DNA of 60,601 nt from NCBI GenBank assembly GCA_016840405.1, contig JAEOSK010000016.1:1-60601 (forward strand), in the 5' to 3' direction. The stretch comes from Candidatus Hermodarchaeum yapensis. Lineage in GTDB: Archaea; Asgardarchaeota; Hermodarchaeia; Hermodarchaeales; Hermodarchaeaceae. Below, one piece after another: positions 1 to 60,601 of the stretch. The translations under genes were made by a program, and so were the position numbers. The notes beneath the pieces were generated by a model. That model searched no databases. It was not told where the DNA came from and saw only the letters and a list, made by a program, of their open reading frames with translations. Every line of letters starts with the position of its first letter. Position 1 is the first letter of the stretch.

Positions 1-384
1 GCACCAGCCCCCGCACCTGTTCCAGCTCCTGCCCCCGCAACTGCACCTGCCCCAACACCTGCCCCAGCCGCTGCCCCAGCACCGGAGCCACGGCGACCCT
101 CTGACGTCCCCGACACACGAGTTGCCACTGTGATTGAGGCACAGGAGAACATTATCAATGATTTGAAAGGTCGACAACGCGTGCAACGCGAATACCTGAA
201 GCCCTTAATCGAACAAGCTCGAGACACCGCGATGAATAATCTAAGCAGCCGTGCGAAAGCTGCCGGCGTGTTCAAGGAATTAATTGCTCTGTTGAAATCC
301 AGTCCTTCAGATCTACCTCCCGATACCGTTGCGACAGTAATAGCGAAACTTGAAGATCTGGTTATGCATATCCGTACGATGTAG
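1..384 (+). CDS. C-terminal part of an Ala/Pro-rich protein, 5' end outside the window
   Basis: The reading frame is open from the first base of the window and ends at TAG 382-384, so the true start lies upstream. The first 33 or so codons encode an almost pure Ala-Pro linker (APAPAPVPAPAP pattern), followed by a charged turn (EPRRPSDVPD) and a helical domain of about 80 residues with regularly spaced Leu, Ile and Val. A GTG at 130 would start an 84-residue product, but the linker reads straight through it, which argues for one longer protein. Ala/Pro linkers usually tether a mobile domain to a larger body, as in lipoyl-carrier proteins, or act as extended spacers. The C-terminal helical domain is not recognised. 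No function is assigned. Confidence 0.6.
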   Translation, partial: APAPAPVPAPAPATAPAPTPAPAAAPAPEPRRPSDVPDTRVATVIEAQENIINDLKGRQRVQREYLKPLIEQARDTAMNNLSSRAKAAGVFKELIALLKSSPSDLPPDTVATVIAKLEDLVMHIRTM

Positions 385-492
385 TGCAGCCTAATCATCT
401 TTCACTTTGTGCAGAATTGTCACTCTTGTGAGCGGAGCTACCGTTTAATAGCAGAAACACCTTATCCGAGTAGAGGAATTAGAGAGTGATCT

Positions 493-1314
493 ATGATGAC
501 TGAATCGAAGGCAAATTCAACTGTATCAGAGAAAGTTGAATCACGTGGTAAATCAATGGCAACGAATCAGTTGGTCGAATTGATTCGAATGCGCCGAAGC
601 ATTCGCCGAATGACCGGTGAACGACTGCCAGATGAGGATTTAGAATTGATACTGGATGCAGCTCGATATGCTCCATCACCTGAAAATATGCAGATGTGGC
701 GGTATGTGGTCATTCGAGATGATCAGGAGATGAAACGGATTATCGCAGACATCAGTCAGGAAGCAGCCCGGTATGTCTTTGGGAATTTTCCGTACGAGGC
801 GACTCAAGGACGTTTATGGTACTTACCAGACGCAAGTCGCCCATCAATATATGAAGATATACGAGACGGGTCCCTGTTCCGCTATCCTGAGAAAGCGGAT
901 GCAGTCATAGTTTGTTGCGCCTCGGAAACTTGGCACGACAGCACAGCGATGTATCCCAATGAATTGTGCGGTAGCGTCGTCGTAGCGATGGGGGTCCTGA
1001 ATATGTGGTTGGTCGCACACTCAATGGGTTATGCGTGTGCTTACCAAGTAGTGCCTTTTGTAGATAAACGCCACGTAGAGTTCATCTGTGATAAGATAGG
1101 GATTCCTCGCACCTGGACTCCAATCGCCGCCTTTTGTATTGGTATTCCTGAAAAACCACGGATGCTCGGACCATCCCGGTGGCCGCTTGAAGGTAGTTTC
1201 TATGCAGAACGATGGGGTATTCCGTATCAACGGCTTGCATTTCGAAATCAAAAAGCCAAGAAATCTAAACAAAAACCGAAGACAAAACGAAAAAAGAGGA
1301 AGGTTCAGAGGTGA
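493..1314 (+). CDS. Nitroreductase-family flavoprotein with Lys-rich tail
   Basis: This is a 273-residue FMN-dependent oxidoreductase of the nitroreductase fold. The family reduces nitro groups, quinones or flavins with NAD(P)H, or has specialised roles; the substrate cannot be read here. The N-terminal phosphate-binding arginines (MRRSIRRM, about residues 33-40), the APSPENMQMWRYVV segment that packs on the flavin, and the late GIP motif are all present. The last 25 residues are extremely basic (KKSKQKPKTKRKKRK), which is unusual and could bind nucleic acid or the membrane surface. An internal ATG at 556, matching the usual start of the nitroreductase core, is a possible alternative start. 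The stop overlaps the start of the next gene by four bases, so the two are probably co-transcribed. Confidence 0.8.
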   Translation: MMTESKANSTVSEKVESRGKSMATNQLVELIRMRRSIRRMTGERLPDEDLELILDAARYAPSPENMQMWRYVVIRDDQEMKRIIADISQEAARYVFGNFPYEATQGRLWYLPDASRPSIYEDIRDGSLFRYPEKADAVIVCCASETWHDSTAMYPNELCGSVVVAMGVLNMWLVAHSMGYACAYQVVPFVDKRHVEFICDKIGIPRTWTPIAAFCIGIPEKPRMLGPSRWPLEGSFYAERWGIPYQRLAFRNQKAKKSKQKPKTKRKKRKVQR

Positions 1315-1598
1315 AAAGCGCTATGAAACTGGAATTACCAGAAGATGTTCGCAAGGGATTGGTACAGAAAGCCAAAGACGCAAATATCAGCGTTGAAGCT
1401 GCAGCACGCCTCATATTGGGAGAGTTCGTTCGGGTTTACGGTAGTTGCATCTATGCAGGTACTTGGCGGCGTGGAGACAAAGCAGGGAATAAAGGTATGC
1501 GGTATGTCGTGGATTGGCCATTTCAACCGGGTTTTGCTAAAATTCCAGGAGATCAATCCATCGACTTAGGAAAGGACAAAACTCCTCAAGGAGGATAG
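1311..1598 (+). CDS. Small protein with ribbon-helix-helix-like N-terminus
   Basis: A 95-residue protein starting at GTG 1311, overlapping the nitroreductase stop; ATG at 1323 is an alternative start. The N-terminal 35 residues (KLELPEDVRKGLVQKAKDA, then helical NISVEAAARLIL) have the strand-helix-helix pattern of Arc/MetJ/CopG-type DNA-binding domains. That suggests a small regulator or the antitoxin-like partner of the next gene. The C-terminal half, rich in Gly, Trp and Arg, is not recognised. It sits in a same-strand run with 1602-1874, four bases apart. The RHH assignment rests on pattern only. Confidence 0.6.
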   Translation: MKSAMKLELPEDVRKGLVQKAKDANISVEAAARLILGEFVRVYGSCIYAGTWRRGDKAGNKGMRYVVDWPFQPGFAKIPGDQSIDLGKDKTPQGG

Positions 1599-1601
1599 GT
1601 T

Positions 1602-1874
1602 ATGCCACGATACAAAAAAGCTTCAGATGGTGAATGGCCAGGGTATCCACACTTACGGATTAACGATATTGAAACTCTAACGATTCATCAGAACAAGTAC
1701 GTTGCCAAAGCCATGGTGAACAACCGGAAGGGTCGTGTTGTTCTATTAATGGACGAGGAACTCTACAACGAATTTCTGACCAAGGTTCAGGAACGAAAAG
1801 GTGACAAAAGTGCACGCCATGTCAATGCCGCAGTGCTTGATGCCGTACAAGATTGGATGAAACAGAAGAAATGA
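1602..1874 (+). CDS. Small basic protein, possible ribbon-helix-helix domain at the C-terminus
   Basis: A 90-residue protein with a good Shine-Dalgarno (AAGGAGG at about 1588) ahead of ATG 1602. The N-terminus is Lys/Tyr/Trp-rich. Residues about 46-88 begin with a hydrophobic strand (GRVVLLMDEELYNEF) followed by two helices, which fits a CopG-like fold. It lies three bases after the preceding RHH-like gene and a few bases before the SCP2-like gene, so the four genes from 493 form one likely transcription unit. No specific function is recognised. A DNA-binding accessory role is inferred from fold pattern only. Confidence 0.6.
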   Translation: MPRYKKASDGEWPGYPHLRINDIETLTIHQNKYVAKAMVNNRKGRVVLLMDEELYNEFLTKVQERKGDKSARHVNAAVLDAVQDWMKQKK

Positions 1875-1888
1875 CCTAAAAGGTGACC

Positions 1889-2254
1889 ATGTTGCCAAAT
1901 CAGATTGCTCAACTATTTGAGACAATGATTCAACAGGTGAATGATACACCTGAACACCGCGAGTTTGTCCGCAATTGGGTAGGACCCTATCAAGGGAAAG
2001 TACTTCAAGTAGAAACTGATGATGACACATTCCACATTTTATTGCACCGCAAGGGAACCATGGAGCTTCAAATTGGTTCCTACCCTTCTCCAGAAGTGAT
2101 TTACAAAGCCTCGACTGAGACCTTGATGAGTCTGTTTACTGGTCAAACCACGTTTCGTGATTTAATTAAACGATGGGAGCTCATAATCATCGGAGCAGGA
2201 CATGAATCCCTGCCCCTTGGTCAGCTCATGATGCGTGTCCTTCGAACTCGTTGA
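1889..2254 (+). CDS. SCP2-like (sterol carrier protein-type) domain protein
   Basis: About 121 residues. The order of strands and helices, with a hydrophobic strand ending near GKVLQVETDD, a second strand FHILLHRKGTMELQIG and a helical tail containing TLMSLFTGQTTFRDLIKRW, fits the SCP2 lipid-binding fold. Such stand-alone domains bind acyl chains or other hydrophobic ligands in a cavity. ATG 1889 is preferred over GTG 1883 because AAAGGTGA lies immediately upstream of the ATG as a ribosome site. Its place after the nitroreductase and two small RHH-like proteins suggests a shared, unknown job. Confidence 0.65.
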   Translation: MLPNQIAQLFETMIQQVNDTPEHREFVRNWVGPYQGKVLQVETDDDTFHILLHRKGTMELQIGSYPSPEVIYKASTETLMSLFTGQTTFRDLIKRWELIIIGAGHESLPLGQLMMRVLRTR

Positions 2255-2314
2255 GGATTTGAAGACTCAAAGGCGAGAGGTCTAAAGCTAAAAGGATGCG
2301 ATTACGAGCTATGG

Positions 2315-3328
2315 ATGGTTATGGTTTTGTCTGAGCGAAAACGACCGCCTGCGAATCTGACGGCTGAAGACTGGTTTAATTTGGGTATTGCATTGGGTGA
2401 GCAGGGAAAATTAGAGGAAGCCTTAGAAGCGTTTTCGGTCACCACGGAACTCCGACCACGCGACGCAGCAGTGTGGTTTAATAGGGGACTAGTTCTCGAC
2501 CAGCTTGGTCGGATTAATGAGGCACTCGAATGCTACCAGAAGGCCACAGAGTTGGATCCGAGTTATATTGAAGCGTGGAATAACCTTGGAGCAGCTTACA
2601 AAGAACTGAATCGCTTTGAGGATGCCCTTCACAGTTTCACTCAAGCCACGCGAGTCTTCACTGCCAACCCGCAGGATTATGCTGATGCCTGGTATAACCG
2701 TGGATTAGTGTTACATGAACTTGGCCTCCACCAAGAAGCTCTTGAATGTCTTATTGAAACAGTCACCGTCAATCCCCGAGATGCAAAAGGATGGTACTAC
2801 CGAGGCAGTCTACACGAACAACTTGCCCAATGGGATGACGCAATCACTTGTTACAAGCGTGCAACTAAGCTTGCGCCCACCTATCTTGACGCTTGGATTG
2901 ATATGGGTGAATTGTTGGGTAACATCAACCGAGTTGACGAGGCCATCAAAGCCTTTGATAAAGCTTTAAAATTAGATTCAAAGAATGCTCGGGTCTGGTA
3001 CGATAAAGGTGTAGCACTCGGATTAATCGGAAAACATGCTAGTGCTGTAAACGCGTACCGCAAGGCAACAGTATTGAACCCTAACGATGAAAGATCATTA
3101 TTTAACTTGGCGAACACTTTAGCTCGTGATTTGAAGGAATATGAGCCTGCCCTTGAAATCGTCAACACATTACTGCAAATCAATCCCGAACACACTAATG
3201 GATTATACCTTCGAGGTCGTATCCTTATCGAACTCAACCGAAATAAAGAAGCCAACGAGTGTTTTAAGAAAGTCCTAACACTTGACCCTGATTACCCATA
3301 CCTTAAAGAAGAGAAGAACTCCGAATAG
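2315..3328 (+). CDS. Tetratricopeptide repeat (TPR) protein
   Basis: A 337-residue protein made almost entirely of about nine TPR units of 34 residues. Each shows the W-x-N/D-x-G at helix A and A-x-x-x-Y/F-x-x-A-x-x-L-x-P at helix B (for example AWNNLGAAYKELNRFEDAL and ARVWYDKGVALGLIGKHASA). No signal peptide, membrane segment or catalytic domain is seen, so it is probably a cytoplasmic scaffold for protein-protein contacts. The partner cannot be told from sequence. It is on the same strand as the genes before it and the dehydratase after it, with 27 bases to the latter. Confidence 0.9.
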   Translation: MVMVLSERKRPPANLTAEDWFNLGIALGEQGKLEEALEAFSVTTELRPRDAAVWFNRGLVLDQLGRINEALECYQKATELDPSYIEAWNNLGAAYKELNRFEDALHSFTQATRVFTANPQDYADAWYNRGLVLHELGLHQEALECLIETVTVNPRDAKGWYYRGSLHEQLAQWDDAITCYKRATKLAPTYLDAWIDMGELLGNINRVDEAIKAFDKALKLDSKNARVWYDKGVALGLIGKHASAVNAYRKATVLNPNDERSLFNLANTLARDLKEYEPALEIVNTLLQINPEHTNGLYLRGRILIELNRNKEANECFKKVLTLDPDYPYLKEEKNSE

Positions 3329-3355
3329 AAGAGTCAGACTAAAGGTGCACGGCCA

Positions 3356-4321
3356 ATGCAAAATCCTAGTTTGACCGACGTGTTAGTAGCCCAACAACGA
3401 ATCAAACCGTATCTGAAACCCACACCATTGCACAGTTACCCTGCCATCAATGATCTGATTGGAGCTCATGTATTCATCAAGCACGAAAATGTCCAACCAG
3501 TGGGAGCCTTCAAAGTCAGAGGAGGCATCAACCTCATATCTCAACTATCGGAGGACGAAAAACGACGAGGGGTGATTACCGCTTCAACTGGGAACCATGG
3601 ACAGTCTGTGGCTTACGCCTCACGCATCTTTGGAGTAGAAGCCAGGGTTGTGGTGCCTGAAGGGGCAAATCCAGGAAAAGTAGCCGCGATGAAGGCGATG
3701 GGCGCAGAAATCATCGTTCACGGTAAGAATTTCGATGAATCACGCGTCCATTGTGAACAATTGGCAGAGAAACACAACTATCGGTATATCCACTCAGGGA
3801 ATGAACCCCACCTAATTGCAGGCGTGGGTACGATAACATTAGAAATATTGCAGGAACAACCTGAAATCCAGACAATAATCGTCCCCCTTGGGGGCGGGAG
3901 TGGAGCATCAGGAGCTAGCATTGTAGCAAAGGCTTTGTCTCCACCCACTCAGGTCCTAGCCGTTCAATCTAGTGCGTCCCAAGCAGCTTACCAATCCTGG
4001 AAACAAAAGAAACTTGTTGAATCTCCTAATCAAACATTTGCTGAAGGGTTAGCCACCGGAACCGCGTTTAAACTTCCGCAATCAATTTTAGGGAAGCTGT
4101 TAGATGATTTTATTCTCGTGAGTGATGACGAAATTTTACAGGCGATGGTGTGGATGCTTGAGAAGGCTCATACGCTAGTAGAAGGAGCCGGAGCTGCCCC
4201 ATTGGCTGCAGCATACAAACTTCGACGAAAACTCCAAAACCAGAGAGTGGCCTTGATTTGTTCTGGTGGAAACGCCTCCCTCAAAAATCTAAAAATGGCC
4301 CTTAATTCGATCAAAGATTGA
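3356..4321 (+). CDS. Threonine/serine dehydratase, PLP-dependent, catalytic domain only
   Basis: Fold-type II PLP enzyme of 321 residues that removes ammonia from threonine or serine to give 2-oxobutyrate or pyruvate. The PLP lysine is K53 in the AFKVRGG motif. The substrate loop STGNHGQSVA, the phosphate-binding glycine loop GGGSGASGAS and the late SGGN motif are all in place. There is no C-terminal ACT-like regulatory domain, so it resembles catabolic or unregulated forms, or threo-3-hydroxyaspartate/serine racemase relatives, rather than feedback-inhibited biosynthetic IlvA. It follows the TPR gene closely and may be co-transcribed with it. Confidence 0.87.
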   Translation: MQNPSLTDVLVAQQRIKPYLKPTPLHSYPAINDLIGAHVFIKHENVQPVGAFKVRGGINLISQLSEDEKRRGVITASTGNHGQSVAYASRIFGVEARVVVPEGANPGKVAAMKAMGAEIIVHGKNFDESRVHCEQLAEKHNYRYIHSGNEPHLIAGVGTITLEILQEQPEIQTIIVPLGGGSGASGASIVAKALSPPTQVLAVQSSASQAAYQSWKQKKLVESPNQTFAEGLATGTAFKLPQSILGKLLDDFILVSDDEILQAMVWMLEKAHTLVEGAGAAPLAAAYKLRRKLQNQRVALICSGGNASLKNLKMALNSIKD

Positions 4322-4517
4322 TCGTTATTCTAGGCTTAAGTATAAAGGTTTGAATTCACCCTACAAAATAATAGAGGGATATAGAAACCTGGTGTGGGTC
4401 AGTTACCGTAATTACAGTCGAACCAACGACATTTATCTGAACTAATGACACTTAGTCACACTTAGGGTCCTATGTCTCCCAATGTACACCCTCGGAAAAT
4501 ACAAGTGGTGAAACAAT

Positions 4518-5480
4518 ATGAGTGAAACTTCATTAAATGACAAGCAACAGAAGAAAATGTACGAGTATTCGGGTTCTCCAGCCCCGTTAGTGACATTCCT
4601 CGCTTTAGGAATAATCTGCATATTCCTGGCAGTATTTGGAGGGTCACTCCTTACACCGTTCTTCGGATTCTTTGGAATATTTATTGCACCAATATTGTTT
4701 GGATTTCTTGCAATCTTGTTCTTCGGTTTAGTTCCGTTCACTGTGGCCGTCAATAAGCAATGGCAGGAGGCGATTATTCTCCGCTTTGGGCGATTCATCC
4801 GATTAGTTGGTCCTGGCATCTTCTATAAATGGCCGTGGATTGAGCGGTTCCTTCGACAGGACATTCGTATTCAAACACTCGATGTGATGAAGCAAGAGGT
4901 TATGACTCGAGATAACATCAGCCTCATGGTCGACGCTGTTGTCTTCTTGAAAATCATCAACACCCCGAAGAGCCTTATTAACATCCTCAATGTGAAATTA
5001 AGCACAGTCCAGTACTCACAAACAACAATGCGTGATGTCATCGGAAACGTCGAGCTCGATGAGCTACTTGCCCAACGCGATCAAATCGCTGACCGCATCA
5101 AAACCATCGTGGACAAAGAAACAGAAGAATGGGGCGTTGACATCCTAAGTGTCAACCTCCAAAACATTGAACTTCCTGACGACATGAAGCGCGTCATTGC
5201 CCGTCAAGCTGAAGCCGAACGAGAACGCCGAGCAGTCATCATCAAAAGCGAAGGGGAACTCGTTGCGGCTAAAAACCTTGAAGAAGCCGTCCGACAAATG
5301 AGTACCCAAGCCCTTTACCTACGAACCCTTTCGAGTCTAGAAGACATAAGTTTCGATCAAAGTAATACCATTGTCTTCGCAATTCCCCTGGACATGGTGG
5401 GCGGTCAGATCATGGGGCTTGCAGGATTAGTAGGTGCGAATCAACCGCCTGTTGTGCGTGAAGTTCGTAAAAAGAAGTAA
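4518..5480 (+). CDS. SPFH/stomatin-like (slipin) membrane protein
   Basis: A 320-residue protein with two N-terminal hydrophobic segments (about residues 22-45 and 48-78) followed by a band-7 domain. The stomatin signature RFGRFIRLVGPGIFYKWP is clear, as is the downstream MTRDNISLMVDAVVF strand. A charged coiled coil (AEAERERRAVIIKSEGEL) follows. Slipins oligomerise into ring-like scaffolds in the membrane and often pair with an NfeD-type protease, but no NfeD gene is adjacent. About 196 bases separate it from the dehydratase, and a TATA-like CATTTATCT near 4430 may be its promoter. Confidence 0.88.
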   Translation: MSETSLNDKQQKKMYEYSGSPAPLVTFLALGIICIFLAVFGGSLLTPFFGFFGIFIAPILFGFLAILFFGLVPFTVAVNKQWQEAIILRFGRFIRLVGPGIFYKWPWIERFLRQDIRIQTLDVMKQEVMTRDNISLMVDAVVFLKIINTPKSLINILNVKLSTVQYSQTTMRDVIGNVELDELLAQRDQIADRIKTIVDKETEEWGVDILSVNLQNIELPDDMKRVIARQAEAERERRAVIIKSEGELVAAKNLEEAVRQMSTQALYLRTLSSLEDISFDQSNTIVFAIPLDMVGGQIMGLAGLVGANQPPVVREVRKKK

Positions 5481-5605
5481 ACCGAGTGACCTTGAGATAT
5501 CCTGAATACATCAAGAATCGACAGGGATTTTGTCCCATGTCGATTCCACACCTTTTTTATCACCTTCAAAGAAGTGCTTGCAATGCTTCTTTGATTTGAG
5601 GACGG

Positions 5606-6877
5606 TTATTTTTTCGATTTAGATTTACTCCAAAAATCAGGCACTTTTCCTTCCCTAGGACCCCAAGGATCGGGATAATCTTTTCCGGAATAGCTTAGAC
5701 GGAAGCCTGTGTCCAGTTCTGTTACTTGGGTTTCTTTGAGAATGGCTTGTCCAGCGACCAACCGTTGGATTTGGTTTGTGCCTTCATAGATTTGGGTGAG
5801 TTTGGCGCCGCGCATCATTTGTTCGGCGGGGTATTCTTTGGCATAACCGTAGCCGCCCATGATTTGGATGCAGTCAAGAGTGTTTTGCATGGCAGCATCG
5901 GTGGCGAAAAACTTGGCGCAGCTGGATTCTTTGGTGTTACGTTGCCCCTGATCGACAAGCCAAGCAGAGTAACGCGTAGCCCAACGAGCGTGCATGGCTC
6001 TGGATTCCATATCTGCGAGCATGAAACTGATACCTTGGTAGGCTCCAATGGGCTTACCAAACTGTCTGCGGTGATTAGCGAAAATGGCGGCTTCATGGAC
6101 AGCGCGTTGAGCGATACCTACGCCAAGAGCTGCGATGCCTGCTCGAGTGCGGTCGAGGGTTTGCATGGCGTACTTGAACCCTTTGCCAACTTCGCCGAAA
6201 AGGCAATCATCCGGGATGCGGACATCTTTGAATTCGATTTCAGCTTGAAAGGATGCGCGTTGGCCTAATTTGTCCTCAAGCATGGTCACTTCAATTCCAG
6301 GTAATTCTTTGTCCACTAGGTGAAGGGCCATTCCCTTGTAACCTTTGGTTGGATCGACAGTGGTGAAGACTGTGAGAAATTTCGCGATATGGCCGTTAGT
6401 GCTGAAGCATTTTCGACCATTTATGACCCATTCATCACCATCTTTGGTAGCAAGTGTTTTTACTGCTGCAGCATCTGATCCGGCTTCACGTTCAGTTAGA
6501 CAGAAAGCGGCGAATTGAGGTTCTTTGCCCGTGGCAAAAGGTTTGATGTATTTTTCCATTTGTTCTGGCGTCGCAGTAATCAAAAGAGGTGTTAGTGCTA
6601 AGTTATTTGCCATGAATGTAGTGGCAACACCACCATCACCATAACCAAAAGCTTCGCCAATGAGGGTTTCGTCAACCATTGAATGCCCAGGTCCACTGTA
6701 TTTTGTTGGAACGTGGCTGTTCATAAGTCCAGCATCAAAAGCTAATTGTGCGAGTTTCCATGGAAATTCGTCAGCTTCTTCAAGCTCCCGAGCATAAGGA
6801 ACAATATACTTCTTGGAAAACTCCATGGCTGTGTCAAAGATTTTTTGTTCTTGTTTGGAAAGAGCAAAATCCACCAT
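5606..6877 (-). CDS. Acyl-CoA dehydrogenase
   Basis: FAD-dependent enzyme of about 423 residues that introduces the trans-2 double bond into acyl-CoA, passing electrons to ETF. The family signatures LTEREAGSDAAAV and the C-terminal GGYGYAKEYPAEQMMRGAK are clear. The catalytic glutamate is in IYEGTNQIQR (about residue 365), as in short/medium-chain enzymes. The ATG at 6877 has GAGG nine bases upstream and begins with MVDFALSKQEQ, typical of the family; an upstream TTG at 6886 lacks a ribosome site. No ETF or thiolase gene is adjacent, so the chain-length preference and pathway are open. The gene is transcribed alone toward the stomatin-like gene. Confidence 0.92.
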   Translation of the reverse strand: MVDFALSKQEQKIFDTAMEFSKKYIVPYARELEEADEFPWKLAQLAFDAGLMNSHVPTKYSGPGHSMVDETLIGEAFGYGDGGVATTFMANNLALTPLLITATPEQMEKYIKPFATGKEPQFAAFCLTEREAGSDAAAVKTLATKDGDEWVINGRKCFSTNGHIAKFLTVFTTVDPTKGYKGMALHLVDKELPGIEVTMLEDKLGQRASFQAEIEFKDVRIPDDCLFGEVGKGFKYAMQTLDRTRAGIAALGVGIAQRAVHEAAIFANHRRQFGKPIGAYQGISFMLADMESRAMHARWATRYSAWLVDQGQRNTKESSCAKFFATDAAMQNTLDCIQIMGGYGYAKEYPAEQMMRGAKLTQIYEGTNQIQRLVAGQAILKETQVTELDTGFRLSYSGKDYPDPWGPREGKVPDFWSKSKSKK

Positions 6878-6996
6878 TAAATTCAACCTCGCTTCGAGTG
6901 GGGCGACTAGTTATTAATCCCGCTTAAAAGTGTGCGGTTCGCTCGACACAAAACTTTGCTATACAGTAGTCAGACCGGATTGCCACGGAGTATATC

Positions 6997-7006
6997 TTTA
7001 TATATC
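6997..7006 (+). promoter_or_regulatory. TATA box ahead of structured RNA copy 1
   Basis: TTTATATATC lies in the middle of the 415-base gap between two divergent genes and is a good archaeal TATA element. A transcript from here would begin near 7025-7030, about 35 bases before the 5' arm of the conserved RNA helix. Confidence 0.6.
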
Positions 7007-7062
7007 GCTGGCTATCAAGTTTACAATGGACCGGGCTTAGGGTCATTCAACTTGACTGAGTG

Positions 7063-7172
7063 GTCACTGTAGCGGCGAGAAGTATTGGCACCTCTCTCCC
7101 CCCTAGAAAACCATTCCCTCTCCGATGTTTTCATTTTACCAGAGGTGTCTAATCCGCCAATGCTCCAGTGGC
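7063..7172 (+). ncRNA. Structured RNA element, copy 1 (new two-copy family with 35092-35206)
   Basis: The helix P1 is formed by GTCACTG 7063-7069 with CAGTGGC 7166-7172, continued by AGC 7071-7073 with GCT 7162-7164 and GGCG 7074-7077 with CGCC 7155-7158. A three-base bulge (AAT 7159-7161) sits on the 3' side. A 9/5 internal loop follows (AGAAGTATT opposite TAATC). P2 pairs GGCACCTCT 7087-7095 with AGAGGTGTC 7141-7149. The apical loop starts with a 28-base C-rich block (7096-7123) that is identical in the second copy. P1 differs in sequence between the copies but keeps pairing, the mark of a selected RNA fold. It is transcribed toward a four-helix membrane protein gene 120 bases downstream, so it may be a 5' UTR element or a free RNA ending at the T8 tract at 7210-7217. 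It matches no RNA family I know. Confidence 0.75.
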
Positions 7173-7209
7173 AATACACTAGTATTCTCCACATATCTTC
7201 TGGATGAAA

Positions 7210-7217
7210 TTTTTTTT
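7210..7217 (+). terminator. T8 tract, possible archaeal terminator for RNA copy 1
   Basis: A run of eight T lies 38 bases after the end of the conserved RNA helix and 76 bases before the next start codon. Archaeal RNA polymerase often stops at such tracts. If it works here, the RNA would be about 190 bases long and separate from the downstream gene, or termination could be the regulated step. Confidence 0.4.
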
Positions 7218-7292
7218 CTTGCATAGTGAGTAACTTTAAGTAACGGGGCTTTGAGCATAATTCAAACTAAATTCCTGAAGGAGTTTGGATTA

Positions 7293-7871
7293 ATGGAAAC
7301 TCATGAAGATAAAAGCGGACAAGCATTTCGAAAGTTTCTACGAAGAAATACAAGAATGGCATTAGCCATTACTATAGTACTCGCAGTAGCTGCTATTGTC
7401 GCAGTTTACGTATTTTTCAAAGTTGTAGCTGATGCACAAGTGCTAGGAATCGTGCCAACTACCCTTGGACTATGGTCCGTCGGCACAGTTTTCGTATTTT
7501 GCATCACAGTGGTTATCTGGGAACTTATCTTTGTCGCAATTTGGCTTATTCCAGTAGTAATAGTCATATTCATTCTATGGTACAGAAAACTACCAGAAGA
7601 AGAACGAAAAGAGTACGGTATGTCCCCCAAACGTGGAACCGACCCCCGACGTACCGAAGGCAGTGGGTTCTTTTCATTTTTGGTTAGTGTGGTATGGCTG
7701 ATAATTGTGTGGATCACCGGAAGGTGGACCCTCCCCTTTAATGCATGGACATTCAATGACTTCGTATATACGTGGTTTATCGCATTTCTCTGGATTCTAG
7801 TGCCTGCTTTCATTGCCGGGACAATATTCCTAATCTGGTGGTTGCGAAAAGAGCCAAAAGAAGAATCCTAA
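7293..7871 (+). CDS. Membrane protein of unknown function, four predicted helices
   Basis: About 192 residues with four hydrophobic segments (roughly residues 22-45, 58-95, 135-150 and 165-185), a basic loop after the second pair (YRKLPEEERKEYGMSPKRG) and a charged C-terminus. No family is recognised. ATG 7293 is chosen because AGGAG lies 11 bases upstream and the protein then starts with a soluble N-terminus; a TTG at 7251 has no ribosome site. It lies immediately downstream of the structured RNA, as does another four-helix protein (35286-35888) at the second RNA copy, although the two proteins are not evidently similar. Confidence 0.75.
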   Translation: METHEDKSGQAFRKFLRRNTRMALAITIVLAVAAIVAVYVFFKVVADAQVLGIVPTTLGLWSVGTVFVFCITVVIWELIFVAIWLIPVVIVIFILWYRKLPEEERKEYGMSPKRGTDPRRTEGSGFFSFLVSVVWLIIVWITGRWTLPFNAWTFNDFVYTWFIAFLWILVPAFIAGTIFLIWWLRKEPKEES

Positions 7872-7977
7872 AATTCTCCCCCTTTAGGATTCCTTTTTTC
7901 TTTTTTTGAAATCTAGCCTTAATTTTGGATTTGGCATAAGGGAAGTTGAAGTATAACTGCGAATATTTTCACTAGTA

Positions 7978-10290
7978 CTAATCTCGACTTTCCCATGCAG
8001 CCAGGGGAGGGATGGATCGACGACTTCGTCTGAATGCCCAGATCAGTAGTGCTACGAGGATTAGGACAACTACCGCGATCATGGCGGTCAATAGCCACCA
8101 ATCAAGAGTGGGTGGCCACATGGATGGAAGATTGAATCGGTATATTAGTAGAATTGGTGCTACAATCAGGGCAATCAGGTTTACAACTTTAATCATTGGG
8201 TTCAAGGCGGGACCAGCTGTATCTTTCAGTGGGTCGCCAATTGTGTCCCCGCATACTGCTGCCTTGTGTCGTTCTGAACCTTTTCCTGTACCAGCGGAGA
8301 TATCACAGAATTCATCTTCAATGGTTTTCTTCGCATTATCCCATGCCCCGCCTGCCACTGACATGTAGACAGCGAGGAGTAAGCCGGAGGCAATGAGTCC
8401 TGCTAAGAATCCACCCAATGCCTCAATCTGTAAGAGAAAGCCGATTACAATTGGTGTGATTACAGCTAGGACGGTCAAGCTGATGAGTTCTTTTTGTGCG
8501 GCTGCGGTTGTAATTGAAACCACACGATCATAATGTGGTTTCACTGTGCCTTCCATTACGCCAGGAATCTTGAACTGTTCTCGGACTTCTTCTATAATCT
8601 GTGACGAAGCACGACTGACCGCCCGAATCGCTAATGCAGAGAACAACCAAGGCAAAGCAGCTCCGATTAATAATCCTGCTAAGACAACGGGATTGTTGAT
8701 TTGAATTCCAAATTCCAATGGGTTTGGAATCACCCAGTAAGTTGCCATTCGACTCACATCTACGACGAAACTATAGAACAGGGCACTTGCCGCAATCACC
8801 GCAGAAGCAATGGCGATATTCTTCGTAATCGCTTTCATTGTATTCCCAACCGCATCAAGGTCAGCTAATACTTTCCGAGAAGTCTCAGGCATATCTGCTA
8901 ACTCAGCAATCCCCTGTGCGTTATCGGCAATCGGACCATAACTATCCATTGCCACATTATTTCCTGTGTGCGAAAGCATGCCAATGCCGATAAGGGCAAT
9001 TCCGTAAAGGACAAAATTGGGTGCAATGAGGAATGCAAGGATGAAACTGGCGACAATGACGACGGTAATCCAAACAGCAGCCTCATAACCGGTGCTGATA
9101 CCACTGAGAACTATGGTTGCAGGTCCCCCATGAGATTGTTCAACGATTTCTTCGACAGGTCGGTGGCGGTGACTAGTAAAGTAATTTGTGAGGGGATTAA
9201 AGCTCACTGCAAGGAGAACACCAACGCCCACTAGGATGCCAAGGCGAATGTCATGTGTATACACCCAAGCGAAGATGGTGGAAACAATAATCGTGAAGGC
9301 GCTACTGACTTCATAGCTGTAGAACATTGCTTTTTCCGCTTTTTCGGTGCGCCAGACAGCAACCATAAAGGTTCCGATGATGCTGCTGATAACACCAATA
9401 GCACGCACGACAAGGGGGAAGATGACCCAGAAGATATGGCCAGTAATAGCGTAGAGAGCAACACCCAGGATAAGTGTAGAAACAATCGTGACCTCATAGG
9501 ATTCAAAGATGTCTGCAGCCATTCCTGCACAGTCACCGACGTTGTCACCTACAAGATCCGCAATGACGGCTGCATTGCGGGGATCGTCTTCGGGAAGACC
9601 GGCTTCCACTTTTCCAACGAGGTCAGCGCCGACATCAGCAGCTTTAGTGTAAATACCACCACCAATACGCATGAAGAGAGCGAGAAGCGTCCCACCCAAC
9701 CCAAAGCCAAGAAGGGCGTCAGGGGCGCTGATACCGAAAGCGATGAAAATCATAGTGCCTCCGAGGAGGCCAAGACCATCAGTGAGCATACCCGTGAAGG
9801 TTCCGCCATGGTAGGCAATTTTTAGGGCTTCACGATAGCTGCGTCCAGAGGCAGATGCCACGCGGACGTTGGATTCAATGGCAATTCGCATTCCCAGTTG
9901 TCCCACAGCGAGAGAGGAGAGGGCACCCATGACAAATGCGACAGCTCGCCCAGATGCGATAATGAGAGCAGTGTTATAGAATGCTTGAGGAAAGACTTCA
10001 ACGGCTTCCTCCGTTGGAGGGATAATGTATACGGAGAAGAAGAGGATAAAGGTCAGAAGAAGGATGATAGGAATGATTGTGCGAAGTTGCTTACGGAGAT
10101 AGGCATTAGAACCTTCTTTAACTGCATTCCAGACTTCTTGCATTTTTTTGGTGCCCTTATCATGTTTGAGGACATCACGCCGGAGCCACAAAGCGTAAAT
10201 GAAGCTTATAATGGCAGCGGTGATAACGAAATAAATCATGGCCTGCTCGATGGGGGAGAGGCTGAGGAAAGTGGAGAAGAATCCAGTCAT
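7978..10290 (-). CDS. hppA: Membrane-bound proton-translocating pyrophosphatase, K+-independent type
   Basis: About 770 residues and some 16 membrane helices. It couples hydrolysis of pyrophosphate to ion pumping. The substrate-binding motifs DVGADLVGKVE and DDPRNAAVIADLVGDNVGD are intact, as is the C-terminal GDTIGDPLKDTAGPALNP. The potassium-dependence site reads GNTMKAITKN, with Lys where K+-dependent enzymes have Ala. That points to the K+-independent class, which pumps protons in all studied members. ATG 10290 with GGTGAT just upstream is preferred; GTG 10311 would add seven residues. It is a single-gene unit, divergent from the flavin oxidase. In a fermentative or anaerobic archaeon it would recover energy from biosynthetic pyrophosphate. 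Confidence 0.95.
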   Translation of the reverse strand: MTGFFSTFLSLSPIEQAMIYFVITAAIISFIYALWLRRDVLKHDKGTKKMQEVWNAVKEGSNAYLRKQLRTIIPIILLLTFILFFSVYIIPPTEEAVEVFPQAFYNTALIIASGRAVAFVMGALSSLAVGQLGMRIAIESNVRVASASGRSYREALKIAYHGGTFTGMLTDGLGLLGGTMIFIAFGISAPDALLGFGLGGTLLALFMRIGGGIYTKAADVGADLVGKVEAGLPEDDPRNAAVIADLVGDNVGDCAGMAADIFESYEVTIVSTLILGVALYAITGHIFWVIFPLVVRAIGVISSIIGTFMVAVWRTEKAEKAMFYSYEVSSAFTIIVSTIFAWVYTHDIRLGILVGVGVLLAVSFNPLTNYFTSHRHRPVEEIVEQSHGGPATIVLSGISTGYEAAVWITVVIVASFILAFLIAPNFVLYGIALIGIGMLSHTGNNVAMDSYGPIADNAQGIAELADMPETSRKVLADLDAVGNTMKAITKNIAIASAVIAASALFYSFVVDVSRMATYWVIPNPLEFGIQINNPVVLAGLLIGAALPWLFSALAIRAVSRASSQIIEEVREQFKIPGVMEGTVKPHYDRVVSITTAAAQKELISLTVLAVITPIVIGFLLQIEALGGFLAGLIASGLLLAVYMSVAGGAWDNAKKTIEDEFCDISAGTGKGSERHKAAVCGDTIGDPLKDTAGPALNPMIKVVNLIALIVAPILLIYRFNLPSMWPPTLDWWLLTAMIAVVVLILVALLIWAFRRSRRSIPPLAAWESRD

Positions 10291-10442
10291 GTAATCACCG
10301 TTGAAGTTCACGTTTTTTGGGGACTCTTCTTAACGAGTTCTTTTGCCTTATATACTGATTCCGTGTTCAAGAAAGAGGTCTCTGGTATCAATCCTTCGAT
10401 TATACAAACGACTGTAACGCTTATGTACTGGCGCTCATACCT

Positions 10443-11939
10443 TTGACGGCAACAATTCATGTCTTGTTGTCGGAGGCGTCCAATTTGCCTGGTAACATTG
10501 AGAAATTTGTTGAAGAAGCCACGAAAGTAGTCGGTTCTGACCACATCACGACCAATCTTGCGATTCGACACAGCTACATGGCCAGGTCCGTGATGGGCAT
10601 TCGAGCCGGTGTCGCAGAAGCAATTGTTAAACCTGCTAACCGCGATGAAACCCAAGCCATTGTTAATTTATGTAACAAATACAAGATTCCCATTAGCCCG
10701 TATTCTGGGGGATTAAGTGGTGGATACGCCCAGCCCCTCAAACCGGAGGGCATCATCCTTGACATGGTACGGATGGACAACATCATCGAAGTTGATGAAG
10801 ATGCCCGCTATGTCGTCGTAGAACCAGGCGTAACAGCAGGACAAGTATGGACGTATTTCCGAAAACACCACCCCGAATGGGCACCCCCCGTACCAGACGG
10901 CGCACCACCCCGTGCTACGCTAATCGGAGATGCATTAGAACGCGGTTTCAGCTTAGTCACGAGCAAGTATGGGCCGCAAGGCCGGATGATCAATGGACTC
11001 GAAGTTATCCTGCCACGAGGAGACATCATCTATACAGGAAGCTGGGCTTTGAAAGGCTTCAAACCCTACTATCCCTGGGGCCCCGGACCGGATTTCACCG
11101 GACTCTTCCTCGGTGCGCAAGGCACCATGGGCATCATCACGAAAGCCGCCATTCGTATCATCCCTCATCCACCGTACATTGATCTGGTCGCCTATGACTA
11201 TGATACCCCAGAAGACATGCAAAATCACTCCATGGCCGTGCTCAAAAAAGAAGTCGGAGTAATGGTGCAAGGCGGCAACTGGTGGCTCGTCCCCAGCCGC
11301 AAAGATGAACGCGAAGTGCCTAAAACCATCGAAGAATGGCGTGAAAAGAAATACTACATTCCCGAATGGTTGATGAACTACGAACTCTGGGCCCACACCG
11401 AAAAGGAAATGCAAAGCCAGATAGACATCATCGAAGAAGAAGCCAAGAAAATCGTGGACGCCGGGGGGAAAGCGGAACCCATGGAGCTCCACCCCCGTGC
11501 AAAAGCCGTACGGCTCACCAAACCCAACCTCATCGCTGTGCCATACGCTATGCACCGCGCTGGTTTTGTCTTCATCACCTGGTACTGCCCCTGGAAGGAT
11601 TGTGCAGAAATTTCCCGTGTCTCGGTCGAAACCATGGAGAAATTCGACATTCCACCCGTCCAATGGGTAGCCAGTATTGAACAAGGTCGCCAGTGCATCT
11701 CGATGCCCATTATCACCTTCGATAGCCGAACCGAGAAGGGCTATGAGCAGGCCGAAGCCTGGGACAAACACTTCACAAAAATCGCCCATAAGAAAGGTTG
11801 GATGAATTACCGTCCAAACGCATTCATTCACTGGCCAGCCATGCGTCCATTGATGCCAGAGTATGTGAAGATGCTTAAAGAACTCAAAGAAATCTGGGAC
11901 CCGAACGGCATCATGCATCCCGGGCGCCTAGAAGTTTAA
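10443..11939 (+). CDS. FAD-linked oxidase, GlcD/D-lactate dehydrogenase-like
   Basis: A 498-residue flavoprotein of the PCMH/VAO superfamily. The N-terminal FAD-binding domain (about residues 60-240) includes ISPYSGGLSGGYAQP, VVEPGVTAGQVW and the TGLFLGAQGTMGIITKAAI segment. The C-terminal substrate domain ends with the family's closing pattern IWDPNGIMHPGR. Relatives oxidise glycolate, D-lactate or similar 2-hydroxyacids, or act on aromatic alcohols (4-cresol/vanillyl-alcohol group), which the Trp/Tyr-rich middle recalls. The start is TTG 10443. The HdrD/GlpC-like iron-sulfur protein at 13862-15079 is the type of partner such oxidases use, but a convergent gene lies between them. Confidence 0.85.
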   Translation: MTATIHVLLSEASNLPGNIEKFVEEATKVVGSDHITTNLAIRHSYMARSVMGIRAGVAEAIVKPANRDETQAIVNLCNKYKIPISPYSGGLSGGYAQPLKPEGIILDMVRMDNIIEVDEDARYVVVEPGVTAGQVWTYFRKHHPEWAPPVPDGAPPRATLIGDALERGFSLVTSKYGPQGRMINGLEVILPRGDIIYTGSWALKGFKPYYPWGPGPDFTGLFLGAQGTMGIITKAAIRIIPHPPYIDLVAYDYDTPEDMQNHSMAVLKKEVGVMVQGGNWWLVPSRKDEREVPKTIEEWREKKYYIPEWLMNYELWAHTEKEMQSQIDIIEEEAKKIVDAGGKAEPMELHPRAKAVRLTKPNLIAVPYAMHRAGFVFITWYCPWKDCAEISRVSVETMEKFDIPPVQWVASIEQGRQCISMPIITFDSRTEKGYEQAEAWDKHFTKIAHKKGWMNYRPNAFIHWPAMRPLMPEYVKMLKELKEIWDPNGIMHPGRLEV

Positions 11940-11979
11940 GGCGAACGGAACCATTCAGCTTGACCTGCTTTTACATATG

Positions 11980-13362
11980 TTAGTCGTATTTCCGTTTTCG
12001 GTAAAGGAGTATTGCCCCGATGGTTGTAACTAGTCCAATGAAAATCGCTTCGACCGGGAAACCAGGAATGGAAGGTGTTATTATCGGAATTGGAGGAAAA
12101 TCGTCAGGTATGCGTACAACCCACATGTCACCAGCTTGAGCCCCAAAGCTATTTGCCATGCCGATAGTAACGAAATCCCCGTCACTCGTAATTATTCCTG
12201 CCCAGAATTGATCAAAGTAGTTACCACCATAGGTTGAATTCCACAGGGCAGTGCCATTCGCAGCTGTCCGGATAATCCAGCCATCTGAAATGAAAGAAGT
12301 ACGGTAGTTCAGAGAGAAAATGGCAAAGCCCCCGTCGCTACACTCGGCGAACTCAAATGCGGCTTCAATATCAGTGTCCCCATAAGTCTGATTCCAAAGG
12401 TGTTGACCGTTTGCATCAATTCGAACTAAAAGCACATCTAAAGTGCGTTCTGTATTATTTCCTTTTGCTCCAATAAGTGCGAAATCACCATTCTGGCACT
12501 CCACAGCATAGGTCGCTGTATGTTCAGTCCCATAGGTTTGATTCCAGAGGTGGTTGCCATCAGCATCCACCCGAACCACCCAGCAGCCAACATCATTCTT
12601 GAAAGCGTCAGAATCAGCGGCGTAACTAAAATTACCAGTCCATCCCGTCATGAGGAAGCCACCAGTGCTCACTTCGATGACATTGTAACACAGTTCCCCC
12701 CATGTGGGATTTCCATAGGTGTAGTTCCACAGATGATTTCCATCCGCATCAGTACGAATCAACCAACTCTCGATGTATCTGAGGGTCGTATTCTCAGTAA
12801 AGCCCCCGGAGATGAACCCTCCATCGCTACATGCAACTGATTCGACAAAAAAGTCATCATCAGGTCCGCCATAGGTGTAGTTCCACAGATGATTTCCATC
12901 CGCATCAGTACGAATCAACCAACCATCGGCATCTCCACCACTATAGTGGGCAGTATGACTCGAGATGAGAAAGCCGCCATCCGACAAATCTTCCAATCTC
13001 ACGGATTTATGAAAGGGATCCATATGTCCACCAGCAATCATACCTCCACCATAGGTGTGATTCCAGAGATGGGTGCCATTTTCATCACAGCGAACTAGCC
13101 AAACCTCATCTATGCCTACCACTGCGCCATAGCTTGCTGTGCGTCCCGCGACGGCAAACCCGCCATCCGCGGTTTCGACAATCGCTGTCCCTTCTTCGTA
13201 AGCAATTCCACCGAAAATCTGGTTCCAAACATAATTTGTGGATACCATCGGTGCTAGTCGAGCCTGTGCACTTACAGTACCACTTTTACAAACAACTGGT
13301 ATGAAAAGCCAGGCACACAATAAGACAATTAATACAACTTGTGACCACTTGAATCGTGTCAA
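11980..13362 (-). CDS. Secreted, membrane-anchored repeat protein (WxxRxDxxGxxxWNxTYG repeats)
   Basis: About 460 residues. It starts with a signal peptide (TRFKWSQVVLIVLLCAWLF) and ends with a hydrophobic anchor (EAIFIGLVTTIGAILLY) and a basic RKRKYD tail, so it should sit outside the cell on the membrane. In between, about seven copies of a 50-residue unit repeat the pattern GGF-(A/I)-(I/S)-(A/G)-G, then W-x-(V/I)-R-x-D-x-x-G-x-x-x-W-N-x-T-Y-G, suggesting a beta-propeller. TTG 13362 is chosen because GGAGGG lies six bases upstream, the signal peptide then begins at the right place, and the TATA ATTTAAAT is at 13403-13410; an in-frame ATG at 13404 would lie inside the promoter. A surface adhesin or ligand-binding role is inferred. 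Confidence 0.8.
   Translation of the reverse strand: MTRFKWSQVVLIVLLCAWLFIPVVCKSGTVSAQARLAPMVSTNYVWNQIFGGIAYEEGTAIVETADGGFAVAGRTASYGAVVGIDEVWLVRCDENGTHLWNHTYGGGMIAGGHMDPFHKSVRLEDLSDGGFLISSHTAHYSGGDADGWLIRTDADGNHLWNYTYGGPDDDFFVESVACSDGGFISGGFTENTTLRYIESWLIRTDADGNHLWNYTYGNPTWGELCYNVIEVSTGGFLMTGWTGNFSYAADSDAFKNDVGCWVVRVDADGNHLWNQTYGTEHTATYAVECQNGDFALIGAKGNNTERTLDVLLVRIDANGQHLWNQTYGDTDIEAAFEFAECSDGGFAIFSLNYRTSFISDGWIIRTAANGTALWNSTYGGNYFDQFWAGIITSDGDFVTIGMANSFGAQAGDMWVVRIPDDFPPIPIITPSIPGFPVEAIFIGLVTTIGAILLYRKRKYD
12713..12767 (-). repeat. 55-base exact internal repeat, copy A
   Basis: This segment is identical over 55 bases to 12869-12923, at a spacing of 156 bases (52 codons, one protein repeat unit). 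The other repeats of the gene match only at the protein level. Such identity points to a recent duplication or gene conversion. Confidence 0.85.
12869..12923 (-). repeat. 55-base exact internal repeat, copy B
   Basis: Second copy of the exact repeat at 12713-12767. It encodes the W-I-R-T-D-A-D-G-N-H-L-W-N-Y-T-Y-G core of a repeat unit. Confidence 0.85.
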
Positions 13363-13402
13363 AGTGAAACCCTCCACTCGCGCATACTGTGAAGCATATA
13401 CC

Positions 13403-13410
13403 ATTTAAAT
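13403..13410 (-). promoter_or_regulatory. TATA box of the secreted repeat protein gene
   Basis: ATTTAAAT (palindromic) lies 41 bases upstream of the preferred TTG start. Transcription about 25 bases downstream would give a short leader that keeps the GGAGGG ribosome site. Confidence 0.5.
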
Positions 13411-13861
13411 AGCGCAGGTTACAGGGCAGTCCTTCCTTGATAGGAATGGAAGACAACCTGAAACTCATATAAACTCTCAGGGCTAATGCTAACGTACTGG
13501 ATACCTAGGGGACTGTGGGAGATGGCGATAAAACAGTCGATATAGTGGATGCTCTTGCTTGGGATTATTCTAAGTTATGTAGTGACAGGCTATATCGCGA
13601 TTCTCTATTTCTTTAGAACCTTCCAAACCCTTCCAATGGAGCTTTTTGTTCCCGTCCTTGGCCCTTCATAATAGCATTGACAGCAAATATGTTCACAGTA
13701 CACCTAGAAGATAAACTCGATGAAGACCCGTCAATGATACAGGAACCGATCGCTATTGGAATGATATTCTAGATGGGTAAGTATCGGACAACGGCAAAGA
13801 GTAAAAGGCATTAATGCATGTGAAAACAGGTTATTCACCGACTATTCGGAGGATCTCGTAC
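13411..13861. other. Intergenic stretch without a recognised gene
   Basis: About 450 bases between two divergent genes. There is no open frame with a ribosome site and no tRNA-like fold was seen. AT-rich TATA-like sequence occurs at about 13468 (CATATAAACT). The last 20 bases hold GGAGG (about 13848), the ribosome site of the next gene. Confidence 0.5.
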
Positions 13862-15079
13862 ATGACCGAATCTGAAAAAGGAAAAACCGAACTAAAAGAC
13901 TTTGAACTTGAAATTGCTCGTTGTATTCACTGCAAAGCTTGTACGATTGCAGATGCTGCGAATCCAAATGGTGGCTTTGAAGTAGGTTGCCCTGCTTGGA
14001 GTGCTATGGAATGGGAAGCCTATAGTGGCGGTGCAAAATTATGGCTTGCTCGTGCTATCCTCAATGGTAACTATAAGCTTAACACAGACGCAGGTGATCT
14101 CCTTTTCCGCTGTTCGACTTGTGGACAGTGTGAAGAACAATGTGAAAACGAATTACCAACCGTTGATATCATCGAGGCAATACGTGCAGAAGCTGTCAAA
14201 GCAGGGGTGGGTCCGTTAGATAAGCAGATAGGTTATTCTAAAGCGGCTGAAGTGAAGCGGAACCCATATAATGAGGAACACGAGAATCGGACCGACTGGG
14301 TTCCTAAGGAATTGAAACTGAAGGAAAAAGCAGATGTTATTTATTTTGTGGGTTGCACTGCATCTTATCGTCTTCAAGAGCTAGCGGTTTCTACGATGCG
14401 TGTAATGGAGAAGCTTGGAGCCGATGTAACAGTGAAAGAAGATGAATGGTGCTGTTGTTCACCATTAATCCGAGTTGGAAAGTTAGATTTGGTCGAAGAG
14501 TATGTGAAGCATAACGTGGAGCTCTTCCAGAACTCGGGTGCCAAGATCGTTGTCTCATCATGCGCAGGGTGTTTCCGAACAATGAAGCGAGACTGGCCAA
14601 AATATTATGGTCCATTGCCATTTGAAGTCAAACACAGTGTAAACTATATTGCAGAACTGCTTGAAGCAGGTCAAAAGGAACTTAAACCCCTCAAGGGTAT
14701 CAAAGCCACATATCATGATCCTTGCCATTATGGGCGACATGTGGCACATCTGATTAAAAATCGAAAGGAGAAAGCTGAGTGGTTTGAAGTTCCTCGAAAG
14801 ATTCTTCGAAGACTACTTGGTGACAATTTTGTCGAGATGCCCCGTAACAAAGAAAATGCTTGGTGCTGTGGAGCAGGTGGCGGAGCTCGAGCTCAATTCC
14901 CTGATTGGACCCTTGATACTTCAATAGAACGAATTAAGGAAGCTGAAGCAACAGGTGCAACACACTTAGTGAGTGCTTGTCCATTCTGCGAAACTTCACT
15001 GGCGCTAGCCATCGAGAAGAGTGGCTCGAAGCTGAAGATGGTCGATTTGATTCAGTTTGTCGAGGAAGCCCTCGTATAA
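13862..15079 (+). CDS. HdrD/GlpC-like iron-sulfur protein with two CCG domains
   Basis: About 405 residues. The N-terminus has two [4Fe-4S] sites, CIHCKAC with a distant CP and a second CSTCGQCEEQC. Two cysteine-rich CCG domains follow, with CCCSPL plus SSCAGC in the first and WCCGAGGG plus SACPFC in the second. This is the architecture of heterodisulfide reductase HdrD, GlpC, GlcF and LutA subunits, which pass electrons between a flavin partner and a quinone or thiol carrier. The likely partner is the GlcD-like oxidase at 10443-11939. ATG 13862 is preferred to 13814 because GGAGG is nine bases upstream. The electron acceptor cannot be told. Confidence 0.85.
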   Translation: MTESEKGKTELKDFELEIARCIHCKACTIADAANPNGGFEVGCPAWSAMEWEAYSGGAKLWLARAILNGNYKLNTDAGDLLFRCSTCGQCEEQCENELPTVDIIEAIRAEAVKAGVGPLDKQIGYSKAAEVKRNPYNEEHENRTDWVPKELKLKEKADVIYFVGCTASYRLQELAVSTMRVMEKLGADVTVKEDEWCCCSPLIRVGKLDLVEEYVKHNVELFQNSGAKIVVSSCAGCFRTMKRDWPKYYGPLPFEVKHSVNYIAELLEAGQKELKPLKGIKATYHDPCHYGRHVAHLIKNRKEKAEWFEVPRKILRRLLGDNFVEMPRNKENAWCCGAGGGARAQFPDWTLDTSIERIKEAEATGATHLVSACPFCETSLALAIEKSGSKLKMVDLIQFVEEALV

Positions 15080-15203
15080 CCCAGGTAGACTCTATCTTAG
15101 GACTAGCACATTTGCATTGTTCAGTTAGTGCACATGATGGTAGCAGTAATAGGGGGGAAGCAATGTTTAGCTAGTATACAGACAGATCTGAGAGTCGATT
15201 CCT

Positions 15204-16370
15204 GTGGCACGTACATACAAGATTCAAGTGTTGCCTGGTGACGGTATAGGTCCTGAAGTCATTCAGGAAGCTGTCAAGGTTCTCGAAATTGTTTCGGGAG
15301 CAATTCAAAGGTTAGATCTTGCCTTTCACGAGTTTCCTTGTGGAGGGAAATACTATCTTGAAACAGGAGTTGAATGGCCCGGAGAAGCGGAGGTCTTTGC
15401 CCAACAGGAAGCGGACGCGATTCTGTTAGGGGCTGTGGGTTGGGAGATAGCTCCGGGGCAACCGGTTCGCCGTAAGGATGGGCAACTAGCGGGAGCTGAA
15501 GTCGTTCTTGGGCAGCGTCGGGATCTGGAATTGTATGCGAATGTTAGACCAGTGAAACTTTATCCGGGGGTTCCAACCCCATTGGCGGATAAGCAGCCTG
15601 CTGATATTGATTTTGTCATTATCCGTGAAAATACTGAAGGGCTCTATTCGGGAATTGGGAAGCGTTATGGTGAAAACGAGCCTGGAGAATTAGCAATCGA
15701 TGTTCGTCCTATTTCACGGATGGGTGCGGAACGTGTAATTCGGTACGCAGGTCGACTTGCCCAGAAACGGGGGAAGGGTGCTCCAAAAGATGGGAAACAG
15801 CGGTTGACTTGTGTAGACAAAAGCAATGTGCTTCTTGGCGACCAACTGTTCCGCCAAGTCTTTGAAGAAAGTATGCATGACTTTCCGGAGATAGAACCTG
15901 ATTTTGCTTACGTTGATGCGTGGGTGATGTGGTGCGTTCGTCAACCAGAGTACTACAATGTCGTAGTCGCTCCGAATTTGTATGGGGATATAATCTCAGA
16001 TTTAGGAGCAGCAATTCAGGGTGGCATGGGAGTGGCAGCAGGAGGAAACATTGGTGATAATCATGCCATGTTTGAGCCCATTCATGGTTCGGCTCCCCGT
16101 CATGCCGGAAAACGACGAGCGAATCCTACTGCAGCAATTCTTGCAGGAAAAATGCTGTTGGAATGGCTTGGAGAACGACACAATGATCATCAAGCAATGA
16201 ACGCAGCCACGATTATTGAAGAGGCAGTTACAACAGTTCTCAAGGAGGGAAAGGTCCGCACCTACGATTTATGTAAAGGATCCTATTCCAGCCAAAAGCC
16301 CTCAACGACAAAACAGATGGGAACTGCAATTCGAAAGATAATTCAAAAAACGCTGAAAGAGAGGAGTTAA
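15204..16370 (+). CDS. leuB: 3-isopropylmalate dehydrogenase-type decarboxylating dehydrogenase
   Basis: A 388-residue enzyme of the isocitrate/isopropylmalate dehydrogenase family. Seen motifs are LPGDGIGPEV at the start, RRDLELYANVRPVKLYPG (substrate arginines), ENTEGLYSG, DKSNVLLGDQLFRQVF and the metal/NAD region NLYGDIISDLGAAIQGG with FEPIHGSAPRHAGK. It is followed after one base by leuC-type and then leuD-type isomerase subunits, so it most likely acts in leucine synthesis. Homoisocitrate or methylmalate dehydrogenase roles (lysine or isoleucine routes) are not excluded, since this family is promiscuous in archaea. The start is GTG 15204. No leuA-type synthase is in the window. Confidence 0.85.
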   Translation: MARTYKIQVLPGDGIGPEVIQEAVKVLEIVSGAIQRLDLAFHEFPCGGKYYLETGVEWPGEAEVFAQQEADAILLGAVGWEIAPGQPVRRKDGQLAGAEVVLGQRRDLELYANVRPVKLYPGVPTPLADKQPADIDFVIIRENTEGLYSGIGKRYGENEPGELAIDVRPISRMGAERVIRYAGRLAQKRGKGAPKDGKQRLTCVDKSNVLLGDQLFRQVFEESMHDFPEIEPDFAYVDAWVMWCVRQPEYYNVVVAPNLYGDIISDLGAAIQGGMGVAAGGNIGDNHAMFEPIHGSAPRHAGKRRANPTAAILAGKMLLEWLGERHNDHQAMNAATIIEEAVTTVLKEGKVRTYDLCKGSYSSQKPSTTKQMGTAIRKIIQKTLKERS

Positions 16371-16371
16371 C

Positions 16372-17625
16372 ATGACTCAGCAGACAATGGCAGAAAAAAT
16401 CCTGACAACTCATTCTGATCAGAAAGCAGTTGCGCCAGGTGAAATTGTCGAAGCCTTCGTGGATGTGGCCATGAGCCACGAAATGATGGGTACTCGAGTC
16501 ATTCCTCACCTTGAGGAAGCAGGGGTTACTAAGGTTTGGGATCCAAGTCGGGTAGTAATGATTTTAGATCATTGGGTTCCAGCGCCTACAGTAGAGGCTG
16601 CGACCATTCACCAACGAGTACGTAACTTTGTACGAGATTTTCAGATTCAACACTTCTACGATGTGGGAAGTGGCGTTTGTCACCAGATACTTGTGGAAGA
16701 AGGTCATGTACGTCCAGGAGAGCTGTTGGTGGGGACTGATTCCCATACGACAACTGGAGGGGCATTCGGTGCACTTACAACAGGTATTGGGGCCACTGAT
16801 ATGGCCATTGTCTTAGGTACAGGTCGGTTGTGGTTCCGAGTCCCTGATACAATCAAAATTACGATTACCGGGAAATTACCTGCCAAAGTGATGGGAAAGG
16901 ACATCATTCTCAACATTCTTTACCGGCTTGGTGTGGAAGGAGCATCTTTCCAAGCCATCGAATACCATGGGGATACCCTTAAGCAATTGAGTTTGGATGC
17001 TTGGATGACCCTTACCAATATGGCTGTTGAAGTTGGGGCGATGGCAGCTCTCATTCCACCAGATAAACGGGTTCTCGATTATGTTAAACAACAGACACCA
17101 CAATCCTTCACCCCAGTTTACCCAGACGAAAAAGCAACTTATCATCAAACCCATGAACTTGATGTATCGAAACTTGTACCACAGGTGGCAAAACCGTCTC
17201 TCCCAAGTAATGCCGTCCCTGTGACTGAAGTTGAGGGGATTCACATTGATCAAGCACTATTAGGTTCATGCACAAATGGTCGATTAGAAGATCTGCGTGT
17301 GGCGGCTCAAATTGTAAAAGACAAACAGATTGCAAAGGATGTTCGGTTTATCGTCAATCCTGCTAGTCGACGAATTTACTTAACGGCTCTCGAGGAAGGG
17401 ACAATTGGTACCCTTGTAAAAGCAGGAGCCACTATTGGTCCAGCAACTTGTGGCGCATGTTTTGGAGGCCATTGTGGACTTCTTGCTTCTGGAGAAATCT
17501 GTATTAGCACATCAAACCGCAATTTCCCAGGTAGAATGGGAAGTGCGGATTCACACATCTATCTTGCTTCACCAGCAACGGTTGCTGCCAGCGCAATTGC
17601 AGGAAAGATTACTGATCCTCGATGA
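16372..17625 (+). CDS. leuC: 3-isopropylmalate dehydratase large subunit
   Basis: A 417-residue aconitase-family subunit carrying the [4Fe-4S] cluster that isomerises 2- to 3-isopropylmalate. Cluster cysteines are in LGSCTNGRLEDL and GPATCGACFGGHCG. The substrate loop GTDSHTTTGGAFGAL and the arginine-containing NRNFPGRMGS are present. The short length, with the swivel domain as a separate gene, is the archaeal two-subunit type. It starts one base after leuB with GAGGAG as ribosome site, and leuD follows after 13 bases. It needs the 17639-18160 product for activity. Confidence 0.92.
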   Translation: MTQQTMAEKILTTHSDQKAVAPGEIVEAFVDVAMSHEMMGTRVIPHLEEAGVTKVWDPSRVVMILDHWVPAPTVEAATIHQRVRNFVRDFQIQHFYDVGSGVCHQILVEEGHVRPGELLVGTDSHTTTGGAFGALTTGIGATDMAIVLGTGRLWFRVPDTIKITITGKLPAKVMGKDIILNILYRLGVEGASFQAIEYHGDTLKQLSLDAWMTLTNMAVEVGAMAALIPPDKRVLDYVKQQTPQSFTPVYPDEKATYHQTHELDVSKLVPQVAKPSLPSNAVPVTEVEGIHIDQALLGSCTNGRLEDLRVAAQIVKDKQIAKDVRFIVNPASRRIYLTALEEGTIGTLVKAGATIGPATCGACFGGHCGLLASGEICISTSNRNFPGRMGSADSHIYLASPATVAASAIAGKITDPR

Positions 17626-17638
17626 GGTTGAGAACCCT

Positions 17639-18160
17639 ATGCCAGAACAACGGACGACAGTTGAAGGAAAAGCTTGGCGATTTGGTTCCAACATCAGTAC
17701 TGATGATATCATTTCAGCCGCCCATCTAACTAGCCTCTCCATTGAAGAAATTGCACCGTTTGCATTCGAAAATCTACGCCCCGAATTTGCCAAAAACGTA
17801 CAGCCTAATGATATCATTGTAGCTGAGGAGAATCTTGGCATCGGATCAAGCCGTGAGTCAGCTGCAGCCATTCTACGGAGCCTAGGCGTGGGAGCGATTA
17901 TTGCGGCATCTTTTGCCCGAATCTTCTTTCGGAACGCATACAATTTGGGTGTTCCCGCAATCGAATTTCCAGCAATTGCTAAAGATCCCAACTTAGTCAG
18001 AGATGGAGATAGAATACGAATCGATTTGAAAGAGGGGACACTGTTTAACCATCGTACAGATCAAAGCCATCAAATAACCAAAGTTCCGCCTTTTCTCATT
18101 CAATACATTGAAGCAGGTGGCGCAATTCCACTCCTAAAACAGAAACTAAAAACAATCTAA
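17639..18160 (+). CDS. leuD: 3-isopropylmalate dehydratase small subunit
   Basis: A 173-residue swivel-domain partner of LeuC. The N-terminal FGSNISTDDIISAAHLTS and the substrate-binding NLGIGSSRESAA, followed by GVGAIIAASFARIFFRNAYN and GVPAIE, are diagnostic. The frame is open far upstream inside leuC, but ATG 17639 with GAGGTTGAG before it gives the family's normal start. It is the third gene of the leuBCD unit. Confidence 0.92.
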   Translation: MPEQRTTVEGKAWRFGSNISTDDIISAAHLTSLSIEEIAPFAFENLRPEFAKNVQPNDIIVAEENLGIGSSRESAAAILRSLGVGAIIAASFARIFFRNAYNLGVPAIEFPAIAKDPNLVRDGDRIRIDLKEGTLFNHRTDQSHQITKVPPFLIQYIEAGGAIPLLKQKLKTI

Positions 18161-18216
18161 AGGAATATGGACGGGGTAGAATAGACTTTATTCCCAAAGA
18201 AAAGAAGGTTTTCAAA

Positions 18217-19002
18217 ATGGAGAAAAAAGAGAAGCGGGAACTGCCTGAGTTTGGTCACTATAGTGATGTTAACGGATTGCACATGTATTATGAGGATCGA
18301 GGAAAAGGAACCCCCCTAATTTTACTTCATGGAGGACTAGGAACAGTAGAGCTTGGATGGGCTGAGTTAAGGGAGATCTTTTCTCAAAAATTCCGCGTAA
18401 TAGCCCCAGACTGCAGAGGTTCAGGTCGAACGAATAATCCTCAGAAAGTTCTAAATTATGCCTTAATGGCAGATGATATTGTTGCATTAGTCAGAGCCTT
18501 GGATGTCGAAAAGCCTATCATTTGTGGGTGGAGTGATGGCGGTCAGATTGCAATGGAAATTGGGATTCGATATCGAGAGCTCCCTAAAGCGCTTGTTCTA
18601 GGTGGAGCGACGCATAGACTTTCAAAACATACAAGTGACGCCCTTTCTGCTGTTCGAGACTGGCTTCAATCAGACCCAGAACTTGAGGAATCACTAAGAA
18701 ATGCACATGGTCAGGTTTACGGTCCCATGTATTTGGAAACACTCCTCGAACTACTATTGCAAATGTGGGGGGATCCAACGGGGTATCCGAATGAAGCCAT
18801 TAAATCGATAGAAGCGCCATCTCTGCTAATAATAGGGGATAAAGACGAAGCGATGCCCCTTGAAATCCAGTTAGAGATGTATAACTTAATCCCCAATGCT
18901 GAATTAGCGATTATACCAAATATGACGCACATGAATTATGTCACCGAACGGAGTACAATATTTTCTACCATTGTTTTGGATTTTCTCAAGAGGATTTCCT
19001 AA
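18217..19002 (+). CDS. Alpha/beta hydrolase
   Basis: A 261-residue hydrolase of the alpha/beta fold. The oxyanion motif LLHGGLGT, nucleophile S106 in GWSDGGQ, acid in IGDKDEAMP and base in NMTHMNY form a full catalytic triad. Relatives include haloperoxidase-like esterases, proline iminopeptidases and lactonases; the substrate cannot be assigned. It begins 56 bases after leuD and may share its transcript. The membrane protein that follows may begin near its stop. Confidence 0.87.
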   Translation: MEKKEKRELPEFGHYSDVNGLHMYYEDRGKGTPLILLHGGLGTVELGWAELREIFSQKFRVIAPDCRGSGRTNNPQKVLNYALMADDIVALVRALDVEKPIICGWSDGGQIAMEIGIRYRELPKALVLGGATHRLSKHTSDALSAVRDWLQSDPELEESLRNAHGQVYGPMYLETLLELLLQMWGDPTGYPNEAIKSIEAPSLLIIGDKDEAMPLEIQLEMYNLIPNAELAIIPNMTHMNYVTERSTIFSTIVLDFLKRIS

Positions 19003-19093
19003 AAAAAATGAATTACTTCTTCTTGGTAATCACTCACCTCAGATAATTCAAATTAAACAGACTCATAAGCACGATGCTAACTATGCAAGGAGC

Positions 19094-19807
19094 ATGTTGC
19101 ACCTCATCATCTATGGTCTTCTATTCTGGCTCTTTGCTACTATCTCAGCCTTTCTCAAAGCTGTTCGAGAAGACGAACTTGCTTATCAAACCGAACGAAT
19201 CAAAAACTTACCCAAGGGTCTCTTTATTGCCATTAAGGTCCTTCCCGCACTGATTTCAGTCATCATCATAGTTGTCTTTCGACCCTCCGGAGCTCTGTTT
19301 TACATCCTGTTAGCCGTAGCCTTAGTCTTCTGTGCTCTGGGTGATGTTGGAATGGAAACCAAATTCCTAGCAGGTGTGTTGTTCTTCCTTATTGCCCACC
19401 TCTTTTTAACAGCAAACTTTCTTTGGCACAGCTACATACTTGGAGTCTCCTTGATTCCACTTCTATCCTTTGTCATCTCATATGTTATCATGATTTTTGT
19501 CATCATCTATGCTGTTCGATTTCTTGATTCGTCCGAACCTCGATTAGGACCCCTGAAGATCCCCCTGCTCATTTATGTCCTCATCCTTTCCCTAACCCTG
19601 AGCAGCTCACTAATATTGTGGATTACAATAGGAAACCCATTGGGAGTCGTCCCCTTCATTGGAGCCATTATCTTCGTCATATCTGATCTCCTTATCGGCA
19701 TCAGGCTCTTTCATCACCACTTCAACAAGGCGGAGTTTACTATCTTCTCAACTTATTACCTTGCTATCTTTCTCCTCACCCTCAGTTTTACCATTTACCT
19801 ATTCTGA
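19094..19807 (+). CDS. YhhN/TMEM86-family membrane protein (lysoplasmalogenase-like)
   Basis: About 237 residues with seven to eight hydrophobic segments. The family core LVFCALGDVGMETKFLAG, then FFLIAHLFLTANFLWHS, matches the YhhN pattern of a conserved Gly-Asp and an invariant His in neighbouring helices, thought to be the active site in TMEM86-type lysoplasmalogenases. The frame is open from 18938 inside the hydrolase gene, but the first hydrophobic helix starts right after ATG 19094, so that start is chosen; AAGGAG is close before it, and TTG 19097 is possible. The lipid substrate in an archaeon is unknown. Confidence 0.75.
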   Translation: MLHLIIYGLLFWLFATISAFLKAVREDELAYQTERIKNLPKGLFIAIKVLPALISVIIIVVFRPSGALFYILLAVALVFCALGDVGMETKFLAGVLFFLIAHLFLTANFLWHSYILGVSLIPLLSFVISYVIMIFVIIYAVRFLDSSEPRLGPLKIPLLIYVLILSLTLSSSLILWITIGNPLGVVPFIGAIIFVISDLLIGIRLFHHHFNKAEFTIFSTYYLAIFLLTLSFTIYLF

Positions 19808-19843
19808 ACAGCAAAAAAAGAAACAGACTAGTACAACGAGACC

Positions 19844-21682
19844 TCAATAGTCTTGGGTGGAGAGGTAATCTAGTATCTGTTTCGCGAGTGCTGGTGAAAT
19901 TCCTGGCACAGCTGCTACTTCGTCGACGCTTGCTTTGGCAAGCTTCTTCAAACTTTCAAAGCGTTGGTGGAGTACTGTTGCCCGTTTCTTTCCCACGCCT
20001 GGAATTTCAGTTAGAACCAATTTTAGTCCTTGACTTTTTCGGAGTTTTCGATGATAGCTGATGGCAAAGCGATGAGCCTCATCTCGGACCCGTTTTAAGA
20101 GCCGTAGTCCTTCACTATCTGCGGGAATGTCAACGGGTGTTGATTGCCATGGTACATAGATGGCATCGGGATCTGGTGGATCTCCTTTAGCAATTCCAAT
20201 TGCAGGGAGATTCTCCACACATAATGACTCCAGGGCTTTTTGGGCCATACTGAGTTGACCACGTCCTCCATCAATAACAATGAGATTTGGCAAGGGGGTT
20301 TTTTCCGCCAGTTTGCGTCGATAACGGCGTTCCACGACTTCTCGCATCATCGCGAAGTCGTCTTGTCCTTGAACCTCTCGAATTTTGAACCGGCGATAGG
20401 CTTTCTTATACGGCATTCCATCTTGAAACGCGACACTTACCCCAACTGATGCTGCGCCCTGTAATGTAGAAATGTCAAACCCTTCAATGTAGGCAGGCTC
20501 CTCAGGGAGTTTCAGGTATTCTATCAAATCCTGGTAAGCGCGATGACGTCGTCCTTCATCGGCAGCTAGGCGTTCGATTAACTGGTGGAGGTGAAATTGA
20601 GCATTTTCATTCGCCATTTCAACTAGACTAAGGAGAGGAGCCTTGGTTGGATGAATGATGTGAACTTCATCTGATTCGCTTCGTCGTGAACTGAGCCATT
20701 CTTCTAGGAACTGTGAATCGGAAACAGGAACAGAAATGACTACTTCTTGCGGGATTTCGGTAGCCCGGATATAGTACTGTTTGAGAAAGGCTTCGAGAAC
20801 GGTATCATCGGGGAGAGTCGCAGGAGCGCTGAGAGGAAATGGTTGTTGTCCAACCACGCGACCTTCGCGAACCACAAGCAACTGAACCAAAGCATCTGGT
20901 CCTGCACGAGCTAGTCCGAAAACATCACGGTGTCCAGGAAGTTGATTCCAAAACGTTGCCCGTTGAGCTTGCCGTCCACGCTGGACGGCTCGGAGACGAT
21001 CGCGGAATCGTGCAGCCTTTTCATACTCTTTAGCCTGAGAGGTGGCTTCCATCCGCTCCATTAGGTGTGCCTCTAGCTCGTCATGGCGTCCTGTGAGCAA
21101 GAGCGTGTATTCATTAACTAACTCAGCATAGTCTTCTTTGCTGATTTTGCCCATGCAGGGTGCCGGACAACGTCCGATATCGTACTTGAGACAGGGACGT
21201 TTGCGTTTTCCAATTACAATTGTGGGCTTACAGGTGGCGATGGGAACGACGCGATTAATGGATTTGAGAAAGCCGTCCAAGGCTTTGACGTTAGAGTACG
21301 GACCAATATATCGGCTGCCATCCTGGACGAGGGTTCGTGTCTTCTCGACGCGTGGAAATTCATCGGCGAGGGTGATGCGAACGTAGGGGAAGCTTTTGTC
21401 ATCTTTTAATCGAATGTTGTATCGGGGTTTGTAGCGTTTGATCATGTTATCTTCGAGGACAAGAGCTTCGGATTCATTGGCAGTTACCATGTATTCGAGT
21501 TCAGCGACTTCCTGACTAATGGGTGAAAAGACATTTCCTTTGCCTAGACCTCGAAAATGAGCCGGGACCCGTTTCTTCAATGACCGGGCTTTTCCGACAT
21601 AGATGACGGTGTCACTCTCATCATAGAGTAAGTAGACACCCGGTTCGTCGGGTAAATCTTTCAGTTCCTGTTCAAGATTCAT
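19844..21682 (-). CDS. uvrC: Excinuclease ABC subunit C
   Basis: A 612-residue nuclease that cuts damaged DNA on both sides of the lesion. Domain order: GIY-YIG nuclease at the N-terminus (PGVYLLYDESDTVIYVGKA), a cysteine cluster (CLKYDIGRCPAPCMG), the UVR motif that binds UvrB (EKAARFRDRLRAVQ), the RNase-H-like C-terminal nuclease (IEGFDIS and VIDGGRGQLSMA) and tandem helix-hairpin-helix motifs (IPGVGKKRA, VPGISPALA). Length is normal. It is the third gene of the uvrB-uvrA-uvrC unit. Confidence 0.95.
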   Translation of the reverse strand: MNLEQELKDLPDEPGVYLLYDESDTVIYVGKARSLKKRVPAHFRGLGKGNVFSPISQEVAELEYMVTANESEALVLEDNMIKRYKPRYNIRLKDDKSFPYVRITLADEFPRVEKTRTLVQDGSRYIGPYSNVKALDGFLKSINRVVPIATCKPTIVIGKRKRPCLKYDIGRCPAPCMGKISKEDYAELVNEYTLLLTGRHDELEAHLMERMEATSQAKEYEKAARFRDRLRAVQRGRQAQRATFWNQLPGHRDVFGLARAGPDALVQLLVVREGRVVGQQPFPLSAPATLPDDTVLEAFLKQYYIRATEIPQEVVISVPVSDSQFLEEWLSSRRSESDEVHIIHPTKAPLLSLVEMANENAQFHLHQLIERLAADEGRRHRAYQDLIEYLKLPEEPAYIEGFDISTLQGAASVGVSVAFQDGMPYKKAYRRFKIREVQGQDDFAMMREVVERRYRRKLAEKTPLPNLIVIDGGRGQLSMAQKALESLCVENLPAIGIAKGDPPDPDAIYVPWQSTPVDIPADSEGLRLLKRVRDEAHRFAISYHRKLRKSQGLKLVLTEIPGVGKKRATVLHQRFESLKKLAKASVDEVAAVPGISPALAKQILDYLSTQDY

Positions 21683-21751
21683 AACCTAGTCACACATTCG
21701 CAATAGACGTGTCTATTATTGGGGTAATTCGCATTGAAGAACGGTTCGCTC

Positions 21752-24676
21752 TTACCGTGAGAGAATTTTTACACGTCCTGAGGACTCTTCATCGCGTTCA
21801 GATTTTGGTGCTAGTGCTTCACGGAGGACGACTCCTGTGAATGACTTCTGCTCTTGAGCGACCTGTTCGGGTGTTCCGTGAGCTACTACGTACCCACCTT
21901 GATCTCCACCCTCTGGACCTAGATCGATGATGTAATCTGCCCCCTTGATTACATCAGGTTGATGTTCGATCACAATTACCGTGTTGCCAGCGTCAACCAG
22001 ATGGTTAAGCACGTCTAATAGCTTCTGCACGTCAGCAAGATGTAATCCTGTTGTAGGTTCGTCAAGGATGTAGAGGGTCTGAGTGGTGCTCCGTTTACCT
22101 AGCTCACGACTCAGTTTGATACGCTGAGCTTCACCTCCACTCAGGGTGGGTGAGGGTTGCCCCAATTCCATGTAACCTAACCCTACAGCTTGCAATGTTC
22201 CGAGGATTCGGGCAATTTTGGGAATGTTTTCAAAGAATTCCGCAGCTTCGTCCACAGTCATGCGGAGGATTTCATAGATTGTTTTGCCTTTGTACCGGAC
22301 TTGGAGTGTTTCTTTATTGAAACGTTTTCCGTTACATTCATCACAGACTACATAGACATCGGGGAGAAATTGCATTTCGATGCGAATAACTCCAGCACCG
22401 CGACAGGCTTCGCATCGTCCACCTTTCACGTTGAAACTAAACCGCCCTGGTTTATACCCACGTTTTCGAGCTTCCTGTGTCAACGAAAAGAGTTGACGAA
22501 TTGGATCGAAGACTTTCGTGTAAGTTGCTGGATTGGATCGAGGTGTCCGACCAATCGGGGATTGGTCCACTAGAATGACTTTATCAATCAACTCCACACC
22601 TGAGAGTGACTTGAAAGGACCTGGTTTGTGAAGCTGACTGGTGAGAATCGCGTCAGATTGACGTCGACGACGTCGTCTGAACTGCCAAATTATCCCTGGA
22701 TAGAGAGTATCGGTGATGAGCGTACTTTTCCCGGAACCTGAGACCCCTGTAATGCAAATGAATGTACCTAATGGAAATGTGACGTTGATGTTCTTCAGAT
22801 TACGATGGCGTGCACCTTTTATCTGGAGACTAGCTCCATTCCCAAGTCGTCTGGTGGGTGGAACGGAAATGACTTTATCTCCACGAAGATACTGGCCCGT
22901 GATTGATTTTTGATTACCTTCAATGTCTGGAACCGTGCCCTCAGCTACCACTTGACCACCATGAATCCCTGCCCCTGGACCAAGGTCAATGACCCAATCA
23001 GCTGCCCGAATAAAACCTTCATCATGTTCTACAACGATAACCGTGTTTCCCAGATCCCTTAGTTGGAGAAGCATTGAGAGCAGCCGTTCATTATCCCGCA
23101 TATGTAGTCCAATACTGGGTTCGTCGAGGATGTAGGTCACTCCAACCAGCCGTGACCCAATTTGTGTGGCCAATCGAACTCGCTGGGCTTCTCCACCGGC
23201 AAGAGTGGCAGAGAGACGATTGAGTGTAAGGTAGTCCAGACCTACTGAAGAGAGAAATTGGAGACGCTGATTGATTTCACGAAGGGTTTGACGAGCGATA
23301 GTGGCTTCTTTTTTCGTGAGATTCAAATTCGTAAAAAATGCTAGGGTCTCATTGATGGAAAGGTCTGTAACATAATCGATGCTTCGATTCTGAATAGTAA
23401 CTGCTAGGGCTTCAGGGCGGAGCCTACGTCCTTCACAGACGGGACACGGAAGTTGGGCCATGAAGTGTGTGGTCTGTTCACGGATGAACTCTGAGCTGGT
23501 AAACTTGTAACGATGTTTCAGACCAGGAATAGCTCCCATCGTTGGTTTCTCACTTATCCATTCCCACTTCCGACCAGAGGAAGTGACGCCCCGATGTTCG
23601 AAGCGAATCTCTTCACTACCAGAACCATAGAGTAAGATATTTTGATGCTCAGGAGACAAGTCTTGGAAAGGAGTATCAAGGCTAAACCCGTAATGATTTG
23701 CGATGCTGGTAAGGCTTCGCAGACGCCAACCTTTTACTGGCAGAGCATAGGATGCGATGGCTCCTTCGAGAACTGATTTTGTGGGATCAGGGACAACGAG
23801 GTCAGGATCAACTTCGAGGGTGTATCCTAACCCCTTACAGGTTGGACACGCACCGTACGGAGAGTTGAAGCTGAAGAGTCGTGGTGCAAGGTCGGGAAAG
23901 CTGATACCACATACCGGACACCCAGCTGATTCGCTGAAGAGGTATTCTTGATCACCTTGCACATCGACGGTAACCAAGCCTTTACCGAATTCTAGAGCGG
24001 TTTCCACAGATTGCGTGAGCCGGTGCTCCACTGACGGTTTTAACACCAATCGGTCTACAATAATTTCAATGGTGTGTTGCTTGTAGCGGTCGAGTTCAAT
24101 TTCATCTTTATCGAGTCGGTGTTCTTCTCCATCTACTCGGACACGGACAAATCCCTCACCGTGTAGTTTCTTGAAAAGTGCCTTATAGGTCCCCTTACGC
24201 CCTCGTACAACGGGAGAAAGAATGCGAACGCGTTTACCTTCATCAAACTCCATAATCTGCTTGACGATGGATTGAGCTGATTGAGGTGTGATGCGTCGCC
24301 CACACTTATGACAGTGGGGGATGCCAATGCGAGCCCAAAGCAATCGCATGTAATCATAAATTTCAGTGGTGGTGCCCACTGTGGAGCGAGGATTACCTCC
24401 CGCTGACCGTTGATCAATTGAGATAGCTGGGCTTAAACCTTCAATGGAATCAACATCGGGTTTATCCATTCGCCCCAAGAACTGTCTAGCATAAGCCGAG
24501 AGGGATTCAACATAGCGACGTTGACCTTCAGCAAAGAGGGTGTCGAAGGCTAAGGAGGATTTGCCAGACCCGGAGAGTCCAGTAATGACTACGTATTTGT
24601 CCCGCGGTATTTGTACGGTGATGTTCTTCAGGTTGTGGACGCGGGCACCTTTGACTGTGATGTACTTGTCGTCGCT
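21752..24676 (-). CDS. uvrA: Excinuclease ABC subunit A
   Basis: An ABC ATPase of about 974 residues that finds DNA damage as a dimer and loads UvrB. It has two Walker A motifs ([15 protein letters not shown] and [15 protein letters not shown]), two signature motifs ([12 protein letters not shown] and [12 protein letters not shown]), and zinc modules CPVC...CPTC and CEAC...CDEC. GTG 24676 with GGTGA eight bases upstream gives the family's usual first residues ([18 protein letters not shown]); GTG 24715 would add 13 residues. It lies 69 bases upstream of uvrC and 192 bases downstream of uvrB. Confidence 0.95.
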
Positions 24677-24868
24677 CACCCGTTTGTCACCTATCTTCCG
24701 CCGCTCCGATGACACAGAATGTCATAAGAGTTGCGGTTTTGCACCCACCCCAGGTTCAATGAACTGGTAGCTCCGCTGTTGAGATGATGGGTGTTTTCTG
24801 TGTTGTGGTAGTGTGCTGTTCGGTTAATCATATAAACAAAAGGGGGAGTAGAGTGAAAGTAATCTGAG

Positions 24869-26893
24869 CTAGGATCGCCTACGATCTGGTTTGGTTTGTA
24901 ATCCCATATAGGCTTCAATTTCGTTTATGAGATCCCGTAACTCAGCGGCCCGTTCAAAGTCCAACTCTTCGGCAGATTGTAGCATCTCTTCCCGTAATTC
25001 AACGATTAGAAGAGCTAAATCGCTTTCATTCGCCGTTCGCCAGTTCTTGGGCACTCGGACTGCAGTCCGTGACTCAGCAGCCACCCGTTCGACACCTTCT
25101 GCAATATCTGTGATGGATTTCACGATAGTGGTCGGTGTAATCCCATGTTCTTTGTTGTGCGCAATTTGCATGTCACGACGTCGGTTGTTCTCGGTAATCG
25201 CCCGTTTCATAGAGTCAGTCATACGATCTGCATAGAGAATAACGGTGCCATTGACATTCCGACTAGCTCGCCCCATGATTTGAATTAGACTGGTATCGGA
25301 GCGGAGAAAACCTTCCTTGTCAGCGTCTAGAATGGCGACAAGGGATACTTCAGGTAGGTCTAGTCCTTCACGGAGCAGGTTGATGCCCACCACAACATCA
25401 TGTTTTCCACGGCGAAGATTCCGTAATACTTCCACTCGTTCAAGTGTTCCGACTTCTGAGTGGAGATATTCTGCTTTGACTCCGGCATGCACCATGTAAT
25501 CCGCGAGGTCTTCAGACATACGTTTTGTCAATGTGGTAACTAGGATGCGTTCTTCTTTTTTGGCCCGGTCACGGATTTCACTCAGCAGATCTTCCACTTG
25601 CCCTTCTGTTGGACGGACAATAATCTTAGGATCAACCAGACCGGTTGGACGAATGATTTGTTCAACTATCTGATCGGAATGTTCTCGTTCATAAGCAGAG
25701 GGTGTTGCAGATGTGTAGAGTACTGTCCGCATGTAGGGTTCGAATTCTTCAAAGGTTAGGGGGCGATTATCATAGGCGGAGGGGAGCCGAAAGCCGAAGT
25801 CAACAAGGTTTCGTTTCCGTGACAAATCCCCATGATACATTCCTCCAATTTGCGGAACTGTGATGTGCGATTCGTCAATGACGAGTAGAAAATCATCGGG
25901 GAAGTGATCAAGTAGACAGTAGGGCTTTTGCCCTGATTTCCGTCCATCAAAATATCTGGAGTAGTTTTCAATTCCCCCAGTCCAGCCGACTGACCGCATC
26001 ATTTCAATATCGTATTTCACTCGTCGTTTAAGGCGATCAGCTTCGAGTATCTTTTCATTGGCCTCGAGTTCTTTGAGGTGTTCTTCCAGTTCGTCCTCAA
26101 TGGCATCTAAGATATCGGGTAGCACGGCTTGGTCGGTTGTGAACTGTTTGGCAGGGAAGATTTTGACCTTATCGCGTTCATAAAGGACGGTCCCTTTGAT
26201 GGGAGCGATGTCGGTGATGCGTTCAATAGTATCGCCAAAGGTTTCTAAGCGAATGGGATGGTTTGCATAGGCAGGAAACACTTCGATGACATCACCACGA
26301 ACTCGGAAGGTTCCACGACGGAAATCGAAGTCATTGCGGTCATAGTTAATGTGGACTAATCTGGCGAAGAGTTCATCACGTGTGATTTCTTGACCTTGTT
26401 CTAGTTCAACGACAAGATTCCGGTAGGAACCCGGAGCGCCAATTCCGTAAATACATGAGACAGTTGCCACAATGAGGACATCTTTCCGTACTGCCAGGGA
26501 TGCAACTGCTGATAGACGCATTCGTTCGACTTCTTCATTGATGGAGGCATCTTTTTCGATGTAGGTATCTGAAGTGGGCATATACGCTTCTGGCTGAAAG
26601 TAATCATAATATGATGTGTAATACTCAACGGCATTGTTGGGGAAATATTCCCGGAACATGCTGGTAAGTTGTGCCGCTAACGTCTTGTTGGGGGCGATGA
26701 CGAGGGTTGGCATTTGGAGGGCAGCTACGATTGAGGCCACGGAGAAGGTTTTTCCAGATCCGGTGACACCAAGGAGGGTTTGCTGTTTTTTGTCTTGATT
26801 GTACCCGTCAATGAGGCGCTGAATAGCTTTGGGTTGGTCTCCTCGGGGTGTGTATTCTGGATTGAGTTCAAATCGGCGTGATGTTGTTGCCAC
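24869..26893 (-). CDS. uvrB: Excinuclease ABC subunit B
   Basis: A 674-residue SF2 helicase-like damage-verification subunit. The Walker A LGVTGSGKTF, the beta-hairpin region YYDYFQPEAYMPTSDTYIEK, the DE box (VIDESH), motif VI (QIMGRASRN) and the C-terminal UVR motif (ELDFERAAELRDLI) that binds UvrC are complete. First gene of the uvrB-uvrA-uvrC unit. UvrABC is bacterial in origin and present in only some archaea, so its presence implies an old or recent transfer. Confidence 0.96.
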   Translation of the reverse strand: MATTSRRFELNPEYTPRGDQPKAIQRLIDGYNQDKKQQTLLGVTGSGKTFSVASIVAALQMPTLVIAPNKTLAAQLTSMFREYFPNNAVEYYTSYYDYFQPEAYMPTSDTYIEKDASINEEVERMRLSAVASLAVRKDVLIVATVSCIYGIGAPGSYRNLVVELEQGQEITRDELFARLVHINYDRNDFDFRRGTFRVRGDVIEVFPAYANHPIRLETFGDTIERITDIAPIKGTVLYERDKVKIFPAKQFTTDQAVLPDILDAIEDELEEHLKELEANEKILEADRLKRRVKYDIEMMRSVGWTGGIENYSRYFDGRKSGQKPYCLLDHFPDDFLLVIDESHITVPQIGGMYHGDLSRKRNLVDFGFRLPSAYDNRPLTFEEFEPYMRTVLYTSATPSAYEREHSDQIVEQIIRPTGLVDPKIIVRPTEGQVEDLLSEIRDRAKKEERILVTTLTKRMSEDLADYMVHAGVKAEYLHSEVGTLERVEVLRNLRRGKHDVVVGINLLREGLDLPEVSLVAILDADKEGFLRSDTSLIQIMGRASRNVNGTVILYADRMTDSMKRAITENNRRRDMQIAHNKEHGITPTTIVKSITDIAEGVERVAAESRTAVRVPKNWRTANESDLALLIVELREEMLQSAEELDFERAAELRDLINEIEAYMGLQTKPDRRRS

Positions 26894-26983
26894 GGATTAG
26901 TTGCGCCTCCCAAGACCCAGCAGGAATGGAGGTTTATCACTGTTACGGGGTTATTGATAATAGATTCAGTTTCATTTGTGTTG

Positions 26984-27871
26984 TTACTCTCTTCGGTAGG
27001 ATTGGATAATGTCTTCGAGTTCTTGGAACACATCTGGATGAAGCGGCGTTTCGCCTCGGGATTCCTTCGGTCCGTCATCAATTTTCTTTTTACGTATCTG
27101 TTCGAGTTGAACTGTGATGGTTTGGATTCTGTCTATGTCTTTGGAATATTTCGAGTACGACCATGTATAGATTCCCCCAAGTAATGCAGCGCTACAAACG
27201 AGGAATATTATGAGACTTGTTAGTGCCATGGACCATGGGCTAATCCCCAGGAGATAGAGATACCCTGGAAATTGACTGGGAAAACTCAGACCAGAAAATG
27301 TAACTATTTCGAGGAGGAGACAGACCAAATATCCGAACAATAAGGTGACAGCAAACATGAGGGTGAATAAACCAAAGAGGAATCCATCATGGGTAGTCTG
27401 CAATCCCCTGTACAACCTGTGACCCATTATTGGCGAAGCTCCATCGCGTCCTCCACCACTAATTAGGAATCCTTCTATCGAAAAAACTCCTGATCGAGTG
27501 GGATAGTTAACAGTTTGCAACCAATTGATTCCCTTGGTTGACAGACTCGTATGCCAAAAGGTATGAAAGGCACAATAGACACTAACCACCATTAATATGT
27601 AAAACAAGAAATTCATCAGAGTCCAGTACCCAATGAGCCATCCGATTGTCAAGTCTGTTTGGAGAAGACTGAGTTGGGGTGAAAGGACAATACCTATGGA
27701 AATTGCTAACACTGCATATATTCCAATAATGGTTGCCAGATACAAGATGGCAAACATCCGAGATTTGCTTCCATGATGGCTAGACCATGTAAGTAATGAT
27801 CGAACAAGGACTTCATCTTCGACAGAAACCACTCTTTCGGCTTCCAGTTCCTCTAATCCTGGAAACTCCAA
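26984..27871 (-). CDS. Membrane protein of unknown function
   Basis: A 295-residue protein with about four hydrophobic segments (roughly residues 40-65, 77-102, 165-195 and 210-240), a soluble acidic N-terminus, and a charged C-terminal tail with a helical stretch (KDIDRIQTITVQLEQIRKK). No conserved domain is recognised. The start is TTG 27871 with GGTGAT very close before it, so the exact start is uncertain. It lies 90 bases upstream of uvrB on the same strand; a functional link is not implied. Confidence 0.65.
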   Translation of the reverse strand: MEFPGLEELEAERVVSVEDEVLVRSLLTWSSHHGSKSRMFAILYLATIIGIYAVLAISIGIVLSPQLSLLQTDLTIGWLIGYWTLMNFLFYILMVVSVYCAFHTFWHTSLSTKGINWLQTVNYPTRSGVFSIEGFLISGGGRDGASPIMGHRLYRGLQTTHDGFLFGLFTLMFAVTLLFGYLVCLLLEIVTFSGLSFPSQFPGYLYLLGISPWSMALTSLIIFLVCSAALLGGIYTWSYSKYSKDIDRIQTITVQLEQIRKKKIDDGPKESRGETPLHPDVFQELEDIIQSYRRE

Positions 27872-28015
27872 ATCACCATCCCTCCTATCGGTGAATATGG
27901 ACTGGTTAAAGATGAATGTCCTTACTTAAAAGCGTGTACTGTAACCGAGGCATTGGAGAGTCAAGTGGGTGGAGGACGAATGTCTCATCTTAAGTTGCTG
28001 AGAACGCGTTGAGAA

Positions 28016-28633
28016 TCAAATGAGGAGGAAAGAAAGAATTCCTTCAGGATATTGTAAGAAGAGGAGTACTGCTTGAATAATCCCGATGATGGATAGGATA
28101 AAGGTGATCGGTCGTGAGGCAAGGATCATGGCAAAGGCCTTGATGAGCGATTCGAACCATTTCAGAGAGATGAAGACAAGAATTCCAGTAATTAGGAATA
28201 CAGCGATGAGGATATAGGTGAAGTTGAATGGAAGAATCGGAATGATAAGTGGAGAGAGCAGGACGAGGATAAATGAGGCGATAATAGCGACAAAGAGGGC
28301 TATGAGCGCAGCCCATGGAACCTTTGCGATTGGGGCTATGAGGAGCACAAAGCCAAGGAGCCCTAAGAGAACTAACGTGAGGATGTCACGGTAGAGTGGC
28401 GAAAGCAGGGGAACCGTCACGAGTGAGAAGAGCGTGACAAAACAGACAACACCGATTGCCATGCCAAAAAATTGGAGAATTTTAATTCCACCGCGAAGAC
28501 AGCTTTCAACATCTACTCCAGGCTCATCGGTTCTTCGAAGGAACGCATCCAACAACCAAATGCCAACAACGAAAGATGCGAGACCTAGAATGCTGGGGGT
28601 AAGCTGGACGAGAGTATCTTGAATTATAGTCAT
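28016..28633 (-). CDS. Membrane protein of unknown function, five to six helices
   Basis: About 205 residues, nearly all in hydrophobic segments broken by short charged turns (RRTDEPGVDVESCLRGG after the first helix). ATG 28633 is preferred over GTG 28642. No family is recognised; the arrangement recalls small conserved-TM or mechanosensitive-like proteins, but no signature is seen. It is a short distance downstream of the Eis-like gene on the same strand. Confidence 0.65.
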   Translation of the reverse strand: MTIIQDTLVQLTPSILGLASFVVGIWLLDAFLRRTDEPGVDVESCLRGGIKILQFFGMAIGVVCFVTLFSLVTVPLLSPLYRDILTLVLLGLLGFVLLIAPIAKVPWAALIALFVAIIASFILVLLSPLIIPILPFNFTYILIAVFLITGILVFISLKWFESLIKAFAMILASRPITFILSIIGIIQAVLLFLQYPEGILSFLLI

Positions 28634-28686
28634 TTGAATCACTGTATAGGAACTCAGTGTAACTTTGAAAAAAAGGTTTTGTCAAC

Positions 28687-29895
28687 TTAGTACGTATAGG
28701 GACTATAGAGGGGGAGCTGTGGGAACCAGTTTTGTAGGAGTTCACGGGTTTGCTTATCAGCGCCCTTGAGCCACTGTGCATATTCGATTTCTTCTAGAGA
28801 ATGAGTTCCATAGACAAGGGCACTTAGACCATGAATGGTTAGTGCAGTTTTCGTTGCCTGTGTTGTAGGCTGAATTTGCAGTTGTTTTCCATTGGATTTG
28901 AGAAGATAGGTGCCAGTATTCCATTCACATTGGGAATCACTTAGTGTAAATACCAGTTCACCCTTTTCAGTGGCAGGAAGACCTGAGAGGGCTTCTTTGA
29001 CGTCAATAACACGGATCATCCAAGGATGCCAGACTTTGATTTGAATCCAGTCTCTCAAGTCCTCAAACCAGTGCTGAAAGTTGGTTCCGTAGGGAAGGAT
29101 CATTATGAGTTTTTGAAACTGGTCTCGGTGTTTGCTGAAGAAGTTGAAGAGGGCGGCTTGGGCTGGGAGATTACGCCAGTACATTTCCTCAATTTGAAGT
29201 TGCCCAGGTTCTTCGAAGTGCATGTAACCTTTAAACTTGAAGCGAGCAAGCGCTTCAATCTTCCCTCCTTTTTTCACCAACACATAATGCCGGTCTTTGT
29301 TACGACGTTTCCATTCTTCATCAGAAATGACCGGGTTGAAAGCATAACCGTGAAAGGCACTTGGAGCGAAATCTTGGATGAAAGCCATGTAAGCATCTTT
29401 TACTTCTTGTCCTGAAACGCGTTCAATCTCCAAGTCATCATTGATTTCATGATTTGCCTTTACGCGTAGCCCGTCAAGCGGAGCTTGTAGGCGATATTTT
29501 TCATATGCGGGGACATAGCCAAATTTGTCGTAGAAGGTTTCTCGGAAGGGTTCGAGCATGCTGACGGAAAATCCTTCATCTTTCATTTTTTGAAACGCCT
29601 TTTGCATTAACGAGCGAGTATAACCTTTCATCCGGGCTTCAGGGTAGGTACCGACCATTGATATTCCGCCCATCATTTTCAGGACGCCACGAATGGACTG
29701 TTTCGTTTTCATTATCGTTAGAACTGAGAGAAGGTCTTTTTTGTCAAACACGCCGATTGTGTTTTCAGGAATTATGAAGTCATGGTCTTCTTCGCGAACC
29801 TCTTGGTCGGACCAGAAGCCATAGGCATATTGGTGGAGCTTGAGGACTTTGGGCATTTCCTTTTTTGTGAGTTTTCGGATTTCCATCGTTGGCAT
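28687..29895 (-). CDS. Eis-like GNAT acetyltransferase, copy 1
   Basis: A 402-residue protein with the Eis layout: an N-terminal GNAT domain with the acetyl-CoA loop (VGTYPEARMKGYTRSLMQ), a second GNAT-like domain, and a C-terminal SCP2-like domain. The segment SMLEPFRETFYDKFGYVPA is the Eis-family substrate-side motif. Eis enzymes acetylate amines on proteins, aminoglycosides or polyamines; the archaeal substrate is unknown. A paralogue with the same layout is at 37880-39082, and the two share MEIRKLT/MEIRKIT starts and SVSML(E/D)PF motifs. Confidence 0.85.
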   Translation of the reverse strand: MPTMEIRKLTKKEMPKVLKLHQYAYGFWSDQEVREEDHDFIIPENTIGVFDKKDLLSVLTIMKTKQSIRGVLKMMGGISMVGTYPEARMKGYTRSLMQKAFQKMKDEGFSVSMLEPFRETFYDKFGYVPAYEKYRLQAPLDGLRVKANHEINDDLEIERVSGQEVKDAYMAFIQDFAPSAFHGYAFNPVISDEEWKRRNKDRHYVLVKKGGKIEALARFKFKGYMHFEEPGQLQIEEMYWRNLPAQAALFNFFSKHRDQFQKLIMILPYGTNFQHWFEDLRDWIQIKVWHPWMIRVIDVKEALSGLPATEKGELVFTLSDSQCEWNTGTYLLKSNGKQLQIQPTTQATKTALTIHGLSALVYGTHSLEEIEYAQWLKGADKQTRELLQNWFPQLPLYSPYTY

Positions 29896-30001
29896 CTTCC
29901 AGAATTATCTGTCTACTTTAGATGTCTTATATTGAATAGGTTGTTAGAACATCCTTTAATGACCTAGCATCTAACTGAATGTAGCAGTACTGATTAATTC
30001 G

Positions 30002-30754
30002 CTATTTTTGCGTGATAAAATAAACCCGCCGACTTTCTTTCGTTAATGGGCTTTGATCTTCGAGATCTCCCCAACAAGCAAGTTCTTGAAAACCAGCATC
30101 CTTCAGGCATTCTTGAATTTCTCCGATGGTATAACCTCGTTCTTTGTGAATTTCATCGACGCGCCGGAGCCAACGATCTTTTTCTTTGACAAAGGCCGTA
30201 ATGTAGAAAGTAGCAATATTTTTGTCAAAATCATAGGAGTGGCGGTGTACTTGGAAGATTTCTTCGGTTTCCCGTTCAACTGTTACAGCGTAGCGTTGAG
30301 CGAGAGTGACGAGCCAGTAAATGGTGTTCATATCGAAAACGAATAGACCGTTCTCTCGTAACGCGTTGTGAACTCCTCTGAAGGTGGCACAAAGATCGTC
30401 GAGTTCAAGGAGGTAGTTCAGACTGTCAAACCAGCAGGTGACAATATCGAATGAGTTTTCATATTCAAGGTGTTGCATTTCGAGTTGGCGCCAGGTGACC
30501 GATACCTTTTCGGTTCTACTTTTCGTTTTGGCGAGTTTGAGCATGGCAGGAGACCGATCAATGCCTGTCACTTGATAACCAGCCTGTGCCATTGATATTG
30601 CAAAGGTGCCCTCTCCACACGCTAAATCTAGAATTGTTTCAGGAGTTTGGTTAAAGTGTCTCATAAGGGAGGGAAACGCTTCAGTCATTCGCTGGCTATA
30701 TTGAGTAAAGCCTCCAGAGGCGTAGTATGGAGCGAATGCGTCGTAGATCCCCAT
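30002..30754 (-). CDS. SAM-dependent methyltransferase (class I)
   Basis: A 250-residue Rossmann-fold methyltransferase. Motif I (ILDLACGEGTFAISMAQ), motif II (VTGIDRSPAMLKLAK) and the later FDIVTCWFDSLNYLL segment are clear. It ends with a short beta-rich domain. It resembles small-molecule methyltransferases of the UbiE/YcgJ type, but the substrate is unknown. PEP carboxykinase lies 36 bases upstream on the same strand. Confidence 0.85.
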   Translation of the reverse strand: MGIYDAFAPYYASGGFTQYSQRMTEAFPSLMRHFNQTPETILDLACGEGTFAISMAQAGYQVTGIDRSPAMLKLAKTKSRTEKVSVTWRQLEMQHLEYENSFDIVTCWFDSLNYLLELDDLCATFRGVHNALRENGLFVFDMNTIYWLVTLAQRYAVTVERETEEIFQVHRHSYDFDKNIATFYITAFVKEKDRWLRRVDEIHKERGYTIGEIQECLKDAGFQELACWGDLEDQSPLTKESRRVYFITQK

Positions 30755-30790
30755 TCCTAGTAGCTCCTTGGGGGTGTTGTAGTGACAGAG

Positions 30791-32710
30791 TTAGTTTGTA
30801 CTGAAATATTGTTTGTAGAAGGCTTTAATTTCCTTCGCTGAGGGTAGGGTGATTTGTTCCCATACCTGAATTATGTCTTTTAGTTGGTTTTCTCCTTTTT
30901 GTCCAGCAAATAGGTCTTGTAGATAGGTAGTTCGTTCTGTTATGTCACGTTGGCAAAATTGTAGGAATTCTTCGGGTGTATAGAATCGGAGGGGATTGAA
31001 TCGTTCGCGGTATTTGGGTAATCCATGGACTTCTTCGAGTTCGGTTGGATTTGGAATGAGGAAGGATTGTCCGAAAACAGGATGAGGTATCCATTGCTGG
31101 ATTTTTCGGTTTTCGATAAGATCGACGAGGAGTTTGGTATCCTGCACCTTGATTTTCTCACCTAGTCCAAGATATACGGGTTTTCCTTGTCCGTTGAGGT
31201 AGGGTTTCCCAGTGGCTTGATCGATTTTCGGAACAGGTTGACCTTTTTCGTCTAGCAATGGTCGTTGTTTCCCGTCGAGATTGTATTCACCGACAAAACC
31301 AGAATTTACAATAGCGAAGACCAGTTTGTTTTGAGGTCCAATTCCCATGTCCTTATACATTTGGAGTTTCATGATTGCCTGTTGAGCTTGTTCTCGAGCC
31401 ATGAAATCTGTAGCGGCGTAGGAGCGGACCCGTGTACCAGGTATTTTACCGCCTATAGCTGAAGTGATGACGGATTCACAGGCTGAATCAAGAGCGACTG
31501 CCATCACAGGATCTGTAATGCAGGCGACTACTGGGAAGATGTCAAAGCGTCGAAAAGAGAGCATCACGGTTTGAAGGATTTTCTCAGAACCAGATTTCCA
31601 GTTAGGGTTAAGGTCATAAAAGCGGAACACAAAGCGTCCATTGGTGGTTCCGGATTGCTCATATCGTGTGGGTTGGAGGTGTCCTGCCTGTTTTCCTGGA
31701 AGGGGTTGGGGGACTTTTACTGTATGTCCTGCAATTGTTTCTATTCGATATTCGATGTTCTCACAATCGATGTTCTGAGCTAACACGATAGGGCGTGTAC
31801 CATCAGCTTGGACTTCTTGTGATTTCATGAGACCTGCCCATTCCGGGCTCGTGTCGGTTAGACCCTCGCTTTTTGCATAGGAGGCAGCTTCCAATCCAAT
31901 AAGCCGTATTTGGTGAATATGTCGATTCGATTCTGAATATTCGAGTAAACCGAGTATGGCGTCATCCTGTTCCAGTTGAGGACCAACGGTGAGTGTGGTT
32001 TTTCCAGTTCCAGAGAGTCCCTTGAGAACACGATTTTTAGTGCAACCTGCATGATAGGAGATTAGCCCTTTAGCTTCACCGCGATTCCAGACCATCGTCA
32101 GATTGGGTTTCTTGAATGCACCACCAAAATAGTCGACACGAAGACTCATGACACGGCGGTGGTCCTCATCCATCCGGGTAAGATCATAAAGTGTCAGGGG
32201 CTCATCAGGATCAAACTCGGGCCAAAAGGACTGGATTTCTTTAATAACATCATCGGGAAGCCGTTCTTGAACAATATAGTTCCAACAATTGATGTCCATA
32301 CCTTCTTCAGGTGGGTAGACCATCAGACGTCCAAACCAGGTGATATAAGCAGTATGTGGGTTCTCAACGCTAAGGACGATACGTAGCCCAGTCTTAAAAT
32401 CAGCTTCACCTTGAATGCCATCCTGAACAATCACTTTAGCAGTTTTAAGATATCTGAGAACGACATCAAAGAGTTGCAATCCGATTTCACGATCAAAACT
32501 GGGTTGGCCCTTCCCTAGTCTATAACCATCAGGGATAAGGTAAAAAGCTCGATCAGGACGGCGTCCGGCTTGTGTATTGCCAAACAGGTATTGTCCATCG
32601 ATGGTGTGGAGATAGTAGGGTTTGAGGTATTCAATAAACCAAGAATCATCGGGATTTCTTGTAACATTTTCATCTTTGAAAAAGAGATCATCTTCGATGT
32701 TAACAGGCAC
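30791..32710 (-). CDS. pckA: Phosphoenolpyruvate carboxykinase, ATP-type
   Basis: A 639-residue enzyme that interconverts oxaloacetate and PEP. The P-loop GLSGTGKTTL, the upstream YFGGAFKKPNLTM block equivalent to the YAGEMKKGIFT region, the Asp pair after the P-loop (EQDDAILG) and the downstream LIGLEAASYAKSEGL strand show the ATP-utilising class. It is longer than the typical 530-540 residues and the usual HGW after the Asp pair is not conserved, so this is a divergent subfamily. The start is GTG 32710 with AAGGATGG upstream. With malic enzyme (53199-54560) it sets the C3/C4 node. Confidence 0.82.
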   Translation of the reverse strand: MPVNIEDDLFFKDENVTRNPDDSWFIEYLKPYYLHTIDGQYLFGNTQAGRRPDRAFYLIPDGYRLGKGQPSFDREIGLQLFDVVLRYLKTAKVIVQDGIQGEADFKTGLRIVLSVENPHTAYITWFGRLMVYPPEEGMDINCWNYIVQERLPDDVIKEIQSFWPEFDPDEPLTLYDLTRMDEDHRRVMSLRVDYFGGAFKKPNLTMVWNRGEAKGLISYHAGCTKNRVLKGLSGTGKTTLTVGPQLEQDDAILGLLEYSESNRHIHQIRLIGLEAASYAKSEGLTDTSPEWAGLMKSQEVQADGTRPIVLAQNIDCENIEYRIETIAGHTVKVPQPLPGKQAGHLQPTRYEQSGTTNGRFVFRFYDLNPNWKSGSEKILQTVMLSFRRFDIFPVVACITDPVMAVALDSACESVITSAIGGKIPGTRVRSYAATDFMAREQAQQAIMKLQMYKDMGIGPQNKLVFAIVNSGFVGEYNLDGKQRPLLDEKGQPVPKIDQATGKPYLNGQGKPVYLGLGEKIKVQDTKLLVDLIENRKIQQWIPHPVFGQSFLIPNPTELEEVHGLPKYRERFNPLRFYTPEEFLQFCQRDITERTTYLQDLFAGQKGENQLKDIIQVWEQITLPSAKEIKAFYKQYFSTN

Positions 32711-32877
32711 TGGATATCCATCCTTTGCTATCGTTTGACTCCTCAGCTTGTTCCCTTTTATATCTAGATGCTCGTTTGGAGTTTCAGATTGTGGGATTCG
32801 AAGGACATGCTCTTCCCTTTTTTAGCCTGTTGGTTGCTCTGCAAAGCAGTTATAAGGAGAGGAAGCTTGGCGATGTC

Positions 32878-32912
32878 TGAGCGGGTGGGATACTCGCACC
32901 GTGCTCCGCTCA
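32878..32912 (+). promoter_or_regulatory. Hairpin in the leader of the QueT-like gene
   Basis: TGAGCGG 32878-32884 pairs perfectly with CCGCTCA 32906-32912 around a 21-base loop that can itself close GTG/CAC. A TATA-like GTTATAAGG lies at about 32849-32857, so the hairpin would be in the first part of a 70-base leader before the ribosome site GAGG (32934-32937). Bacterial genes of this transporter family are often under queuosine-precursor riboswitches, but no known preQ1 consensus is visible here. Confidence 0.35.
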
Positions 32913-32946
32913 TTCAAATAAATCCCGGGCTGCGAGGTTGCATGTT

Positions 32947-33453
32947 ATGTTATATCAAGCCAGATTAAATCGCACACAAAGTATCGCCGTGATGGCAATC
33001 ATGTCGGCGGTGTATGCTGCAGTAACTATTGTGTTACAACCCATCAGCTATTATGGATTACAGTTCCGAGTAGCTGATATTCTATTACCATCGCCCTTTA
33101 TCCTAGGCTGGCCCATGGTCGTTGCACTATTCATTGGTGGATTTGTAGCCAACATTTTCGGTGGACTAGGAGTCATTGACATCGTTCTTGGTAGCCTCCT
33201 TAACCTCTTAGCAGGAATTCTGGTAATGAACCGGAAAACTTGTCCCCACTGGCTCCTTGCCTGGTTGTATCCAACATTAATCATCGGATTGGGCGTTCCA
33301 GCCTATCTTCAGTTCCTATTCTTTACACCCTATATTCTCCTGATGCCTGAAATCTTGGCGAGCACAGCCATCCTGTGTGCCATTGGTGTCGTAGTGATGT
33401 TTGGTGTTGAAAGGGCCCTTCCCCAAGTCTTTGTTAAATCAAAGGAATCCTGA
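32947..33453 (+). CDS. QueT-like transporter (ECF substrate-binding subunit type)
   Basis: About 168 residues with five to six membrane helices. The pattern AIMSAVYAAVTIVLQPISYY, then FRVADILLPSPFILGWPMV and FIGGFVANIFGGLGVIDIVLG, matches the QueT family, S-components thought to take up queuosine or archaeosine precursors with an ECF energising module. ATG 32947 is chosen because GAGG lies nine bases upstream; TTG 32938 would overlap that ribosome site. No ECF ATPase genes are in the window. PEP carboxykinase lies divergently. Confidence 0.75.
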   Translation: MLYQARLNRTQSIAVMAIMSAVYAAVTIVLQPISYYGLQFRVADILLPSPFILGWPMVVALFIGGFVANIFGGLGVIDIVLGSLLNLLAGILVMNRKTCPHWLLAWLYPTLIIGLGVPAYLQFLFFTPYILLMPEILASTAILCAIGVVVMFGVERALPQVFVKSKES

Positions 33454-33519
33454 CTTTAGCGAAGGATAAAATAGTAGTACCGCATTGCCCTTCGTCTACC
33501 AAGAGAGTATACTCCAGGG

Positions 33520-34983
33520 ATGCCTATGGATGATAAGACCTTCCAGCAATTCGAAGAATTCATCCACTCCAAATCCGTTGCAATCATCGGAACAAGCTCT
33601 TCTGCAGGCTACTACTGGCTACGGTCTTTCCTCGACTTCGGTTTTCCGGGCAAAATCTATCCCGTGAACCCAAAAATCGACGAAGACTTAGGACTCAAAT
33701 TCTATAAATCACTCAGCGAAGTCCCAGGTGATGTGGATTATGCAGTTCTTCGTGTCCCCGCCCGGATCGTTCCAAGTGTACTTGATGAATGTGTTGCAAA
33801 GAACTGCAAAGCAATTACCATCTTTACCAGCGGATACAGTGAATTAGGCACTGAAGAGGGACGACAACGCGAACAACTCATCACTGAAAAAATCAAATCC
33901 AGTCCTTTTCGAGCGTTTGGTCCAAACTGCATTGGCTTAGCATGTCCGGAAACCGGTTTTGCATTTCGCCCAGACTTAAAACCCAATCCTGGACCCATCG
34001 GTTTCGTTTCTCAATCAGGAGGCAAAGCCATTGACTGCTATCTAGCCGTTGTAGAAACACAACTTGGTATAAGCAAAATCTTCAGCTACGGCAATGAAGC
34101 AGATATCAGCAGCTGGGAACTTGTAGAATACCTCCACCGTGATCCCAAAACCCAAGTCATTGGCATTTACATTGAAGGCGTTCGGGATGGCCCTCGCCTT
34201 CGGAAAGCCATTGCCGATTGTGCAACCGACAAACCTGTCGTTGTGTGGAAATCTGGCATCACTGAAGCAGGAAAGCGAGCAGTATCTAGCCACAGCGCCG
34301 CCCTTGCAGGATCAAATGATATCTGGCAAGCACTCCTCCGACAAACGGGTGCTGTGTCTGTTGATAGTTTTGAACAACTCATCAACACGACTGTGACATT
34401 TTTGCGATGTCCGCCACCACCTGGGAAACGAGTTGCTCTTATTGCCATTAGTGGAGGAGCAGGTGTTGCTGGAACTGACTCACTCGCTAGGCATGGTTTC
34501 GAAATCCCCCGATTATCTCCTAATACCATTCAATCCCTGTCCAAATATATCAAGGATGTCGGCACCAACATCAAGAATCCTGTAGATATGGCCTCTAGTT
34601 ATTTCTACCCGGACAATACTGTTCAAACCATTCGGCATGTTGCGGAAGATAAGAACATCGACGCCATCATCGTTGAAGCGGCCCCCCATTATGTGAATTT
34701 CATGGCCAACCATATGGGAATGGACAATTTTGCCACAACATACTGGAACATGATGATTGAAGCAGGAACATATTGCGTCAAAGTCGTTCACAAACCCTTC
34801 TTCGTTGCAGTCCCAGCCATCGGATATCCACTTGAAAACCTAGCTACCCGGAATCAATTTCGTGAAGGGAACCTCCCTGTCTTTGCAACGATTGCTGAAG
34901 CCGCAGAGATACTTCGGTTCATTTACGAATATTACCAACGCCATCCCAAGACTCCCGTTCCGCCTGCCCTTGAATTGGAGTAA
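33520..34983 (+). CDS. ADP-forming acyl-CoA synthetase, alpha subunit-like
   Basis: A 487-residue protein with a CoA-binding Rossmann domain (SVAIIGTSSSAGYYWLRS), a second domain (GFVSQSGGKAID) and a succinyl-CoA-ligase-like domain carrying the phosphorylatable histidine in AVSSHSAALAGSND. It makes ATP from acetyl-CoA or other acyl-CoA with release of the acid, a main energy-yielding step in archaeal fermentation. The ATP-grasp beta domain is absent, so a separate beta subunit is needed; none is in the window. It follows the QueT-like gene after 66 bases. Confidence 0.85.
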   Translation: MPMDDKTFQQFEEFIHSKSVAIIGTSSSAGYYWLRSFLDFGFPGKIYPVNPKIDEDLGLKFYKSLSEVPGDVDYAVLRVPARIVPSVLDECVAKNCKAITIFTSGYSELGTEEGRQREQLITEKIKSSPFRAFGPNCIGLACPETGFAFRPDLKPNPGPIGFVSQSGGKAIDCYLAVVETQLGISKIFSYGNEADISSWELVEYLHRDPKTQVIGIYIEGVRDGPRLRKAIADCATDKPVVVWKSGITEAGKRAVSSHSAALAGSNDIWQALLRQTGAVSVDSFEQLINTTVTFLRCPPPPGKRVALIAISGGAGVAGTDSLARHGFEIPRLSPNTIQSLSKYIKDVGTNIKNPVDMASSYFYPDNTVQTIRHVAEDKNIDAIIVEAAPHYVNFMANHMGMDNFATTYWNMMIEAGTYCVKVVHKPFFVAVPAIGYPLENLATRNQFREGNLPVFATIAEAAEILRFIYEYYQRHPKTPVPPALELE

Positions 34984-35058
34984 ACGAATTGTGTTTGCCG
35001 GCTTACGTAACCTTTTATGGCTGTAAGGTAATTTATAACCTGGCGGGAAAAGGAAGTC

Positions 35059-35067
35059 TTTAAATAA
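35059..35067 (+). promoter_or_regulatory. TATA box ahead of structured RNA copy 2
   Basis: TTTAAATAA, preceded by a purine-rich GGAAG, would place the transcript start near 35088-35092, exactly at the base of the conserved RNA helix. This fits an RNA whose 5' end begins the P1 stem. Confidence 0.55.
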
Positions 35068-35091
35068 AAAAAAGAAACCTTATAGTTGGGA

Positions 35092-35206
35092 ATACTGGGT
35101 TTGGCGAAAGATATTGGCACTTCCCTCCCCCCTAGAAAACCATTCCCTCTCCCCTCCAATTGTGTCCTTTTTAAGGAGGTGCCTAATCCGCCATAAAACC
35201 CAGTAT
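35092..35206 (+). ncRNA. Structured RNA element, copy 2
   Basis: P1 is an uninterrupted 11-bp helix (ATACTGGGTTT 35092-35102 with AAACCCAGTAT 35196-35206), a three-base bulge ATA 35193-35195, and GGCG 35103-35106 with CGCC 35189-35192. The 9/5 internal loop is AAAGATATT opposite TAATC. P2 pairs GGCACTTCC 35116-35124 with GGAGGTGCC 35175-35183, with one G-U pair. The apical loop opens with the 28-base C-rich block 35125-35152 identical to copy 1 (7096-7123). The outer helix has entirely different bases from copy 1 but pairs equally well. A T-rich stretch (CATTTCTTCTTACATATTTT) follows and may end the RNA. A four-helix membrane protein gene starts 80 bases downstream. Confidence 0.78.
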
Positions 35207-35285
35207 CTCATTTCTTCTTACATATTTTACTCTCTGATGTTATTTTGATGATGACTCTGAAGAAGAAAAATAGCTTAATTCAGGA

Positions 35286-35888
35286 ATGTTTAAGCATCAG
35301 TTTCTTTTAGATAATGTGAGGGATTCATTTTCTGTGAATGAGTTTAAGGTTTCTAGTCCGCCTTCATTGTTCACCCGTTTTCGAGAACGATTTTCGTCTT
35401 GGGGTCCTTGGCGACGAGTTTTTTTCATAATTGGAATTTATGCCCTACTGTCTTGTATTCTAATGTTGCTGTTCTGGATTTTTCCGCCTCCTATTATTAT
35501 CAGGAGCCCTGGGTGGGAACCATATGTTGAACTGGCTAGCAATTGGACAATTATCATTCCAGTGGGGATGATAGTTGTCAGTGTTTTTGTAACTAATATT
35601 GTGTTTAGGATTCCAGAGGATACACGATTTATTCTTCGATTCGTTACTCTCTTGGTTTGTGTTGAAATTGCTGTTCTAGCATCATGGAATGCTTTGGAGG
35701 CGTATATCAATTGGTACGTGATATTGGCTCCATTACTAGGACTTGAAATTCCAATCGACCCGTTTCAAAATGTATGGTTCTTATCTACTTTTCTACGGTT
35801 TATTGGTTTACATCGTCTGTTTGGTTTCTTGTTCCTTATTGGGTTAGGTGTCATGGTGATAGCACTACTTCTTGAAAATATAATCTAA
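35286..35888 (+). CDS. Membrane protein of unknown function, four predicted helices
   Basis: A 200-residue protein with four hydrophobic segments (about residues 45-70, 85-108, 118-150 and 170-198) after a soluble basic N-terminus (RFRERFSSWGPWRR). No family recognised. It lies directly downstream of structured RNA copy 2; the gene after copy 1 also encodes a four-helix protein of about 190 residues, but I see no convincing sequence similarity between them. AGGA lies immediately before ATG 35286, which is poor spacing, so the start is uncertain. Confidence 0.7.
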   Translation: MFKHQFLLDNVRDSFSVNEFKVSSPPSLFTRFRERFSSWGPWRRVFFIIGIYALLSCILMLLFWIFPPPIIIRSPGWEPYVELASNWTIIIPVGMIVVSVFVTNIVFRIPEDTRFILRFVTLLVCVEIAVLASWNALEAYINWYVILAPLLGLEIPIDPFQNVWFLSTFLRFIGLHRLFGFLFLIGLGVMVIALLLENII

Positions 35889-35948
35889 TTTCTGTGGTTT
35901 CAAAAAGTAATGCTAGTAAGTAGCTTAGATTTGAGCATACTGAGTGTT

Positions 35949-37331
35949 TTAAAAGTGTAGGATAACCGTGATATCACGGACATTGGTATGGGTGGGTCCG
36001 GTTTTGATATGATCATTCAATGCCTGAAAAAGAGTGAAAGTGTCGTTCTGGTTTAACAATTCATCAGGTTTTATATTCAAGGATTGAGCTCTTGCATAGG
36101 AGTCGCTGTCAGCTATAGCCCCTGCGTATAGTGTGGGTCCGTCAATGCCGTCGGTGGCAAGGCTAGCGATGACGAGACCCTCATGGTTTTGGAGGAATGG
36201 GAGTGTGGCGGCGATGAGTTCAGTGTTTCGTCCTCCTTTTCCGGGATGTCGTAATGTCACGGTTGTTTCAGAACCAACAATTACTACCTGTGGATCTTTT
36301 TTGGAAGTCAGCTTTTGAGCGAGTGTTCCCAGTTGTTCGCCTACTTGTCGGGCTTCACCTTGGCATTCGGTCGTGAGAATTTGGGCTTTGAATCCTTCTT
36401 GTCGTGCTGCAAAGAGAGCAGCTTTACAGGCATCAATATTACTTCCGATAAGTTTGTTAACTGTATGTTCAAAGGCGGGATGGTCTGGTTTGGGTGTCTC
36501 TGGTACGGTTCCGTCCAGACCCGCTTGAATGTGGTCTCGAACCCGTTGTGGTATCTTATCCCATAATTGGTATTCGTCAAGAATTCGGCCAGCGGTCAAA
36601 AAAGTGGTGGAATCAGGAACCGTTGGTCCACTAGCAATCATGTCAAGTTGGTCTCCGGGAACGTCTGAAATTAACATGACCCAATGTTTTCGTGGGTGGA
36701 CCTGAAGTGCAAATTGACCTCCCTTGACTTGGGAGAGGTGTTTTCGAAGGGTGTTAATGCCGCTGATTGGAACACCTGACTGTAATAGAAGGGTCGTTGT
36801 GTGTTGGAGATTCTTTAGAGTGATATGAGTTGAAGGGAGAGTGAAGAGTGCGGAACCGCCTCCCGAGAAAAGGCTTAGGATTAGGGCATCATCGGGGCTA
36901 GTTTCGATTAGTGTGATAATTTGTTTGGTGATGGACATACTTGAATGCGTTGGGAGGGGGTGTCCTCCTTCTCGGATTTGCACGCGATCTAGAGTATAAT
37001 CTTCACTTGTGTTGGGTGGAACGATGATGATACCATCAGTGAGGTGGTCTCCCAAGATTTCTTCAACCGCTTCTGCCATGCGACCCGTAGCTTTCCCAGC
37101 ACCGACAAGATAGACACCGTTTGTCCTATCAAGGTTGATTCGATGATTGAATAAGCTGAGTTGTGACCCTCTGACTTTTAATGTGTTGTACACCATTTGA
37201 GATGGATTAGCGGTAGCTAAGGCAGCTTCCAGCAATTCTAAGGCGAAGCGTCGAGCTTTTTGATTGACCAGCGAACCTTTGATCAATTCTGAAGAATTTT
37301 TAATTTTAGGAAATTCGGAATTGCTCACCAT
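35949..37331 (-). CDS. Glycerate 2-kinase, class II (GckA/MOFRL type)
   Basis: A 460-residue kinase making 2-phosphoglycerate from glycerate and ATP. The N-terminal VYLVGAGKATGRMAEAVEE, the GGHPLP motif, the LSLFSGGGSALF loop and the C-terminal MOFRL domain (GRNTELIAATLPFL, ATDGIDGPT) are typical. This class is used in the archaeal non-phosphorylating Entner-Doudoroff route and in glycolate/serine breakdown, the latter fitting the GlcD-like oxidase elsewhere in the window. It is a single gene, convergent with the membrane protein at 35286. Confidence 0.9.
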   Translation of the reverse strand: MVSNSEFPKIKNSSELIKGSLVNQKARRFALELLEAALATANPSQMVYNTLKVRGSQLSLFNHRINLDRTNGVYLVGAGKATGRMAEAVEEILGDHLTDGIIIVPPNTSEDYTLDRVQIREGGHPLPTHSSMSITKQIITLIETSPDDALILSLFSGGGSALFTLPSTHITLKNLQHTTTLLLQSGVPISGINTLRKHLSQVKGGQFALQVHPRKHWVMLISDVPGDQLDMIASGPTVPDSTTFLTAGRILDEYQLWDKIPQRVRDHIQAGLDGTVPETPKPDHPAFEHTVNKLIGSNIDACKAALFAARQEGFKAQILTTECQGEARQVGEQLGTLAQKLTSKKDPQVVIVGSETTVTLRHPGKGGRNTELIAATLPFLQNHEGLVIASLATDGIDGPTLYAGAIADSDSYARAQSLNIKPDELLNQNDTFTLFQALNDHIKTGPTHTNVRDITVILHF

Positions 37332-37402
37332 CTCTTTTCAACCCTTAGCGTTCAAAACCTGTAAAAAGGATTTCCCGTTTCTTTGCACGGGGCAGGAGGT
37401 CG

Positions 37403-37792
37403 CTAGGTGGTATTGTCAAATTCGGAGCGATCGTCAAATGCTGCGAACATGGATTTCATGATTTTTTCCAACAGGTCTTTGAGTAAGTCGCCATAGACGA
37501 TGCCGTTGATGAAATCACGCATTTTTTTGAAATCTTCATCGGTTTCAAAGTGTAACAGTACGCCTTTTCCATCTGGGAGCGGTTCAGATGTGTAATTGAT
37601 TTCTTCGTCCAGGAGGTTTTTAGACATGCGTTTCAATCCCTCTTCGTCTTCCAGCATGTCTTGAAAGGGGATTTCTTCGTAGATACTGCCCTTGAATTCG
37701 AGTTTGATGGTGCGTGCGGTTTCATCTACTTCAATGTCAAGGTTCTCTTGAATTGCGGCTTGAATTTTATCAAAGGGAAGTTCGAAACTCAT
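37403..37792 (-). CDS. Small acidic protein of unknown function
   Basis: About 129 residues, strongly acidic (ETARTIKLEFKGSIYEEIP, DEEGLKRM), with alternating strands and a helical C-terminus (GDLLKDLLEKIMKSMFAAF). No domain recognised. ATG 37792 is preferred over GTG 37801 because GGTGA lies five bases upstream. It lies between the glycerate kinase and the second Eis-like gene on the same strand. Confidence 0.7.
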   Translation of the reverse strand: MSFELPFDKIQAAIQENLDIEVDETARTIKLEFKGSIYEEIPFQDMLEDEEGLKRMSKNLLDEEINYTSEPLPDGKGVLLHFETDEDFKKMRDFINGIVYGDLLKDLLEKIMKSMFAAFDDRSEFDNTT

Positions 37793-37879
37793 GGAATTCA
37801 CCGAACAGATAGGCTCATGAGCTTGGGGAGTCTACTCAGAGGAAGTTCTCCCTAAAAAGCCTCGCATCTGAACCCGAAT

Positions 37880-39082
37880 CTAAAAGTACACAACGTTGTA
37901 GAGGGGAAGGAGTGGGAACCAGCGTTGAAGCGTATGTCGAGCCCAATCTTCAGTGATGGTAATTTCCCCTTGAAACTCTAATTCCTCAACAGAAAGAGTA
38001 CCGAAGACCAGGGAAGAAAGCGCCTTGATAGAAAGCTTCACAACTGGTTTGCCGGAACTCTTGTTCATGTGAAGACAGTTTTTCTCTGATTGAATTGTGA
38101 ATATACCATTGTTCCAAGCACAATCGGGATCAGAAATTTCTAGTGTCACCATATCCTCGCCTGAGGCTGGAATGTTTTCAACGGCTTTTTGAGCATCGAT
38201 AACTCGAACCATCCATGGAGCCTTTCGCTCGATACTCAACCTAGCATCTTCAAACCAATGTTCTACTCTCGTTTCAAACGGAGCATGGATGATGATATCA
38301 TCGATTTGATCTTGATGAGTGGCAAAGAAGTCAAAAAGCTTCATTCTTGCTTCCCGGGTTCGCCATAAGATGTCTATGACCGTTAGTTCTGATACCCAAC
38401 GACCTTCTCTTCGTTCGCCTTTGATTCGATAGCGGCTTGCGGCTTGAATCACTCCTTTGTTTTTCACAAAGACAACAATACTGTCTTTGGTCCTGCGTTT
38501 CCACATTCCGTCGGGGATTGATTTGAAAATAATGAATCCATGATACTGGGCTGGTCCAATTTCTCGGATAAATTCCAAGAGAGTATCTTTAGCGTCAACC
38601 GCACGTAACCTTTCATAGCTCCATTCCGAATTCGCATCTTCTCTCCCAGTGTGCTTGAGATGTTTTATGGGAGCTTTGACGAGATATGGAGCGTTGGCGG
38701 TTGCATACCCAAATTTTGCGTAAAAACTTGGTTTAAAGGGGTCCAGCATACTCACGGATTGGTCTTGCTTATACATTTCTTTAAATCCAGCGAGCATGAG
38801 TTGTCGTACATAGCCTTTATGGCGTACTTCAGGGTAACTGGCTACACCTGCGATGCCACCACAATCTTTGAGAACCCCTCGCACTGATTGTTGAAATTCA
38901 TGGAGTCTCGTGGATGAGACAAGCTGCCCATTTTCAAATAAGCCAAGGGTTTCATGAGTGAGGATTTCTTCAAGCTCTTCATCCTTGATTTCTTGATCTG
39001 ACCATTCGGTGTAGGCGTATCGGTATAGGTCCATCAAGGCTTTGCGATCCTTGGCAGTGATTTTTCGGATTTCCATAGTCAT
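37880..39082 (-). CDS. Eis-like GNAT acetyltransferase, copy 2
   Basis: A 400-residue paralogue of 28687-29895 with the same three-domain layout: GNAT with acetyl-CoA loop VASYPEVRHKGYVRQLM, second GNAT-like domain, C-terminal SCP2-like domain (VKLSIKALSSLVFGTLSVEEL). The motif SVSMLDPFKPSFYAKFGYA matches copy 1 almost residue for residue. Divergence elsewhere suggests an old duplication and different substrates. The start is ATG 39082; ATG 39076 is also possible. Confidence 0.85.
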   Translation of the reverse strand: MTMEIRKITAKDRKALMDLYRYAYTEWSDQEIKDEELEEILTHETLGLFENGQLVSSTRLHEFQQSVRGVLKDCGGIAGVASYPEVRHKGYVRQLMLAGFKEMYKQDQSVSMLDPFKPSFYAKFGYATANAPYLVKAPIKHLKHTGREDANSEWSYERLRAVDAKDTLLEFIREIGPAQYHGFIIFKSIPDGMWKRRTKDSIVVFVKNKGVIQAASRYRIKGERREGRWVSELTVIDILWRTREARMKLFDFFATHQDQIDDIIIHAPFETRVEHWFEDARLSIERKAPWMVRVIDAQKAVENIPASGEDMVTLEISDPDCAWNNGIFTIQSEKNCLHMNKSSGKPVVKLSIKALSSLVFGTLSVEELEFQGEITITEDWARHTLQRWFPLLPLYNVVYF

Positions 39083-39138
39083 CCCTTCGTGGCAGAATCA
39101 GTACAATTATTCCACTTGTTATATTCTTTTCTTGTTGA

Positions 39139-39513
39139 TTGGAGTGGAATACGACTCAAGGATTATATGCTTGTATTACCGATAGAAAAGCAGGGTTGAG
39201 GAAATTGAAAAAACAATTAGAAGTTAGTTATGTCTTAATTAGTGGTCAAATATTGGTTCGGCTTGATTCCCAACAATTTCAAGAAGTTGTAGCTGAAGAA
39301 GAGTTACCTGTCATTTCAGGCTATATTAAGAGATCCATCTTCAGGTTTGAGCCCCCAGGTTATTACTATATTGCCTCCAATGGATCACTCACCTACTATC
39401 TGCGAGTAAGAGAACCTATTGATGAAATTATTCCCGATATTATTGCAAGCAAAATACAAATTCAGCTTCATCCATCGCAACCGAATGTAGCAGTAGAGAG
39501 AAAATATTTATGA
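39139..39513 (+). CDS. Hypothetical protein
   Basis: A 124-residue open frame with ordinary amino-acid composition and alternating strand-like segments (VSYVLISGQILVRL, YYYIASNGSLTYYLRV). It begins at TTG 39139 with no clear ribosome site; TTG 39196 is another option. A TATA-like TTATATTCTT at about 39118 precedes it and the HDAC-fold gene follows after 22 bases. No family is recognised and it may be missed or shortened by standard annotation. Confidence 0.5.
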   Translation: MEWNTTQGLYACITDRKAGLRKLKKQLEVSYVLISGQILVRLDSQQFQEVVAEEELPVISGYIKRSIFRFEPPGYYYIASNGSLTYYLRVREPIDEIIPDIIASKIQIQLHPSQPNVAVERKYL

Positions 39514-39535
39514 GCAATTTTTTGACAGCTGACCA

Positions 39536-40507
39536 ATGATGAACAAGAAACAGACTCTCATTCTTTACCATCCACTCATGGCAATGGAAGGGTACCCAGT
39601 TCTCGCTGGGCGTGTAGAACCTGCTTTTGAGTATCTTCGGGAAAGCGGAACTTTAGACGCCCCAGAGGTTTTTGTAGAAGAAGCCCAAGATGTACCTGAA
39701 GATTTGCTCTTATCGGTTCATACGGCGAATCATATCCAGCGTGTTAAGGATTCGGGGTACGATCCAGCTTCGCTTGTATCTGGTGGGGCGGCTGTCAGAG
39801 CGGGTGAAGCCGTTTGGCTCGGTGAAGCTGCTAATGCGTTTGCATTCACTGGTTGTGCAGGACATCATGCCAGTCGTGATTCGTTCTGGGGATTTTGTTA
39901 TTATAATAATTCAGCCCTGCTGGTGCGGCATCTTCAGCAAGTACATGATGTGAAGCAATTTTTCATTGTGGATACTGACCCTCATCCTGGTGATGGCACC
40001 CGTGACACGTTGGGTGATGATGAGGGTGTTTTTCATTTGAATTTCGAGGCGAGTTTCCGAGAACGAGTTGATATCACATCTGATCGACATGTGGATGTGC
40101 CTTTTCCGAGTAGTAGTGGAGATGAATCCTTTGTTGAAGCGGTTCGTCGATTGGTCCCTCCATTGGCTCGTCGAAGTCGAGCACAAATGATTCTGTGGAA
40201 TATGGGTCACGATGCCCATGCGCAGGATTATGGGGGATTCAATCTGTCGCTTCGGGCATTCCCTGCTATGACAGATATTTTGATTCAGGCAGCAGCTCAA
40301 GTGTGCTCAGGACGGCTTGTAGTACTGTTATCAGGGGGTTCCGAGGTGTTCGTGGCGCAGCACGCGATTTCGAGCATAGTCCGGAAACTGGCAGGTTTAC
40401 CATCACTACCTGAGGATATCCAAGATCAACCCAGCACTGAATCGAATGCTACGAAAGAAACAGCCCGTAAACTGACAGATACAGTCCTTCAGGAATGGGA
40501 CCTTTAA
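39536..40507 (+). CDS. Histone deacetylase-fold amidohydrolase with altered active site
   Basis: A 323-residue member of the arginase/deacetylase superfamily. The His pair H110-H111 (AGHHASRDSFWGFCYYNN) and zinc ligands D148 and H150 (VDTDPHPGDGT) and D226 (GHDAHAQDYGG) are in place. The position of the transition-state tyrosine, normally in GGY, reads GGS (S269), so the usual deacetylation chemistry may be impaired or changed. Targets in archaea could be acetyl-lysine on chromatin proteins or acetylated polyamines. It is convergent with the RING-like gene of the SMC operon (8 bases between them). Confidence 0.83.
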   Translation: MMNKKQTLILYHPLMAMEGYPVLAGRVEPAFEYLRESGTLDAPEVFVEEAQDVPEDLLLSVHTANHIQRVKDSGYDPASLVSGGAAVRAGEAVWLGEAANAFAFTGCAGHHASRDSFWGFCYYNNSALLVRHLQQVHDVKQFFIVDTDPHPGDGTRDTLGDDEGVFHLNFEASFRERVDITSDRHVDVPFPSSSGDESFVEAVRRLVPPLARRSRAQMILWNMGHDAHAQDYGGFNLSLRAFPAMTDILIQAAAQVCSGRLVVLLSGGSEVFVAQHAISSIVRKLAGLPSLPEDIQDQPSTESNATKETARKLTDTVLQEWDL

Positions 40508-40515
40508 GAGGAACA

Positions 40516-40974
40516 TTAGGTGGTTCCTACTTTTTCCCAAGCCACCCATTTACCTTGCGCTCGTCGGACTAAGACGAGCCCAAATCGTTGCCAGATTTCT
40601 TCACGGGTAAGAGGTTCTTCCGAGGACATGTGAAGTTGTGAATCGTGCTGGGGGCGTATAAGAGGAGACGGTTTCGTATAGAATAAGTTATCAATTAAAG
40701 CGCCCACGCGTCCTTTTTGGTATTGATCTTTAACGAAGATGAGGATCTGCTCAGAGGGAATATCGGCGGGTTGCAGAGTATGGCGAGGAACTCCTTGGCT
40801 AAATGAGGGACAGACACCACCCATAGTAGAGTGGACAATTTCAAGACATTGAGGGTCAACGAAAAACTGACACCGGACACATTGATGCCACCCGTCGTGA
40901 ATGGCTTGCTCTAACGTGGTCCGGGACCCGCAGGCCATGCAAGTGATGCCCACGGTGGAGAGATCTAACTTCAT
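40516..40974 (-). CDS. RING-like zinc protein of the SMC operon
   Basis: A 152-residue protein with six cysteines at its N-terminus: C12-x2-C15, C32-x2-C35, C43 and C55. The spacing matches the zinc protein of the ubiquitin-like operon (46879-47265): both read CxAC, then L-(E/D)-(Q/E)-A, then W, CxxC, P-x-C and G-x-CP. Here one ligand position is Asp (D40) rather than Cys. This is the pattern of the small RING-finger proteins found in archaeal ubiquitin clusters. The C-terminal 90 residues are unrecognised. It is the last gene of the four-gene SMC operon, overlapping the winged-helix gene by four bases; by position and type it is a candidate for the Nse1 RING role. Confidence 0.75.
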   Translation of the reverse strand: MKLDLSTVGITCMACGSRTTLEQAIHDGWHQCVRCQFFVDPQCLEIVHSTMGGVCPSFSQGVPRHTLQPADIPSEQILIFVKDQYQKGRVGALIDNLFYTKPSPLIRPQHDSQLHMSSEEPLTREEIWQRFGLVLVRRAQGKWVAWEKVGTT

Positions 40975-41612
40975 AGTTTATCACCCTCCTGAGTTGCTGT
41001 GGCACCTGCGAGATAGATGGTCGAAGCATTAGCTATAGCTTCGCGTCGTTCAGCGTCAAATTCCAGTTCAAGGCGGGGTCCATATGTGATTCGTCGAGCT
41101 GTGCGGGTGATGTATCCCAATTCACCAAGTCGACGAAGAATCCGATCTAATTGATAGCGAGAGAGTCGTCCTCGGGCAACAAGCACAGTTTCGATGTCTT
41201 TGGTGGCAATTCGTCGAGGTCGCTTAGTTTTACTAGCTCGTTCAATCGTGGCAATGATGACGCCTAAGACAGCATACTCGGGATCTGAGAGTTCTCCCGG
41301 TACCCCATAGAGGGTTCGAATACAGTACAGAGTATCGCGACCGAGTCGATATTCGACAAGTTCCAGACCTAACGGTGCGATTTCTTGGCGAAGCAAATCA
41401 AGGAGCCTTGTTAGCCCAGTCTTGTTGATATGGAGAGCTTCCTGCAAGTCTTGACGTTTGACCCCGATATTTAACTGGCCTTCTTCGTTTCGATACCGGG
41501 CGGTGAGAGCAGCAAAGAGTTGACCGAGAAGATGCCGTTCTTCAAATTCCTCTTCTTCCTTGACATCTGAAGGGTCAGGCACGTCATTAGGAGCATTAGG
41601 ATCGGTGGTCAT
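40971..41612 (-). CDS. Tandem winged-helix protein, Nse3/MAGE- or Nse1-like
   Basis: A 213-residue protein with an acidic disordered N-terminus (about 25 residues) and two winged helices. The first runs about residues 28-105 (GLELVEYRLGRDTLYCI as wing) and the second about residues 110-185, with helix ATKDIETVLVARGRL, helix YQLDRILRRLGELGYI and a wing ending YGPRLELEF (177-185). That last block recalls the WGPR-x-x-x-E end of the MAGE homology domain in Nse3. In Smc5/6 complexes Nse1 and Nse3 are paired tandem-WH proteins bound to the kleisin Nse4; in bacterial complexes MukE or ScpB fill this role. The overlap with both neighbours supports a joint complex. Assignment to MAGE rather than a generic kite protein is inference. 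Confidence 0.7.
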   Translation of the reverse strand: MTTDPNAPNDVPDPSDVKEEEEFEERHLLGQLFAALTARYRNEEGQLNIGVKRQDLQEALHINKTGLTRLLDLLRQEIAPLGLELVEYRLGRDTLYCIRTLYGVPGELSDPEYAVLGVIIATIERASKTKRPRRIATKDIETVLVARGRLSRYQLDRILRRLGELGYITRTARRITYGPRLELEFDAERREAIANASTIYLAGATATQEGDKL

Positions 41613-42406
41613 CGACGACGCACCTCCGCGTATTTTTTCGCTTCAATGGCAACTGCGGCAAAAGTTGCATTGGCTGAAGGTTCTTTGTGTTTCGATAGAA
41701 ATTTTACTGAATTTTTGTCGAAGAGTGCAGGAATTATATTATCACGAATCATCTGGCTAAGAAGGTCCAATTCCCAATTTGTCAAGTGATCGGATAATTC
41801 GGAGTATTTGAAACGTTTTCCTTGAAGCCGTTTATGAAGTGTGTTTCTTAACGTATCAAGTGAGTCGATTGATACCTCAGAAAAGGGAACCTGATGTTGC
41901 TTCATCGCTTGTTGATCATCACGAGTGGGTGCTTCTGACATTGTTACAGGATTATCAGTATCGGGAAGGGAGAAGTGTGGAACGGAACGTTCACGATTCA
42001 CCAAAAACATTAGAGGTGTGGCTCGCCGCTTGACTTCCTCTGCGAAGTGGATAATCCATTCTTCTGGAGCTAGTTCAGGTGCTGCTAGATGAGAATCACG
42101 GTGGTGTTGCATGGTGGCAAGGGTATGGTAAAACCGACCGTCAAGATTCCGTTCCCATGGAGTTTCTAGGACCCGATAAGCATCAGCTACTTCTTCCCGA
42201 TCGATCTCAGCTTCTTTCACAGGAATGATATCCTTTTGCTTCAAAGCCCCTTCGTATTTCTTGGTAAGATTCCACAACGTGATTGTAATTCGTTTCGTTC
42301 CAAAGGGTGTCAATCGGTTGCGTTTGTAGTTATGTTGGAATGTTTCATACCAGGCTTTCCGTCGGGGGAATGCACGAAGATAGGTGGAGGTTTCATTTGA
42401 TAGCAT
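41609..42406 (-). CDS. Putative kleisin (Nse4-like) subunit of the SMC complex
   Basis: A 265-residue protein encoded between the SMC and the tandem winged-helix protein, exactly where kleisins are found in SMC operons. It shares one base with the SMC stop (TAATG) and four with the next gene. The N-terminus is basic and helical, the middle is long and polar, and the C-terminal 80 residues (FKYSELSDHLTNWELDLLSQ, then DNIIPALFDKN) look like a winged helix, as kleisin C-termini do. Direct similarity to Nse4, ScpA or MukF is not evident, so the call rests on operon position and overall layout. Confidence 0.6.
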   Translation of the reverse strand: MLSNETSTYLRAFPRRKAWYETFQHNYKRNRLTPFGTKRITITLWNLTKKYEGALKQKDIIPVKEAEIDREEVADAYRVLETPWERNLDGRFYHTLATMQHHRDSHLAAPELAPEEWIIHFAEEVKRRATPLMFLVNRERSVPHFSLPDTDNPVTMSEAPTRDDQQAMKQHQVPFSEVSIDSLDTLRNTLHKRLQGKRFKYSELSDHLTNWELDLLSQMIRDNIIPALFDKNSVKFLSKHKEPSANATFAAVAIEAKKYAEVRRR

Positions 42407-45306
42407 TAGGATTTCACCTCCCCTTTCAGAAGCACTATGTGATGCATGGTCTCGGGGATTTGGAGTCCCACGGTCGAAGGCGCCATCAGGAGAAACTGTG
42501 GTGGAATGAGTGTGTCTTCACTGCTAAGGGCTAGAGTTCGTTGCACAACGCTCAGAACAGCCGCCCGACTAGCCTCATCCAGACGTTGTGTGAATTCATC
42601 AATGACATGGAGGGGGCTCTTTGCGAGTGTATGTAATGCAAGGATAAAGGTCTGAGTGGCAAGAACTCGCTCACCACCCGACATTTCTTGATAAGTACGC
42701 CAATCGCCCTTTCGATTGATCGCAAGTTGAAGGTGCAATTCCGCTCGACTTGGTTCATCAGGAAAACGAACTATGAGTTTGACTTGTTTCAAGAAGTGGC
42801 TGAGAAGTTGATTCATTCGAAGATTGAGAGTTTCGACTGTTTGTTCTAGCTGGTGTCTCCATTCTGTTAACCGACGCTCAACATCTGTCATGAGGTTTTC
42901 AAGATGAAGCTGACGTTCTTTGAGATAATCATGAAGTTCCGACACAACTTTTTCTTGCTCTTCAAAGGCTGTGCGATCTTTCGCTGTTGCGGTGATTGTT
43001 GTTATCATTGCTTGAATTTGTAGTTGTTCGTCTCGAACAACGGAAGGCGTGCGGACCTCCTGAGGTCGTTCTCCCAACGATTTTGCTGTTTTTCGGAACT
43101 CTTTTGCTTGATCTAATATGTGTTTGTATTCATCTTCGCGTTGACGGAGTTCTTCGGTGATTTGGTCTATTATCGCCGAACGACGAGCCCGACGAGTATC
43201 TAGATTTTGGAGTTGCCCCTCGATCTTTTGTAATCGGGAATTGAGTGGAGAAAGCTCAGCTGATTGGTTTTGATAATCTTGACCCCATGCATCTCTTTGA
43301 TTATCTAGTTCCAAAATTTGTTGATGTAAGTCAGTGGCACGGAGTTCCAAATCCGATACCAGCGTGGTTTTTTCCATGTCAGTGAGTGTAGCAGTTTGTC
43401 CGTGCCGTAGATCTTGGAGCTGCACTCGGAGTTGACTGATTTCCGAGTTGGCCCGCATCCGATCTCGCATTAATCGTGCTTCTTCTTCGCGGAGTTCCCG
43501 AAGGAGTTGTCGGATTTTTGCGGTGTCCTGGGTTATTCCCAACTCGCGTAGTGGGGTACCTAAGTTGATGGTTACGGGGCGGGGTGGACGGGCAAAGGCT
43601 CCGATGCGGAGGTAAAAACTGGATCCTTCACTAGTGATGATGTTACCATTGAGTTGTTGTGTGGCATCCACTAGAGAGTTAGGATCTGCAGACTCTTCTG
43701 CGACAGCAGTGTTGACGACGCGACTGAGAAAACTCACTGCATAGGTGTCGCCTTCAATGAGATCAGCTGCCCATCCGAACACTGGGGGAGACACCACGGG
43801 TCTATCGCGGGTGATCGAAGTTGTTGGATTGGTTCGAGCAACCACTAGGTTTGGTTTTTCTTGAGGCCAAAGTTGATCAAAAAGGGTTTTTGCCTCGCTG
43901 AAAGCTTCACGGTTCAGAGCAATGAAGGCATAATTGTATCGACCCATTGCGAGTTTTACTGCGGTTTCGTGCTGAGCATGTTCTGGTTTCATACCAATTA
44001 GTGTGAAAATGGGACCAATCACAGAATCGGAGAGTACGCGTTGATCAAGCCCTTCTCGGAACCGCTGGCAAGCACGTAAGATGGTTTCTTCATAGCGGGG
44101 ATAACGTTGTGGTTGGGTAAACAGTTCTTCCTCGGTTGCTGTAATATCTTGTCGAAGGCTAGCCAGTTGTTCATCTAGCAGGTCACGTTCATTGGCAAAT
44201 GTAGTTAGTTCTTGTTGTAACACGGATTCTTTGGTTTTCTTAGTCCGTGGTCGCTTAGATTTTGAATAGCGTTGAATCTGCGAATTGACTGTGTTTAATT
44301 CATTTTCAAGTCCTTGGTGATGTCCTCTTGCCTGCATTTGCTGATCCCGAATTGACTCCAGCTTTCCTTGCAGCTTTTCCTTCTTTTCTCGTGCACGTTC
44401 ATATTTGGAGATAAGTTCAGCTCGTCGGTCATCGAGTTTGGTCAGATTCGCATTTTCAGTGGCTAAAAGCGCTTCCTGATTTGATATTTGTGTTTGAAGC
44501 TGTTCGGCTAATTCTTCTCGATAGGCAACTTCTGCCCAAGCAGCCTCGTTATCGAGAACCTGCAATCGCTCTTGCAGTTGTTGTTTTTGAAGAAACGCTT
44601 CATAGGCAGTTTTCAAAACTTGTAATCGTTGTTCCTCGTGTCGTATTCGATACTCCAAGGGCTTTACATTTGCCTTGGCTTGAAGAACTAGGAGGCGTGC
44701 TTCCTCAAGTTTTTCCATCCAATTCCGCAAACCTGTTTCATTTAGGAGCGTCTCAAATTTTCGTTTTGGTGATTGGGAGGCAAAATGGTCGAGGGTTTCG
44801 GCTTCGGTGATTGCTAGTGGTGAATCCCCAAATAGTCCTGCAGCTTGAAAGAGTTTCCGAATATCGGTTCGCGTGATTTGAGAACCATTAAGTGATCGTT
44901 GTCCATTAATCCAGTAAGAAATTCGGTTACTAGGATGAATTCGGAGACGAATCGATACTATGTCCCGGTCAAGGAGTTTCGCCAATGCATGATCAGGACT
45001 AGTAAGTATTCGTCGTCCATTCAATTGATAATTATTCAGTTCCAAAACAACTTCAGCGTATTTTTCAAAACGCCCAATGAAGGCTGCGTTCCGTTGTCGC
45101 TGTACCCGTCGAGATTCTACACCGATGGCATAGAGTAGAGCATCGAGAATTAGGGTTTTTCCACTTCCATTAGAACCCGTTATCAAAACAATGGGAGAGG
45201 CATCTAATCGAACGGTGGTGTCGCGGTGAATGACAAAGTTCACTAGGCGGATGCTACGAAATGCCAATGGTGGAATTGAAGGCGATAGCTCTTGCCCAGT
45301 GGTCAT
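42406..45306 (-). CDS. SMC-family ATPase with Smc5-type features
   Basis: About 966 residues: Walker A GSNGSGKT (44-51), coiled coil, a hinge near residues 415-550 beginning SVIGPIFTLIGMKPEHA, a returning coiled coil, signature SGGERVLATQTF (about 876) and Walker B LHVIDE (about 899-904). Three points match Smc5 rather than canonical SMC or Rad50: the GP-(I/V)-x-x-x-I hinge entry, the VIDEFTQRLDE after Walker B (VVDEINQGMD in Smc5), and the FLLMAPSTV segment near the end (YFLITPKLL in Smc5). Arms are short for an SMC. ATG 45306 is preferred over 45336 because AGGT lies upstream. Only one SMC is encoded, so it probably forms a homodimer. First gene of the four-gene operon. Confidence 0.87.
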   Translation of the reverse strand: MTTGQELSPSIPPLAFRSIRLVNFVIHRDTTVRLDASPIVLITGSNGSGKTLILDALLYAIGVESRRVQRQRNAAFIGRFEKYAEVVLELNNYQLNGRRILTSPDHALAKLLDRDIVSIRLRIHPSNRISYWINGQRSLNGSQITRTDIRKLFQAAGLFGDSPLAITEAETLDHFASQSPKRKFETLLNETGLRNWMEKLEEARLLVLQAKANVKPLEYRIRHEEQRLQVLKTAYEAFLQKQQLQERLQVLDNEAAWAEVAYREELAEQLQTQISNQEALLATENANLTKLDDRRAELISKYERAREKKEKLQGKLESIRDQQMQARGHHQGLENELNTVNSQIQRYSKSKRPRTKKTKESVLQQELTTFANERDLLDEQLASLRQDITATEEELFTQPQRYPRYEETILRACQRFREGLDQRVLSDSVIGPIFTLIGMKPEHAQHETAVKLAMGRYNYAFIALNREAFSEAKTLFDQLWPQEKPNLVVARTNPTTSITRDRPVVSPPVFGWAADLIEGDTYAVSFLSRVVNTAVAEESADPNSLVDATQQLNGNIITSEGSSFYLRIGAFARPPRPVTINLGTPLRELGITQDTAKIRQLLRELREEEARLMRDRMRANSEISQLRVQLQDLRHGQTATLTDMEKTTLVSDLELRATDLHQQILELDNQRDAWGQDYQNQSAELSPLNSRLQKIEGQLQNLDTRRARRSAIIDQITEELRQREDEYKHILDQAKEFRKTAKSLGERPQEVRTPSVVRDEQLQIQAMITTITATAKDRTAFEEQEKVVSELHDYLKERQLHLENLMTDVERRLTEWRHQLEQTVETLNLRMNQLLSHFLKQVKLIVRFPDEPSRAELHLQLAINRKGDWRTYQEMSGGERVLATQTFILALHTLAKSPLHVIDEFTQRLDEASRAAVLSVVQRTLALSSEDTLIPPQFLLMAPSTVGLQIPETMHHIVLLKGEVKS

Positions 45307-45376
45307 ACGTCTACCTATCTCCCACGCGTTTTTCATTCGGTGACGTTATTCACTAACTCAAACTAGACCATGACTC

Positions 45377-45386
45377 TTAAACTTTC
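45377..45386 (-). promoter_or_regulatory. TATA element of the SMC operon
   Basis: On the minus strand this reads AAAGTTTAAG, preceded by GTG, and would start transcription around 45350. It closely resembles the element of the divergent ubiquitin-like operon at 45484-45494 (AAAAGTTAAAG). Confidence 0.45.
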
Positions 45387-45483
45387 ACTTAATCGAAGGA
45401 CAGGGCGCCACTTCTAACCTTTTTTGTCCCGACATATTTCCAGCCTTGATTAAACAAGGACGAGAAGGCGAGTTAGCATCGAG

Positions 45484-45494
45484 AAAAGTTAAAG
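45484..45494 (+). promoter_or_regulatory. TATA element of the ubiquitin-like operon
   Basis: AAAAGTTAAAG lies about 40 bases before the start codon of the ubiquitin-like gene. The shared GAAA-GTT-AAG pattern with the SMC promoter across a 220-base divergent region suggests joint control of both operons. Confidence 0.45.
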
Positions 45495-45530
45495 TGTGTG
45501 CTACGCTCCTCCCCAGATAGGTGATTTGTC

Positions 45531-45857
45531 ATGAGCAATGAAGAAGGTTTTTGGCGCTCAATCATTGTGGACGTTGAGCCACGCCAGAAGGAATTTCGAA
45601 TTGGTATTGATGATGAAACCCGAGTTGAAGAAGTAATTCGCACCCTTGTAACACAAGCTCGGGATGAAGGCGTGAGTGTTGATGATTGGGCGAAAGCAAA
45701 GATTGGAGATCAACGCCCAGAATTCGTTCTAATTCGAAAAGCCCCAGAACCCACCAGATTAAGCCCCGGTGCCACCTTTGGGGAATTGGAACCAAAAATC
45801 ACTGATGATGAGTTCTTCCTCTTAGATGTCGTACCAGAAGTAGGGTTCTCGTCCTAA
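45531..45857 (+). CDS. Ubiquitin-like beta-grasp protein
   Basis: A 108-residue protein whose strand pattern (WRSIIVDVEPRQKEFRIGID, helix RVEEVIRTLVTQARDEG, later FVLIRK, then LSPGATFGELEPKITDDEFF and LLDVV) follows the ubiquitin/YukD beta-grasp fold. The late L-x-P-x-x-T-x-x-E-L-x-x-x-I-x-D segment is the ubiquitin loop before the last strand. The C-terminus is VVPEVGFSS, so there is no Gly-Gly; a single G105 with a three-residue tail is the nearest candidate for a processed end. It leads an operon with E2-like, RING-like and transglutaminase-like genes, near E1 and JAMM. Ribosome site GGTGAT is six bases before ATG. Confidence 0.75.
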   Translation: MSNEEGFWRSIIVDVEPRQKEFRIGIDDETRVEEVIRTLVTQARDEGVSVDDWAKAKIGDQRPEFVLIRKAPEPTRLSPGATFGELEPKITDDEFFLLDVVPEVGFSS

Positions 45858-45906
45858 TGAGAGAAGTCTTACTCCTTGCTAATCAGAGGATTAGGGGAAA
45901 CTTGCC

Positions 45907-46668
45907 ATGTCGCGTCCAGTATTCTCAACGGAGTTATTCAACGCTCGAGTCGAAACTCAGATTCACACGTTCTTCGATACAATGAGCAATCTGTACGGTC
46001 GAAGGGGTTGGCAACCGGACCCACCAATTCGGGAGGACACCACATGGTCAAATGCAGATTTCACTGTAGCCATTATCAGCCGATATCGTGATGGAACATA
46101 TAAACGAATACGGTTTATTATGCGAAACCTCCCTGGATATGTGCGGGAGCCTGACTCGTTAACAAGCACAAGGTCCTTACGGTATGAGCATCGATTTGTG
46201 TTCGATCTTCCCCGGGAGTATCCCCAAAACATTGGTACGATTCGACCCGCAGCAGAATTACCACTCTTTCATCCCCGGCTATCAGCGAGTGGAACTGGAC
46301 ATGCTTGCTATTCAGTTCGCGGGGAATTGGACCGCATTTTAGAGGACCTGCCATTCTTTGTGTTGTTGAAACCAGACCGTGTGGAACCGCCATCTCAATT
46401 CCAATCGGACCGAGGTCTGAATGCTGCAGCTATGGCCTGGTATGAAAAAGATACAGAGAATATCGTGAATACTCTGGACCGTCTTTGGGAAGACCGTCAT
46501 CAGACTAGCGTTATTATGACTCCATTGAAAGGGCGTGTCCGAATTCTTGATGGTGAACCTGAACCAGCTAGAACAAGTCGACGACCACCACGTATTTTGG
46601 ATGTGAAAGAACAGCGGTCTGGGACAGTACGAATTCTAGATGATTCATCTTCAAATGACGATTCTTAG
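45907..46668 (+). CDS. E2-like ubiquitin-conjugating (UBC-fold) protein
   Basis: A 253-residue protein. Residues 45-185 carry the UBC-fold pattern: FVFDLPREYPQN (YP at 105-106), LFHPRL (HP at 122-123) followed by G-x-x-HACYS with C134 at the place of the catalytic cysteine, and the final helices ending in AAAMAWYEKD, as in the E2 helix that follows the PxN loop. The usual HPN triad reads HPR. The C-terminal tail (205-253) is disordered and has three copies of a (V/P)-R-I-L-D motif at about 211, 229 and 241, the last followed by DDSSSNDDS. Known E2s accept the activated modifier from E1 on their cysteine. Confidence 0.77.
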   Translation: MSRPVFSTELFNARVETQIHTFFDTMSNLYGRRGWQPDPPIREDTTWSNADFTVAIISRYRDGTYKRIRFIMRNLPGYVREPDSLTSTRSLRYEHRFVFDLPREYPQNIGTIRPAAELPLFHPRLSASGTGHACYSVRGELDRILEDLPFFVLLKPDRVEPPSQFQSDRGLNAAAMAWYEKDTENIVNTLDRLWEDRHQTSVIMTPLKGRVRILDGEPEPARTSRRPPRILDVKEQRSGTVRILDDSSSNDDS

Positions 46669-46681
46669 GTGATTTTGCGCA

Positions 46682-46882
46682 ATGTCGGACCGTCCACCTG
46701 ATAAGGAAGAAGAGAAGGAAGAATCGGAAAAAGATGAGGAACCGACATCAAATCGCATTGTTGTATTAAATGAACGGGATATACCCTTTGAAGAAGAACG
46801 CCCACCGAATTTTTCACCACACTTTGCAGTTAAAGTGCACCGTGTGCAGAAAGACACTAGTTCGGAGGAGAATGAGAAGTGA
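46682..46882 (+). CDS. Small acidic protein with SIM-like motif
   Basis: A 66-residue protein; the first 20 residues are nearly all Asp, Glu and Lys, followed by RIVVLNERD (25-33), a hydrophobic-acidic motif like those in its two neighbours, then a second acidic stretch (FEEER). It has GGTGATTT as a ribosome site, lies 14 bases after the E2-like gene and overlaps the RING-like gene by four bases, so it is a real member of the operon despite its size. No fold is recognised. It may be an adaptor that binds the ubiquitin-like protein. Confidence 0.65.
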   Translation: MSDRPPDKEEEKEESEKDEEPTSNRIVVLNERDIPFEEERPPNFSPHFAVKVHRVQKDTSSEENEK

Positions 46883-47265
46883 GTGTGCATGGCGCATCGC
46901 ATATGAAGTGCGTAGCCTGTGCAAACCAAGTTTCACTGGATGAAGCACGACGTGAATGGTGGATTTGTACAACATGTGGTAGCTACATGTGTCCCAACTG
47001 TCGATCATTGTTTCTTGAAACTGGACAGGGAACCTGTCCTGGCACAATCGTTCGGGGGGTTGAATCTCACCCACCCCATTTCACACGGTTCCTCGGTCCA
47101 CGAGATGAACCAGAAGTTGTGTTACCTGAAATTCGTTCAACGGTGGAAATCTTAGAAGATGTGCGACGGAATCAGCCCCGTTCACCCGGTGGTCGAGTGA
47201 TTATCCTTGATGACGATGAAGCCCTAGGCGAAGCTGACGAAGAAACGCAAGGTCAGGAGCAATGA
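46879..47265 (+). CDS. Small RING-like zinc protein of the ubiquitin operon
   Basis: A 128-residue protein with seven cysteines: C11-x2-C14, C30-x2-C33, C38-x2-C41 and C53, plus H residues that could supply an eighth ligand. This is the layout of the small RING-finger-like protein (srfp) found next to E1, E2 and ubiquitin genes in Caldiarchaeum. It is also clearly related to the zinc protein of the SMC operon (40516-40974). The tail has two hydrophobic-acidic motifs, VEILED (89-94) and RVIILDDDE (106-114). It is the probable E3-type component. GTG 46879 overlaps the preceding stop; GGAGG is upstream. Confidence 0.8.
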   Translation: MSVHGASHMKCVACANQVSLDEARREWWICTTCGSYMCPNCRSLFLETGQGTCPGTIVRGVESHPPHFTRFLGPRDEPEVVLPEIRSTVEILEDVRRNQPRSPGGRVIILDDDEALGEADEETQGQEQ

Positions 47266-48137
47266 AAACTTCCTCCACAATTCTTTCTCACAGAGTCACC
47301 TATTCAACCAAGATTCAAAATACTTCGGATAATCCACTCTCTGGGATCCGTGTGTTTGTTGCCTTTCCACCACCCCTCCCTCCTCGCCAAGAACTCATTA
47401 ATCTGTCATCAATTCCTGTTTCGGGTCGTCAGGCCACAGATTTGAAGGGAAATCATTGGTTGGATTTGACCTGCGACCGATTAGCTGGAAAGGAAACATT
47501 CACCTGTGGTTACACTGCGTTGGTCCGGAATCGTTCCATCCATTACAGACTGCCCCAGTCTACTAGAAACTCCTCAGTACCCTCCAGCCTCGTTGGATAC
47601 ACCAAACCAGAAAACTTCATAGAATCTCACCATCACCTAATCAAAGACCTAGCCCGTGACCTTTCCAGCAAAAACCCCAATCCCATTCCATTCGTGAAAG
47701 CTGCAATGCGTGCTGTAACAAAAACAATTCGATATTCTCCTCAGAAGTATGAGCGCGGGGCTGCTTTTGCGATTGAAAAACACGTCGGAGATTGCACCGA
47801 ATTTGCTGCACTATTTACTGCCCTCTGTCGGGCGAAAGGAATTCCTGCAAGATTAGAAGCGGGATTTGCATATAATAGGAAAAAGTGGGAGCGGCATGCA
47901 TGGAGTGTAGTGTGGATTCAGGACAATTGGATTCCCGTTGATCCGACGTGGTATGGCAACAGTGGCTGGTTGGGCGTGACCAACCGTCACATTCCCCTCA
48001 TTATTGGTAACTGGATGGATATTCGTATCCACCAAGAGTTCAAAATGACATGGTCGCACAAACCACAAACAACTCCACCACAATTGGGTTCAAAATGGAA
48101 AGTCACGAAAGTTGTGAGTATCTTAAATTCAAGCTAG
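47262..48137 (+). CDS. Transglutaminase-fold cysteine protease-like protein
   Basis: A 291-residue protein. An N-terminal beta-rich domain (about 1-115) precedes a transglutaminase-like core with the full triad: C178 in HVGDCTEFAALF, H212 in ERHAWSVVW and D227 in PVDPTW. Archaeal and bacterial members mostly act as peptidases or amidases. It overlaps the RING-like gene by four bases, so it belongs to the ubiquitin-like operon and could process the modifier or remove it from targets. It is convergent with and abuts the E1-like gene. Confidence 0.82.
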   Translation: MKTSSTILSHRVTYSTKIQNTSDNPLSGIRVFVAFPPPLPPRQELINLSSIPVSGRQATDLKGNHWLDLTCDRLAGKETFTCGYTALVRNRSIHYRLPQSTRNSSVPSSLVGYTKPENFIESHHHLIKDLARDLSSKNPNPIPFVKAAMRAVTKTIRYSPQKYERGAAFAIEKHVGDCTEFAALFTALCRAKGIPARLEAGFAYNRKKWERHAWSVVWIQDNWIPVDPTWYGNSGWLGVTNRHIPLIIGNWMDIRIHQEFKMTWSHKPQTTPPQLGSKWKVTKVVSILNSS

Positions 48138-49004
48138 TTATTTGTGTTTTCGTTTGTCCCGACAAAATGTCTCACTACATCGTGGGTTCACCATTATTTG
48201 ACCCGACGCAGCCTGATGTCGATTTAGGTCGTACTTGATAAACCGACCCAAAGCAGGTTCCAAACCGTCTTGCCACTGTCCCGTTTCTCGCCACTGTTTC
48301 AACCCCACAAGAACGCGAACCGCCTCCCAGGCCATTACAGCACCCACCACTGAGGTCACAAAACTAATCATAGGAAATCGCGGAACTGTGTCCACAAAGA
48401 AAGGGTCACATCGTGTCCGTACCTCATTGGCGACAACGTGGTCGACGAAGTCTTTACTCCACGAGCACACAAGACATGCTGTGTGAGGAGGCGCAAGCAC
48501 CTCAACTGAGACAAAATCCTTGCCCATCGCCCCATTAATGAGAGGATGTGGTGGATTAAAGCTGAAATTTTTCGCATTTAGGAGATAGCGTGCATAGTGA
48601 TTATCTACACCAACCAAGACCAGTTGAGTATCCCAGACAGAATCGGGCGCTTGTTGAATAGTCGCTGCGTGAGGTTCGACTACAGTGTTCGTGGCGAGTT
48701 CTGGTAACCGTTCAGCTACCGCCTCCACTTTGAATTTGGCTTCATGGTCTCCTGGGCGGAAAAAGATACAACGATTAAGATTCGATGCAGCAACTTTGTC
48801 CGGATCCACCAAGATAATTTTGCCTACGCCAAGTAATCCAAGGTTTTTACATACCTCATTTCCAACAGCACCAGCGCCTACCATGAGTACTGTAGATTGT
48901 TGGATGGTTTCGAGATTATTAGCTCCCAGCCAGCGACGAGTCCGATCGTGTTGATCTCGCTCGAAAAAACTAAGTTCAATTGGCGTGGGTGATTCCTTAG
49001 TCAT
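48138..49004 (-). CDS. E1-like adenylating enzyme (ThiF/MoeB/UBA family)
   Basis: About 288 residues. The nucleotide loop GAGAVGNEV (GAGAVG at 43-48), the DPDKVAASNLNRCIFF segment that binds ATP and magnesium, and the crossover region KDFVSVEV are diagnostic. A CLVC pair (177-180) and a C-terminal CSETFC probably bind zinc. C199 in RTRCDPF is a candidate for the thioester cysteine. ATG 49004 overlaps the JAMM stop by eight bases; an upstream start at 49061 would lie inside the JAMM gene. It should activate the 45531-45857 modifier, although that protein lacks a Gly-Gly end. Confidence 0.88.
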   Translation of the reverse strand: MTKESPTPIELSFFERDQHDRTRRWLGANNLETIQQSTVLMVGAGAVGNEVCKNLGLLGVGKIILVDPDKVAASNLNRCIFFRPGDHEAKFKVEAVAERLPELATNTVVEPHAATIQQAPDSVWDTQLVLVGVDNHYARYLLNAKNFSFNPPHPLINGAMGKDFVSVEVLAPPHTACLVCSWSKDFVDHVVANEVRTRCDPFFVDTVPRFPMISFVTSVVGAVMAWEAVRVLVGLKQWRETGQWQDGLEPALGRFIKYDLNRHQAASGQIMVNPRCSETFCRDKRKHK

Positions 49005-49611
49005 GAGGTTCAGCCTCCTCATCCTGTTGGGTCTCTTCAGAAGTTGGTGTGCTTTCGTCAATTGGTACAGAGGGTTGGTAAGTACACCAGTCTACCTGTT
49101 CGAGTTGAAGACCTGGTTCATCGGGTCGAGGACGAAGCATATAGACTTTGAAAATGCGACTCAACGGGTCAATGAGGAAGAAGATATTACCCTCAGCACA
49201 GAATGGTGTATTGAAGAAAGTGCGTAAATCAGTGGATGAGAACTGCGGGTCGCCACCGAATGGGTGCGAATGCCAGAGCCCTACAACGCGAGGCGTATGT
49301 GGATTAGTCCCATATCGATCATGTAATGCTAAGCGGTATTCTAGAATGCCTTCTGGTGTGAACCGAGCATACGCCATACTTGCTTCAACGCGTCCAGTGG
49401 CCCAATCAGTTACTCGGATGTAATTTTCATCTAGCCATGTACGGCGGAAGCCGAGAATCACCCCGAGCGCTTCACGCGGTGGCTGCCGTATTGCTTCCTG
49501 ATGACAAAAATTGAATATCTCATGGCAGGTCCGTTTATAGACATAAACTGGGTACACTGGTTCATCGATTAATGTATCACTGTTTACCATGGGAATATCT
49601 TGATTTGACAT
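48997..49611 (-). CDS. JAMM/MPN metalloprotease (AMSH/Rpn11-like deubiquitinase type)
   Basis: About 204 residues. The zinc site is complete: E47 in PREALGVILG and the HSHP...SSTD block with H114, H116 and D128. The text HSHPFGGDPQFSSTDLRTF is close to the AMSH pattern (FLSSVDLHTH), with one extra residue between the second His and the Ser. The last 30 residues are acidic and disordered. JAMM enzymes cut isopeptide bonds or trim the modifier precursor. First gene of a two-gene unit with E1. ATG 49611 is preferred over GTG 49632. Confidence 0.9.
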   Translation of the reverse strand: MSNQDIPMVNSDTLIDEPVYPVYVYKRTCHEIFNFCHQEAIRQPPREALGVILGFRRTWLDENYIRVTDWATGRVEASMAYARFTPEGILEYRLALHDRYGTNPHTPRVVGLWHSHPFGGDPQFSSTDLRTFFNTPFCAEGNIFFLIDPLSRIFKVYMLRPRPDEPGLQLEQVDWCTYQPSVPIDESTPTSEETQQDEEAEPHD

Positions 49612-49715
49612 GAGCCGTTCACACCATTTCACTTGATTATGAATAGTTAAATCCTAGTGATACACCCATATATTTCCAAGCAGTCTATCACAAATGGAAA
49701 GGGAGTTGGATAGCA

Positions 49716-50222
49716 ATGAAACAACCTACAGAAAGCAATCCTAGGGCTCAACAAGGTTGGCGTATAGGATTTGTTCTTCTTTCAGCAGCCATAACCTGTC
49801 TGTTCATAATTGCAATTGTTATCTTAGGAATTTCCCGGCTTACTTATATCCGAGGTGTTTGGGGGTTAGCGATTGGCATTCTCCAATTCTTCAGTCTCTT
49901 TTTCATCTTGATCGTTACGGGGCTGGTGGGAATATGGTACACTATGATCGTGATTTTCAATACTACTCACCCTAAATATCCCCCTGATTATTCTCGATGG
50001 GTAGTTATTGGATTTTTGATGTTCTTCTTAATACTAGGCTGCTGCTGGGCTGAATTGTTTTATTTAGTAGGCATAACAATCCCAAGTGCGACAATACCTG
50101 ATTCCTTTGTAGTAATGGAATGGCTCTTTGTCATGGTGTTTTTTGGAGTCGCTGGATTCTTTTTTGCTGCGATGAGTGCTATCACATGGTGCAAGTGGTT
50201 GAGTCTATCTGTTAAAGAATGA
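49716..50222 (+). CDS. Small membrane protein, four predicted helices
   Basis: A 168-residue protein with four hydrophobic segments (about residues 17-40, 47-78, 90-115 and 130-158) and short soluble ends. No family recognised. GGGAG lies about ten bases before ATG 49716. It lies between the JAMM/E1 pair and the helicase-like gene on the opposite strand; a link to the modification system is not supported by anything in its sequence. Confidence 0.7.
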   Translation: MKQPTESNPRAQQGWRIGFVLLSAAITCLFIIAIVILGISRLTYIRGVWGLAIGILQFFSLFFILIVTGLVGIWYTMIVIFNTTHPKYPPDYSRWVVIGFLMFFLILGCCWAELFYLVGITIPSATIPDSFVVMEWLFVMVFFGVAGFFFAAMSAITWCKWLSLSVKE

Positions 50223-50259
50223 ATTTCTGCTTCTGATTGAATCTTAGTTGAAAAAATGG

Positions 50260-51732
50260 CTAAAACTGGCTAAGATGAGAGGTATCACCAAGTTTGCTAG
50301 ACCAGGGATAGCGCTCCATGATATTATCTAGTAGGCGACGTAGCTTCGTAACTTCAGATGTATTTGAATAAACTAGAAAGACAACTCGTCCACCACGACT
50401 GCGTTTCATTTTCTGATAAATTGTCTTTGTTGTGTTCACTGTATCACAGATAATGAGTAAATCTGTATCTGGTAAATCCAAGTCACGTTCCCCTACAGGT
50501 GAGAGGATGACCGCAGCGGGGGGTTTGGCTTGCCTGAACTCTGAGAGTAAAGCTTGTTTGTCCATCGTCCGCCCAGTAAGCTGAAAGGTTTGGACTCCTT
50601 TTTCTGTGAGGAGCCTATCGATTTCACTGACAACAGTAAGGTATGAGGAGAGGATTACGGTTTTTTCTGCATTAAGAGCAAGATCTCGGGCTTCGATGGA
50701 TTTCGGTGTAGTTTTGGGCCAATCTTGCATCATTCGGTTGACATCGATTTGGGGTTTAATGGTGGGATGATGAAGATACCGTCGAAAACTCTTTGCAGAC
50801 ATGCCGTAGAGATATTTCCGAATCATCAGAAGTCCATTATATTTTTGTCCGAGTTCTTCAGAGATGGGTAGTTCGTGAAGCATCAAGTGGAGTAACCGCG
50901 TGTTCTCGGGAAGTGTTCCGACGGGTTCTTTTGTAGCTTCTCGAACGGTTTCATAGATTTCTTCTCGAGTCGACTGAATTAGGTCATCGAGGACCAATGC
51001 CATTGTCCGGATGACTGGATTCTGGACCGGAGCTGCGTCAAGGATGGTGGGTTTGATGTATTGCTCCAAGTCAGTGCCTACGAGTTCATCCATGCTGATC
51101 AATTCAACATTGGTCAGAAAAGTGGCGAGGGTTTGGAGTTCATCTCGAATTTGAATTTGCGCGTCGTTGAAGATGACGTGGTCGTCACGAAGTGTTCCAC
51201 TAAGCCCAATAATCCAGCGATCTTTAAAGAAGTCCAGGAGGAAGCTCCAGGGTTGGATGAGAACTTGATTATGTCCAACACGACGGAGAATGGTATCTAC
51301 CTCGTTGATGAGGAGTCCTTCGAAATGCTCAGGGCCGAGTTCACCTTTTCGGAGAATATTCGCAAGGACGCGAGCGGTACTAAGAACGACGCGTGAGTCG
51401 CGTAGGAGTTTGACACGTTGGGGTCCACGAACAAATGGTGTGAGGACCCCCAACCCTTCGACACCACCGTATTCTTCCTCGAGATATTGGGCAGTTTCTT
51501 GGAGTGAGGATGAAGAATTGACAGTAATTACAAAACGTGTGGTGGGGAAGAGCTCGGTGACAAGTTTGTAAGTGAGAACGCGTTTTCCAAGCCCGCAATC
51601 TAATTCCACTAGGATGTTGTTGTTGCGATTTTCCTTGACGCGTTTGAGAATGTGCTCTTGATATTGTCGTGTGTCAAATCGGGGGGTGTCGGAATCGCAA
51701 TCCAGTGGTTCTGCGGGGGGAGTAGGTGACAT
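50260..51732 (-). CDS. Degenerate SF2 helicase-like protein
   Basis: About 490 residues with two RecA-like domains. Motif I reads LDCGLGKRVLTYKL, with Arg instead of Thr/Ser at the magnesium position. Motif II reads NEVD instead of DEx(H/D). Motif III (SGTLRDD), motif V (VGERDLDLPDTDLLI) and motif VI (YQKMKRSRGGRVVFLVY) are recognisable. The overall order, with a helical insert between the domains (about 215-345), recalls the Hef/Mph1/FANCM branch, though XPB-like proteins also fit. Loss of key residues suggests it binds rather than unwinds DNA. It lies downstream of the ubiquitin-like cluster. Confidence 0.7.
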   Translation of the reverse strand: MSPTPPAEPLDCDSDTPRFDTRQYQEHILKRVKENRNNNILVELDCGLGKRVLTYKLVTELFPTTRFVITVNSSSSLQETAQYLEEEYGGVEGLGVLTPFVRGPQRVKLLRDSRVVLSTARVLANILRKGELGPEHFEGLLINEVDTILRRVGHNQVLIQPWSFLLDFFKDRWIIGLSGTLRDDHVIFNDAQIQIRDELQTLATFLTNVELISMDELVGTDLEQYIKPTILDAAPVQNPVIRTMALVLDDLIQSTREEIYETVREATKEPVGTLPENTRLLHLMLHELPISEELGQKYNGLLMIRKYLYGMSAKSFRRYLHHPTIKPQIDVNRMMQDWPKTTPKSIEARDLALNAEKTVILSSYLTVVSEIDRLLTEKGVQTFQLTGRTMDKQALLSEFRQAKPPAAVILSPVGERDLDLPDTDLLIICDTVNTTKTIYQKMKRSRGGRVVFLVYSNTSEVTKLRRLLDNIMERYPWSSKLGDTSHLSQF

Positions 51733-51756
51733 CTTCACTTTTCCTATGGCAACGAG

Positions 51757-52434
51757 CTAGATAAGTTGCTCAATTTCTGCAATTGATTTCAGGATGTGAT
51801 TGGCGAAGGGTTTCAAGTCCTCGGTGGTGCCAAAGCCTGTCAGAACCCCTATCGTCACAAAACCAAGATTTTTCGCGGCTTCGAGTTCTCCTGCTGAATC
51901 GCCAACAACCCAGACATCACCTTCAGATTTAACGTCTTGAAGAGCTAGTTGAATGAGTCGGCGCCGGTGTGGAAGAAAGGGAAAAAGTGGGATGCGTTCT
52001 TTCCCTTCTACTTGGGCTAGATCACCTCTTGTGAATATTCGCTCAAAGCACTTATGGAGACCAAATCTATGGATTTCTTGACGGGTTTGATCAATGGCCT
52101 GTCGTGATGTGATTAATCGCATGTGGTTTGTGAGGGGTTGAACCTGTTTGAGGGCTTCAAAGGCGCCAGGGATGACCGTGGATAGCTGCCAGTTAGCAAA
52201 GAAGTAATCACGAAATCCGATGATGTATTGGATGAACTCGCTATCTGAGAGGTGGATGTTTAATCGGTTGAGCAGGTCTCTGGCATCAAATGAATACTTG
52301 TACAAGTCGCGGACTTGCTCGGGAGTCACTTCGTATCCAAGGACCTGGAGTCCGTTGGCGTGGGAGTGTATGGCTCTTTCTCGTGTGTCAAGGAGGGTTC
52401 CATCGAGATCGGATAAGAAAGCCTTCAGCATCAT
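51757..52434 (-). CDS. HAD-superfamily phosphatase, copy 1
   Basis: A 225-residue hydrolase with the nucleophile motif SDLDGTLLDTR at the N-terminus, motif II (LITSRQ), the lysine region and motif IV VVGDSAGELEAAKN. A helical cap (about residues 20-90) places it with phosphoglycolate phosphatase-like enzymes. The final segment GVLTGFGTTEDLKPF is shared almost exactly with the next gene, so the two arose by tandem duplication. Substrate unknown. Confidence 0.87.
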   Translation of the reverse strand: MMLKAFLSDLDGTLLDTRERAIHSHANGLQVLGYEVTPEQVRDLYKYSFDARDLLNRLNIHLSDSEFIQYIIGFRDYFFANWQLSTVIPGAFEALKQVQPLTNHMRLITSRQAIDQTRQEIHRFGLHKCFERIFTRGDLAQVEGKERIPLFPFLPHRRRLIQLALQDVKSEGDVWVVGDSAGELEAAKNLGFVTIGVLTGFGTTEDLKPFANHILKSIAEIEQLI

Positions 52435-52498
52435 TGTCGATGGTGGAAAAGGAGGTTTAGTCTTGTTATAAGGTTGACTATGGCTTTGGTAAAAGTGA

Positions 52499-53179
52499 TT
52501 AGAGAAGTGTGGAAAAATCAGCGATGGAATCGAGGATATGTGAACAGAAAGGTTCCAAGTCTTGTTTTGTGGAGAACCCGGTTAAGACACCTACAGTTGT
52601 GGCATTGAGCTTTTGAGCTGTTTGCATTTCAACGGTTGAGTCCCCGATAACCCAGATATCATCTTGATTGTCAAGATCAGCAATAGCTAGTTTGATGAGA
52701 CGTTGTCGATGTTCAAAGAAGGGGTATAATGGAACCTCATTAACTCCATCTACCCGTGCAAGGTCACCCCGCGTAAATACATGGTGATCAAAGACTTGGT
52801 CAAGTCCAAAGAATTCGACTTCGCGTCGTGTTTCTTCTACCCAAGCTCGAGATGTAATTAGTCGTAGGGCATCTACTCGTGGACGGACCGCTTTCAGGAC
52901 TTCGATGGTGCCGGGAAATACAAAGGAGTGTTGCCAGCCTTTGTAGAATTCTTCTTCAATTCGAGAGAAATATTGGACGAGTTTGTCTGGGGTCATGGAG
53001 ATATCGAGACCGCCTAGGAAGTTCGCATAATCCATGGCAAAGGCCAATTGCATGAGGGGGGAAACTTGGTCAACGGTCACTGTATAGCCACAGCTTGCTA
53101 GGGCATTGACTTGTGCGTGAGCAAATCGATTGCGAACATCTAGAATTGTTCCATCAAGATCAGAAACGATGATTGGCAC
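52499..53179 (-). CDS. HAD-superfamily phosphatase, copy 2
   Basis: A 226-residue paralogue of 51757-52434, with the nucleophile motif SDLDGTILDVR, LITSRAWVEE, motif IV VIGDSTVEMQTAQK and the shared ending GVLTGFSTKQDLEPF. The start is GTG 53179. Malic enzyme ends 19 bases upstream, so the three genes may share a transcript. Differences in the cap suggest separate substrates. Confidence 0.87.
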   Translation of the reverse strand: MPIIVSDLDGTILDVRNRFAHAQVNALASCGYTVTVDQVSPLMQLAFAMDYANFLGGLDISMTPDKLVQYFSRIEEEFYKGWQHSFVFPGTIEVLKAVRPRVDALRLITSRAWVEETRREVEFFGLDQVFDHHVFTRGDLARVDGVNEVPLYPFFEHRQRLIKLAIADLDNQDDIWVIGDSTVEMQTAQKLNATTVGVLTGFSTKQDLEPFCSHILDSIADFSTLL

Positions 53180-53198
53180 GCCGATAGCCGCTCCTCGA

Positions 53199-54560
53199 TT
53201 AGACGGGCGCTTTGGGTATGAATCCGTTATCCATTAATGATTGGGTTACATCGATGGAGCGTTTAATAATCTTGGTTGCGTGTTTGAGTAGTTCGGCTTC
53301 TTCCCATTCTTTCCGGGCTACCCCTTGTTCAATGGCTTTCATGCCGACAGCAGTTGCTTCCCGTGGGTAGAGTTCCCATTCTTCCATACCGGGAATCACA
53401 TAGTCATCGCGAAGCCCACGTTCTTCCGCAATGTCAGCAAGAGCCTGAGCGGCAGCAATGCACATTTCATCTGTGATTGTTGTTGCTTGGACATCCAATG
53501 CACCACGGAAAATCGCTGGGAACCCTAAGCTGTTATTGATTTGGTTGTCAAAATCAGATCGGCCAGTTCCAACAACTTTTGCTCCGGCTTCTTTTGCTTC
53601 CCATGGCCAAATTTCAGGGAGGGGATTTGCACAGGCAAAGACAATGGAATCTGAAGCCATGGTTTTAACCCATTCTTTCTTTATCAAACCCGGTTTAGGA
53701 GCAGACGCGGAAATGCACACATCCGCGCCACGGAGGGCTTCACCAAAATCTCCGGACCGCTGTTCCTTATTAGTTAAAATTGCCAAGTCATACTTTTCGT
53801 GTTCATCATCTTTCATTTGCTTCAGATCTTCACGGCTCTTGTAGAGTAACCCTTTACGATCGCAGAGTATGAGATTTCCTGGCGGTACACCAGCTTCCAT
53901 GAGAATTTCCGCCGTGGTGGTATTTGCAGCTCCAACACCATGCATTGCAATCTGCACTTGATCTAATTCTTTTCCTACATGCCGTAGGGCTCCAAGAAGT
54001 CCAGCTAGTATGATGGCAGCTGTACCCTGCGCATCATCATGCCAAACTGGGATGTTCATATCCGTTCGTAACCGATGAAGAATGTTGAAGCACTTTGGTT
54101 TCGAAATGTCCTCAAGATTGATTCCCCCAAAACTCGGTTGGAGAAGTTTGGTCGCTCGGATGAAATTCTCAGGATCTTGTGTGTTTAGGCAGATGGGAAC
54201 AGCATCGACACCACCAAGGTATTTGAAAATGAGGGCTTTTCCTTCCATAACTGGACCAGCTGCTTCAGGTCCAATATTCCCTAATCCTAGAACCCGGCTT
54301 CCGTCTGTAACAACGGCAATCATGTTGGCTTTGTTGGTGTGCTCCCAGACTTTTTCGGGATGTTTTTGAATGTCACGACAGGCAGCAGCAACACCTGGCG
54401 TATACCATATAGCGAAGTCATCAAATCCGCGAATTATACATTTAGGGATGGTCTGGATTTTTCCTTTGTAATAAGGATGGAGTTTTAGGGCGTCTTTGGC
54501 GGGTTGTTTAGCCTTTTCGAGGAGTTCTTCTTTTGTGGGTGGTCGTTCAGCTTGGGTCAT
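53199..54560 (-). CDS. Malic enzyme (oxaloacetate-decarboxylating, MaeB-like)
   Basis: A 453-residue enzyme turning malate into pyruvate and CO2 with NAD(P). It has YTPGVAAACRDI (catalytic Tyr region), the metal-binding VWHDDAQGTAAI, the nucleotide loop MHGVGAANTT, the lysine/Asp-containing VVTDGSRVLGLGNIGP, and the closing ANPLPEIWPWEAKEAG. The C-terminal phosphotransacetylase domain of long MaeB forms is absent. Likely first gene of a unit with the two HAD phosphatases. The S9 peptidase gene is divergent. Confidence 0.92.
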   Translation of the reverse strand: MTQAERPPTKEELLEKAKQPAKDALKLHPYYKGKIQTIPKCIIRGFDDFAIWYTPGVAAACRDIQKHPEKVWEHTNKANMIAVVTDGSRVLGLGNIGPEAAGPVMEGKALIFKYLGGVDAVPICLNTQDPENFIRATKLLQPSFGGINLEDISKPKCFNILHRLRTDMNIPVWHDDAQGTAAIILAGLLGALRHVGKELDQVQIAMHGVGAANTTTAEILMEAGVPPGNLILCDRKGLLYKSREDLKQMKDDEHEKYDLAILTNKEQRSGDFGEALRGADVCISASAPKPGLIKKEWVKTMASDSIVFACANPLPEIWPWEAKEAGAKVVGTGRSDFDNQINNSLGFPAIFRGALDVQATTITDEMCIAAAQALADIAEERGLRDDYVIPGMEEWELYPREATAVGMKAIEQGVARKEWEEAELLKHATKIIKRSIDVTQSLMDNGFIPKAPV

Positions 54561-54748
54561 TTCTTTGCATCTCGAAATTGAATTCTTCCCCCTCAGTTGG
54601 GGTTTGAATGGTTAGGAGAGAGTATTAAGTGTGTTTCTCATCTTCGAGGTTTGAAAACGGTGAATTCGTGGAAAGTTACACCTGTAGTAACTATTTCAAG
54701 GAGAAAGCACCATAATTGGATTCAAGTTCTTTTGCATGAGGGTCTTAG

Positions 54749-56569
54749 ATGGTATCAGTGAGAAAGAAGGCCATGGACGTTTTTGGCATTCCCGACTTAA
54801 TGTTGTTAGACGTATCACATGATGGAAAATTTCTGTTAGCTGTGAGTAATAAGGAAAATGTCCATCAGGTTTACCAAATTCCTGTGAATAACCCGGATAA
54901 GTGGAAAGCAATAACCTCGGGTGAAGACCGCGTTTTATCTGGGTCGTTATTCAAAGATGATTCACGATTTCTGTTTCCGAAAGCAACCGGAGGCAGTGAA
55001 AAACACGACCTATATGTATATGATTTTTCGACAAGAAAAACGTCGATTCTACAAGAATTAGATTCGATCCGTATCTACGAAACAAAATGGACACCAGATA
55101 ACTTCATTCTTTATGACGGGTCCTCTCCAACAGCTATTGGTCTCTGGAAATATGACTTTTCAGACAAGTCCATTTCGTCATTGTACCAAACAAAACAGTT
55201 GGCAGGGATGGGACCTCTAAACCCAAAAAAGCCCCTCGTCACTTGGATGGAATACCGCGAAGGATCCCGAACATCTACAGTCATGAAAACGATTAATTAC
55301 AAGACAGGTAAAGTCATTGATACGATATTTGCGTCGGGCACGAGCTTTGATAGTCCCTGGGTGTGGGATGAAACGGGGGAAAACCTAATTTTTTCGACCA
55401 ATGCACAAGGTGAACCAACACTGGCGGTTTGGAACTGGAAAAACAAGAACATTCACTATCTCAGAGCAACGGAAATGGGACTCGCCCTCGATTATGCGGA
55501 TGTCAAATGGATTCCTAAAACTAAAGAGATTCTCTATGCAGCGAAAAAAGATGGGCAAACAAAATTATTCCGTGAGACTATAGATGCGTCAACACCACCA
55601 GTCGAACTGCCTATAATGACAGGGTGGGTCAGCGCAATCAGGATAAATAAGAAAACTAAACGGATTTTCCTTGCTTGGTCGACTTTTGATACACCAACGC
55701 AGATAGGGGAATACTTACCTGAAACCGGGAAGTTCAAAGTTCTGGTAAAATCCAAACCTAAGGCTATCAGGAAATTATCGAAAGGTGAATTTGTACATTA
55801 TCCAACCTTCGATAGATTGTCTATTCCCGCGTTTGATATACCACCGAATGAAGATGCACCGGAATTACCGGGAAATCCTATCATTGTGCTAGTTCATGGA
55901 GGACCCTCTTGGGAGTTCTCTCATGATTGGATGGCTATGGGTTCGGTTATTCAAGCCTATGCCGCTTCTGGATTTCGCGTCTTTTGCCCCAATATCCGAG
56001 GTAGCACGGGATATGGACGGGAATTCTATGAAGCCAACATTCTGGATTTGGGTGGGGCAGATCTTAAAGACGTGATAGCAGCTCGAGACCATCTAATGAA
56101 GAAGTATCCACGTACCAAGAAGATACTCTTAACAGGGGCTAGTTATGGGGGTTTTACGACTTTTCTGGGTATGACGAAATATCCCGGACGCTTTGATGCC
56201 GGAGCAGCGATTGTCGGGATAACTGATTGGTTTGAGATGCACAGACAGGGTGATGCAGTGTTCAAGGCATTCACTGAACACTTCTTTGGAAAACCCGAAG
56301 AAAATGAAGCACTTTACAAAGACCGGTCGGCGATTAATTTCATAGATCAGCTCCAAGAACCGCTAATGATAATTCATCGAGCGAACGATTCAAGATGCCC
56401 AGTGGAACCCATCTACACTTTTATGGGGAAGGGCATTGCCTTGGGCAAGCAGGTTGAGATTTTCGTTGAAAAGGAAGCAGGGCATGGACATCAAAAACTA
56501 GAGCATCTGCAACAACAATATGGAAAAGCTATTGAATTCTTCTTAAGGCAAGTCAAGCAGAAGGAGTAA
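54749..56569 (+). CDS. S9-family serine peptidase (acylaminoacyl/prolyl oligopeptidase type)
   Basis: A 606-residue protein with an N-terminal beta-propeller (about 1-350; repeats such as DDSRFLFPKATG and ETGENLIFSTNAQGEP) and a C-terminal alpha/beta hydrolase. VLVHGGPSWEFSHDW is the oxyanion region, the catalytic Ser is in GASYGGFTTF, the Asp in HRANDSRCPVEP and the His in AGHGHQKL. The family cleaves short peptides. No signal peptide is seen, so it is cytoplasmic. ATG 54749 with GAGGG eight bases upstream. It ends seven bases before the convergent GTPase gene. Confidence 0.92.
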   Translation: MVSVRKKAMDVFGIPDLMLLDVSHDGKFLLAVSNKENVHQVYQIPVNNPDKWKAITSGEDRVLSGSLFKDDSRFLFPKATGGSEKHDLYVYDFSTRKTSILQELDSIRIYETKWTPDNFILYDGSSPTAIGLWKYDFSDKSISSLYQTKQLAGMGPLNPKKPLVTWMEYREGSRTSTVMKTINYKTGKVIDTIFASGTSFDSPWVWDETGENLIFSTNAQGEPTLAVWNWKNKNIHYLRATEMGLALDYADVKWIPKTKEILYAAKKDGQTKLFRETIDASTPPVELPIMTGWVSAIRINKKTKRIFLAWSTFDTPTQIGEYLPETGKFKVLVKSKPKAIRKLSKGEFVHYPTFDRLSIPAFDIPPNEDAPELPGNPIIVLVHGGPSWEFSHDWMAMGSVIQAYAASGFRVFCPNIRGSTGYGREFYEANILDLGGADLKDVIAARDHLMKKYPRTKKILLTGASYGGFTTFLGMTKYPGRFDAGAAIVGITDWFEMHRQGDAVFKAFTEHFFGKPEENEALYKDRSAINFIDQLQEPLMIIHRANDSRCPVEPIYTFMGKGIALGKQVEIFVEKEAGHGHQKLEHLQQQYGKAIEFFLRQVKQKE

Positions 56570-56575
56570 GGAGCT

Positions 56576-57163
56576 CTAAACGGCTAGCGAGCTCACCTGT
56601 TGTGCATCTGCTGTAATTAGGCGATTCCACATCAAAGAGCTGATTGTGTCAAATACTTCAATTACGTTATAGCCTTCTTTGGAGCTAGTCTCTATAAAAC
56701 CCGCAAGAGAGTTGGTTTGGGCATAACGCAGCCCTTCGTCAGATGGGTATTTGGCTGCATCACGTTTGGTGGCAACCAAGAGAATAGGAATGTCGGCGGT
56801 ATTTTCTCGAACAAGCGTTAACCAGTCATCGAGATGATAGAAGGTTGGCGGTCGAGTTAAGTCAAAAGCAAGAATACACCCAAGAGCGCCTCGACAATAG
56901 CTTGGCATCAGAAACCGAAATCGCTCTTCACCAGCAAAATCCCAGATTGCGAGTGTAATTACCACGCCTTCCATTTCGATATCGCGTGTTGCAAAACCTG
57001 AACCAACAGTCATTCGTTGGTCAAGATAGTTTCCTGTCAAATAGCGATGGATAAGAGTAGTTTTACCAACGCCTCCATCCCCTACTACAATTAGCTTTAA
57101 TACTGCTTTACGAGTTGGGCTTCCATCTCCTGAAGAGACCCATCCTATCAGGTTTGGCTGCAA
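56576..57163 (-). CDS. Rab/Ras-like small GTPase
   Basis: A 195-residue GTPase. G1 is GDGGVGKT (28-35), G2 T52, G3 DFAGEE (75-80), G4 TKRD (132-135) and G5 ETSSK (158-162). The stretch FATRDIEMEGVVITLAIWDF followed by RFRFLMPSYCRGALG is closely Rab-like. The residue equal to Ras Q61 is Glu (E79), and the G4 Asn is Thr as in Rho proteins. There is no C-terminal cysteine, so no prenyl anchor; the end is QQVSSLAV. The start is TTG 57163. Such GTPases are abundant in Asgard archaea. The partner is unknown; no GAP-like roadblock gene is adjacent. Confidence 0.9.
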   Translation of the reverse strand: MQPNLIGWVSSGDGSPTRKAVLKLIVVGDGGVGKTTLIHRYLTGNYLDQRMTVGSGFATRDIEMEGVVITLAIWDFAGEERFRFLMPSYCRGALGCILAFDLTRPPTFYHLDDWLTLVRENTADIPILLVATKRDAAKYPSDEGLRYAQTNSLAGFIETSSKEGYNVIEVFDTISSLMWNRLITADAQQVSSLAV

Positions 57164-57387
57164 TACGTCTCACTACCCTTCCCTGTTGTTTTCCATTGAG
57201 ACTGGGGAGTAGAGTGTTATGTGTTACCCGCTGGATTGTTTTCAGTCCCCATCGTTCCTCAACGGAACAGGTAAAAGCTATTCGAGGAATACAAGTAATT
57301 GCTGGCTAGGTCCTTCTTAAAGCTACTCTCAAAATATCTCCAAGAGCGTCTTCTGTTGCGGTTTTCTCTACTCAAAGAAGTCATTTT

Positions 57388-58164
57388 TCACTTTTGAGCA
57401 ATACGATTTGCGATATGAGCTGCGATCGCACCAGCACCAATTCCATTATCGATGTTTACAACTGCGAGACCGAGAGAACAGGATTGTAGCATGGAAATCA
57501 ATGCACCTAATCCTTCACCACCAAGACCATAACCAGTGGAAACAGGAAGTCCAATCACGGGAATATCAACTAGCCCCGTTACAAGCGAAGGGAGAGCACC
57601 TTCCATTCCCGCGGCAACGATGAGGACATCTATCCCCTGTTTAATCATATCCTCAAGTTCAGGAAACAAGCGGTGTACACCAGCTACACCAACATCATGA
57701 GCTGTAAAAACTTGGCACCCCATTTGTTCCGCCATTACTTGGGCGGCTTCAGCGGCTCGACGATCAGAAGTTCCTGCGGCAACAATCCCAATTTTACCAC
57801 CCTTAAAGTCTGGTTTGAACTTGGGCTCATGAATAACCGCAATGGCTCCTTCACCTTTTACGTCAATGATGTAATCTTTGCTCAACTGCTTTTTGAGGGC
57901 TTGTTCTTGCTCTTCTGAAAGTTGACTCAATAAAATAACGGGTTTCGCTTCCAAACCAGCTTTTACAATTTCAACTAAATCTGTGGCTGTTTTGTGTTTG
58001 GCGAACACTACTTCTGGAATTCCCTTTCGCGTTTCTCGGGATACATCGAGTTTAGCCATCCGTGCAACTTCGATGATATTAAAGAGTCGTAGCTTTGTTT
58101 CAGCTTCTTCCACGGAGCATTCACCCTTAGCCAGTTTTTCTAGGGTATCTCGAAGGTCAGTCAT
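57388..58164 (-). CDS. larB: LarB, nickel-pincer nucleotide cofactor carboxylase/hydrolase
   Basis: About 258 residues. The C-terminal half is the AIR-carboxylase (PurE-like) domain with AAGTSDRRAAEAAQVMAE, VGVAGVHRL and GLPVSTGYGLGGEG. The N-terminal half (LEKLAKGECSVEEAE) is the usual LarB extension. LarB carboxylates and cleaves nicotinate adenine dinucleotide as the first step of the nickel-pincer cofactor. ATG 58164 with GGTGA six bases upstream is preferred over GTG 58176. It is divergent from larC across 79 bases, so the set is split over two promoters. Confidence 0.92.
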   Translation of the reverse strand: MTDLRDTLEKLAKGECSVEEAETKLRLFNIIEVARMAKLDVSRETRKGIPEVVFAKHKTATDLVEIVKAGLEAKPVILLSQLSEEQEQALKKQLSKDYIIDVKGEGAIAVIHEPKFKPDFKGGKIGIVAAGTSDRRAAEAAQVMAEQMGCQVFTAHDVGVAGVHRLFPELEDMIKQGIDVLIVAAGMEGALPSLVTGLVDIPVIGLPVSTGYGLGGEGLGALISMLQSCSLGLAVVNIDNGIGAGAIAAHIANRIAQK

Positions 58165-58243
58165 TGCATTCACCACTAGTTTCTCATAGATGAAGCAAGC
58201 ATATTAAAGCTTGAAGAATTGTCAAATCTAGTGGGAATCCTTG

Positions 58244-59518
58244 ATGTCAAGTGAAAAAGTTCTCGTTATCGACGCCCAGATGGCAGGGGTTGCTGGTGAT
58301 ATGTTCGTAGCAGCGCTTCTCGACCTGGGAGCGGACTTTGAAGCCGTTATTTCTGCGATGGAGGCTGCCGTAAGCTATGTACCAGACTGTAAAAGCATCA
58401 AAGTAACACCCAAAAACGTTACACGGAGCCATATTGGTGGTCTATACTTGGATATCCAAATCGAGGAGTCCTATGAAACACGGGCGGGAAAAATTCTACT
58501 TGATGCCGTCGACACAATGGGAAAGGACCTCAAATTATCATCTCAGGCAAGAGCCTATGCCAATCGAGCCATTCATTGCCTCGTTGAGTGTGAAGCTGCC
58601 GTCCATCGACATACTCCCGAGAAAGTTCATCTTCATGGTGCGGGTTCCGTAGATACCGTTATTGACATCATCGGAGCAGCTACAGCGCTAGAACAGCTTG
58701 AGATTATCAACCCAAAATCTACACAGTATTTCGTGTTACCCATTGCAGTGGGTGGCGGAACGTTTCCTAGCGGACATGGACAACTAGCCGCCCCAGGACC
58801 TGCAGTGACCCAAATCCTTACACAATCAAAATTACTCTTCAAAGGTGGCCCCCTGAAGCGTGAGCTGGCAACGCCAACAGGAGCAGCACTTATTGCCGCA
58901 TTGAACCCCACTTCTACAGAAGCCTACCCACTTTTCCAACCACTAACTGTAGGCTATGGTGCAGGAACAGCTGAGTTGCCAGATATTCCCAATCTTCTGC
59001 GATTTGTAATGGGAGAATCGATTCCCCAACCACGGCTCTATCAAGATCAAGTCATTATTTTGGAAACGAATGTAGACGATGTCTCCGGTGAAACCTTGGG
59101 TTATGCCATTGAACGGTTAATGCAAGCAGGAGCTAAGGACGTGTCAATAGTTGCGACAACGACGAAGAAGAACCGACCCGGCCATTTAGTGTCCGTGATT
59201 GCAGCACCGGAACATGAAGAACTGCTCACACATCTTCTATTAGTTGAAACTGGAAGCCTTGGAGTGCGGGTAATTCGAAGTGATCGGCATCTCTTAGCCA
59301 GGGAAATTCATTCGGTTCGAGTCAAGAGTGGAAAACAGGAAGTGACCATTCGTGTAAAAATCGCTACTGATCGAACTGGTGCAATCATTCAAACAAAGGC
59401 TGAATTTGATGATGTCAAAGCAGCGACAAAGAAAACCGGTGAACCATTAGTTGAAATCGCTCGAAAGGCGGAAGCGCTTGCTCGTCTTGAGTACTCCAAA
59501 AAAGGAGGGAACTGCTAA
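58244..59518 (+). CDS. larC: LarC, nickel insertion protein
   Basis: About 424 residues. The N-terminal IDAQMAGVAGDMFVAALLDLG, the HLHGAGSVDTVIDIIGA block, and VLETNVDDVSGETLGYAIERL in the C-terminal domain are LarC hallmarks. It inserts nickel into the bis-thiolated precursor using CTP. Both halves are in one frame, unlike the frameshifted larC1/larC2 of Lactobacillus. ATG 58244 is chosen over TTG 58241. LarE follows after 17 bases. Confidence 0.92.
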   Translation: MSSEKVLVIDAQMAGVAGDMFVAALLDLGADFEAVISAMEAAVSYVPDCKSIKVTPKNVTRSHIGGLYLDIQIEESYETRAGKILLDAVDTMGKDLKLSSQARAYANRAIHCLVECEAAVHRHTPEKVHLHGAGSVDTVIDIIGAATALEQLEIINPKSTQYFVLPIAVGGGTFPSGHGQLAAPGPAVTQILTQSKLLFKGGPLKRELATPTGAALIAALNPTSTEAYPLFQPLTVGYGAGTAELPDIPNLLRFVMGESIPQPRLYQDQVIILETNVDDVSGETLGYAIERLMQAGAKDVSIVATTTKKNRPGHLVSVIAAPEHEELLTHLLLVETGSLGVRVIRSDRHLLAREIHSVRVKSGKQEVTIRVKIATDRTGAIIQTKAEFDDVKAATKKTGEPLVEIARKAEALARLEYSKKGGNC

Positions 59519-59535
59519 CGACTGCAAACAACCTT

Positions 59536-60354
59536 TTGACTCTTCATGAAAAACGGAAGAGGATTATTGAGCGTTTTCATAAGCTAGGAAGTGTGTTGGT
59601 TGCCCTCTCTGGTGGAGTCGACAGCTCGGTTGTAGCGGCTCTAGCCTTTGAGGCTCTTAACGATAAGGCTATTGCAGTGACTTTTGACTCACCGTTAACT
59701 CCTGCGGATGAGGTTGAGGATGCCCAGATGGTAGCTAAAGTCATTGGTATCCATCACCAGGTTCACACATTTGACGATTTAAAGAACGCGTCCATGATTG
59801 CAAATCCACCTGATCGCTGTTATCATTGTAAGCTTGCTCGATTCCGTCAAGCTAGAGTGCTGGCTGTTAAACTTGGCATTGAAGCCATCGTTGATGGTTC
59901 AACATTAAGCGATGAGGGAGAATACCGACCGGGTCTGCAGGCCATTGATGAGTTAGGTATTATTAGCCCCTTACGTGAAGTGAAAATCACGAAATCTGAA
60001 GCACGTCAACTTGCCCGAGAGCTACAGCTTCCCGTGGCCGACAAACCGGCTAACAGTTGTCTTGCGACTCGTATTCCGTATAATGAACCTCTCACCAGAG
60101 ACCGCCTTTCTCGCATTGCCGCTGCAGAAAAAGCAATTCGCGAAATCATCGATGTGGATGTTTTGCGAGTCCGCGAGCATGGTAATCTTGCCCGCATCGA
60201 AATAGCCTTCGATAAACTTGACCTTATTCAACAAGAAAAAGTCGCTCAAAGAATCGTAGAAGAATTAACCGCACTCGGGTATGAATTTGTGACCATTGAT
60301 CTTCGTGGATATCGGTTTGGTAGCTTTGATAAAGAGTCTTCACAAAAAGAGTAG
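59536..60354 (+). CDS. larE: LarE, sulfur transferase for the nickel-pincer cofactor
   Basis: A 272-residue PP-loop ATPase (ALSGGVDSSVVAAL). It adds sulfur to the LarB product. C175 in PANSCLATRIPYN is at the site of the sulfur-donating cysteine. A CYHC pair (C95, C98) with C175 could hold a [4Fe-4S] cluster, as proposed for LarE forms that work catalytically; this is inference. The first usual start is TTG 59536, but the strong GGAGGG at 59504-59509 lies about 26 bases before it, so the real start may be a nearby non-canonical codon. LarA, the enzyme that uses the cofactor, is not in the window. Confidence 0.9.
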   Translation: MTLHEKRKRIIERFHKLGSVLVALSGGVDSSVVAALAFEALNDKAIAVTFDSPLTPADEVEDAQMVAKVIGIHHQVHTFDDLKNASMIANPPDRCYHCKLARFRQARVLAVKLGIEAIVDGSTLSDEGEYRPGLQAIDELGIISPLREVKITKSEARQLARELQLPVADKPANSCLATRIPYNEPLTRDRLSRIAAAEKAIREIIDVDVLRVREHGNLARIEIAFDKLDLIQQEKVAQRIVEELTALGYEFVTIDLRGYRFGSFDKESSQKE

Positions 60355-60464
60355 GAAGTCAAATAAACACAACAACAACGACCTTTGTAAAGGCTTTTAA
60401 CACTCCCCGCTAACGAATATCAAGTCTTACTCTTACAACCAATTGTATTCCATGGAGGTTCAAT

Positions 60465-60601
60465 ATGTTGAAACCAAAAGTTGGTCTGATCACGCTCTCC
60501 TTAGAGCGCGAAAGAACTGATATCGCGGAGCAAGCCCATAAGGAACTGCTCAAGGCTTTGAAAACTCAACCATTGGATGTTGTACCCCAGAAGAAACTCG
60601 T
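60465..60601 (+). CDS. N-terminal part of a gene running off the window, possibly sugar isomerase-like
   Basis: A clear start: GGAGG nine bases before ATG 60465, with a likely promoter in the AT-rich 110-base gap after larE. The 45 visible residues start KPKVGLITLSLERERTDIAE, which recalls the first strand and helix of fucose/arabinose isomerase-like proteins, but too little is present to be sure. Confidence 0.55.
   Translation, partial: MLKPKVGLITLSLERERTDIAEQAHKELLKALKTQPLDVVPQKKL

Follow-up and report, generated by a model that had tools for sequence, protein, structure and literature searches.

The locus analysed here raises the question of whether an SMC complex and a ubiquitin-like protein (Ubl) conjugation pathway that are encoded side by side form one system, and whether this system is akin to eukaryotic Smc5/6. 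Asgard archaea are related to the lineage from which eukaryotic cells arose, and the locus may resemble a forerunner of Smc5/6. Given the link of Smc5/6 to ubiquitin and SUMO ligases, a compact and fully encoded Asgard system would allow tests with purified proteins. Literature searches, chiefly of open-access papers, gave no account of any prokaryotic SMC complex that has a dedicated Ubl conjugation pathway.

The window, i.e., the whole stretch of 60,601 nucleotides that was analysed, belongs to a Hermodarchaeota-type Asgard genome (family f1). A sequence-only reading had described a leftward four-gene operon, a rightward Ubl operon, and E1 and JAMM genes converging on the latter. All of these are present, and every gene position named was verified from the sequence and the ORF coordinates (Table 1); the s66 ORF was absent from the gene list of that reading. 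The SMC, KLE, WH and RINGa genes lie on the minus strand, with neighbours overlapping by 1-4 bases each (4 bases for the kite and RINGa genes). The E1 and JAMM genes, also on the minus strand, converge on the plus-strand Ubl operon, and the JAMM frame contains an internal ATG at 49611.

Table 1. Features of the SMC and Ubl locus in the window.
Feature	Position	Strand	Basis
RINGa, RING-like zinc protein	40516-40974	-	22-member alignment
Kite (WH), tandem winged-helix protein, 213 aa	40971-41612	-	predicted model
Kleisin-like protein (KLE), 265 aa	41609-42406	-	N-terminal helices and C-terminal winged helix (predicted)
SMC ATPase, 976 aa	42406-45336	-	Walker A GSNGSGK, signature SGGE, Walker B VIDEFTQRLD
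Intergenic gap, 194 bp, dividing the two divergent operons	45337-45530	.	coordinates
Ubl, ubiquitin-like modifier, 108 aa	45531-45857	+	11-member alignment
E2-like protein (E2L), 253 aa	45907-46668	+	H122-P-R motif, invariant Cys134
s66, 66-aa protein; single SIM-like motif RIVVLNERD, conserved PPN block	46682-46882	+	
RINGb, short RING-like zinc protein with SIM-like motifs STVEILED and RVIILDDD	46879-47265	+	
Transglutaminase-like protein, triad residues in GDCTEF, RHAW and VDPTW	47262-48137	+	Pfam Transglut_core 2.8e-22
E1, single-domain, ThiF fold, conserved Cys pairs	48138-49061	-	Pfam ThiF 1.4e-34
JAMM peptidase, motif E...HSHP...S..D	48997-49632	-	Prok-JAB 2e-8

As had been read from the window sequence, the locus contains a single SMC gene with the Walker B context VIDEFTQRLD, and each genome has one full match of this family, genes split at contig ends apart. 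The key residues of Walker A, the SGG signature and Walker B are invariant in all nine aligned members, and the window protein gave no match to the Pfam hinge model PF06470. When the family profile was compared with the PDB, the best match was yeast Smc6 (6.3e-26), and profile searches ranked eukaryotic Smc6 above canonical Smc. The possibility of a Rad50-type protein was rejected, as the NCBIfam Rad50 models scored far below their cut-off, with the best stretches at the ATPase end.

A total of 74 SMC rows were collected, from which three trees were made that contain no Smc5 and no Smc1-4 sequences: one of 67 rows (7 omitted after a failed motif search), one of 54 rows (13 further rows omitted) and one of 47 rows (without the 6 bathyarchaeal rows and L084). 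In the 54-row tree, the window family forms a 100/100 clade outside canonical Smc, so that grouping with canonical Smc, which would have spoken against the earlier reading, was not obtained. In this same tree, eukaryotic Smc6 joins the bathyarchaeal rows (87/76) to the exclusion of the window family, which counts against a close tie of this family to Smc6. In the 47-row tree, the window family and eukaryotic Smc6 are on one side of a branch with support 77/33, and the alternative topology uniting the window family with canonical Smc was not rejected (p-AU 0.136). The trees do not establish the proposed likeness to the ancestor of Smc5/6.

The f1 and f24 genomes tested have canonical Smc alongside the window-type SMC. 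No canonical Smc above the TIGR02169 cut-off was found in f17, including the complete chromosome of Heimdallarchaeum endolithica, where the window-type complex may be the sole SMC complex; since just 4 of 14 controls and 28 of 59 relatives reach this cut-off, the survey cannot establish that canonical Smc is absent. A full-length TIGR02169 match below the cut-off is present in f13 genome G029.

Next to the SMC gene, the predicted partners were analysed by structure predictions of two single chains. The WH model is a kite, as anticipated, with tandem winged helices encoded beside the SMC and kleisin-like genes; its best match in structure comparison is Nse1-Nse3-Nse4, tied with ScpB. The MAGE-like YGPR ending ascribed to this protein is present in the window, but its Gly and Pro vary among relatives. 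KLE occupies the kleisin position in the operon, as had been noted. The KLE model has low confidence. Over the whole length it is matched best, though weakly, by chains from Smc5/6 structures, in a tie with unrelated helical chains; a kleisin fold is predicted with moderate support. ScpA is missing from the KLE match lists, which excludes nothing. Pfam searches gave no family for the window KLE and no lead among the best 25 of 28 families for the KLE set, and none of the WH, KLE and RING profiles matched PDB sequences under E 0.05. The ScpA model PF02616 matched in 4 of 26 genomes (9 of 14 controls) and missed f24 genomes having canonical Smc, so that its negatives mean little.

The candidate zinc ligands of RINGa (C12, C15, C32, C35, C43, C55 and H65) are largely conserved among its 22 members, with C15 replaced by His in f24 and Asp at position 40 in f1. 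Its conserved C-terminal part reads EE.W..FG.V...R..GK..W. Domain and PDB searches returned weak RING matches, and RINGa resembles RINGb (tblastn E down to 5.8e-9).

We then consider the conjugation cascade. Val104-Gly105 of Ubl is invariant in 11 of 11 aligned members and is followed by FSS in the window protein; the nine f24 members read already end in Gly as encoded. A beta-grasp signal (YukD) was obtained for 4 of the 11 members, with a best E of 0.015 that is below cut-off, and the Ubl profile gave a single, meaningless match in the PDB. In E2L, H122-P-R and C134 are invariant in an alignment of 12 members, six of which match UQ_con (best 2.3e-4; the window protein has no match), and the catalytic regions of E2s align at Cys134, though with weak E-values (0.026). 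With an HPN-like motif and a candidate catalytic Cys, E2L thus fits the E2 type as a putative member. Outside Asgard-named records, the only E2L relative found carries a Zixibacteria label. The best PDB match of E1 is UBA6 (2.4e-27), with UBA1 lower in the list, and its invariant Cys at about 48408-48410 is presumably catalytic. The JAMM motif is conserved among the relatives read. Other UQ_con E2s above cut-off are present in 26 of 26 genomes tested. Relatives of the transglutaminase occur in f1, f8, f17, f23 and f24; weaker ones are present in genomes that lack the SMC complex.

The pattern [VI]x[VI][ILM] was used to count SIM-like motifs, with E2L pieces under 200 aa omitted. It occurs 40 times in 18 E2L tails (3.3 expected), 18 times in 17 s66 proteins (2.1 expected) and 15 times in eight RINGb tails (0.8 expected). 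The strict pattern is missing from two of the E2L tails, both from f23, and an acidic flank does not accompany every copy.

The main evidence that the two operons belong together is their repeated linkage. In 8 of 8 f1 genomes, the SMC and Ubl genes lie next to each other in divergent orientation, and the locus genes recur in all seven other f1 genomes as far as contigs extend, and again, at 17-39% identity, in Heimdall lineages; this recurrence, including the f24 cluster, rules out chance neighbours. In the distant Heimdall lineage f24, a single co-directional cluster contains these genes, with the cascade genes directly behind RINGa. Six of these loci were read through s66 and three are interrupted inside the cluster by contig ends, their other halves being read on further contigs; in the three stretches that were read beyond the cluster, RINGb is located some 6-9 kb further on. 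In f23 genome G100, a JAMM gene follows SMC-KLE-WH-RINGa and is the sole linked cascade gene seen in f23, where the Ubl genes are on another contig than the SMC operon. s66 has relatives in f1 and f24 and in a single f23 genome.

Among 227 Asgard genomes, Ubl and E2L are confined to the same 19, all of which have the SMC complex. WH was found in 18 of these 19 and in 32 of the remaining 208 genomes; in the nineteenth (G005), SMC lies beside Ubl. The 19 genomes represent only three families, so these counts are not independent; the Ubl and E2L profiles include f1 and f24 rows, and it was with these profiles that f23 was detected. Named genomes were scanned with two peptide patterns, which does not amount to a census. 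The order SMC-KLE-WH is seen in f1, f17, f21, f23, f24 and L084, and in f20 with an opposite-strand ORF in between. Window-type Ubl and E2L were not found in this survey in f17, f20 and f21, Heimdallarchaeum-type genomes that keep SMC-KLE-WH-RINGa, which speaks against a strict coupling of this core to the cascade. Linkage in two arrangements in two distant lineages, with JAMM linkage and co-occurrence in a third, supports the earlier suggestion that the complex and the pathway belong together, and the neighbourhood survey does not refute it.

The two operons could instead be adjacent modules that share regulation only, with a chromosome-organising SMC complex in which RINGa is structural, and a Ubl cascade tagging unrelated proteins with RINGb as E3. 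The core-only genomes just described fit such a separation, as do the contig position of the f23 Ubl genes and the presence of RINGb as the own RING of the f1 Ubl operon and also in f24. We nevertheless consider it unlikely, because linkage is retained in two different arrangements, the f24 cascade genes follow RINGa in the same direction, RINGa and RINGb are alike, and none of the 227 genomes has Ubl/E2L without the SMC complex.

A defence system against mobile elements or viruses, in which a Wadjet/Lamassu-like SMC is joined to a Bil-like Ubl cascade, would account for the PADLOC matches of the SMC to LmuB and JetC (best 9.7e-28) and of E1 and JAMM to E1-E2, BilD and JAB models; SMC complexes including Smc5/6 and Wadjet have also been reviewed as immune factors (PMC10586767). 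However, at E up to 0.01 PADLOC gave no match for KLE, WH, RINGa, RINGb, Ubl, E2L or the transglutaminase, and no effector-type Pfam match was found among 20 window proteins. Moreover, HDAC-like, helicase, HAD and malic enzyme neighbours are retained throughout f1 as far as contigs extend, unlike in a variable defence island. These neighbours and scans rule out a plain defence island, and a defence function in the wider sense appears highly improbable. The third explanation concerns ancestry only and is compatible with a coupled complex: the SMC may be a variant of ordinary Smc-ScpAB, its Smc5/6 likeness being convergent or due to long branches. The p-AU value given above leaves room for it; the 100/100 clade, the coexistence with canonical Smc and the ranking of Smc6 in profile searches argue against it, and we regard it as doubtful, though deserving some weight.

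On balance, we consider it reasonably likely that the locus encodes a one-SMC, Smc5/6-like complex coupled to a SUMO-like cascade, whose Ubl, E1, E2 and JAMM, encoded alongside, would tag proteins where the complex acts on DNA. At the sequence level, the evidence consists of the genes, the motifs conserved in them and their recurrent linkage, from which we infer the tagging mechanism as follows. An SMC homodimer, the likely kleisin KLE, the predicted kite and RINGa would form one complex. In Hermod lineages, JAMM would trim Ubl to its C-terminal Gly, after which E1 would activate Ubl and hand it to Cys134 of E2L. Since its gene overlaps the kite gene, RINGa is likely held on the kite, like the RING half of Nse1, and would there bring charged E2L to the SMC ring, the likely targets being KLE, the arms of the SMC or proteins bound to DNA. 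The SIM-like tails of E2L, s66 and RINGb may grip Ubl and aid chain or cluster formation, and JAMM would also undo the tagging. The transglutaminase, a frequent companion, perhaps acts in a proteolytic step. RINGa is kept in f17, f20 and f21 without Ubl and E2L, so that its first role may be structural or via another E2.

The SMC-kleisin-kite architecture is shared with bacterial Smc-ScpAB and MukBEF/Wadjet, which are not known to have RING or Ubl genes. No match to a Wadjet JetD-type nuclease was found among 20 window proteins (Pfam) or 10 (PADLOC). With the window locus, a predicted kite enters archaeal SMC biology, where its presence is itself unusual, as archaeal Smc complexes have been described as generally lacking one (PMC7055376). 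The E1/E2/srfp operon of Caldiarchaeum likewise has Ubl, E1, E2, a small RING and a JAMM gene against the operon direction, its JAMM trims the Ubl precursor, and archaeal Rad50 was modified in vitro; its Ubl has a di-glycine, in contrast to the Val-Gly end here, and the term SMC is absent from the main text (PMC5654768). New in the present locus are the invariant Val-Gly end of Ubl, the SIM-like motifs in three tails and the RING gene overlapping the kite gene.

An archaeal "SMC5/6-related SMC" of 15-21 sequences has been reported to group with Smc5/Smc6 (Yoshinaga and Inagaki 2021, named in PMC9389158). The window family, also likened to Smc5/6, may be among these sequences; the main text of PMC9389158 does not contain "ubiquitin", and its parts consulted mention no operon partners. 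Smc5/6 itself differs from the window system in having two different SMC subunits and two kites (Nse1 and Nse3) instead of one gene each, and a RING fused to the Nse1 kite instead of the separate RINGa, whereas the window system brings E1, E2 and JAMM genes of its own, located within or close to the locus. The tree placement (77/33; p-AU 0.136) leaves membership in Smc5/6 unproven, and we think it unlikely that an ancestral stage lives on here as a one-SMC Asgard Smc5/6, with an SMC homodimer, an Nse4-like kleisin, Nse1 split into kite and RING, and a SUMO-like cascade with SIMs; if true, eukaryotic Smc5/6 and its SUMO/ubiquitin tie would have descended from such a stage. Among SMC complexes, eukaryotic Smc5/6 alone has ubiquitin and SUMO ligases among its subunits; its Nse1 combines the kite fold with a variant RING and has Nse4 as reported substrate (PMC8750328), and Nse2 acts via two SIM-like motifs (PMC8636563). 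The window system resembles it in combining an SMC, a kleisin-like protein, a predicted kite best matched by the Nse1-Nse3-Nse4 chain and a RING-like protein probably tied to the kite, and in its tie to a Ubl pathway with SIM-like motifs.

All genes proposed by the sequence-only reading were found at their positions in the window, whose source is an 86%-complete Asgard genome. Successive genes of the minus-strand SMC operon overlap by 1-4 bases, and 194 bp separate this operon from the plus-strand operon of the ubiquitin-like modifier (Ubl), which also includes s66, an ORF left unnamed by that reading. A histone-deacetylase-family gene (39536-40507) adjoins RINGa, as it does in six of the six further loci of the window's genome family, f1, that reach there (L031-L035, L037), and a ResIII/Helicase_C helicase gene near JAMM (50260-51738) is retained in the five f1 loci reaching that point (L031-L034, L036).

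Genes of the SMC and Ubl operons and their neighbors in the window
Gene	Position	Strand	Length (aa)	Description
SMC	42406-45336	-		first of the four SMC operon genes
KLE	41609-42406	-	265	kleisin-like protein
WH	40971-41612	-	213	tandem winged-helix kite
RINGa	40516-40974	-	152	RING-like protein
Ubl	45531-45857	+	108	ubiquitin-like modifier
E2L	45907-46668	+	253	E2-like protein
s66	46682-46882	+	66	ORF
RINGb	46879-47265	+		second RING-like protein
TGL	47262-48137	+		transglutaminase-like protein
E1	48138-49061	-		beyond the Ubl operon
JAMM	48997-49632	-		beyond the Ubl operon

In all eight f1 genomes, SMC and Ubl are adjacent and divergently oriented, and E1 and JAMM lie next in the six with contigs long enough. 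A scan of named genomes yielded 40 loci, of which eight are from Hermod genomes, 31 are labelled Heimdall or Asgard and one is from Coatesbacteria. Nine of the 31 are of the f24 type, a co-directional cluster with the order SMC-KLE-WH-RINGa-JAMM-E1-Ubl-E2L-s66; six were read through s66 (SMC being cut by the contig start in one), and three end inside the cluster at contig ends, their missing halves being read on other contigs. The adjacency of the two operons, for which a survey of related genomes had been proposed, is thereby borne out, and the altered gene order is stronger evidence than co-occurrence counts. Both f23 genomes have their SMC operon and Ubl genes on different contigs (SMC-KLE-WH-RINGa plus the start of JAMM, and Ubl-E2L-s66-TGL, in G100; SMC-KLE-WH running to the end of its contig, and a separately located Ubl-E2L-TGL, in G101), so only the JAMM linkage is seen in this family.

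The other 22 loci are of the Heimdallarchaeum type, with SMC-KLE-WH-RINGa in all 18 that have sufficient contig reach. TGL falls inside the examined stretch in 15, and Ubl, E2L, E1 and JAMM gave no match within these stretches. Families f17, f20 and f21 contain SMC-KLE-WH-RINGa, with an opposite-strand ORF separating SMC from KLE in f20. The Coatesbacteria locus (L084, 9965-13504) has SMC-KLE-WH without a RING gene, which might reflect an older core, a transfer or misbinning. Genome G183 carries another SMC-ORF-WH locus (L173, 8934-17716); some 3-5 kb away are an E1-like gene, identified by profile match, and E2-like and UEV-like genes, identified by reading the sequence. In 4/5 f17 and 4/6 f24 genomes, TGL is no more than about 5-11 kb from the SMC-Ubl cluster or the SMC operon (L039, 11102-12703; L193, 7101-8813; and others), with or without Ubl, and its relatives are also present in genomes without the SMC complex.

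Profiles built with f1 and f24 rows, plus f17 rows for WH and RINGa, were searched against 227 Asgard genomes and also found f23. Ubl and E2L were detected in the identical 19 genomes, WH in 50 (weak matches counted) and RINGa/b in 42. Of the 19 genomes with Ubl, 18 also have WH, versus 32 of the 208 others; in the nineteenth, SMC and Ubl are adjacent on a 3.7-kb contig (G005). The Ubl genomes represent three families only, and hence few independent events. Of the 90 E2L relatives in a large protein set, the organism-named ones are all Asgard except one labelled Zixibacteria (P0200), which may reflect misbinning or transfer.

The window SMC matches Pfam SMC_N (5.3e-23), gave no match to the PF06470 hinge in the Pfam scan, and matches TIGR02168 and TIGR02169 far below the model cut-offs. 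With a profile of nine SMC relatives, the top PDB match was yeast Smc6 (6.3e-26), a prokaryotic Smc following later (2.7e-20). Among the best 120 of 866 matches in the large protein set, Asgard relatives rank first, followed by bathyarchaeal SMC-like proteins of about 650 aa (P0037-P0097) and eukaryotic Smc6 (best 2.0e-42); from 1.8e-39 on, SMCs mostly with a PF06470 hinge are interspersed with further Smc6. In three trees of SMC heads (67, 54 and 47 rows) the window family is a single clade (SH-aLRT 100 with 67 rows; 100/100 with 54 and 47) outside canonical Smc. Grouping with canonical archaeal Smc, named beforehand as a refuting outcome, is seen in none of the three trees; the alternative topology that has this grouping passes the AU test (p-AU 0.136). 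Placement relative to Smc6 varies with the rows used: the family joins Smc6 at 77/33 when the bathyarchaeal rows are left out (47 rows) and is separate from it when they are included (54 rows). Six of these bathyarchaeal proteins group with eukaryotic Smc6 at 87/76. Two more Asgard SMC-like clades (L097, L102, L108, L109; and L100, L103, L106, L107, L112) are separate from both canonical Smc and the window family. Archaeal "SMC5/6-related" SMCs, which may or may not include this family, are reported to group with Smc5 and Smc6 (PMC9389158). KLE and its relatives all end in a short hydrophobic peptide (AAVAIEAKK, SSVLLSPK, SQSIVLTPK).

Canonical Smc exceeded the TIGR02169 cut-off, a strict one reached in just 4/14 control genomes, in 4/4 f1 and 7/7 f24 genomes tested, and in 0/9 f17, 0/1 f20, 0/2 f21, 0/2 f23 and 0/1 f13 genomes, as well as in none of three additional f17 genomes. 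Below it, large pieces were found in one f17 genome (G065) and the f23 genomes, and a full-length match in the f13 genome (G029); the remaining f17 genomes, f20 and f21 had no match better than 1e-18. Therefore, f1 and f24 have the window-type complex in addition to another SMC complex, whereas in f17 it may be the sole one.

E1 matches ThiF (1.4e-34), with UBA6 as its top PDB matches and UBA1 lower; JAMM matches Prok-JAB (2e-8) and TGL Transglut_core (2.8e-22). Six of 12 E2L members match UQ_con (best 2.3e-4), the window E2L itself giving no match; H122-P-R and Cys134 are invariant, and Cys134 aligns, though at weak E-values, with the catalytic regions of E2s. Other UQ_con E2s exceeded the cut-off in 26/26 genomes tested and 0/14 controls. 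V104-G105 of Ubl is invariant in 11/11 members. The encoded C-terminus is exactly at this Gly in 9/9 f24 members read, 1-3 residues beyond it in the seven different f1 sequences, and, of the two f23 members, at it in one and one residue beyond in the other. RINGa and RINGb have a pattern of zinc ligands in common and are similar by tblastn. The motif [VI]x[VI][ILM], frequently followed by acidic residues, recurs across 18 E2L tails (40 observed, 3.3 expected, sd 1.7), 17 s66 (18 versus 2.1) and eight RINGb tails (15 versus 0.8), expectations coming from shuffles of each tail and the counts not being independent because the sequences are related. Eight of nine f24 E2L tails end in GG[VI]RII-COOH. 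These SIM-like motifs may bind the locus's own Ubl.

Taken together, the locus appears to encode an SMC complex of the kite type that includes a RING subunit and is coupled, in two or three Asgard lineages, to a SUMO-like cascade. The strongest counter-evidence is that f17, f20 and f21 retain RINGa without a Ubl and E2 of this type; the proposal that complex and pathway act together is favored by linkage in f1 and f24 and weakened by these three families. The RING subunit is likely attached to the kite, and the cascade's targets would be DNA-bound proteins, the kleisin or the arms of the SMC, by analogy with Nse4 and Rad50: the eukaryotic kite Nse1 bears a variant RING, its reported substrate being the kleisin Nse4 (PMC8750328), and Rad50 is reported to be modified in vitro by the Caldiarchaeum cascade (PMC5654768). 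The system resembles Smc5/6 in layout, but we do not count it as a member, because it has one SMC and one kite instead of two of each and its RING is not fused.
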